The translations under genes were made by a program, and so were the position numbers. From Bacteroidota bacterium (GTDB lineage Bacteria; Bacteroidota; Bacteroidia; Chitinophagales; Saprospiraceae), in contig CAUJEY010000265.1 of assembly GCA_963169325.1 (NCBI GenBank), positions 1 to 32,102 on the forward strand: a DNA stretch of 32,102 bases, read 5' to 3'. The notes under the pieces were generated by a model. The model did not search any database. It saw only the letters and a program-made list of their open reading frames with translations, and was not told the origin of the DNA. Positions 1-32,102 of the stretch are shown here, piece by piece; the first letter of the stretch is position 1; every line of letters begins with the position of its first letter.

Positions 1-76
<76 letters not shown>

Positions 77-97
77 ACCTTTAAATATCAACTATTT

Positions 98-886
98 ATG
101 CAAATTATATCAGTTGTTTTTTGGAATAAAATACTTGGAGGGGTTGCACCCATCCTCGCCTTTTTATTTCTCCTCCCCCTTTCCGCCTTCGGCCAGGATA
201 TGGAGGGTCAGGTGCGTTATTTAGTAACCCACAATTGGGTAAAAAAAATGGCGGCAGTAGACTACATTAGCATACAGCGGAAGGAAAGACTGGCCTATAT
301 GTGGGGTAACCGATCCGAATGGAAATTATTTACCACGCTGTATTTCAATCCCAAGCAATCGAAATACGAAGATTCAGAGGAACAGGCAGAGCCTGAAGAT
401 GAAGGGTATTCCTGGCGAAAAGACGTTTATTTGATCAACCGGGATTTTGAAAAAAACACGGTTTATGACGCGATCCAGATGCTTGGCAAAACCTATATTA
501 TCGAGGATTCGCTCCGGGCGCAGGACTGGAAAATACTGAACGACATGAAAGAAGTGGCCGGGCACGTTTGTATGAATGCATACTGGGAAGACACCTTAAA
601 ACAGCAAAACATTACAGTTTGGTTTGCCCTCGACATTCCGGTAAGCGCCGGACCCGAGCGCCTGTGCGGCTTGCCGGGTCTCATTCTCGAAGTGGACGTC
701 AACGATGGCGGTATGCTGATCACGGCAGATAAGATCGAGATGAAAAAACTAACCAAAGAACTGGATTTGCCGAAAAAACTCAAAGGCAAAAAAATTAAAG
801 AAGCCGATTATGCCGACATTCTGAAAAAACACGCCGAAGAGAAAAGAAAAGCGGAAGAACCGTTTTTTTGGGGTGTGCGGTATTGA
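98..886 (+). CDS. GLPGLI family protein
   Basis: A 262-residue protein with an N-terminal hydrophobic segment (about residues 10-33) that ends in a cleavable-looking SAFGQ, so it is probably exported. The family-defining motif GLPGLILEV lies near residue 190 after a conserved Cys (RLCGLPG). It is preceded by the usual pattern of a short beta-rich region with a Trp-Lys-Ile and a GHVCMNAYWED-like segment, where bound substrate or metal has been suggested for other members. GLPGLI proteins are common Bacteroidota envelope proteins of unproven function and are sometimes linked to metal or TonB systems. The C-terminus is Lys/Glu-rich. The gene stands alone, with a heptamer array upstream and a repeat-filled gap downstream. 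The start is the first ATG before the signal peptide; there is no Shine-Dalgarno, as is usual in this phylum. Confidence 0.85.
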   Translation: MQIISVVFWNKILGGVAPILAFLFLLPLSAFGQDMEGQVRYLVTHNWVKKMAAVDYISIQRKERLAYMWGNRSEWKLFTTLYFNPKQSKYEDSEEQAEPEDEGYSWRKDVYLINRDFEKNTVYDAIQMLGKTYIIEDSLRAQDWKILNDMKEVAGHVCMNAYWEDTLKQQNITVWFALDIPVSAGPERLCGLPGLILEVDVNDGGMLITADKIEMKKLTKELDLPKKLKGKKIKEADYADILKKHAEEKRKAEEPFFWGVRY

Positions 887-944
887 GGAACGAGTGAATA
901 ATAACTTGTAAACTACGTTTTTTTGTGTTTCACCAACACTCCCC

Positions 945-1492
945 TTTATGGCAGAGGCGATTGATTCTCCGATCATCCCGCCAACACGGTTTGTCATTCT
1001 GAGCGAAAGTGAAGAATCCGGGGCCGAAGGCCTCAATTTTATCATGTTTATGAGGCCTTTACCGCCGAACATCGGCTGTGCATAATCCGCGAACCTACCC
1101 TGCACCTCCTTTTCTTTCCCCCCACGCGCTTGTCATCCCGAAGGGAACTGTCCGCTATACGCCTTTGCTTATCACATTAGGCGCTGTGTTTACTCTACAT
1201 TTGTTTTAAGAATAGCTCAATTATGTAAAGCAAAGGCGTAGCGTGAACGGTTCCTTACCGGGGCCGAAAGCCTTCTTTGAAAAACTGCCGGAAGGCTTTT
1301 AAGGCAAAGGCGTAGAGCGGACAGTTCCCTTCGGGATGACAAGCACGGGGGGGGGAGAAAGGGGGGAGAGGGTAGGTTCGCGGATTATGCATAGCCAGCA
1401 CGCGGCGGTATCGGCCTCGGATTCTTCGCTTTTGCTCAGAATGACAAACCCCGAAATAGGCACAAAAACAGAACCAATCGCCTCTGCCTTTA
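945..1492. repeat. Large imperfect inverted repeat filling the intergenic gap
   Basis: The 899-bp gap from 887 to 1785 contains no convincing gene. Its core is a long inverted repeat: the left arm (about 945-1170) is matched in reverse complement by the right arm (about 1302-1492). Shared blocks in order are GGCAGAGGCGATTG, GTCATTCTGAGC, GAAGAATCCG, GCATAATCCGCGAACC and a near-identical ~40-bp block starting CTTGTCATCCCGAAGGG. The left arm carries an extra ~35-bp hairpin (AGGCCT...AGGCCT). The ~130-bp spacer holds another partial copy of the AAGGCGTAGCG motif. The arms carry no transposase. This looks like a non-autonomous or boilerplate intergenic repeat that folds into a long RNA or DNA hairpin. 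Confidence 0.8.
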
Positions 1493-1690
1493 GGACTTGG
1501 GGGGGCGTACGCAACCCACCTTCCATTTTGTCCGTAATAGAGGACAACGCGTTCCCATACCGGGGGCGCCCGCGACTACGTATTTGCAAAAAATAGCAAA
1601 CCCAGTTAAAAAAGGTCGAATTTTGACGCTGATCCGGCAATTTGCCGCCGGCTAATGAATTTTTACTGCTCTTTTGCCCCCAGGTACCAA

Positions 1691-1749
1691 CCAGAAACCT
1701 TCTAACCAGTAACCTTCTAACCCAAAAAAACCAGAAACCTTATAACCTC
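1691..1749. repeat. Short direct repeats (CCAGAAACCTTCTAA type)
   Basis: Three imperfect copies of a ~15-bp unit (CCAGAAACCTTCTAA, CCAGTAACCTTCTAA, CCAGAAACCTTATAA) sit 37 bp upstream of the CotH gene. A 7-bp poly-A interruption separates the second and third. They are low-complexity and AT-rich; I cannot assign a function. Confidence 0.7.
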
Positions 1750-1785
1750 ATTATCTGAATCTGTATCCAAGAAAAAAATTAGTAC

Positions 1786-4152
1786 ATGAAAAAAACTGCC
1801 GCTACGCTCTTCCTGACTGCCTTACTATTTGCCGGAATCAACCTCAAGGCCCAAAACCTCCCCCCGCAAATGCACCTTTCCGCCGACGGACACCAGTTAA
1901 TTACCGGCGACCAGGCGCCAAGCGGGTTATACGATTCCTCCATTATCCGCACGATTTACCTGGATTTTCCGCAGTCCAACTACTGGACCCTGCTTACTGC
2001 CAACTACCAGTCGAAAACCGACCTGCCGGCTAAAATGACCGTAGACGGTGTGGTATACGACAGTGTGGGCGTCCGCTTTAAAGGCCAAACATCGTATCAA
2101 ATGGCCCAAAACTCCCAGAAAAAATCCTTTAACCTGACTGTTGATTACGTATATCCGGATCAAAAACTGATGGGTTATAAAACCTTGAACCTCAACAACA
2201 GCTTCCAGGACCCCTCGTTTTTGCGCGAAGTATTTTACCAGCACCAGATTCGCAGGCACATCCCGGCTGCCAAGTCCAATTTTGTTAAACTATATCTCAA
2301 CGGACAGTACTGGGGCATCTACCCCAATGTGCAACAACTCAATAAAGATTTCCTCAAAGAATGGTTTTTCAGCGCCGACGGTATCAACTGGCGCGCCGAC
2401 CGGCCCGATGGCACAGTAGGCGGTGGGCCTGGCGGCCCCGGCGGCGGCTGGGGCGACGGCACCGCCGCGCTTAATTATTTGGGAACCGACACCACGCAAT
2501 ATCAAAAATACTATACCCTCAAAAGCAGCGATCAGGATCAACCATGGGACTACCTCGTCGCCACCTGCAACGCGCTGAATACCACCCCTATCGCGGAATT
2601 GCCCGATGTGCTGCCCGATTACCTCGACATCGACCGCACCCTCTGGCACCTGGCCTCCGAAATCGCCTTTTCCGACGACGACAGCTATGTGTACAAAGGG
2701 AAAATGGACTACTATGTGTACTACGAACCGGAAACCGGCCGCATGACGCCCCTGGAATACGATGGAAACAGCGCGATGGAAGCCAACTTTGCCAACTGGG
2801 GCGCCTTCTACAACGAGACAAAAGTAAATTACCCGTTGCTGAACAGAGTCCTGGCCGTGCCGATATGGCGCCAGCGTTACCTGGCCCACCTGCGCACCAT
2901 TATCCAGGAGGAACTAAACCCGGCTGTGTGCAATACGATGCTCGACAATTACAAATCCATGATCGATTCGCTGGTAAAAGCCGACACGAAAAAGACCTAT
3001 ACCAATACGCAATTTGACAATGAGCTAAATGTCCTGAAAAATTTTATCACTACCCGCCGCAACAACCTGCTCAACAACACAGAGGTAAAACAAGTGGCAC
3101 CGGTCATCGAAAACGCCGATTACCGGAATACCACCGGCGAGCAATGGAAACATCCCTTGCCTGGTGAGGAAGTGATTGTCACGGCTAAAATCAGTTCGGC
3201 CAACGGCATTTATGGAGTCAACCTTTTTTATTCCACCAAATTAACCGGAAACTTCACCTCACTTCAAATGTACGACGACGGCCAACACCACGACGGCGCT
3301 GCCGCCGACGGCTTGTACGGCGCCAATCTGCCCGCACAAATCGCTGGTACCTGGGTGCGCTTTTATATCGAAGCCGTAGCCAACACAACCGCCCGTTCGG
3401 TCAGTTATCTACCCGTGGGCGCCGAGCACGACGTATTTATTTACCAGGTGGAGCCGACAAGCCTGCTGAACGGCCCTGTCGTGATCAATGAACTAATGGC
3501 CTCCAATTCCTCCACCGTAAAGGACGAACAAGGCGACTTCGAAGACTGGATCGAACTGTACAACACCTCCAACCAGGCTGTGGACCTCAGCGGATATTAC
3601 CTCTCCGACAACCCGGCTAATCTGGCAAAATATGAGATTCCGCAAGGCATCAGTATACCGGCAAACGGCTACCTTATATTCTGGGCCGACGAAGACGGTG
3701 TAGACGGCCCCCAGCACTGCAATTTTAAGTTGTCCGCCGACGGCGAAACGCTCTTTTTGCTCAATCCGAACCTGGTGATCGTGGACTCCGTTACGTTCGG
3801 CATTCAAACGGTGGATAAAAGTTATTCCCGTATACCTAATGGAACGGGCAATTTTATCATAAAAGCGCCGACGTTTAACCTCAACAACGAAACAGTGGTA
3901 GCAGTATCGGAAGCGGATATTGTCGCAGGCCACCTCGCACTTTTCCCCAATCCGGCAGCGAACTCGGTCACGGTAAAAATCAACCAAACCGTTGATGACC
4001 AACCCGTTATTGTGTGGGATATGACCGGCCGTACTGTGCTTCATCAAATTCCGGCCGGCACGGAAATAAATATCGCGGTGCAGGATTGGCCGGTTGGGTT
4101 GTACACAGTGCAGTATGGCGCTTCGGTTGGAAGATTGGTTGTGCAGCGGTAA
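1786..4152 (+). CDS. Secreted CotH-kinase / lamin-tail protein with T9SS sorting tail
   Basis: A 788-residue exported protein. Residues 1-23 are a signal peptide (MKKTAATLFL...LKAQ). Residues ~45-430 form a CotH kinase domain: VGVRFKG, KKSFNLTVD, KTLNLNN, FLREVFYQ, VKLYLNGQYWGIYPNVQQ and the acidic motif PLEYDGNSAME, which fits the metal/ATP site of the atypical CotH kinases. A Gly-rich loop (about residues 211-223) interrupts the domain. A fibronectin-like/Ig segment follows, then a lamin-tail domain at about 565-680 (VVINELMASN, DWIELYNTS, LSGYYLSDN, PANGYLIFWAD). The last ~70 residues are a type A T9SS sorting domain (LFPNPAANSVTVKI, MTGRTV, GLYTVQY). In spores CotH phosphorylates coat proteins; here the target is unknown. 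DUF4956 follows 68 bp downstream, a pairing often seen with CotH genes. Confidence 0.9.
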   Translation: MKKTAATLFLTALLFAGINLKAQNLPPQMHLSADGHQLITGDQAPSGLYDSSIIRTIYLDFPQSNYWTLLTANYQSKTDLPAKMTVDGVVYDSVGVRFKGQTSYQMAQNSQKKSFNLTVDYVYPDQKLMGYKTLNLNNSFQDPSFLREVFYQHQIRRHIPAAKSNFVKLYLNGQYWGIYPNVQQLNKDFLKEWFFSADGINWRADRPDGTVGGGPGGPGGGWGDGTAALNYLGTDTTQYQKYYTLKSSDQDQPWDYLVATCNALNTTPIAELPDVLPDYLDIDRTLWHLASEIAFSDDDSYVYKGKMDYYVYYEPETGRMTPLEYDGNSAMEANFANWGAFYNETKVNYPLLNRVLAVPIWRQRYLAHLRTIIQEELNPAVCNTMLDNYKSMIDSLVKADTKKTYTNTQFDNELNVLKNFITTRRNNLLNNTEVKQVAPVIENADYRNTTGEQWKHPLPGEEVIVTAKISSANGIYGVNLFYSTKLTGNFTSLQMYDDGQHHDGAAADGLYGANLPAQIAGTWVRFYIEAVANTTARSVSYLPVGAEHDVFIYQVEPTSLLNGPVVINELMASNSSTVKDEQGDFEDWIELYNTSNQAVDLSGYYLSDNPANLAKYEIPQGISIPANGYLIFWADEDGVDGPQHCNFKLSADGETLFLLNPNLVIVDSVTFGIQTVDKSYSRIPNGTGNFIIKAPTFNLNNETVVAVSEADIVAGHLALFPNPAANSVTVKINQTVDDQPVIVWDMTGRTVLHQIPAGTEINIAVQDWPVGLYTVQYGASVGRLVVQR

Positions 4153-4220
4153 AATGCCTTTTAAAACACTAAATCGCCAAATATTCCGACCTTGTCGCCC
4201 CCCTAGCTTTACTACTGAGT

Positions 4221-4916
4221 ATGGAATTCCTGACGTCTGTATCCAATATGGACAACCAATCGGTTGTCCTGATCGTATTTTCGGTGCTGCTGGCTTTTGT
4301 ATTGTCTTCACTGATCGTTTTTACGTATGAAAAAACGGCGCAAGAAGTAGCCACCCCGCACCATTTTATCCAATCGCTGATCCTGATGGCTATTGTAACC
4401 ACCACGATCATGCAATCCATTGGCGACAGCCTGGCCCGCGGATTCGGTATTTTCGGGGCACTGGCTATCCTGCGATTCAGGACCAACCTGATCAGCACAC
4501 GCAATATTTCTTTCATCTTTGCTTCCATGGCCGCCGGTATCGCCTGCGGGGTCTACAGTTTTATCACCGCGGTCATCGGCACCCTGGCCTTTTGCATCAT
4601 TGCCTTTTTTCTGCGCCTCACCCCCTTTAGCCGGAAGAGCAACATGCTCGGCCAGCTGCGGTTCGAACTGCCCGCGGCATCCGCTGAATTCGAGCCGGCA
4701 CAGGCCGTTATCCGCGAGTTTTGCAACGATTTTGTACTAAAAAGATACCGGGTTTTATACACCGAAGAAAAAGGAGAATACGTGGAATACCAATATGAAG
4801 TGCGTTTGGCGAAGGATATGCAGGGCGCGCAATTGGCCGGAAAACTCCGTCGAATAGACGGACTCAAGGATTTACGCCTCAATTTCTCCGATACTTACGT
4901 TAACCTGACCGACTGA
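4221..4916 (+). CDS. DUF4956 inner membrane protein
   Basis: A 231-residue protein with about four transmembrane helices in the first ~140 residues (roughly 15-35, 50-75, 95-115, 115-135) and a soluble C-terminal alpha/beta domain of ~90 residues. The loop GDSLARGFGIFGALAILRFRTNL with the following RNISFIFASMAAGIACG is the hallmark of DUF4956. Family members commonly sit beside CotH and VTC polyphosphate polymerase genes; no VTC gene is present here. The stop codon lies 3 bp before the HlyD-type gene, and that gene overlaps the TolC-type gene by 4 bp, so the three are almost certainly one translationally coupled unit. Inference: DUF4956 is the inner membrane component of this unit. The molecular function is not established. 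Confidence 0.85.
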   Translation: MEFLTSVSNMDNQSVVLIVFSVLLAFVLSSLIVFTYEKTAQEVATPHHFIQSLILMAIVTTTIMQSIGDSLARGFGIFGALAILRFRTNLISTRNISFIFASMAAGIACGVYSFITAVIGTLAFCIIAFFLRLTPFSRKSNMLGQLRFELPAASAEFEPAQAVIREFCNDFVLKRYRVLYTEEKGEYVEYQYEVRLAKDMQGAQLAGKLRRIDGLKDLRLNFSDTYVNLTD

Positions 4917-4919
4917 TCC

Positions 4920-5978
4920 ATGCGACGTATCAATCTGCTTTACCTCGTTATTCCCCTGGTCGTTTGGGCGCTTTTTGCTATTTACAGGTACCTGAACCGG
5001 AGCACGGCCAGTTTTTACGGCGTAGCCGAAAATCAGGAAACACAAATCAACCTCGACTACCCGGTCACGGTTAACCGGATTTTCGTTTCCCAAGGGCAAT
5101 TTGTGCCAAAAGGCACCCTGTTGATGGAAGTAACCCGCACGGAACTCGCTTTTAAAATGAGCGATCTGACCCACAACATTACTGAACTTCAGGCCCGCGA
5201 CCGGTTGGACGTCGCTGAAATCCGCGGCGAACTGGGGCGCCTAAAGGCCGAACGAGCCGAAAAAACGGGCGAAATCCAGGCCGAAATCCGATTGTTGGAA
5301 TCGGAACGGACGCTCAACCGGAGCTTGTTCCGCGATTTGCAAAGCCTGCCGGCAACCGACACTCCAACCGATACCGCCTCGCCTTACGCGGCCAAATTAC
5401 AGGCCCTGCGCGATGAAATGCGCCTCGCTACAGAACCGTACGACGTGGAAATCGCCCGGCTGGAACAAACCCTGAAAATCGCCGGGGTGCCCGCACAGAC
5501 ACAAATCAGCAAACTGAAAAAAGAAATCGACCTGTACCGGAAAGAACAGGAGCGGCTGCAAATTTTTGCGCCCTCCGACGGACTGATTGGCAGCCTCCAC
5601 TGCCGGGTCGGCGAGAACATTCCCGACTTCAACGTGCTGATTTCTTTTTACGAACAAAACCCGAATACCGTGGTAGCTTATGTGCACGAAAGCATGATCC
5701 TGCAAGTCCGGGTTGGCGATTCGCTACAGGTGGTATCCAGCGTACACCCCGAAGAGCATTGTATGGGCAGGGTTAGCGGTCTGGGGCACCGCGTGGTGGA
5801 AATTCCTGAACGCCTGAGAAAAATACCCGAAATCAAAGCTTATGGCCGCGAAATCCTGGTTGAAATTCCCGCGAACAATAATTTTTTACAAAAAGAAAAA
5901 GTCATGCTGCAACGGATAGAACCAGGGGCGAAATCCTTTTTGTCTTTTCTCTGGAAACCGTTTTCGTCAGACTTATGA
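4920..5978 (+). CDS. HlyD-family membrane fusion (periplasmic adaptor) protein
   Basis: A 352-residue protein anchored by one N-terminal transmembrane helix (about 5-24), with no cleavable signal. The first half-lipoyl segment (INLDYPVTVNRIFVSQGQFVPKGTLLMEV) is followed by a long heptad-rich coiled coil (about 75-220, with ELQARDR, RLKAERAEKTGEIQAEIRLLE). The second half-lipoyl lies near 220-240 (FAPSDGLIGSLHCRVGE), then a beta-barrel region. This architecture is that of adaptors that bridge an inner membrane partner to a TolC-type channel. No ABC, RND or MFS pump is encoded nearby; the only membrane partner in the unit is the DUF4956 protein. The start is ATG 3 bp after the upstream stop; the end overlaps the next gene in an ATGA. 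Confidence 0.88.
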   Translation: MRRINLLYLVIPLVVWALFAIYRYLNRSTASFYGVAENQETQINLDYPVTVNRIFVSQGQFVPKGTLLMEVTRTELAFKMSDLTHNITELQARDRLDVAEIRGELGRLKAERAEKTGEIQAEIRLLESERTLNRSLFRDLQSLPATDTPTDTASPYAAKLQALRDEMRLATEPYDVEIARLEQTLKIAGVPAQTQISKLKKEIDLYRKEQERLQIFAPSDGLIGSLHCRVGENIPDFNVLISFYEQNPNTVVAYVHESMILQVRVGDSLQVVSSVHPEEHCMGRVSGLGHRVVEIPERLRKIPEIKAYGREILVEIPANNNFLQKEKVMLQRIEPGAKSFLSFLWKPFSSDL

Positions 5979-7225
5979 TACGAACCTGGATTTTTCTGCT
6001 CCTGCTACTGGGCTGGACAGGCACTTTACCGGCACAAACACTGATTTCCGGCGGGACTATTTTAGCCACCGCATGGCAGGCCCCGGCGGTGAATTTGCAC
6101 GGCAGGCAATTGGATTTTATCCGGCAAAATAATCAGAACCTACCCTTCCTCGAACAGATCGGCCTGCGAACCGAAACCGATCGTTTCGAACTGCGACGCC
6201 AGGAATACCTGGCCCGGATCAACGTAAATGGAATACTGGAAATGCGGGAACAGCGCCGGTTTCAGCGGTCCGATCTGGCCGTTGAGGAAAGCCGGCAGCG
6301 CCTCTATTTCCACGAGGCCCTGCTCGAACGGTATCAAACGCTCACCGGTTATTACCTGACGCAACGTGAACTTGCCCTGCAACTGCAACTCCGGCAAGTG
6401 TACGACGACCAGGTGCTGGTGCTCCAAAAAATGGCCGCCTTAAACGCCGGCGCCGATGTGACCGACCTCATAAAGGCCGAATACGACCGGGACGAATTGG
6501 TCCTGAAAATCGCTGAATCCGAAAGCCGGCTCGAACAACTCCGGAAGTCTATTCAACTGTATTTGCCCGACGCTACCGGTAACTGGCAATTGGATACCGC
6601 CGCCTTTATCCAGCCCGGGAAAATCGAACAAGTAGTGGCCCAACTGCCCCAATCCGTACTGCAAAATCCGGAAGTCGCCGAAAAAGAAGCTGAAATTAAC
6701 CGGATCGACGCCGAGTTCGCGTTGGAAAAAGCCCAATCGCAACAAATGCTGGACTTTTTCCAACTCCGGCACCACAACCGTCCGGAAGAAGGCTTCAACC
6801 GGGCTTTCTCCGTGGGCTTTGGTATCAACCTGCCGTATAAAGGGTCTGCCCGGGTTAAAACCAGTGCCTTAAAAATGGAGAAAAATGCCGCTGGACAGGA
6901 ATTGCAACTGTACTTAAATGACCTGGCCAACCAAATGACAGCCGACCGGCAGCAAATCAGCGTACTTGCCCGGCGACACCGCCAGGCCCAACAACAATGG
7001 ACAGACAGTCAGGCGCGGTACACGCTCGAACAGTCCGGACCGGCACGGGATGCCGGGCCGCTCCCGCTGCTTGAAGCACGCGAAGGACAACTGAAACGCC
7101 AGTTTGCCTTGCTTGGGATCGAATACAGTTTGCTTGAAAATTATTTACAACTGCTGGACCGCAGCGGGTTCCTGTCTAATACGCCGTTGATAAATTATCT
7201 TTCTTCCAGTCTTCCAGCGTTTTGA
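5975..7225 (+). CDS. TolC-family outer membrane protein
   Basis: A 416-residue protein with a signal peptide (about 1-20, ending LPAQ) and two long alpha-helical halves rich in Gln, Glu and Arg, as in the TolC/OEP family. Examples are EESRQRLYFHEALLERYQTLTGYYLTQRELAL-like heptads near 100-140 and a second set near 300-400. Membrane-strand-like segments such as RAFSVGFGINLPYKGSARV (about 270-290) are flanked by helical hairpins. It begins inside the last codons of the HlyD-type gene (ATGA overlap), a sign of translational coupling. Together they should form a periplasm-spanning conduit. It is somewhat short for TolC (usually 430-490), which is common in Bacteroidota members. The substrate is unknown. 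Confidence 0.82.
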   Translation: MIRTWIFLLLLLGWTGTLPAQTLISGGTILATAWQAPAVNLHGRQLDFIRQNNQNLPFLEQIGLRTETDRFELRRQEYLARINVNGILEMREQRRFQRSDLAVEESRQRLYFHEALLERYQTLTGYYLTQRELALQLQLRQVYDDQVLVLQKMAALNAGADVTDLIKAEYDRDELVLKIAESESRLEQLRKSIQLYLPDATGNWQLDTAAFIQPGKIEQVVAQLPQSVLQNPEVAEKEAEINRIDAEFALEKAQSQQMLDFFQLRHHNRPEEGFNRAFSVGFGINLPYKGSARVKTSALKMEKNAAGQELQLYLNDLANQMTADRQQISVLARRHRQAQQQWTDSQARYTLEQSGPARDAGPLPLLEAREGQLKRQFALLGIEYSLLENYLQLLDRSGFLSNTPLINYLSSSLPAF

Positions 7226-7313
7226 TTTTCAAGTATTTTTGCGCTGCCTATCCCCGATTGGGGCGCTGCCTCGCAGCAAGCGGATCTTGATTTTTTCAAC
7301 TAAGTAACCGTTC

Positions 7314-8399
7314 ATGGAGCAATTACTGCACCTGAAAATTCTGGAAAAACGCCGGGAAACACCCGATGCCACTACGTTCGTGCTGGCGCCGGAGGATGAG
7401 CGGACTTATACGTATCAACCGGGGCAATACCTTTCCATTATCCGTGAAATACACGGCCGCGAAAAACGGCGGGCCTATTCGTTCAGTTCCTGCCCGGGGG
7501 TGAATGAACACCCTGCCATTACGGTCACACGGGTTCCTAACGGGGAATTTTCCAACTGGCTGATTCAAAAAACAAATCCCGGCGATGTGCTGCTGACCGG
7601 CGCCCCGGCCGGCCGCTTCCTGTTGCCCGCAAAGCCACCCCGTCGATTGGTGTACCTTGCTGCAGGCAGCGGTATTACACCCGTTTTCAGTCACCTGAAA
7701 GCATTATTTGCGCCGCCACACCTCTCCCCGCTTCCAGGTTTCCCCGCCGATCTTCCCGTCACGCTTATTTATGCCAATCGCGACAGCCTGCACACGATTT
7801 TTAAAACACAAATCGAGCGCTGGAACGCCGCCTTCCCGCAACGGTCTCAGTGTAACTGGCTGTTTAGTCGCGAAGAAAATGCCCCGAATACCCTGAATCG
7901 GCATTTGCATAGTGCCCTGTTTGAAGATATGCTGTTCAAAAGCTTTGGCGGCAAACCCACCGGAGCCGATTGGAGGGAAACCCATTTTTACCTCTGCGCG
8001 CCCACTGCCCTGATGCGTATGGCCCGAATGACCTTGCGTGTACTCGATGTCCCGGAAACGAACATTCACCTCGAAACCTTCGTACCGGATACGCGCTTGC
8101 CCAAACGCGCGATCGACACGTCAAAAACACACCGTATTATCGTAACCGAACGCACAGGCGAACGCACTGAATTTCAGATATTTTCCGGCGAAACCATTCT
8201 AAACGGCGCCCTGCGCCAGCACATCGCGCTGCCCTATACCTGCAAAAGCGGAGTATGTCTCACCTGTCTGGCCCGCTGTCACCGCGGCGAAGTGGAAATG
8301 GATTTTGTAGAACAAACCCGGCATGAAGGTCCGGGAGCGTTGATCAATACCTGCATCGGGTATGCTGCAACGGATGAAGTGGAGTTAGGGTTTGAGTAA
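7314..8399 (+). CDS. Flavin/2Fe-2S oxidoreductase (PaaE / ferredoxin-NADP reductase-like)
   Basis: A 361-residue three-domain reductase. The FAD domain (1-100) carries RAYSFSSC, the RxYS flavin motif. The NAD(P) domain (about 105-245) carries LAAGSGITPVFSHL, the GxGxxP nucleotide motif, and YLCAPTALM near its end. A C-terminal plant-type 2Fe-2S ferredoxin domain has the ligands C310, C315, C318 and C347 in the pattern C-x4-C-x2-C...C, all intact. This order (FAD-NAD-Fe-S) is that of the phenylacetate-CoA epoxidase reductase PaaE and related electron-transfer proteins. No paaABCD genes are nearby, so it may serve another oxygenase. It is cytosolic, a single gene 88 bp downstream of the TolC-type gene. 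Confidence 0.87.
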   Translation: MEQLLHLKILEKRRETPDATTFVLAPEDERTYTYQPGQYLSIIREIHGREKRRAYSFSSCPGVNEHPAITVTRVPNGEFSNWLIQKTNPGDVLLTGAPAGRFLLPAKPPRRLVYLAAGSGITPVFSHLKALFAPPHLSPLPGFPADLPVTLIYANRDSLHTIFKTQIERWNAAFPQRSQCNWLFSREENAPNTLNRHLHSALFEDMLFKSFGGKPTGADWRETHFYLCAPTALMRMARMTLRVLDVPETNIHLETFVPDTRLPKRAIDTSKTHRIIVTERTGERTEFQIFSGETILNGALRQHIALPYTCKSGVCLTCLARCHRGEVEMDFVEQTRHEGPGALINTCIGYAATDEVELGFE

Positions 8400-8453
8400 G
8401 GTCTTTATGAAGGCCTTAAATCCACCTTAACCTTACGAACCCTTATATACCCT

Positions 8454-8461
8454 TACCTTTG
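8454..8461 (+). promoter_or_regulatory. Putative -7 element (TACCTTTG) for the DUF4261 gene
   Basis: TACCTTTG matches the Bacteroidota -7 consensus TAnnTTTG exactly. It would place the transcription start about 25 nt before the ATG at 8492. No TTG lies at the expected -33 distance, so this is a partial match. It argues against translation starting at the TTG at 8459, which lies inside the element. Confidence 0.45.
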
Positions 8462-8491
8462 CGCCTCATTTCTCAAAACACGATTTTATAC

Positions 8492-9313
8492 ATGCGTATT
8501 TTTGCTTCATTACTGACCCTGATTTGTCTTTCAGTCAGTACATCTTTTGCTCAACAGCCTGTAAATCAGAGCAAAGTAGTGACCGGAACAATCCTCGTGA
8601 ATGACCGGGCACCGCTCGATTTTAAAACCTTACTGGCTGCGCTTAAATCAGATTGGGGTGTTCGTTTGGATTCCTTCAGCCAGGCCGAAAAAACCCTCGT
8701 GCTGTATACGCCCGGCGCCACCGTGATGTTGGCCAACCTGGAGTACCCGGCGCCATTGGCCGACCTGAAGGGCCCTGCCGACGCCGCCTGGATGTGGAGA
8801 ACGGCTGCGGAAGAAATCTCGCGCCACCAATCGCAGGTCGTTATCTCGGTGATCGGCCCGGTGAACAAACCGGTAGATTTGTACAAACTATTCACCCGGG
8901 TAGCCGCAGCAACCTTGGACAATACCCGCTCCTGCGGCGTGTTTATGAATACCCAATACGTCCTGCAATCCAAGGCGTTTTATCTGCAGGCCGCACGCAA
9001 TTTGAATGAAAAAGCGCTTCCGATTTATTGCTGGGTCTTTTTCGGCATGTTCCAGCACGAAGGCGAGAACCTGAGCAGCGGGTACACCTATGGCATGCAG
9101 GAATTCGGTATGCCGGATTTGGAAATCGTCAAATCCAAACATTCCCTCCAGGAAGTACACGCTATTTTACATGATATCGTCACCGATGCCCTGCAAAATA
9201 ACAACAGTTTGCAGGAAGGATCCGTCATCGAAACGTTGGAAGGACAAAAACTTACGCTGAAACTTTCCAAATCGACCCTCATGGACGCGCAAACGCTGAA
9301 GGTGGAGTATTGA
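8492..9313 (+). CDS. DUF4261 domain protein, exported
   Basis: A 273-residue protein from the ATG at 8492. A TTG 33 bp upstream would add 11 residues but overlaps the promoter element and would mask the signal peptide MRIFASLLTLICLSVSTSFAQ. The body matches what I recall of DUF4261: an early MLANLEYPAPLADL segment, WMWRTAAEEISRHQSQVVISV, and the C-terminal block SSGYTYGMQEFGMPDLEIVKS. DUF4261 proteins are usually cytosolic and of unknown function, so the signal peptide is notable and suggests a periplasmic or secreted form. The gene is convergent with the T9SS type-B gene and separated from it by a repeat hairpin. Confidence 0.7.
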   Translation: MRIFASLLTLICLSVSTSFAQQPVNQSKVVTGTILVNDRAPLDFKTLLAALKSDWGVRLDSFSQAEKTLVLYTPGATVMLANLEYPAPLADLKGPADAAWMWRTAAEEISRHQSQVVISVIGPVNKPVDLYKLFTRVAAATLDNTRSCGVFMNTQYVLQSKAFYLQAARNLNEKALPIYCWVFFGMFQHEGENLSSGYTYGMQEFGMPDLEIVKSKHSLQEVHAILHDIVTDALQNNNSLQEGSVIETLEGQKLTLKLSKSTLMDAQTLKVEY

Positions 9314-9402
9314 GTTTGTTGATGCGTTGATTTGTTGATTTGTTGATTTGAGGTGCACGTAACAAATCAACAAATCAACAAATCAACAAATCAACAAATC
9401 AA
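9314..9402. repeat. Octamer repeat hairpin between convergent genes
   Basis: The left arm is GTTGATGC followed by three GTTGATTT units. After an ~11-bp loop region, the right arm carries five AAATCAAC units, the reverse complement of the left. RNA from either strand would fold into a hairpin of more than 30 bp directly after both convergent genes. It probably works as a bidirectional terminator or RNA stabiliser (inference). The last unit includes the TGA stop codon of the minus-strand gene (9399-9401). The same octamer family recurs at 16921. Confidence 0.85.
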
Positions 9403-10250
9403 TTCACCAACGCCACCCCACCGGAATAGTTTTTTTGTGTGCCGTCCAGCAGTTCTACTGATGCGGCCCATAAATACAAGCCAGGTGGTGCGATCCGGTT
9501 GCGCCATTTACCGTTCCAGCCCATCAGCGGGTCGTTGGGTTGAAAGTTACGGTTTTCATATACCAGTTGGCCGCCTCTGCTGTACACCCGCAGGTATAAA
9601 ATACGTCCAACGCCTTCGCCGGCAAATACCGTGAAGTAATTATTCTGGTTGCTGTTCGGGTTGAACGTATTGGGGAAATAGATATTGGTCTGTTCTACCG
9701 CAACGGACAAATTATCCCGGGCAATACAACCATTGGTATTGCGCACTTCAATGGCAAAATCCGTGTTGTCGGCAATACGCACCGACTGAACGAGTTGGTG
9801 TTGCACCGGGAACAAAGCCGGCGGTCGCCATAAAATGGCGCTCAGGGTACTGGCCGGCGGATACACGGTGGCTTTTATTTGAAACAATTCGCCGGCCACA
9901 ATGGACGTATCGTTCACATCCAGATCAACCTGCAATTCTTCCGGCTCGGTTACCAGTGCCGGAAACGCCTTCACACAGCCCGTTGCATCCCTTACATACA
10001 AGACATATTCGCCGGCCCACAACAGATCGAAAATTGGGCGCGTGCTGAACGATTGTCCGTCTACGGAAAAATAGTAAGGCGGATTTTTGCCGATTACTTC
10101 GGTCACTTCAATGACGCCGTTGCGCAGCCCAAAACACTGAACCGGTGTTATCTTCAGCAGCACGGTGTCAACGCAATCGGCACGACCCCAATAAGAAACA
10201 AATATTAACAGTAATAATATTAAGTTTGGATACAGTAAGCGGTTGGGCAT
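9399..10250 (-). CDS. T9SS type-B secreted surface protein with SprB-like repeat
   Basis: A 283-residue exported protein. Residues 1-24 are a hydrophobic signal sequence. Residues ~30-105 resemble an SprB repeat (ITPVQCFGLRNGVIEV, PPYYFSVDGQ, AGEYVLYVRDATGC), an Ig-like module found in gliding adhesins. After a linker beta domain (~105-190), the last ~90 residues are a gliding-motility-associated (CHU_C, T9SS type B) sorting domain: IYFPNTFNPNSNQNNYF, VYSRGGQLVYEN, WNGKWRNRIAPPGLYLW. Proteins of this layout are usually far longer, so this is a compact single-repeat version. It is secreted through T9SS and probably anchored at the cell surface. It is transcribed convergently to DUF4261 and downstream of the GT2 gene on the same strand. 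Confidence 0.85.
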   Translation of the reverse strand: MPNRLLYPNLILLLLIFVSYWGRADCVDTVLLKITPVQCFGLRNGVIEVTEVIGKNPPYYFSVDGQSFSTRPIFDLLWAGEYVLYVRDATGCVKAFPALVTEPEELQVDLDVNDTSIVAGELFQIKATVYPPASTLSAILWRPPALFPVQHQLVQSVRIADNTDFAIEVRNTNGCIARDNLSVAVEQTNIYFPNTFNPNSNQNNYFTVFAGEGVGRILYLRVYSRGGQLVYENRNFQPNDPLMGWNGKWRNRIAPPGLYLWAASVELLDGTQKNYSGGVALVN

Positions 10251-10339
10251 CGGTTACGGTTGGCTAAATCATTGTTTGTGTTTCACGCGGAAAGTTAAAC
10301 ACAATTTGGCTAAACGCTCGATTTTCACTGCGGTTTGTC

Positions 10340-10359
10340 GGCAAAACTGCGGTTTTGCC
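10340..10359. terminator. Small perfect hairpin after the GT2 gene
   Basis: GGCAAAAC and GTTTTGCC form an 8-bp perfect stem around a 4-base loop, 19 bp beyond the GT2 stop on the minus strand. There is no T-run behind it, so its role as a terminator is uncertain; it could also be an attenuation or processing structure before the T9SS gene. Confidence 0.4.
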
Positions 10360-10377
10360 TTCCATCCGGAAACAGAT

Positions 10378-12318
10378 TTAAAAATGAAAACCATACCCAA
10401 AAAACACCGCTTTCATGCCGAAAACGCTCAGTCCGGATAAAGCCACGCCCAGCATAATCAAGGCGAACGGAATGTACACGGCTACTTTTACAAAGCGATG
10501 ATTCCAGGGCAGGTGATGCATCAGCGGCAGCAGCATAAAGGCCAGACACAACCCGAAAAATGAAACCTGAAACATCCACATCGCCAGAAAGGTAAAAATG
10601 ACGCCAACGCCTATTTCAAAACCCTGAACAATCGCAGTGTCCGGATGGCTTTTAGCCAAAAACTGCGTCCAGGAATGCCGCAATTGTTTGAACGACCAAC
10701 TACTTGCTGCGTCTTTACCCGTGCGAAATTCTTTTTGCTGTACATCGCCGGTCACTAAAAAAAATGCCTTTCCGGAAATCATATATGCGATCACACCGAT
10801 AGACGACAAAGGAGATAAGGCTGCATATAATGCCGTGCTATGACTTAAAAACCGGAACAATTTGAGGGGTTGGTTGGCCAATGCCAATACAAAACTCAGT
10901 ACCGGCGCAAAAAAGGTCAGGAGCGTAATGGCGAAAAAGTCCCAATCGTAAATCACCTGAAAACCCGGACTCAGGGTCAGGATAGGAATCAAAAGTTCCT
11001 GGCCGCCCAGTACGAAAGTCAATTCCTGCCGATGCCCAAAAAACATGGGCAGAATCAGGTTGGCATTGAGCATGAACAGAAAGTACACCAGCGTCAGCGG
11101 CAAATTGAGCGTCGGGAACAGCACATCGAGTTTCTCCGTCCAGGAAATATTGCGCGCCCGGATCAGCCAGCCCATTTTTTTGCGCAGGAATTCACTGGTA
11201 CCGCGAGTCCATTTCATGTGGCGGATACGGAAGGCGCGCACCGTGTCGGGGAAGTCTTCGTAACAGATTACTTCTTCAAAAAAGCGGCCGCGATACCCTT
11301 TCTCCCGGATGTGTATAGCAAAACCGAGGTCTTCACTGACGATATCGGGGAAGCCGTCGATTTCCTCCCAGCATTTCCGGCGCAACAGGGCGCCATGACC
11401 CAAAAACATCACAAAACCATAATCGTTGCGCAGTGGTTGGTACCATTGCCAGTGAATATCGATGCCCACGCCGAGCGATTTGGCCAGGGCGCTCTTGCTG
11501 TTTGGGTTGGCGCGATGGTTGGCCTGAACAAAACCACAAGTCGGATCATTCTCCATCACCGGCACCAATTTGGCCAGAAAATCCGGCGGCAAAATCTCAT
11601 CGGCATCGGCGATAGCAAAATACGGCTCTTCTGTGGCTGCCACGGCCAGGCCATGATTCAAGTTGCCCGCTTTAAACGCCTTGCGGTCGGGCCGGCGAAT
11701 AACCCGTACCCGCTCCGGAAAACGTTGGGCAAATTGATCCACCTCATTTTTGTAGGCTTCGGTGCTGCTATCGTCGAGGATATAAACCGTGTAGTTCGGA
11801 TAATCCTGATGTACACACGAAAGCATACTCTCCTCCACGAAATCGTTGCAGGTCGTGTACAGGATGGCTACTGGTGGGAAAATGTGGTTAATGTGGTTAA
11901 TGTGGTTAATGTGGTCAATGGGGTCAATGGGGTTAATGGGGGCAATGGGGGCAATAATTTGAGCCGGTTTGGCGGGGGCCCATTTGCGCTTCAGTTGATA
12001 ATAAGCGGCAAAACTGACGATGGCAACATTATAAATACCATACAACCAGGCAAAATCGATAAACCCGATAAACAGCCAGAGCGCCAGTTCGCTCGCCCAG
12101 TTGTAGGCCATATCGAGCAACATCAACAGCCTGGGTTGAAACCAGAAGACGGCCACCAGCCAGGTACCAAAGACCGTGAGGTACAGCGTTGGCTTGGGCG
12201 AAACGGCCATGGGCCGGTCACCAGCCTGTTTTTTTGGGCCGCTTAAATCGGCAGCCTGGTATACGGGCAGGGCTGCGGCATTCGTAAAAGGTTTGACTTT
12301 TGTCATTTGCGTGCTCAT
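10378..12318 (-). CDS. GT2 polysaccharide synthase-type glycosyltransferase
   Basis: A 646-residue integral membrane glycosyltransferase, counted from the ATG at 12318 (an upstream in-frame ATG at 12480 would overlap the YaiO gene and read Arg/Pro-rich sequence). Two N-terminal TM helices (about 45-65, 75-107) precede the cytosolic GT2 domain: DDSS (182-185), ADADE (238-240 is the DxD), SED (328-330) and RHMKW (366-370, the QxxRW position in altered form, which may affect acceptor binding). About six C-terminal TM helices follow. This is the layout of cellulose, hyaluronan and PNAG synthases. The following YaiO-type gene lies upstream in the same operon; E. coli has the equivalent yaiP/yaiO pair. 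It carries an unusual tripeptide repeat (about 122-146). The polysaccharide made is unknown. Confidence 0.85.
   Translation of the reverse strand: MSTQMTKVKPFTNAAALPVYQAADLSGPKKQAGDRPMAVSPKPTLYLTVFGTWLVAVFWFQPRLLMLLDMAYNWASELALWLFIGFIDFAWLYGIYNVAIVSFAAYYQLKRKWAPAKPAQIIAPIAPINPIDPIDHINHINHINHIFPPVAILYTTCNDFVEESMLSCVHQDYPNYTVYILDDSSTEAYKNEVDQFAQRFPERVRVIRRPDRKAFKAGNLNHGLAVAATEEPYFAIADADEILPPDFLAKLVPVMENDPTCGFVQANHRANPNSKSALAKSLGVGIDIHWQWYQPLRNDYGFVMFLGHGALLRRKCWEEIDGFPDIVSEDLGFAIHIREKGYRGRFFEEVICYEDFPDTVRAFRIRHMKWTRGTSEFLRKKMGWLIRARNISWTEKLDVLFPTLNLPLTLVYFLFMLNANLILPMFFGHRQELTFVLGGQELLIPILTLSPGFQVIYDWDFFAITLLTFFAPVLSFVLALANQPLKLFRFLSHSTALYAALSPLSSIGVIAYMISGKAFFLVTGDVQQKEFRTGKDAASSWSFKQLRHSWTQFLAKSHPDTAIVQGFEIGVGVIFTFLAMWMFQVSFFGLCLAFMLLPLMHHLPWNHRFVKVAVYIPFALIMLGVALSGLSVFGMKAVFFGYGFHF
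11881..11952 (-). repeat. In-frame 9-bp minisatellite inside the GT2 gene
   Basis: Eight 9-bp units (AATGTGGTT grading to AATGGGGGC) sit inside the GT2 coding frame. They encode on the minus strand the tripeptides IAP, IAP, INP, IDP, IDH, INH, INH, INH, between the second TM helix and the start of the catalytic domain. Because the unit is three codons, copy-number changes keep the frame and would only change linker length. Confidence 0.92.
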
Positions 12319-12389
12319 GACCAGTTTATTATTTATTGTTATGATTAGGTGTATGGTTGGTAGTGGTGGCTCAACGGAACCGTTGTCCC

Positions 12390-13730
12390 TTATTTCTCCA
12401 GGCGGAGTTTTATACCTGCCGCGGCTACGGTCAGGTCGGCAAACGGGGTGCGCTCCCAGCGGAACGACAGCTGCCCCCACACCACCTGGCTGAACGGAAA
12501 GATGGCGGTGGCATAGCTGCCGAAAATTTTGCTGTCGTTAGAATCGGTGGGAACGGCGCCGGTTTTTCCGTAAAGCAGTCCAACATTCAACTCGTACCCC
12601 TTGGGCGTACGAAACTGATTGTTGAGTAAAAACCGGGTATCAGCCTGTGCGGCCCCCTCGACACGGGAAAGGAAATAAAATGGTTCGATGGCGTACCAGC
12701 GGGTCAATGGCGCCCGGAAACTGCCGTACACCATCCATTCTTTCGGCGTTTTGTTGCTCCAGCCGTAAAACCCGCCGGCTTTGAGCAACATGCCATTTTG
12801 TAAAAAATAAACCTGCTCGCCGCTGATGAGTTGCTGGTTTATGTTGTCCGGTAAAATTCGGGCGCCGTATTCGAGGCGCGTTGTAAAACTGCGGTTCCAA
12901 CCGTAAACCGCACCCAGCGACAACGCCTGCGCCTCTTGATTCGCCCGGACCAGCGCTGCCAGATCGGAAGTGAGTGCGTTGTCGTATTTGAGGTACATAC
13001 GCAGGTTGCGACTAACCTGGCCGGTGAGTTGCAGCGTGCGTATGCTAAATTTACTTTCGCCCCCGGTTGCAGAATGCCCGGCACAAATATCAAATTCCAG
13101 TGGAGCCGCCGCGCCGTAAGTGCTTTTAAGCAAATCGCCGGCCACGCGGTTGGCGGGGTCGATTTGCAAGGCGCTGCGCAAGGCAATCCGGGCATTTTTT
13201 ATTTTATGCCTGCTCAGGTAAGCCTGCGCCAGGGCAATACGATATTCGGTTTCCCCCGGAAATTTGATGGCCAGGTCCTGAAAATACTCGATGGCAATAG
13301 CGCCGTCGCCTGCCCAAAGATGTACGTAGCCCAACCCTTTGGACGCTTCAACATGATCGGGTTGGAGGGATTGCAATTTTTCAAAGGAGCGTTTGGCCAG
13401 GGCGTAATTGCCCGACCAGGCCTGGTTATACGCCTGACCGACGAGCGCTTCAGCGGCATTTGGGGCAAGTGCCAGGGCCGCCTCAAATTTCACACGGGCT
13501 TTGTCGTATTGCTTGCTCCAGGAGTAATTGTAACCCGCTCCAACCAGGGCATCCGGGTTGTTCGGGTGTTGCGCAATAATGCGCTCGTACACCATTTCCG
13601 CTTCCGCGTAGCGACCGGAGGTAGCCAGTTGGCGGGCATGGTTCAGTTCCTTTTCAAGGTCGCCGGATTGGCCCTGAACAGACAACGTTAATAAAAACAA
13701 GAAGGACAGATACAGGAATTTTGCTTTCAT
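12390..13730 (-). CDS. TPR protein with YaiO-type outer membrane beta-barrel
   Basis: A 446-residue protein. It begins with a signal peptide (about 1-20, ending VQGQS). Residues ~25-205 hold about five tetratricopeptide repeats (for example GRYAEAEMVYERIIAQHPNN, KQYDKARVKFEAALALAPN). Residues ~215-446 are a beta-rich barrel ending in an aromatic-flanked strand (LRLEK), as in the YaiO outer membrane family. In exopolysaccharide systems such TPR-plus-barrel proteins (PgaA, AlgK/AlgE) guide polymer across the periplasm and outer membrane. With the GT2 synthase 71 bp downstream in the same orientation, this pair probably makes and exports a surface polysaccharide. No deacetylase or c-di-GMP receptor (PilZ) gene is seen next to it. 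Confidence 0.82.
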   Translation of the reverse strand: MKAKFLYLSFLFLLTLSVQGQSGDLEKELNHARQLATSGRYAEAEMVYERIIAQHPNNPDALVGAGYNYSWSKQYDKARVKFEAALALAPNAAEALVGQAYNQAWSGNYALAKRSFEKLQSLQPDHVEASKGLGYVHLWAGDGAIAIEYFQDLAIKFPGETEYRIALAQAYLSRHKIKNARIALRSALQIDPANRVAGDLLKSTYGAAAPLEFDICAGHSATGGESKFSIRTLQLTGQVSRNLRMYLKYDNALTSDLAALVRANQEAQALSLGAVYGWNRSFTTRLEYGARILPDNINQQLISGEQVYFLQNGMLLKAGGFYGWSNKTPKEWMVYGSFRAPLTRWYAIEPFYFLSRVEGAAQADTRFLLNNQFRTPKGYELNVGLLYGKTGAVPTDSNDSKIFGSYATAIFPFSQVVWGQLSFRWERTPFADLTVAAAGIKLRLEK

Positions 13731-13868
13731 GCCAAATTGAAATTTTAGTTCAACTGGCTCAAAAGTGCCTGTGCGGAGATTGTTTAATGAAATGAAAGGT
13801 GCTGAACGGGGAGTTTTAGACGCTCAAAAGGGAATGGGAGCCGATAGCGTCCTATTACTCGGGACCTG

Positions 13869-15215
13869 TTAAACAAACCGGTTAATCAAATTTTCAAACA
13901 GCTCCTGTTTCCCACTGCGCTGCTGCGGTTCTCCGTTTCTTCCGGCTATGTCAGCCAGATTTTCTAAAGACAACCCGCCTGTTTCAAACAGGCGTCCGTC
14001 GCCGCCGTCGAAAGAAGCATACCGTTCGCGACGCATTTGCCTGTAGGCAGAATGTGATAAAATACCGTCGGCGGCCAATAAAGCACGGGCGAACACGTCG
14101 ATACCGCCGATGTGCGCATGGAACAGATCGTCGAGGTCGGTGGAATTGCGACGCGTTTTGGCGTCGAAATTTACGCCGCCGCCCTGCAGTCCGCCTGCTT
14201 CCAGGATCACCAGCATCGCCTCGGTTATTTCGTACACGTTATTGGGAAACTGGTCGGTGTCCCAACCGTTCTGATAATCGCCGCGATTCGCATCGATACT
14301 GCCCAGCATACCGGCATTGGCGGCTATTTGTAATTCATGCTGGAAACTGTGCAGCGCCAGGGTGGCGTGGTTCACTTCCACATTGATTTTAAAATCCTTG
14401 TCTAAGCCATGGGCCTGCAGAAAACCGACCACCGTAGCGGCGTCGAAGTCGTACTGGTGTTTGCTGGGCTCCATCGGCTTCGGTTCGATAAAAAACGTAC
14501 CGGTAAAGCCGTTTTTCCGGGCATAGTCTTTGGCGATATGCAGGAAACGCGCCATGTGATCCAACTCACGTTTCACATCGGTATTGAGCAATGACTGGTA
14601 GCCTTCGCGGCCGCCCCAGAAAACGTAATTCTCGCCACCGAGCGCAATCGTGAGATCGAGGGCCATTTTTACCTGGGCGCCGGCGTGGGCCACCACGGCG
14701 AAATCCGGGTTGGTAGCGGCGCCGTTCATATACCGCGGGTGGCTGAACAGGTTGGCGGTGCCCCAAAGCAGCCGCACGCCGGAGGCTGCCATTTTTTCTT
14801 TGGCGTATTCTCCGATGGTTTGCAGGCGCCGCTCGCTTTCTGCAAGCGTTTCGCCTTCGGCAATCAGGTCAAAATCGTGAAAACAAAAGTATGGCAGCCC
14901 CAATTTGGTGATAAACTCGAAGGCAGCATCCATTTTATCCTTGGCCTGCTGTACAGCATCCCCGGCCTGGAGCCAGGGAAAAGCCTTGGTGCCCGGTCCA
15001 AACGGGTCGCCGCCTGTTCCGCACAAGGTGTGCCAATAAGCCACCGCAAATTTGAAATGCTCCTGCATGGTTTTGCCGGCCACTATCCGGTTTTCGTCGT
15101 AATAGCGATAGGCTAATGGATTGTCACTTTCCGGGCCTTCATACCGGATGCTGTTGATCCCCTGGAAGTATTCTTTTTCGCCGAGGGTGGTGCGGATGGT
15201 GTGTGTGTTTGCCAT
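13869..15215 (-). CDS. xylA: Xylose isomerase
   Basis: A 448-residue enzyme that converts D-xylose to D-xylulose in the cytosol, first step of the isomerase route. The length and sequence match the class II (long N-terminus) form. Catalytic and metal features are intact: FHDFD (H113, D116), VFWGGREGY (198-206), IEPKP (E244, K246), [17 protein letters not shown] with E280 and H283, and the following DANRGD motif. It is the second gene of a xylB-xylA operon, 20 bp after the xylB stop. No xylose transporter or XylR regulator gene is in the window, so uptake must be encoded elsewhere. I see no clear terminator in the 138 bp between this gene and the YaiO-type gene downstream on the same strand. 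Confidence 0.97.
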
Positions 15216-15235
15216 GCAGGTGAAATTTTTTTTAT

Positions 15236-16720
15236 TTAAAACATTGCCTTTTTCAGATGACCAACCCAGCGTTCATAAGCCTCCTGATAAGCGCTATCAG
15301 GCTTCCCCGGCTCATAACACCGCTCCACCTGCAGCGCCCCAAGTCCTTCGCGCACCTCCGCCCACAGCCCGATGCCTACACCGGACGCGATGGCGGCCCC
15401 GACTGCGCCGGTCGTTTGCAGCATTTCGATACGGCAGTCCATCGATTGCGCAATAGTAGAAGAAAAAATTGCGGATTGGAATAAATTATCATTCCCGACC
15501 CGGATCAGGGAAACATCCATGCCCAGTTCCTGCAGCACTTGCATGCCATAAACAAAAGAAAAAGCCACGCCTTCGAGCGCCGCGCGGTACAAATGCGCCC
15601 GGTCGTGCCGGTTGAAATGCAGGTTCAGGATTTGAGCGCCCGGATTTCGGTTCCCCAACATCCGTTCGGCGCCATTGCCAAAGGGAAGGATACTCAGCCC
15701 GTCGGCGCCCACAGGTACGGTGGCCGCCAGTTGTTCCATTTCAGGATAGGTGACCCCGTCGCCGGCTACCTGTTTGCGCATCCAGCCGTACTGAATGCCG
15801 GAGCCGTTGATACACAACAATACGCCAATGCGGGGCGCATCGGGCTGATGATTGACGTGGGCAAAACTATTCACGCGGTTTTGCCGGTCGGAAACCAATT
15901 TGTCCACTACGCCGTACACCACGCCGGAGGTGCCGCCGGTGGCCGCTACCTCGCCCGGGTTCAGGACGTTGAGCGCCAGCGCGTTGTTGGGCTGGTCGCC
16001 GGCGCGGTAAGTGACCGGCACCCCGGTTTTTAAGCCCAGTGACGCAGCCGCCTCGCCGGACAAACGTCCCTGCAAGCCGAAAGTTGGCGCGACGGGCGCG
16101 ATCAGCGCGCGATCGATACCGTAGTAGTCCAACAAGGATTGAGCGACCGTATTTTCCGAAAAATCCCACAATACGCCTTCGGAAAGTCCGGATACCGTGG
16201 TCATGGGTTCACCGGTCAAGCGGTAGGCAATATAATCGCCGGGCAACATAACATAACGGATTTGCGCAAAACGCTCCGGTTCGTGCTCTTTTACCCATTT
16301 CAATTTGGACCCAGTGAAATTGCCGGGCGAATTCAGGTAATGCGACAGACAGAAGTTTTCGCCTAATTCCCGGAAGGCTGTATCGCCGATGTTTACAGCC
16401 CGGCTGTCGCACCAGATGATCGACGGGCGCACGATTTTGCCCGCGGCATCCAGTGCTACCAGACCGTGCATTTGATAAGAAATGCCGATGGCAGCGATTT
16501 GCGAAGCGTCGATTTGCGTTTGACGCAGTAATTTTTGTACGGCTATACCAACATTTGACCACCATACATCCGGATCCTGCTCCGCCCAGCCGGGATGGGG
16601 CGCCTGAATATCCATCTCCCGGTCCGGCGCTTGTGCCGTGCCCATCGTTTTTCCGGTTTTGGCATCCACAAGGGCTGCTTTGATGGAGGAAGAACCAATA
16701 TCTAAACCCAGAAGGTACAT
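15236..16720 (-). CDS. xylB: Xylulokinase (FGGY family)
   Basis: A 494-residue FGGY carbohydrate kinase that phosphorylates D-xylulose to xylulose 5-phosphate, feeding the pentose phosphate pathway. The N-terminal ATPase phosphate-1 motif [16 protein letters not shown] (residues 4-19) and the substrate segment [11 protein letters not shown] (about 45-55) mark the first lobe. [12 protein letters not shown] (about 240-250) holds the likely catalytic Asp, and GGTSGVVYG (about 262-270) starts the second lobe. Its length is normal for XylB. Pairing with xylA 20 bp downstream makes xylulose the expected substrate. The start ATG at 16720 follows a 500-bp upstream region containing a perfect 14-bp palindrome that may be an operator. 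Confidence 0.93.
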
Positions 16721-16817
16721 TAGATTGTTGATTTATAGATTTGAATACAGACGTTTATAATATGTTTGACTTGGAGAGCAAGCGTAAAGGCGCGCAATTT
16801 TGAGAAATTCTGTGCAA

Positions 16818-16831
16818 GGAATTATAATTCC
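16818..16831. promoter_or_regulatory. Perfect palindrome upstream of xylB, possible operator
   Basis: GGAATTATAATTCC is a perfect 14-bp dyad about 100 bp upstream of the xylB start, in a stretch (16721-16920) with no gene. Its position and symmetry suit a repressor or activator site for the xylose operon. No regulator gene is nearby to test this, so the role is inference. I find no full TTG/TAnnTTTG promoter close to it. Confidence 0.35.
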
Positions 16832-16920
16832 CTGAAAAAATATCGTGAATTGGAAATCCCCCCTGAACCGTTAAAACTTTATGGCGGACGGCATGGGGTT
16901 AACATAGAGGGTGTTTGAAT

Positions 16921-16997
16921 CAACGCATCAACAAATCAACCCATCAACAAATCAACGCATCAACCCATCAACAAATCAACGCATCAACAAATCAACA
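16921..16997. repeat. Octamer tandem repeat CAACnnAT
   Basis: Nine consecutive octamers of the form CAACnnAT follow with nn = GC, AA, CC, AA, GC, CC, AA, GC, AA. The same octamer family makes the hairpin at 9314-9402, so this is a dispersed genomic repeat. It lies in the 509-bp gap between the divergent xylB and metalloprotease genes (16721-17229). The rest of that gap shows the palindrome at 16818 and an isolated TAATTTTG (17018-17025) without a -33 partner, but no gene. Confidence 0.9.
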
Positions 16998-17229
16998 ATC
17001 AACTAATCCTCCCGGGGTAATTTTGTCATTTGCCGGTCAAATTATCGCCATTTTCAGGGATTTATCGCCATTTCTTTGCCGGTGCTTGCAGGCTTCAACC
17101 TTTTCGGCCCCGTTTTTGCTACCTATCAGGCAGACCCGGTAATCACTTACGCGCGATAATCCTTCGGTTCCCCTCAGCGCACGTCTTGTTTTTACGCCCT
17201 GTTTCAGATCAAAACAATCTTTTCTACTC

Positions 17230-18819
17230 ATGTTACACGGAGCGCGACTAACAGCCATATTTTTCCTTTTTGGGCTCACGATAAATATATCCGCACAAAC
17301 CTTGAAACCTGTGCCGGTTCAGGTGCAGCGTACACGTGATTTGGGCGCCGCTTTTGCTCCGGTTTATTTATTTGAAAAAACACCTGCCGCGGATGTTTCG
17401 GCGGCGCGTTTTGCCCAGGGCGCACAATTCCTCGCCCTCGACGAAAATCGCCTCGCTGAATTGATCGCCAGTCGCCCGGCAGCCATTTCCCTGAGCATAC
17501 CTTTTAATGACGAAACACTCTCGGTGGATTTGATCCAGACCGATATTCAAAGCGCTGATTTTTCTGTAAGTACCAGCGACGCTGCAACCGAATCAGTTTC
17601 CGTTCGTCCAGGCCTGCACTACCGTGGTGTGCTGCGCGGCGCAAATAATTCCATCGCCGCCATCAGCATTTTCGACAATGACGTGATGGGCGTAGTTTCC
17701 GACGATCATCACGGCAACCTGGTGTTGGGGAAAGTACAACGCCCCGACAACCAAACGGCCTACATGCTCTACGCAGAAAGCGAATTGGCCATGGACAATC
17801 CGTTTGAGTGCAACCTGATAGAAGAAATAAATGGCCGTCCAAACCGGGCATATTCCGCGACGGAACAGGCGGAAACTCCCAGAAATATTCGTGTGTACCT
17901 CGAATCGGATTATCAGCTGTTTCGCAACCGGGGCGATGTACAATCCACGGTGAACTATCTCAGCGGTACGTTTAATATCGTATCGGCTTTATATGCCAAC
18001 GAACAAATTGACCTGGCACTCTCCGGTATCATGGTTTGGGTGACACCCGATGTTTATACCGGCTTAAACAGCGATGCCGTATTGGACCGCTTCCGGCAAC
18101 AACGCCCCGGCGCCAAAGCCGACCTGACTCAACTGATCGGCTTGGCCGGTAACAGCCAGGAAAGCGCCGCATATCTCGATGTGTTGTGCCAACCGGAATA
18201 CGCCGCGGCCTACAGCAGCATAAACGTCTCGTACTCCAACGTACCGGCCTACTCCTGGGCTGCCGAAGTGATCGCCCACGAAATGGGACATAACCTCGGC
18301 GCTCGACACACCCAATGGTGCGGCTGGCCCGGTGGCGCTATCGACCCCTGCCAATTAGCCGAACGCGGTTGTTCGCCCGGGCGTGGAACCCGCAGCGGCA
18401 GCACGGTAATGAGCTATTGCCCGCTGATCACCTCGGGTATCAACTTCAGCAATGGTTTCGGCGACCTGCCCGGCGCCATTATACGCAACGCCCTGAATAG
18501 TGCGCCCTGTTTAACGCCAACCAAAACCAACGTCAAAACTATTGATAACCGCAGCACCGTCGTTATGCCACTCGAATCGATGCAACTCACGCCCAATCCG
18601 GCCAATAAACAAGTCAACGTACAACTGAACTACGACCCGCAATCGCAGGTTCGCGTCGCACTGCTCGACCTTGTCGGCCGCACCCTGCACACACAAACGG
18701 CCGCCCGCGGCGATGCAGCGATGAATTTAGACCTGAGCAACCTGCAAAAAGGAATTTATCTGGTTCAGGTATTTGAAAATGATCAATTAGTGGCGACTAA
18801 ACGATTGATAAAAAACTAA
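17230..18819 (+). CDS. Secreted reprolysin-like zinc metalloprotease with T9SS tail
   Basis: A 529-residue protein. A signal peptide (about 1-23, ending NISAQ) is followed by a propeptide-like region (~25-215) and a metzincin domain. The zinc site is HEMGHNLGARH (H350, E351, H354, G357, H360), and the Met-turn is VMSYC (M394), as in M12B adamalysins and related bacterial enzymes. Cys-rich segments around the site (WCGWPGG, PCQLAERGC) suggest disulfides. The last ~75 residues are a type A T9SS sorting domain (LTPNPANKQVNVQL, LLDLVGRTLHTQ, KGIYLVQVF). It is expected to be secreted through T9SS as an extracellular protease. The gene is monocistronic; its stop lies 1 bp from the stop of the convergent oxidase gene. 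Confidence 0.9.
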   Translation: MLHGARLTAIFFLFGLTINISAQTLKPVPVQVQRTRDLGAAFAPVYLFEKTPAADVSAARFAQGAQFLALDENRLAELIASRPAAISLSIPFNDETLSVDLIQTDIQSADFSVSTSDAATESVSVRPGLHYRGVLRGANNSIAAISIFDNDVMGVVSDDHHGNLVLGKVQRPDNQTAYMLYAESELAMDNPFECNLIEEINGRPNRAYSATEQAETPRNIRVYLESDYQLFRNRGDVQSTVNYLSGTFNIVSALYANEQIDLALSGIMVWVTPDVYTGLNSDAVLDRFRQQRPGAKADLTQLIGLAGNSQESAAYLDVLCQPEYAAAYSSINVSYSNVPAYSWAAEVIAHEMGHNLGARHTQWCGWPGGAIDPCQLAERGCSPGRGTRSGSTVMSYCPLITSGINFSNGFGDLPGAIIRNALNSAPCLTPTKTNVKTIDNRSTVVMPLESMQLTPNPANKQVNVQLNYDPQSQVRVALLDLVGRTLHTQTAARGDAAMNLDLSNLQKGIYLVQVFENDQLVATKRLIKN

Positions 18820-18820
18820 G

Positions 18821-20083
18821 TTATTCCTTCAAACCCGCAGCCCGTACCTCCTCCAGGTTTTTGCACCCGGCGAGTCCCATGGTCAGGTCAAAATCGGCCA
18901 TCCAGTTAGCGAGCAGGGCCTCTACACCGGCCTGCCCGTCGATACTCAGGGCATAACAATACGGCCGGCCGATACCGACTGCCGTGGCGCCTAAAGCCAG
19001 GGCTTTAAACACATCCGCCCCACCGCGAAATCCGCTGTCGATTAAAACCGGGGCTTTATCGCGCACCACATTCAAAATATCCGGTAATGCCCGAATGGCA
19101 CTGATGGCTCCGTCTACCTGCCGTCCGCCGTGATTGGATACGTAGATGGCATCTACGCCATAATCCAGGGCTTTCCGGGCATCATCGGGGTGCAGGATAC
19201 CTTTCAATATGATAGGTAAACGGGTATGCTGCCGCAAAAAAGGCAGGTCCGTCCAGGTGATATTCGGACGGGAATACAGCCGGATAAACGTGCGAACGGC
19301 GCGCAACCCGGCGCCGGAACGCAAATTTGCCCAAAAAGAACCCGGGTATTTTCGATTGGCGCTGATAAGGGTTTGGATGGCGCTCCAGGTTATGGGCGGC
19401 TTGGTCGCAGGCGCCTGGTCGGGCTCGTCCATTAGGCGACGAAAAACGGGATCCGAGGTATATTGAGCGATGCCCATACCTTTTAAAAAAGGCAGCGCGC
19501 CCAACTCCAGATCGCGGGTGCGCCAGCCCAGCATTGTGGTATCGAGGGTGACGACAATACCGGAACAGCCGGACGCTTCGGCGCGTTGTAAAAAACTGAG
19601 TACCAAATCATTTGAGCGGCTCCAATACAGCTGAAAAAAACGCGGCGTATCCTGCATGGCTGCGGCACAGGTTTCCATCGGAACGGAAGCCTGGTTGGAA
19701 AAGATATAGGGTATCCCCAATTTAGCCGCCGCCCGGGCTACGGCCAGGTCCGCTTCCGGATGCGCCATTTCCAAAACCCCTACCGGAGCCAAAAACAACG
19801 GCGCCGGGAACGTTTTTCCAAACAGCGCAAGAGAAGTATCCCGCACTTCTACATTACGCAGCATCCGGGGCACAATTCGCCAATGGCCGAAATCATCGGT
19901 ATTCGCCCGAACGGTGGCATCCTGTCCGGCGCCACCGGCTATGTAGGCAAATGCTTCGGGGCGCATTCCCAGCCGCGCGCGTTGTTCGAGTAGTGCGGGA
20001 TCGAAAGGAATGCGCTGCCGGATGCCGGCTGCACCATCGAGATAAATGGCCCGTTGCCTGTCGAGGGAGTTAATTTTTTGCAT
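18821..20083 (-). CDS. FMN-dependent 2-hydroxy acid oxidase (lactate 2-monooxygenase / LldD-like)
   Basis: A 420-residue TIM-barrel flavoprotein that oxidises an L-2-hydroxy acid, probably lactate. FMN and catalytic features are intact: PLFLAPVG (95-102), QLYW (151-154), VVTLDTTMLGWRTRDLE (177-193), LKGI (K294), the family signature SNHGGRQVDGA with H318 and R321, and DSGFRGGADVFKALALGA near 350. The length and the insert around 195-285 recall lactate 2-monooxygenase more than the shorter LldD dehydrogenases, but the product (pyruvate or acetate plus CO2) cannot be decided from sequence. It has no signal peptide and is therefore cytosolic. It is divergent from rlpA, with a 162-bp shared upstream region. 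Confidence 0.88.
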   Translation of the reverse strand: MQKINSLDRQRAIYLDGAAGIRQRIPFDPALLEQRARLGMRPEAFAYIAGGAGQDATVRANTDDFGHWRIVPRMLRNVEVRDTSLALFGKTFPAPLFLAPVGVLEMAHPEADLAVARAAAKLGIPYIFSNQASVPMETCAAAMQDTPRFFQLYWSRSNDLVLSFLQRAEASGCSGIVVTLDTTMLGWRTRDLELGALPFLKGMGIAQYTSDPVFRRLMDEPDQAPATKPPITWSAIQTLISANRKYPGSFWANLRSGAGLRAVRTFIRLYSRPNITWTDLPFLRQHTRLPIILKGILHPDDARKALDYGVDAIYVSNHGGRQVDGAISAIRALPDILNVVRDKAPVLIDSGFRGGADVFKALALGATAVGIGRPYCYALSIDGQAGVEALLANWMADFDLTMGLAGCKNLEEVRAAGLKE

Positions 20084-20184
20084 GTACAGCCACGAAATAG
20101 TTATTGAAGTACGTTATTGCATCGCAGATGGTGCAGTTAAAATCTGTTGATTTTATCCAAATATTTGAAAATCAGGCATTTCAC

Positions 20185-20216
20185 TTGCATTTCAAAATCA
20201 ACTTGTATTATCTTTG
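20185..20216 (+). promoter_or_regulatory. Bacteroidota-type promoter for rlpA
   Basis: TTG at 20185-20187 and TATCTTTG at 20209-20216 are separated by 21 nt. Both match the Bacteroidota -33 (TTG) and -7 (TAnnTTTG) elements and the usual 17-23 nt spacing. Transcription would start about 20-25 nt upstream of the ATG at 20246. Confidence 0.7.
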
Positions 20217-20245
20217 TTATCAATTCTTAACATTAAAACCACCTT

Positions 20246-21124
20246 ATGATGTACCGATCCATAATCCTGCTCGCCGGAATCCTTGCGCTCAATACAGCGT
20301 TTACCTTTACGCTTGCGGCACAATCCAAAAAAACCACTGCCGAATACGGCAAATGCGGCTATTACGCCGATAACCTGCACGGCCGTAAAACTTCAAGTGG
20401 CGAAAAGTACGATAAAAGTCTGCTTACCTGCGCGCACAAAACCCTTGCATTTGGTACGAAAATCCGGGTGACCCGTTTAGACAATAAAAAATCGGTCATA
20501 GTGCGGGTAAACGACCGCGGCCCATACATGGATGGTTATGTGGTCGACCTTTCCCGCAAAGCAGCCGAAAAAATCGGGTTGATCCGGGACGGCGTAACGC
20601 GGGTGAAAATTGAAGTAATGGAAACTCAACAAGCGGCAAAAGCAATTGCCGTTTCAAACCGCTCGACCCCGGAAACTGATCCTGCGCCTGCGACATACAG
20701 CGTCCCGGCAACCAAATTATCGGCAAAAGTGCAGGCTGCCAAATCGGGAAAAACGGTTGCTCCGGCAACCTACAGCACCGCAGCAAAAAGCCTGGCGCTG
20801 ACACCGGCTACCGCGACGGCGGATAACGCCGCCCAGGCATCAGAAACGTATCAAATATCGCTGAAACCAGTGGCCAAAAGTGGATTTGGACTACAGGTGA
20901 GCTCGCTGAATTCATCGGAAAATTTATTTAAAGAAGTCAGCAAATTACAGGCGACCTGGCCCGGGAAAGTGGTGGTCAATCACGAAGAAATGAAAGACCT
21001 CGGCACTGTTACTTTTAAGTTGATTCTTGGACCGTATCCCACCCGGAAAGCGGCTGAGGCGCAGATACGCAAAGCGTCGTCCAAAGGTTATAAATCTGCT
21101 TTTGTGGTGGATTTAAGTCAGTAA
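20246..21124 (+). CDS. rlpA: RlpA-like septal ring protein with SPOR domain
   Basis: A 292-residue exported protein. The signal peptide covers about 1-27 (ending TLAAQ). Residues ~33-125 form the double-psi beta-barrel of RlpA: GYYADNLHGRKTSSGEKYD with the conserved Glu, then FGTKIRVTRLDNKKSVIVRVNDRGPY with the conserved Asp, the residues required for lytic transglycosylase activity in Pseudomonas RlpA. A low-complexity Ala/Thr/Ser/Pro linker follows (~130-210). The C-terminal SPOR domain (~212-292, FGLQVSSLNSSENLFKE...FKLILGPYPTRKAAEA) binds denuded peptidoglycan at the septum. A second ATG three bases downstream could also be the start. It probably helps daughter-cell separation. It is driven by the promoter ending at 20216. 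Confidence 0.9.
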   Translation: MMYRSIILLAGILALNTAFTFTLAAQSKKTTAEYGKCGYYADNLHGRKTSSGEKYDKSLLTCAHKTLAFGTKIRVTRLDNKKSVIVRVNDRGPYMDGYVVDLSRKAAEKIGLIRDGVTRVKIEVMETQQAAKAIAVSNRSTPETDPAPATYSVPATKLSAKVQAAKSGKTVAPATYSTAAKSLALTPATATADNAAQASETYQISLKPVAKSGFGLQVSSLNSSENLFKEVSKLQATWPGKVVVNHEEMKDLGTVTFKLILGPYPTRKAAEAQIRKASSKGYKSAFVVDLSQ

Positions 21125-21161
21125 ATCCCGGGGTTAATCAGGTTTTTCCATATGAAAGTTC

Positions 21162-21214
21162 CTGAATATCAAAGGTCGAACAGCGAATGTCACTGTTCGA
21201 CCTTTGATATTCAG
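21162..21214. terminator. Perfect 22-bp hairpin after rlpA
   Basis: A perfect 22-bp inverted repeat (21162-21183 and 21193-21214, core AAAGGTCGAACAG) surrounds a 9-base loop, 38 bp beyond the rlpA stop. It is far longer than a usual terminator stem and has no T-run; it may end transcription from both sides or be a dispersed palindrome. The 311-bp gap 21125-21435 contains only this and the next hairpin. Confidence 0.75.
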
Positions 21215-21249
21215 AAACTTTGATACATAGAACCCAAAAAGGGAATTAC

Positions 21250-21400
21250 TACTACTTTGCCACAATAACTATTTCAGCCTTTTTTTAAACCACAGAGTAC
21301 ACAAAGTACACATTAGTTTCTCCAATTAGTGGTACTAATGTGTACTTTGTGTACTCTGTGGTTTAAAAAAGGCTGAAGAATCCAAAGTGTCAAAGTAGTA
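21250..21400. repeat. Long hairpin with CACAGAG-type palindrome between convergent genes
   Basis: An inner stem of ~44 bp pairs 21273-21317 with 21334-21377 with one bulged T (core ACCACAGAGTACACAAAG). An outer 10-bp stem pairs 21250-21259 with 21391-21400 (TACTACTTTG). The two are separated by a mismatched internal loop. It lies between the convergent rlpA and Fe-S protein genes. The CCACAGAG...ACACAAAG phrase is a familiar intergenic palindrome in many genomes (general knowledge, not checked here). Confidence 0.8.
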
Positions 21401-21435
21401 TTAAGTCTGCCAATGCCCAAATTTCACCTCGAAAA

Positions 21436-21798
21436 TCAGGCAGAGAATGAGGTTCCGCAGCCGCAGGTAGAAGCGGCATTCGGGTTATTGAACGTAAACC
21501 CGCGATTTTGCAGGCCGCTCACAAAGTCGACTTCCATGCCGAGCAGGTAGATCGCGTGCGCCTTATTCATGACCACGCGAATACCGTTGATTTCAAAAAT
21601 TTCATCGTTCTCCGCCGGTTCATCAAATCCTAATACATAGGAAAACCCGGAGCAGCCGCCGCCCTTAACGCCCACACGCAAGCAGTGGTCGTCCGGAATA
21701 TTTTGTTCCTGGCGAATCAGGTTTAATTGTTCCACCGCGCCGGCGGTTAAGGATACAGGCGCCGAAACGGCCGTTGTTTTTTCAAGCAGAGTTTCCAT
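21436..21798 (-). CDS. Iron-sulfur cluster insertion / A-type carrier protein (ErpA/IscA family)
   Basis: A 120-residue A-type carrier that holds and delivers Fe-S clusters to target proteins in the cytosol. The three cluster-ligand cysteines are present: GGGCSGFSY, and CGCG near the C-terminus (STCGCGTSF). Surrounding family residues (GVKGGGCSGF, FDEP, MNKAHAIYLLGMEVDFV, GFTFNNPNA) match the family. I chose the ATG at 21798 rather than 21813, because the promoter at 21824-21852 would put the transcription start only a few bases before 21813, leaving almost no leader. Its divergent neighbour is a small membrane-anchored protein. It cannot be assigned to ErpA, IscA or SufA by sequence alone. 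Confidence 0.88.
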   Translation of the reverse strand: METLLEKTTAVSAPVSLTAGAVEQLNLIRQEQNIPDDHCLRVGVKGGGCSGFSYVLGFDEPAENDEIFEINGIRVVMNKAHAIYLLGMEVDFVSGLQNRGFTFNNPNAASTCGCGTSFSA

Positions 21799-21823
21799 AT
21801 AAGGTATGATCACAAGTGCGTTG

Positions 21824-21852
21824 CAAATTTAAGGACATTAAACGGAAAACAA
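21824..21852 (-). promoter_or_regulatory. Bacteroidota-type promoter for the ErpA/IscA gene
   Basis: On the minus strand TTG (21850-21852) and TAAATTTG (21824-21831) are spaced by 18 nt, an exact match to the -33/-7 pattern. Transcription would start near 21817, about 20 nt before the ATG at 21798. Confidence 0.7.
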
Positions 21853-21859
21853 GTCAAAT

Positions 21860-21886
21860 TTGTTTAGCCCAGTCTGTTTACCTTTG
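21860..21886 (+). promoter_or_regulatory. Bacteroidota-type promoter for the small membrane protein gene
   Basis: TTG (21860-21862) and TACCTTTG (21879-21886) are 16 nt apart, one below the usual range, with an exact -7 element. The start would fall about 30 nt upstream of the ATG at 21924. It lies back to back with the ErpA/IscA promoter in less than 65 bp. Confidence 0.6.
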
Positions 21887-21923
21887 CCGCCCGTTTTACA
21901 AATTTGATCTTTCCCCTCGCATT

Positions 21924-22448
21924 ATGGAATTGTTTTTTGAAATATTGAAGTACACGATCCCGGCCCTTATCGTTTTTTTAACGGCCCATTTTTTACTTAA
22001 ACAACTCCTCGACGAACGGCAGCGCATCGATCGTATGCTGCTTCGGCAAGATGCGCAGAAGATCACCCTCCCGCTCCGGCTACAGGCCTACGAGCGCCTG
22101 ACACTGCTTTGCGACCGTGTTGAAATCCACAATGCGTTGTTGCGCATCCGGACGCCGGGTATGACCGTTTCCGACTTGACGGGCGCCTTGTTGCTCGGCA
22201 TCAGCCAGGAATTTGAACACAATACCTCCCAGCAACTTTTTGTATCCGAAACCCTCTGGCAAATTATCCGGGTGGCGCGGGAACAAACCATGATGCTCAT
22301 TTCACAAGCCGGCGAAGGCCTCGACCCCAAGGAGGATGCCGAAGCGCTCGTCGGTAAACTGTTCGCCGCAATAGACGAGCAGGGATTTCCCACCCCGCTG
22401 CAACGGGCGATCATCGCCGTGCGAATGGAAGCCGGCCAACTTTTTTAA
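21924..22448 (+). CDS. Membrane-anchored hypothetical protein (DUF7935-like)
   Basis: A 174-residue protein from the ATG at 21924; a longer reading from 21816 would cross the divergent promoters. One N-terminal TM helix (about residues 8-26, KYTIPALIVFLTAHFLL) precedes a soluble helical domain: LPLRLQAYERLTLLCDRVEI, LLLGISQEFEHNTSQQLFVSETLWQIIRVAREQ. This resembles a Bacteroidota-specific family I know as DUF7935, whose members share the LPLRLQAYERL and EFEHNxSQQ patterns. The function is unknown. It is anchored in the inner membrane with the bulk probably cytosolic. No partner gene is evident; the divergent ErpA/IscA gene shares the promoter region. Confidence 0.65.
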   Translation: MELFFEILKYTIPALIVFLTAHFLLKQLLDERQRIDRMLLRQDAQKITLPLRLQAYERLTLLCDRVEIHNALLRIRTPGMTVSDLTGALLLGISQEFEHNTSQQLFVSETLWQIIRVAREQTMMLISQAGEGLDPKEDAEALVGKLFAAIDEQGFPTPLQRAIIAVRMEAGQLF

Positions 22449-23004
22449 ATAAATACCGTAAAACGCTGGCAACCTATGAGTTAGGTTGATACAATAACAT
22501 AACAATTCATTTACAAGGTTTTTTAAGTGCCTGTTACGCCCTAAAAAGCACATATTCCGATCGTTTTCTTCTACTTTCGGTTTTTCTCTTCCACTTGGGC
22601 CTGGTTAAGACCTTAATCGCTGAATGTCAGTGTTTAAGGTACGGAACCGGGCTAAATCACCGCTCTTTGCCCGCCTGAATCCCCAAAACCAATTCCATTG
22701 ATTATTTTTCACATTAGCAGGTTAAATGATATTTTCAAAATATACACCGGGTTTTTCAAATTATTATTTTCTTAATTCATCATTTTGCCAATTCACCCTT
22801 TCTTGCAAAAAACCGGTATTACCCAAAACTGCCAAAATCCGGGGTTTATAAAACCCTTTTGAAAGCACAAAAATTTTTAGTCGAAAAAAAGAGATTCCGC
22901 TTCGGCGATTGGCAGAAAAGTTAAAACTTTGTCACCCTGATTTGATCGACTACGATTTTCGATACAAAAATTTATTGGATTCCCTCCACACCGAATGCAC
23001 CATT
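22449..23004. other. Long AT-rich region upstream of dnaA
   Basis: This 556-bp gap has no supported gene. It holds a 13-bp imperfect hairpin (22610-22622 with 22628-22640, outer stem ACCTTAA/TTAAGGT) and several A/T runs. A TTG at 22909 opens an in-frame extension of dnaA, but the sequence it adds does not resemble DnaA. I looked for DnaA boxes (TTATCCACA) and found only copies with two or more mismatches, so I do not call an origin. Confidence 0.5.
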
Positions 23005-24438
23005 ATGGGTATGACGAAGGACTGCCAAATGGTATGGGACAGCTGTCTGCGTATCATTAAAAAAAACGTAACACCACAGAGTTTTAAAACGTGGTTTGAG
23101 CCGATTCGGCCTGTTCACCTGGATAACAACGAGTTAACCATACAGGTGCCGAACAAGTTTTTTTATGAGTGGCTCGAAGAGCACTATGTACAATTATTAA
23201 AAACAAGTATCCGCCAGGAATTGGGGGATCGGGGCCGGTTATTATACCATATATTAGAAGGGTCCAAACAAGAGCCGGCTGCCTTGCCGCGGCCGAGCAA
23301 CAAACCCTCTGCTGAAAAAGACAACGAACCGGTACCCGGCGTTTTCGATGCGGAGATGATTAAAAATCCGTTTGTCATTCCGGGTATTCGCCGGATCAAG
23401 GTGGATCCGCAGCTCAATCCGAACTACGGTTTCGACAATTTTATCGAAGGCGATTGCAACCGGCTGGCCCGGAGCGCCGGCATGGCCATTGCCAAAAAGC
23501 CGGGTGGCACTGCTTTTAACCCCCTGGTTATTTTTGGTGATGTGGGCCTGGGGAAAACGCACTTAGCCCAAGCCATCGGCGCCGAGGTATTGAAACGTTT
23601 TGAAAATAAGGCCGTACTGTATGTATCGGCTGAAAAATTTACGAACCAAATCATCCAGGCCATAAAAAACAACGCCGTCAATGATTTCGTCAATTTTTAC
23701 CAGATGATCGACGTGCTCATCCTCGACGATATCCAGTTCCTGTCGGGCAAACAAAAGACCCAGGAAATATTTTTCCATATTTTTAACCAGTTGCACCAAA
23801 ACGGCAAACAAATCGTCCTGACCTCCGACCGCGCGCCGAAAGACCTGGAGGGCATTGAAGACCGTCTGATTTCCCGCTTCAAGTGGGGACTCAGCGCCGA
23901 CCTGCAAGCGCCCGACCTGGAAACGCGTATGGCTATCTTGGGTGCAAAAATGGAACAGGAGGGCGTCGACATCCCGAACGACGTACTGGAATTCATCTGC
24001 TACAACATCAAAAATAATATTCGTGAACTGGAAGGCGTCATGATCAGCCTGCTGGCGCAATCCACCCTGATCCGCCGCGACGTGGACATCGAATTGGCCA
24101 AAGAGGTGATCCGCAACTTCGTGACCACGATCAACAAGGAAATCACGGTTGAATTTATCCAGGAATTGGTGGCCGAACACTTCAGCGTACCGGTTCAGCG
24201 GCTGCACCAGGAAACCCGCAAGCGAAATATCGTCATTGCCCGGCAGCTCTCGATGTTCCTCGCCAAAAAACTGACCAACAAATCGCTCAAATCCATCGGC
24301 GAAAACTTCGGTGGCCGCGACCACAGCACCGTCATCTACTCCTGTAAAGCCGTACAAGACATGATGGACACCGACCTGATCTTCAAGGACACGGTATCCG
24401 AGCTGGAAAAAAAGATCAAAATGAGTTTAAATACCTGA
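23005..24438 (+). CDS. dnaA: Chromosomal replication initiator DnaA
   Basis: A 477-residue protein from the ATG at 23005 (23011 is equally possible). Domain I (1-90) has the Bacteroidota-like start VWDSCLRIIKKNVTPQSFKTWFEP. A linker (~95-130) precedes the AAA+ domain: Walker A GDVGLGKTH (about 176-184), Walker B VLILDDIQF (about 236-244), sensor 1 VLTSDRAPKDL, and the arginine-finger region RLISRFKWGL. Domain IV ends with the DnaA signature FGGRDHSTVIYS (about 433-444), which inserts into DnaA boxes. It initiates replication by oligomerising on oriC and loading DnaB. All catalytic motifs are intact. It is followed by tRNA genes, with no dnaN, recF or gyrB beside it. Confidence 0.98.
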   Translation: MGMTKDCQMVWDSCLRIIKKNVTPQSFKTWFEPIRPVHLDNNELTIQVPNKFFYEWLEEHYVQLLKTSIRQELGDRGRLLYHILEGSKQEPAALPRPSNKPSAEKDNEPVPGVFDAEMIKNPFVIPGIRRIKVDPQLNPNYGFDNFIEGDCNRLARSAGMAIAKKPGGTAFNPLVIFGDVGLGKTHLAQAIGAEVLKRFENKAVLYVSAEKFTNQIIQAIKNNAVNDFVNFYQMIDVLILDDIQFLSGKQKTQEIFFHIFNQLHQNGKQIVLTSDRAPKDLEGIEDRLISRFKWGLSADLQAPDLETRMAILGAKMEQEGVDIPNDVLEFICYNIKNNIRELEGVMISLLAQSTLIRRDVDIELAKEVIRNFVTTINKEITVEFIQELVAEHFSVPVQRLHQETRKRNIVIARQLSMFLAKKLTNKSLKSIGENFGGRDHSTVIYSCKAVQDMMDTDLIFKDTVSELEKKIKMSLNT

Positions 24439-24517
24439 TTCAGGAATTTTTTGGCGCCTGAATTTGTTGAAGCGGATGCAAACGTATTATATTTGCGTCC
24501 GCTTTTGAAATCAGCCA

Positions 24518-24606
24518 GGATAGGTGGGTGAGTGGCTGAAACCACCGGTTTGCTAAACCGACGCACGGATTAAACTGTGCCCCGGGTTCGAATCCCGGCC
24601 TATCCG
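24518..24606 (+). tRNA. tRNA-Ser (GCT anticodon)
   Basis: An 89-nt gene. Acceptor GGATAGG pairs with CCTATCC (24599-24605), and the discriminator is G24606. The anticodon loop TTGCTAA has GCT at 24552-24554, reading AGC/AGU. The long variable arm (about 24562-24582) and T-loop TTCGAAT are typical of class II Ser tRNA. CCA is not encoded. Confidence 0.95.
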
Positions 24607-24607
24607 C

Positions 24608-24636
24608 AAAAGCCCGCGCAGGCGGGCTTTTATTTT
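24608..24636 (+). terminator. Terminator between tRNA-Ser and tRNA-Pro
   Basis: AAAAGCCCGC (24608-24617) and GCGGGCTTTT (24622-24631) form a 10-bp stem with a 4-base loop, ending in TTTT-A-TTTT. This suggests the Ser and Pro tRNAs are separately transcribed. Confidence 0.75.
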
Positions 24637-24639
24637 CTT

Positions 24640-24713
24640 CGGGATGTAGCGCAGTCCGGTAGCGCACCTGCTTTGGGAGCAGGGGGTCCCAGGTTCGAAT
24701 CCTGGTATCCCGA
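24640..24713 (+). tRNA. tRNA-Pro (TGG anticodon)
   Basis: A 74-nt gene. Acceptor CGGGATG pairs with TATCCCG; C1-G72 is typical of bacterial tRNA-Pro. The anticodon stem CCTGC/GCAGG holds the loop TTTGGGA with TGG at 24674-24676. T-arm CCAGG-TTCGAAT-CCTGG, discriminator A24713. CCA is not encoded. It is the intact parent of the two variant copies downstream. Confidence 0.95.
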
Positions 24714-24716
24714 CAG

Positions 24717-24748
24717 AGAGTGAGTCAGCAATGGCTCGCTCTTTTTTT
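24717..24748 (+). terminator. Terminator after tRNA-Pro
   Basis: AGAGTGAG (24717-24724) pairs with CTCGCTCT (24735-24742, one G-T pair) around a 10-base loop, followed by a run of Ts to 24748. Confidence 0.7.
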
Positions 24749-24762
24749 ATGGGTGGACTTTT

Positions 24763-24838
24763 AGGGATGTCGCGCAGTCCGGCAGCGCATCCCGATTTCA
24801 GATCGGGAGGGTCCCAGGTTCGAATCCTGGTATCCCGA
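24763..24838 (+). tRNA. tRNA-Pro-like gene with TCA anticodon and 6-bp anticodon stem
   Basis: This is a 76-nt copy of the tRNA-Pro body: the acceptor arm (except base 1), D-arm GCGC...GCGC, variable GGGTC, T-arm and discriminator A are the same. Differences are A1 instead of C1 (unpaired with G72), C at position 9, and a replaced anticodon arm TCCCGA-TTTCAGA-TCGGGA, which gives a 6-bp stem and a 7-nt loop with TCA at 24798-24800, complementary to UGA. The Pro-tRNA-synthetase determinants G35/G36 are lost. It could be an opal suppressor, a decayed tRNA or a mobile-unit copy; function is unproven. It has its own terminator. Confidence 0.6.
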
Positions 24839-24842
24839 CAAG

Positions 24843-24868
24843 AAGGCCACCATATCGGTGGCCTTTTT
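24843..24868 (+). terminator. Terminator after the TCA tRNA-like gene
   Basis: AAGGCCACC (24843-24851) and GGTGGCCTT (24857-24865) form a perfect 9-bp stem with a 5-base loop, followed by Ts. It lies directly upstream of the GIY-YIG start codon, so the nuclease gene needs its own promoter or read-through. Confidence 0.8.
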
Positions 24869-24873
24869 CGTTT

Positions 24874-25125
24874 ATGGCATACCTATATATTTTATTCTCA
24901 CCCTCGGTCGATAAATATTATGTCGGCCACACTACGCTACCACCTGAAGAACGGTTACGAAAACACCTTTCCAACCATGACGGCTTCACTGCCAAAGCCA
25001 AAGATTGGACGATTGTTCACGTGGAGTCTTTCCAAACCAAAGACCTTGCAGCTGCCAGAGAGCGGCAGATAAAATCCTGGAAATCAAAAATCAAAATCAT
25101 CAAACTTATTCAAAGTGCGATGTAG
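24874..25125 (+). CDS. Small GIY-YIG nuclease (stand-alone)
   Basis: An 83-residue protein that is essentially a bare GIY-YIG domain of the YhbQ/UPF0213 type. LYIL (residues 4-7) and YYVGHT (15-20) are the two GIY-YIG strands, R28 is the likely catalytic Arg (PEERLRKH), and E63 in ARERQIKSWK is the metal-binding Glu; all are present. Such nucleases cut DNA and occur as repair-type proteins or as the catalytic part of homing endonucleases; no extra DNA-binding domain is fused here. Its last three codons (GCG ATG TAG) are also the acceptor stem and bases 8-10 of a tRNA-Pro fragment, so its stop codon is supplied by tRNA sequence. It lies between two tRNA-like copies. Confidence 0.85.
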   Translation: MAYLYILFSPSVDKYYVGHTTLPPEERLRKHLSNHDGFTAKAKDWTIVHVESFQTKDLAAARERQIKSWKSKIKIIKLIQSAM

Positions 25126-25166
25126 CGCAGTCCGGCAGCGCATCCCGATTTTGGATCGGGAGGGTC
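25119..25166 (+). pseudogene. Truncated tRNA-Pro-like copy (5' two-thirds)
   Basis: Bases 25119-25166 repeat the tRNA-like gene from the end of the acceptor stem through the D-arm, the same 6-bp anticodon stem TCCCGA/TCGGGA and the variable loop GGGTC, then stop matching. The loop is TTTTGGA (TTG in the anticodon position, or TGG if the loop is shifted by one). The T-arm and 3' acceptor are missing, so it cannot make a tRNA. It overlaps the GIY-YIG 3' end and marks the boundary to the AT-rich island. Confidence 0.85.
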
Positions 25167-25190
25167 TGAATCAATTAACCAACCCTCAGG

Positions 25191-25434
25191 TGTTCACTTT
25201 GGACCGGAAAAGAGCTAACATCGTACGGAAAAAGTGTCCACTTTGCACCAAAATAAAGCTAACATTATTCCGAACCGGCGTTCACTTTGCGCCGGAAAAC
25301 GTTCACTTTGCGCGGGATTTTTAACCCAAATTCAATCTGAAAAAAGTGTTTAGTTTGCTCCGGAAAAATGACCGATTTTGACCCCGAATTTACTGTTCAC
25401 TTTCACCGGCTATGACTGTCCACTTTGCGCCGGA
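25191..25434 (+). repeat. Seven direct repeats of TGTTCACTTTGCGCCGGAAA type, probable IS21-type end
   Basis: Imperfect ~20-bp copies begin at 25192, 25236, 25280, 25301, 25348, 25395 and 25418, all in the same direction with core GTTCACTTTGCGCCGG. IS21-family elements are known for several such repeats at each end, where the transposase binds, and for ends that begin with TG, as at 25191. No istA or istB gene follows, so this would be a remnant or one end of a disrupted element. The ATG at 25412 lies inside the last repeats and is less likely a start than 25457. Confidence 0.6.
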
Positions 25435-25456
25435 TTATGCAACATTTTTTGCGATC

Positions 25457-26233
25457 ATGTTAGTCTACTTAGATAATGGTATTATAGCCTCCATCGAAAA
25501 AGGAGAGCTCATGCTTGATGATATTTTAGCAAAGATTGGGCGTACCAAGGGAAATGTGTACTTGCCCTTTACGGCGGCTCATATTCAAGAGGCAAACAAT
25601 ATCACTCACCCAGATGAGGGCGAACGACAGAGGTTCATTCAAAACCGTTTGCAACTCATTCGACAGATTTCAGACGGGTACTACTTAAACTTCGTAATGA
25701 AAGTAGGTGAGATACGGTGGTTTGTGGAAGAGCCAATTGAAGTACTAGCAACTATATCAGAAGTGCCTTTGGGAGAGAACGCAATGAAAATGTTTGTCAA
25801 TTTATTTTCAAAAGATCAAAAAGATCAATTCCGCATGTCTTTAGGAATTGCCCCTAAGGAGATAAATAATTATAAACCCGATGAAGTAATACGCCATCTA
25901 AACACAAAACTCACCTCACTTGGCGCGCAGTCTTTTATAGAATTAGTGGAATACGGAATGAGGCCAAATCAAACCTCGATTTTGGGTCATAGATTTATAT
26001 TAGCAGAAAAGATTGCCGCAATATTTGAACTCCTTGATATGCTAGGCTATTGGAAAGATAAACACACCAGCACTTCCAATTATGCACGCTTTTGGGATTC
26101 AAACCATGTAAGTTACGCAACGGCTTGTGATTATTTCATTTGTAATGATTTTAGAACAAGGAAGAAGGCACAGGTAGTTTATGGCCTATTTAATATAAAA
26201 ACTAAGGTTTTAAATAGTGATGGATTACCCTGA
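25457..26233 (+). CDS. PIN-like domain protein
   Basis: A 258-residue protein from the ATG at 25457, chosen because the upstream in-frame ATG (25412) lies within the repeat array. The N-terminus MLVYLDNGIIASIEKGE with D6 and the following YLPFTAAHIQEANN, and the C-terminal block FWDSNHVSYATACDYFICNDFRTRKKAQVVYGLF with conserved acidic residues, look like the first and last parts of a PIN-type nuclease fold. The middle (~90-190) is helical and not recognised. PIN proteins usually cut RNA and often act as toxins; no antitoxin gene is adjacent. It is AT-rich compared with the region before 25 kb. It ends in TGA and is convergent to the membrane protein gene. Confidence 0.5.
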   Translation: MLVYLDNGIIASIEKGELMLDDILAKIGRTKGNVYLPFTAAHIQEANNITHPDEGERQRFIQNRLQLIRQISDGYYLNFVMKVGEIRWFVEEPIEVLATISEVPLGENAMKMFVNLFSKDQKDQFRMSLGIAPKEINNYKPDEVIRHLNTKLTSLGAQSFIELVEYGMRPNQTSILGHRFILAEKIAAIFELLDMLGYWKDKHTSTSNYARFWDSNHVSYATACDYFICNDFRTRKKAQVVYGLFNIKTKVLNSDGLP

Positions 26234-26284
26234 TTCCGCCTTGTGTCAGACAAAAATGAAAATTCAAGATATTTTTAATAACCC

Positions 26285-27376
26285 TCAAGGTAGTGGTTCA
26301 CTTTTTGAAGGAGTCTCTTCTAAACTAGAACTGTATCTTCTTATAAGAGTATTAAAGACACTATCGTTGAATCTATCACTAAAACCTATCAAAAAAGAAA
26401 GGAATAAAATTATCTCAGGAGAAGTCAACACCCCATTTTGTTCAGAATGGATGTTTCCTGTAAACAAGAATTGGCCTGAGATTAGCACCAAATAAAAAGA
26501 TGAACTAAGTACAATTCCCTGAATTGGCCTTGTTATTAACCATTTAACTGTATCTCCGAAATCATAAATAGGGTTTCTATTGAACCTATAAAGCATGGAA
26601 GCGAAACTTCCAATAAAACCCCAGATTACCACTTGGACTGGTACGCCTAAATATGGCAGTTTATATTTAGATATATCTCCGTCGGCATCCCAAGAGTACA
26701 CTTTTGCAACAATCATGCCGCCAATTATTAAAATTAATACTAAAGACATTATTCCAATAACTATCCTGTATGTATTAACGCTCTTTTTTTTATCTTTCTT
26801 ATCAATACTTTCAATAATAAAAGAGTAATTTTCTATGCTTTTTATTAGGGCGATTGTACGAATACTTTCGTCACTCAGTACATTAAATCTTGCGTCTTCA
26901 AGTGATTTATAATCTATACTTCTCTCAATTTCCAATATTCCTTCTAAATATGTCTGCGCTTCTCTTTTAAAAATATTATGCCCAATCTTATTAACTATAC
27001 TTTCTGCGAGTTTACGTTTGTGAATTGTCGAATAAAAAATTTGGGCAAAAATGGATTTTATAGTCGCTATTTCAACATCTATTTTATCTGCTATATCATT
27101 AAGTTCTTCATTTTTTATATTATGATCTCCATTGATATTACTTAACACCTCTAGGCTTATGTCATTCCTGAATCTTCTTTCACTCAGTGATGGTATTTCA
27201 CCTAAAGCTTCTCTGATTGTAACAACTTTTATTGTATTATCACGTATCCTTTCTATTAATCTCGAACTATGAGCAGGTTCATATATATATTTATCTCCCA
27301 TGATAACATCACCTACACCAATATGAATATTGCTACCCGACACAATATTTTTAACTTGAGTTTTATCTACCCGCAT
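26285..27376 (-). CDS. Four-TM membrane protein of the conflict island
   Basis: A 363-residue protein, not assigned to a named family. The N-terminus (VSGSNIHIGVGDVIMGDKYIY, 12-32) is a Gly/Asn-rich beta segment like those in front of many bacterial conflict proteins. A helical cytosolic region (~35-195) follows, then four TM segments (about 204-226, 245-264, 285-306, 320-332) with the conserved-looking WGFIGSFASMLYRF, ITRPIQGIVL and FLIGFSDRF. The last pattern (LxGFSxR) recurs in other membrane proteins I have seen with this arrangement. A membrane-disrupting or channel effector is possible, but this is inference. It is AT-rich and faces the PIN-like gene convergently, 51 bp away. Its stop is TGA. 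Confidence 0.6.
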   Translation of the reverse strand: MRVDKTQVKNIVSGSNIHIGVGDVIMGDKYIYEPAHSSRLIERIRDNTIKVVTIREALGEIPSLSERRFRNDISLEVLSNINGDHNIKNEELNDIADKIDVEIATIKSIFAQIFYSTIHKRKLAESIVNKIGHNIFKREAQTYLEGILEIERSIDYKSLEDARFNVLSDESIRTIALIKSIENYSFIIESIDKKDKKKSVNTYRIVIGIMSLVLILIIGGMIVAKVYSWDADGDISKYKLPYLGVPVQVVIWGFIGSFASMLYRFNRNPIYDFGDTVKWLITRPIQGIVLSSSFYLVLISGQFLFTGNIHSEQNGVLTSPEIILFLSFLIGFSDRFNDSVFNTLIRRYSSSLEETPSKSEPLP

Positions 27377-27648
27377 TTTTAGAAAAATTTTGATTCTAAT
27401 TTGGCGCTAAATTACAAATAAATTATCACAATAAAAAGACGCCTTTGCGACTGCCAATTTATAAATCCACCCACTCCTCAAAAATGAACTCAGTAGCATC
27501 CCATCACTGGTTGCTTGCATTCGTCAGGAAGTTCGGGTTGTTCCGGAACCTGCATGACCAAGTTATGCATGGTCATAAATAACCGTTTACCTACCGCAAC
27601 AATTACACAAACAAGTCAAAGAACAAGGCAACAAGATACTACATCACA

Positions 27649-27984
27649 TTACACCACCGTGGTCTTATACACATTGCACCTATATCATTCTGGTGCGCTC
27701 CCATCCCACTCCTCCCAAGGTTGGTTAACGATTCCGTCATTACAGAATGGTTCGGGGTCTTTTGCTTCGCATTCCATCTCTAATGAAACCTTGCAAGTCT
27801 CCTTTCCCTGACTCATAACAGTAGATACGTCTCTTGCCAGGATTTGCATTGACGTGTAGGTGTCGGCGACATTCTTGGTGGTGAGGTTGTTCTGTACGGT
27901 GATGTTACCGTACTGTGAGGCAAGGATGCCTCATGTAGAAGTAAGAGCGGTACCTATAAGCGCTCCGAGGATGAGTTGTTTCAT
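27649..27984 (-). CDS. Small secreted Cys-rich protein with two in-frame TGA codons
   Basis: Read from ATG at 27984 to TAA at 27649, this frame has 111 codons interrupted by TGA at codon 18 (27931-27933) and codon 100 (27685-27687). There are no other stops and no frameshift. The start reads as a signal peptide, MKQLILGALIGTALTST then TGA then GILASQ. The body is polar, with Cys at 64, 72, 81 and 103, and runs coherently through the second TGA (DGSAPE-x-YRCNVYKTTVV). Under the standard code it would yield a 17-residue peptide. Under a UGA = Gly code both sites read naturally. No homologue is recognised. It lies between standard-code genes and behind a near-consensus sigma70 promoter, unlike the Bacteroidota promoters seen elsewhere. 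The alternative is a recent pseudogene. Confidence 0.55.
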
Positions 27985-28020
27985 TTGTGTTTGTAAGGGG
28001 TAAAACTATCTTACTCTTCT

Positions 28021-28048
28021 ATTATAATCCGAAAACGTCATTTGTCAA
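28021..28048 (-). promoter_or_regulatory. Near-perfect sigma70-type promoter (TTGACA-N16-TATAAT)
   Basis: On the minus strand TTGACA (28043-28048) and TATAAT (28021-28026) are separated by 16 nt. Both hexamers are perfect; the spacing is one short of optimal. Transcription would begin near 28014, about 30 nt before the ATG at 27984. This is not the Bacteroidota -33/-7 type, which suggests the downstream TGA-containing gene came from a different lineage. Confidence 0.75.
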
Positions 28049-28064
28049 GACTTTGTCAAGGTGA

Positions 28065-28847
28065 TTATTGTTCTAGGTGTTCAACAATTAGTTCAAAGCA
28101 TTTATTTATCACTTCTTCGTTACTGAGGAACATATATTCATTTGTTGACCACCCAACTTCCATGTTTTTATTTACGGTTGGTAGAAAGGTAATGATTTTC
28201 AACAGTTTAGGCTCTTCAAACCCAAAGTGAGCGAAACTCCCATGAAATACCATCGGTTTGTCACAAAGTCGGAATGCCATCATTGCCCCATCTAATGAAT
28301 AGCGAGATTTAATTTCCCAAGTTATAAGAATACTCACCTTACCTTCAAAATTTATTATCCTTGTCGATTCATACTGTGAGTCCTGCAAGTAGGCTTTGCG
28401 CAGATTCGCCTTCTCGGAAAAGTCATCCAAAGATATGGGTAATTGCACAAAAAGGTCATTTACCACTTCCATAACTGCTTGAATACCACCTGTAGATGAC
28501 ATAAAATGAGTTGCTTGTCGCTCAAACTCTTCTTCTTCTTTGGCTGTTCTTAATCTTTCGCTGAGTAAATCAACATCAGTTACACGACTGTTATTTCGCC
28601 TATGTTCGTAGATAATATTTAGAAGTGCATAGGAAATCCTAGTGGCCTCCACATTTGACTCATTCTGTGTAATTAGTCCCAAATGGGTTTGTTTGTCGTT
28701 ATGTTTCTTTCTAGACAGTAAAAGGCTTATACTTTTCTGTATATCGTCATTTTTTAATGTCCTACCTCGAAGATACTCAAGAGCATCTTCGAGAGAACTA
28801 CTTGCAACCAGTTCTTCTGTCTTTGCGATTATATCTTCGTTTATCAT
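28065..28847 (-). CDS. EAD11-like effector-associated domain protein
   Basis: A 260-residue protein. Residues ~17-82 (LEDALEYLRGRTLKNDDIQ, SLLLSRKKHNDKQTHLGLITQNESNVEATRISYALLNIIYE) resemble the effector-associated domain EAD11, a small helical adaptor that couples bacterial conflict proteins to one another. Residues ~110-260 form a domain I do not recognise (FEGKVSILITWEIKSRYSLDGAMMAF, FHGSFAHFGFEEPK). No nuclease, TIR or NTPase motif is visible, so it may be an adaptor or carry an unknown effector. Its partner could be the AbiTii-like gene or the membrane protein in the same island and orientation. The start is ATG 28847, 27 bp after a terminator hairpin, so it is probably separately transcribed. 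It ends in TAA. Confidence 0.6.
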   Translation of the reverse strand: MINEDIIAKTEELVASSSLEDALEYLRGRTLKNDDIQKSISLLLSRKKHNDKQTHLGLITQNESNVEATRISYALLNIIYEHRRNNSRVTDVDLLSERLRTAKEEEEFERQATHFMSSTGGIQAVMEVVNDLFVQLPISLDDFSEKANLRKAYLQDSQYESTRIINFEGKVSILITWEIKSRYSLDGAMMAFRLCDKPMVFHGSFAHFGFEEPKLLKIITFLPTVNKNMEVGWSTNEYMFLSNEEVINKCFELIVEHLEQ

Positions 28848-28868
28848 TATTAGTTCAAATTTGTTATT

Positions 28869-28901
28869 ATAAAAAAGGTGTCAGGAAATACCCGACACCT
28901 T
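28869..28901 (-). terminator. Terminator after the AbiTii-like gene
   Basis: AAGGTGTC (28875-28882) and GACACCTT (28894-28901) form an 8-bp stem. On the minus strand it is followed by a T-run. A closely similar hairpin sits at 29815-29844, as if the two were copies of one terminator module. Confidence 0.8.
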
Positions 28902-28919
28902 CAATTCTGTGAAGGCGAA

Positions 28920-29798
28920 TTACAGAACTTTCTGAATGAGATCAATTATTGCAGGTATTTGCAATTCAATTCCCTTCTCAAGGGACTTCTGCGCGACCTT
29001 ACCAACCCATGCAAATAATTTCTTTGTCTTTGAATCTTTATTCTCAGAAGCCTTAACAACATCTTCAAACTCTGTAATTTCTTCGGCTGGAACACCTAAG
29101 GTTCTGAGTTTTTCAGTCAATTCATTAATCGTCGTTTGACTTATTGTAATATGTTGGGTTTGCGTGACATTCTCACCAACACCAACATTGGTGTTATTGT
29201 TGGAGCCGTAAATATTGTTGTTAATAATTTGGCTTGCTTTTTTTCCCATATCCTTAGGAATGAAATTGTTTTCTAAATTAGGGAATGCATTATTCAATTC
29301 CAAAAGCGTGTCAAGCAGTTTTTGTTTTGTGAGGTTTAATACTTTATGGAATACAGACAATCCTATTTTCTTGTTTAACGAAATTAGTGAATAATCACCA
29401 TTAAATACTATTATTTCACGCATTTCTTCGGTAAATTGAGGCGACATTTGCATGTACACAAAATTACTATTTTTTGCGTTATCACGAGATAATACTTCTT
29501 CTATGGTATCAATACCCTGAGTAATGTGGTATATGTAGAAGTCAGCACCAAGTCCTATGCCATCTTGTATTGGCACAAACATTTCCCCACTAAAGTCTCT
29601 TACTTTAGCAACAGTTTCTGCTTCGGTGACCCTATAAGAAGGGCAATATTCTATATTATCATACCCCGATAATTCGTTGATAAGCCATTTTATAAAATTA
29701 TCATTATTAATTTGATGAGCAATTATTTTCGACCTTGTAAGGGCTTGTGATAGAGTAATTTTATCATGTGCCAAATCAGCAATTAAGTCCTTAATCAT
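28920..29798 (-). CDS. AbiTii-type abortive infection domain protein
   Basis: A 292-residue protein. Residues 1-~60 match the AbiTii pattern: LIADLAHDKITLSQALTRSKIIAHQINNDNFIKWLINELSGY, then YCPSYRV, where family members have an L..YR. segment. The central part (~60-185) is mixed alpha/beta. A low-complexity stretch, IINNNIYGSNNNTNVGVGENVTQTQ (about 190-215), with N/G repeats, precedes a helical tail with a charged region. AbiTii proteins are associated with phage exclusion, and this one is between the EAD11-like and a small hypothetical gene on the same strand. It has no TM or catalytic motif that I can name. Terminators flank both ends, so it forms its own unit. AT-rich; ends in TAA. Confidence 0.65.
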   Translation of the reverse strand: MIKDLIADLAHDKITLSQALTRSKIIAHQINNDNFIKWLINELSGYDNIEYCPSYRVTEAETVAKVRDFSGEMFVPIQDGIGLGADFYIYHITQGIDTIEEVLSRDNAKNSNFVYMQMSPQFTEEMREIIVFNGDYSLISLNKKIGLSVFHKVLNLTKQKLLDTLLELNNAFPNLENNFIPKDMGKKASQIINNNIYGSNNNTNVGVGENVTQTQHITISQTTINELTEKLRTLGVPAEEITEFEDVVKASENKDSKTKKLFAWVGKVAQKSLEKGIELQIPAIIDLIQKVL

Positions 29799-29814
29799 TT
29801 TGTGTTTTTTAATG

Positions 29815-29870
29815 AAAAAAGGTGCCAGGGAATACCTAACACCTATATTTTAAATACCCCGATTTCGGGG
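29815..29870 (-). terminator. Two hairpins after the 89-residue gene
   Basis: CCCCG-ATTT-CGGGG (29857-29870) lies directly beyond the stop of the 89-residue gene. Next to it AGGTG (29820-29824) pairs with CACCT (29840-29844) around an inner AGG/CCT stem, followed on the minus strand by a T-run. The second hairpin resembles the one at 28875-28901 and is the likely terminator. Confidence 0.7.
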
Positions 29871-29873
29871 TGT

Positions 29874-30143
29874 TTAGGCAACCTGCCGTAACCTTTCCAG
29901 TGCTTTGGTAAGCATCAGTTTCCTAATATTCTCTTTCTTCATTCGCTTCACTTTGGTGTAGGGGAGTTTGATGACATACGAAATAGTCCCGTCCTCACCT
30001 ATCCACGTGTCGTCCTTCCAATTCTCTGACTTGACGCACGAAAAGGTAATGTAAACATCTGCATCCGCAAGGTTTTGCTCCACATATTCGGTATCCAGGA
30101 GGTCATATACGTCCTGATCGACCGCAAGATTCACCTTTTCCAT
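29874..30143 (-). CDS. Small hypothetical protein
   Basis: An 89-residue protein from the ATG at 30143. A longer reading that begins with TTG at 30215 would overlap the promoter and is rejected. The sequence is acidic at first (MEKVNLAVDQDVYDLLD) and basic near the end (KVKRMKKENIRKLMLTKALERLRQVA), with aromatic/acidic DDTWIGEDGTISY in the middle. No family is recognised. It is too small for most enzymes; an accessory or antitoxin-like role is possible but unsupported. It has a good Bacteroidota promoter and its own terminator, so it is probably a functional single gene in the island. Confidence 0.65.
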   Translation of the reverse strand: MEKVNLAVDQDVYDLLDTEYVEQNLADADVYITFSCVKSENWKDDTWIGEDGTISYVIKLPYTKVKRMKKENIRKLMLTKALERLRQVA

Positions 30144-30185
30144 ATTCGTTAATTTTACAATGTGATCGCCGGTGTTTGACTTGTA

Positions 30186-30215
30186 CAAAAGTACAACATT
30201 TTGTTTGTTTGTCAA
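30186..30215 (-). promoter_or_regulatory. Bacteroidota-type promoter of the 89-residue gene
   Basis: On the minus strand TTG (30213-30215) and TACTTTTG (30186-30193) are 19 nt apart, an ideal -33/-7 pair. Transcription would start near 30179, about 36 nt before the ATG at 30143. It shows that at least part of the island is adapted to a Bacteroidota host. Confidence 0.75.
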
Positions 30216-30272
30216 CTATCAATTTTGTTCCCTGGTGGACGAGCCATCCGCTCCGAAACAGGTTGTCTCCCA

Positions 30273-30296
30273 TAAGGCAGAGTTTTTTCTGCCTTA
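30273..30296. terminator. Hairpin after the HEPN gene
   Basis: TAAGGCAG (30273-30280) and CTGCCTTA (30289-30296) form an 8-bp stem around an 8-base loop, about 75 bp beyond the stop of the HEPN gene on the minus strand. There is no clear T-run on that side, so its role is uncertain. Confidence 0.5.
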
Positions 30297-30371
30297 ATAT
30301 TTATATCGCCTAAATTCTCAATGAGAAAAGTGAAAGAACTGAAAACAAAAATGTGAATTACTAAGAAAATA

Positions 30372-31625
30372 TTAGGTATCCTTTTTTAGCAACCAATTTA
30401 CTAAACTTCTTCTACTCAATTGAATAGCCTCCAAATGCCTTAAGTTTATTTCTTTAGTCTTATCTGTTAGATCAAAACTCATAAAATTTTCTCCATGTAA
30501 TAAGTATTCAGTATGTGTTATTTTAGAGCGAATATCGTAAATCGAATTATAAAATTTTTTAGCATCTTTTTGCTTAGAAACATATTTAAACAAAAATTCC
30601 CTAAACTTCGCTCCAACACCCCAAGTAGGTTTACCACATTTTTGACAGATACGAGAAGAAGATTTCAAAGATTTACACTGGTCACATTCATACTCTAAAA
30701 TCTCATCTCTGAATTCATAATTTACTAAAGTTTCGATACTTGAAACAGCAGAAAAAAAAGACAAACTTTTCATCGTGGAAAATAAATCTAAAGCATTGCA
30801 AATCTGATAAATAGCCGAGTCAACAACGTTTCGTTCTTTATTATTCAATGAGAAATATCTTTCAAGAATTAAATTAATAGTATGTGGGAGTGTGATCGGC
30901 TTTTGTATATTTTCAACTGGGTTATAGTAATAGTAAAAGTTTTGTTCATAAAATTTCACTTGCGGGAAATCTGGCTTTGCAAACTCTGATATTTGTAAAT
31001 CTTCTGAGATGCCAGGGTAATAATAATTCACTAATGACCACTGGCTTGGAGAGTTATTAATTTCATCCCTGTTTGAGTCGTTTACATCATCAGGAAAATA
31101 TTTTGTCCATTTAGCATCAACAACACGATAGTAAAAGAACCTATAATTAGATATGACTGAAAGTAGGTTAGTTATTTGAATTAACCTATTAAGTTGAGTT
31201 GACGCCTCTGACGCCCATTCGTTGAGATTTTGATAGTCAAACACTGTTACTTTGGCGTTATCTTTAGTGTCGTACCAAAACTCGATTATCAAGGGAATGT
31301 CAGATACATTACTTTGATTAGGAGCATTTTTAAGGTTTAATGGATAAATCTGAAATTCATCCTTGTACCTATACAAGCCTTTCAGTGGGGTCTTGGAAAA
31401 GATAATGGTGCGATAAAATTTCTTCAATGGCTCTGATTTCTTAAATTGATTTAATACGAATGCAAAATTAACCTTATCATGTGTACAATCCTCTGGGATT
31501 TCCATATTGTTGTCACAAAGTCCAGGGTACCAAATAGGTATATTCTCTTCTAATTGTAGACGCAGTAACTCATCTAAACTAAAAGGACCTTGCCAATTAT
31601 CTTTAAAATAGTAATACTTTTCCAA
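30372..31625 (-). CDS. GYF_2 / zinc-ribbon / HEPN protein (Apea-like)
   Basis: A 417-residue protein. The N-terminus (YYYFKDNWQGPFSLDEL, then IPIWYPG) looks like a GYF_2 domain. The middle (~60-260) is unrecognised and Tyr-rich. The C-terminal third is HEPN-like: a helical region (SIETLVNYEF) and RSKITH with R366 and H371, the R-x4-H motif of HEPN ribonucleases. It is interrupted by a zinc ribbon C314-x2-C317...C327-x2-C330 (CDQCK...CQKCGKP). HEPN proteins often cut RNA in toxin or defence systems. The start is TTG at 31625: an in-frame TAA lies three codons upstream, there is no ATG between, and the GYF-like motif begins at once. It lies 31 bp downstream of the DUF2958-like frame. Confidence 0.65.
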   Translation of the reverse strand: MEKYYYFKDNWQGPFSLDELLRLQLEENIPIWYPGLCDNNMEIPEDCTHDKVNFAFVLNQFKKSEPLKKFYRTIIFSKTPLKGLYRYKDEFQIYPLNLKNAPNQSNVSDIPLIIEFWYDTKDNAKVTVFDYQNLNEWASEASTQLNRLIQITNLLSVISNYRFFYYRVVDAKWTKYFPDDVNDSNRDEINNSPSQWSLVNYYYPGISEDLQISEFAKPDFPQVKFYEQNFYYYYNPVENIQKPITLPHTINLILERYFSLNNKERNVVDSAIYQICNALDLFSTMKSLSFFSAVSSIETLVNYEFRDEILEYECDQCKSLKSSSRICQKCGKPTWGVGAKFREFLFKYVSKQKDAKKFYNSIYDIRSKITHTEYLLHGENFMSFDLTDKTKEINLRHLEAIQLSRRSLVNWLLKKDT

Positions 31626-31656
31626 TATATATTAAGGCTAAAGAAAAGAGTCAGAG

Positions 31657-32010
31657 CTAAAGCCCTAACTCCTTCCGTCTGCACGGCGTGAACTCTGGGT
31701 CTTTTCTCCGTTGACCGCAAGTAATGTAGTCTTCAAATTCCTTAACAGAAAAATATCACCACTCAGATTCAAAGCCAAAAACATACCCAAAAAACTCCTC
31801 GCTGTCTTCGTACAATTCGGTGGCATACCGTTCTCGGTCAAGCACATCGGAAATGAACTTACAGACCACGATTGGATTTTCTGTGTGCTCTTGTCTGCCT
31901 AAAGTCCTAAACAAGTTCAACGTTTCTTCTCAAAGGAATTTTTCTCGTAACATCTCTTTTTCAATGGTTCGTAATGATTTTTGGCTGGCCCCAGTGTGGA
32001 TTAAAGCCAT
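31657..32010 (-). CDS. DUF2958-like protein with two in-frame TGA codons
   Basis: Read from ATG at 32010 to TAG at 31657, this frame has 117 codons with TGA at codon 27 (31930-31932) and codon 85 (31756-31758). It has no TAA, TAG or frameshift inside. The sequence around residues 46-92 (PIVVCKFISD, YATELYEDSEEFFGYVFGFESEW, then x, then YFSVKEFEDY) matches what I recall of DUF2958, a small family common on plasmids and integrative elements, where the segment reads E-L-G-Y-[FV]-S. The TGA at codon 85 falls on that conserved Gly. Downstream, FTPCRRKEL recalls the family's FTA-RK ending. In the standard code it would be broken twice. It is followed by the HEPN gene in the same direction. Confidence 0.55.
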
Positions 32011-32021
32011 ATAAAGAAAAA

Positions 32022-32067
32022 GGCAAAAGTTTAAGTTTGTGGTGCGAATCATAAACCAACTTTTGCC
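32022..32067. repeat. Short inverted repeat in the divergent gap at the window edge
   Basis: GGCAAAAGTT (32022-32031) and AACTTTTGCC (32058-32067) are a perfect 10-bp inverted pair with a 26-bp spacer. It lies between the DUF2958-like start (32010, minus) and a possible plus-strand start (32070). It could be an operator shared by the two genes, or the end of a mobile element. Confidence 0.6.
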
Positions 32068-32069
32068 CT

Positions 32070-32102
32070 ATGAGCATCGAGACACTCACGGACACAATAT
32101 TG
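32070..32102 (+). CDS. Possible gene start running off the window
   Basis: An ATG at 32070 opens a frame (MSIETLTDTIL) that is still open at the window edge. Only eleven codons are visible; I do not recognise it. It sits directly after the inverted repeat, divergent from the DUF2958-like frame. Confidence 0.3.
   Translation, partial: MSIETLTDTIL

What the first reader, a model, noticed from the sequence alone, without database searches (positions are those of the whole stretch)
31657..32010. DUF2958-like gene intact only if UGA encodes an amino acid, best read as Gly
A 117-codon frame has two TGA codons and no other defect, and ends in TAG. The TGA at codon 85 lies at the Gly of the family's E-L-G-Y motif (recalled from the family, not aligned here). 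A GGA-to-TGA change is a transversion, an unlikely route for simple decay. UGA = Gly is the code of Absconditabacteria (SR1) and Gracilibacteria. In the host-like part of the window TGA is a normal stop, so this gene seems to come from a lineage or mobile element with another code.
Basis: partly seen in the sequence, partly recalled or inferred. Interest (0 to 1): 0.88.

Follow-up and report, generated by a model that had tools for sequence, protein, structure and literature searches.

The report
Foreign-code gene in a Bacteroidota genome
A small gene in what looks like a Bacteroidota genome, and two relatives on other mobile DNA, read as whole proteins only under the altered genetic code of the tiny bacteria called Absconditabacteria, which suggests that genes cross between organisms that do not share a code.

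Summary
The native gene is probably 31953-31657, about 99 codons, TGA at native codons 8 and 66. Codon 66 is an invariant Gly; codon 8 is a Thr-like column, so the window's TGA codons alone do not prove Gly. The stronger sign was missed: CGA and CGG sit at the family's Trp-x-Trp columns. UGA=Gly with CGA and CGG=Trp is the published Absconditabacteria code. Two relatives fit it better: one on 'Microcystis phage Mwe-JY31' (plasmid-like), one in a genome of the window's genus (G798). Over three genes against 30 standard-coded homologues, TGA scores Gly +18.8 bits (next -9.1), CGA Trp +34.6 (Arg -21.3), CGG Trp +10.6 (Arg -14.9); in eight standard-coded controls CGA scores Arg +19.3. With recoded codons masked the three form a clade (98/95) inside a Bacteroidota clade. 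Testable neighbours look standard-coded. Best reading: mobile-element cargo that evolved under the Absconditabacteria-type code, now untranslatable in its host. No Absconditabacteria genome could be searched, so the donor is inferred.

The parts
31657..31953 (-). DUF2958-like gene, 98 codons plus TAG; open only if TGA is read as an amino acid; fits UGA=Gly with CGA/CGG=Trp
31930..31932 (-).
31756..31758 (-).
31834..31836 (-). CGA, native codon 40, first Trp column of W-x-W
31828..31830 (-). CGG, native codon 42, second Trp column of W-x-W (Trp in 24 of 24 aligned rows)
31962..32102 (.). Repeat that ends this contig and contig C211 identically, about 91% copy in C250; looks like an insertion-sequence end with an ORF start at 32072; begins 8 bp upstream of the probable native start
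   Evidence: identity as an insertion sequence is inferred
30372..31625 (-). Next gene downstream, 417 aa, TAA stop, no TGA inside, 8 TGG and 1 CGA; weak zinc-ribbon and GYF_2 matches below cut-off

Best explanation
The gene is a DUF2958-like cargo gene of a mobile element. It evolved in cells that read UGA as Gly and CGA/CGG as Trp, the code known from Absconditabacteria, and was later carried into the chromosome of a standard-code bacterium (by gene content Bacteroidota). In that host translation should stop after 7 residues, and a repeat that looks like an insertion sequence has landed 8 bp upstream of the start, so it is very likely a silent passenger. Shown: codon placement in three related genes, their common clade, standard-coded homologues and controls, standard-coded neighbours where testable. 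Inferred: Absconditabacteria as donor, the mobile element as vehicle for the window copy, lack of translation in the host. What DUF2958 does is unknown; it occurs on many plasmids and phages here.
For: Code test on three genes against 30 standard-coded homologues: TGA n=8 Gly +18.8, next Asn -9.1; CGA n=6 (one more in a gap column) Trp +34.6, Arg -21.3; CGG n=4 Trp +10.6, Arg -14.9; in 8 standard-coded controls CGA n=12 Arg +19.3, Trp -37.5. Same result with two genes and 24 homologues for TGA and CGA. Pfam DUF2958 score rises with the code: Mwe-JY31 45.8 bits (code 4), 51.9 (code 25), 60.1 (code 25 plus CGA/CGG=Trp); G798 32.2, 40.0, 48.2. Codons swap as synonyms between the genes: Gly16 column GGC/TGA/TGA, Gly57 GGC/TGA/GGC, Gly63 TGA/GGA/TGA, Trp39 CGG/CGA/CGG, Trp62 TGG/CGA/CGA (window/Mwe-JY31/G798). 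With recoded codons masked the three genes form a clade, 98/95. CGA and CGG=Trp with UGA=Gly is reported for Absconditabacteria (PMC8629427, passages). Neighbours: Mwe-JY31 DUF932 gene has 4 of 8 aligned CGA/CGG opposite Arg and none opposite Trp in a Tunicatimonas plasmid; G798 coupling-protein gene has CGA/CGG opposite Arg at several columns and none opposite Trp.
Against: No homologue from Absconditabacteria was seen, because no such genome could be reached. In the window gene alone Gly is not separated from Thr. Its CGA at native codon 3 lies in a mostly gapped column where 6 of the 9 rows with a residue have Arg, which favours Arg if that alignment is right. CGG at codon 82 fits neither Trp nor Arg. 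CGG in the two-gene test was undecided (Ile +0.5, Trp +0.1). The window protein stays below Pfam's DUF2958 cut-off (15.2 of 21 bits) even when recoded, and has a very long branch (2.61), so it may also be decaying. In the tree the three genes lie inside a Bacteroidota clade, which needs a way out to the other code and back.
Confidence: 0.8

Rival explanations
1. The window gene is an ordinary standard-coded DUF2958 gene that decayed by point mutation after the repeat inserted upstream.
For: Very long branch of the window gene (2.61); repeat 8 bp upstream of the probable start; one TGA in a non-Gly column.
Against: Sister genes in Mwe-JY31 and G798 carry CGA/CGG at the same Trp columns and TGA at Gly columns with an otherwise conserved sequence; CGA is two changes away from TGG; no frameshift, TAA or TAG inside.
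Confidence: 0.07
2. Assembly chimera or contamination with an Absconditabacteria fragment.
For: The gene lies 150 bp from a contig end in a 349-contig assembly; read coverage could not be checked.
Against: It is flanked by a repeat present on two other contigs of the same assembly and, 31 bp away, by a standard-coded gene; in G798 the like gene lies inside a 33,955-base contig that also holds a tRNA-Pro and standard-coded genes; Mwe-JY31 is an independent record.
Confidence: 0.05
3. The genes are read in place: the host or the element supplies tRNAs that decode UGA as Gly and CGA/CGG as Trp under some condition.
For: A tRNA with anticodon UCA lies at 24763-24839; the Mwe-JY31 and G798 genes look conserved.
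Against: That tRNA has a tRNA-Pro body with A73 and an A1/G72 mismatch, not the Gly elements listed in PMC8629427 (passage); 4 of 10 host-like genes listed in the window end in TGA and use CGG freely; no other unusual tRNA was found by ARAGORN on Mwe-JY31 or the G798 contig.
Confidence: 0.04

Closest known systems
Absconditabacteria (SR1) genetic code, NCBI table 25 plus CGA/CGG=Trp (Shulgina and Eddy 2021, PMC8629427; passages read)
   Same: UGA=Gly, CGA and CGG=Trp, low use of CGN codons, AGA/AGG for Arg
   Different: there it is a genome-wide code; here it is confined to a few genes inside standard-coded DNA
Phages of Gracilibacteria/Absconditabacteria also targeted by spacers of standard-code bacteria (Liu et al. 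2023, PMC10746230; abstract and sections 7-8 read)
   Same: mobile DNA shared between the two code domains; five of nine such Gracilibacteria phages had Bacteroidetes spacer matches
   Different: all nine of those Gracilibacteria phages read alike under both codes, and two of five such Absconditabacteria phages were wholly alternative-coded; here code-specific genes sit among standard-coded genes of one element
DUF2958 (PF11171)
   Same: W-x-W, F-G-[YFL]-V-x-G-F-E-x-E-[WL]-G-[YS]-F motifs, size, occurrence on plasmids and phages
   Different: open only under another code; window copy below the family cut-off
Alternatively coded phages in standard-code hosts, such as crAss-like phages with recoded stops (recalled, no call)
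   Same: code differs from that of the host
   Different: sense codons CGA/CGG reassigned too; plasmid-like element; no suppressor tRNA found

Membership tests
DUF2958 (PF11171) | Pfam score at or above the curated cut-off of 21 bits | tested here: not met
   window 15.2 bits with code 25 plus CGA/CGG=Trp, not listed with code 25 or code 4; Mwe-JY31 60.1 and G798 48.2 bits pass
DUF2958 (PF11171) | homology to genes annotated DUF2958 | tested here: met
   tblastn to a Halotia plasmid gene so annotated, 39% over 68% of the query; clade with Mwe-JY31 and G798 genes
Absconditabacteria code | UGA=Gly | tested here: met
   three genes together Gly +18.8, next -9.1; window alone inconclusive
Absconditabacteria code | CGA and CGG=Trp | tested here: met
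   CGA Trp +34.6, CGG Trp +10.6 over three genes; window alone Trp +9.6 against Arg -14.6, n=4
Absconditabacteria code | tRNA-Gly(UCA) and matching Trp tRNAs in the translating cell | tested here: not met
   none found on the window, the G798 contig or Mwe-JY31; the rest of the two genomes was not scanned, and the donor cell is unknown
Origin in Absconditabacteria | close homologue in an Absconditabacteria genome | not tested

The most novel reading that the evidence does not exclude
These are bilingual mobile elements: a standard-coded gene set (coupling protein, replication-relaxation protein, DUF932) that works in Bacteroidota, and a code-locked set (DUF2958, its neighbour, perhaps the Rep3 initiator and other TGA-bearing frames of the G798 element) that can be read only after transfer into an Absconditabacteria-code cell. 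The genetic code then acts as a host-specific switch rather than a barrier.
Probability: 0.2. Interest if true: 0.95.

Novelty: new variant of a known kind. Interest (0 to 1): 0.84.

Why it matters
A different genetic code is thought to shield a lineage from gene exchange. Here genes that make sense only with three reassigned codons, two of them sense codons, recur in standard-code DNA, which makes the code a tracer: any CGA/CGG-for-Trp gene found elsewhere points to contact with Absconditabacteria-type cells or their elements. It offers a direct way to find partners of these uncultured bacteria and to test whether elements cross a code border in both directions. I found no report of this in the seven paper searches made, read as listings apart from four papers of which I saw passages or sections.

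Tried and rejected
Pattern scans of viral contigs for TGA at the motif Gly codons: 0 hits each. Patterns for CGA/CGG at the Trp columns: 3 hits, unrelated by eye or without alignment; 23 hits, none aligning by tblastn; 0 hits. The recoded Mwe-JY31 protein P0003 found 44 IMG/VR loci, whose alignments show stops only near the end of two; one of the six search patterns (WTWYATEF) selects for Trp, so they were kept out of the code tests and used only in trees.

G495 hit with one TGA looked spurious in alignment. The Mwe-JY31 second frame (P0006 and its code-25 form) has no match in phages other than itself, in plasmids, viral contigs or 335 genomes. The G798 second frame P0004 has no match in plasmids or phages, no Pfam match (116), only weak PHROG matches (117); its I-G-G-W and N-Q-x-A-I-W look is recalled, not tested. 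Pfam does not separate code 4 from code 25 for the G798 Rep3 frame (Rep3_N 48.2 against 47.4 bits) or the PemK-like frame (47.0 against 48.0). The G798 coupling protein has no relative in the window's own genome. Mwe-JY31 coupling protein: one CGA/CGG column is Trp in one homologue and Arg in another, undecided. The UCA tRNA as a suppressor was rejected (see rivals).

Rows left out of the code tests: L085 (dropped), L086, L087, L153-L156 (never entered); one search used L152 for the same locus as L089. L153 (G667, 28% identity, no TGA) shows by eye one CGA/CGG at what may be the second Trp column; it was not tested and might be a fourth case or chance.

Full report
Observation. The frame at 31657-32010 lies on the minus strand: 117 codons, TGA at codons 27 and 85, TAG at the end, no TAA or TAG inside. 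The last 141 bp, 31962-32102, are identical to the end of contig C211 and about 91% identical to a stretch of C250, so codons 1-16 are a repeat that looks like an insertion-sequence end. The likely native start is ATG at 31953.

Family. Read with table 11 meanings at CGA/CGG, the protein finds distant relatives: 8 loci in genome contigs, 1 in viral contigs, 1 plasmid annotated DUF2958, and 1 phage record, Mwe-JY31, at 46% over 68% of the query. All 12 aligned sequences keep Gly at native codon 66 once UGA is read as Gly.

The second code change. The Mwe-JY31 relative is an unannotated stretch (L034 21280-21585, minus) with three TGA and, at the family's three Trp columns, three CGA; it has no TGG. 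The window gene has CGA and CGG at the two W-x-W columns. Absconditabacteria are reported to read UGA as Gly and both CGA and CGG as Trp (PMC8629427, passages). Reading the Mwe-JY31 gene so, the same tblastn search rises from 1 to 41 plasmid records (P0001 against P0003, two different query genes as well as codes).

Code tests. Against 24 standard-coded homologues, two genes: TGA (n=5) Gly +9.2 bits, next Asn -6.1; CGA (n=4) Trp +23.0; CGG (n=3) undecided, Ile +0.5 and Trp +0.1. With a third gene and 30 homologues: TGA (n=8) Gly +18.8, next -9.1; CGA (n=6, one more in a gap column) Trp +34.6, Arg -21.3; CGG (n=4) Trp +10.6, Arg -14.9; AGA/AGG (n=12) Arg +4.7; CGT/CGC (n=4) best Pro, Arg -5.8. 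In eight standard-coded Bacteroidota controls CGA (n=12) Arg +19.3 and CGG (n=2) Arg +6.3. Per gene, the window's TGA give Gly +0.4 against Thr +0.2, its CGA/CGG (n=4) Trp +9.6 against Arg -14.6. Against this reading, the window's CGA at native codon 3 falls in a gapped column where 6 of 9 residues are Arg. Pfam DUF2958 scores rise stepwise with the code for Mwe-JY31 (45.8, 51.9, 60.1) and G798 (32.2, 40.0, 48.2); the window gene reaches 15.2, below the cut-off of 21.

Other genomes. P0003 hit 6 of 395 genomes of the phylum sample, only the window's own with TGA, and 13 of 376 of the order sample, two with TGA: the window's own and G798 of the same genus. P0002 hit 4 of 199 of the family sample, where the one further TGA hit looked spurious. 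P0001 hit only its own genome among 247. The G798 gene (L157 9723-10019, minus) has TGA at Gly columns 16, 63, 78 and CGA, CGG, CGA at the three Trp columns.

Context. Mwe-JY31 holds a Rep3 initiator, ParA, a coupling protein, a resolvase, DUF932 and others: a plasmid-like element, not a proven phage. Its DUF932 gene has 4 of 8 aligned CGA/CGG opposite Arg and none opposite Trp. The G798 contig has a tRNA-Pro next to a replication-relaxation gene and a coupling-protein gene that end in TGA, with CGA/CGG opposite Arg or other residues but never Trp in the homologues compared. Several other G798 frames carry in-frame TGA, including one that matches Rep3 end to end across a TGA, but these do not tell Gly from Trp. 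Mwe-JY31 and G798 share coupling-protein and replication-relaxation relatives. In the window the island before the gene holds an AbiTii gene and an EAD11-domain gene; none of its genes resembles Mwe-JY31 or G798 apart from DUF2958, so that the window copy came on the same kind of element is inferred.

Tree. With recoded codons masked, the three genes form a clade (98/95) within a group of 13 rows (96/90) whose other ten rows are from the window's phylum or a Bacteroides plasmid. An earlier tree of 62 rows gave window plus Mwe-JY31 93/69. The window row has a long branch, 2.61; 104 or fewer columns were available.

Conclusion. The simplest account is one passage of a Bacteroidota-type DUF2958 gene into an alternative-code lineage, divergence there, and return on mobile elements at least into three replicons. 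Not shown: the donor, the direction, any function or expression. A bolder account, a two-set bilingual element, is not excluded. Related work: shared phages between the code domains (PMC10746230, sections 7 and 8), gene exchange between Patescibacteria and Bacteroidota (PMC12455944, passages), and a conjugation-type secretion system in Patescibacteria (PMC12102498, passages).

Noticed in passing
window 24763-24839: tRNA-like gene with anticodon UCA on a tRNA-Pro body, next to a tRNA-Pro and a GIY-YIG gene; a truncated second copy lies at 25119-25166. Only these two copies of the pattern in the genome.
   Followed up: partly
L157 12801-13352, 13414-14793, 18319-18708, 12209-12670 (G798): Further frames with 2-3 in-frame TGA beside the alternative-coded DUF2958 gene, matching Rep3 and PemK families in two cases; code not settled.
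   Followed up: partly
L157 10288-10611 (G798): Frame with TGA-TGA-CGA in I-G-G-W-like and CGG in N-Q-R-A-I-W-like positions, upstream of the G798 DUF2958 gene.
   Followed up: partly
L153 (G667): Distant DUF2958 hit with a CGA/CGG at what may be a Trp column and no TGA.
   Followed up: no
G798 contig C42, 24850-33955: Four long frames (637, 911, 591, 597 codons) with no TGA and only two CGA/CGG in all.
   Followed up: no
window 28065-29798: AbiTii gene and EAD11-domain gene in a low-GC island, a likely defence cargo.
   Followed up: no
PP438423.1: Record named Microcystis phage Mwe-JY31 looks like a plasmid (Rep3, ParA, coupling protein) and has an unannotated DUF2958 gene.
   Followed up: partly
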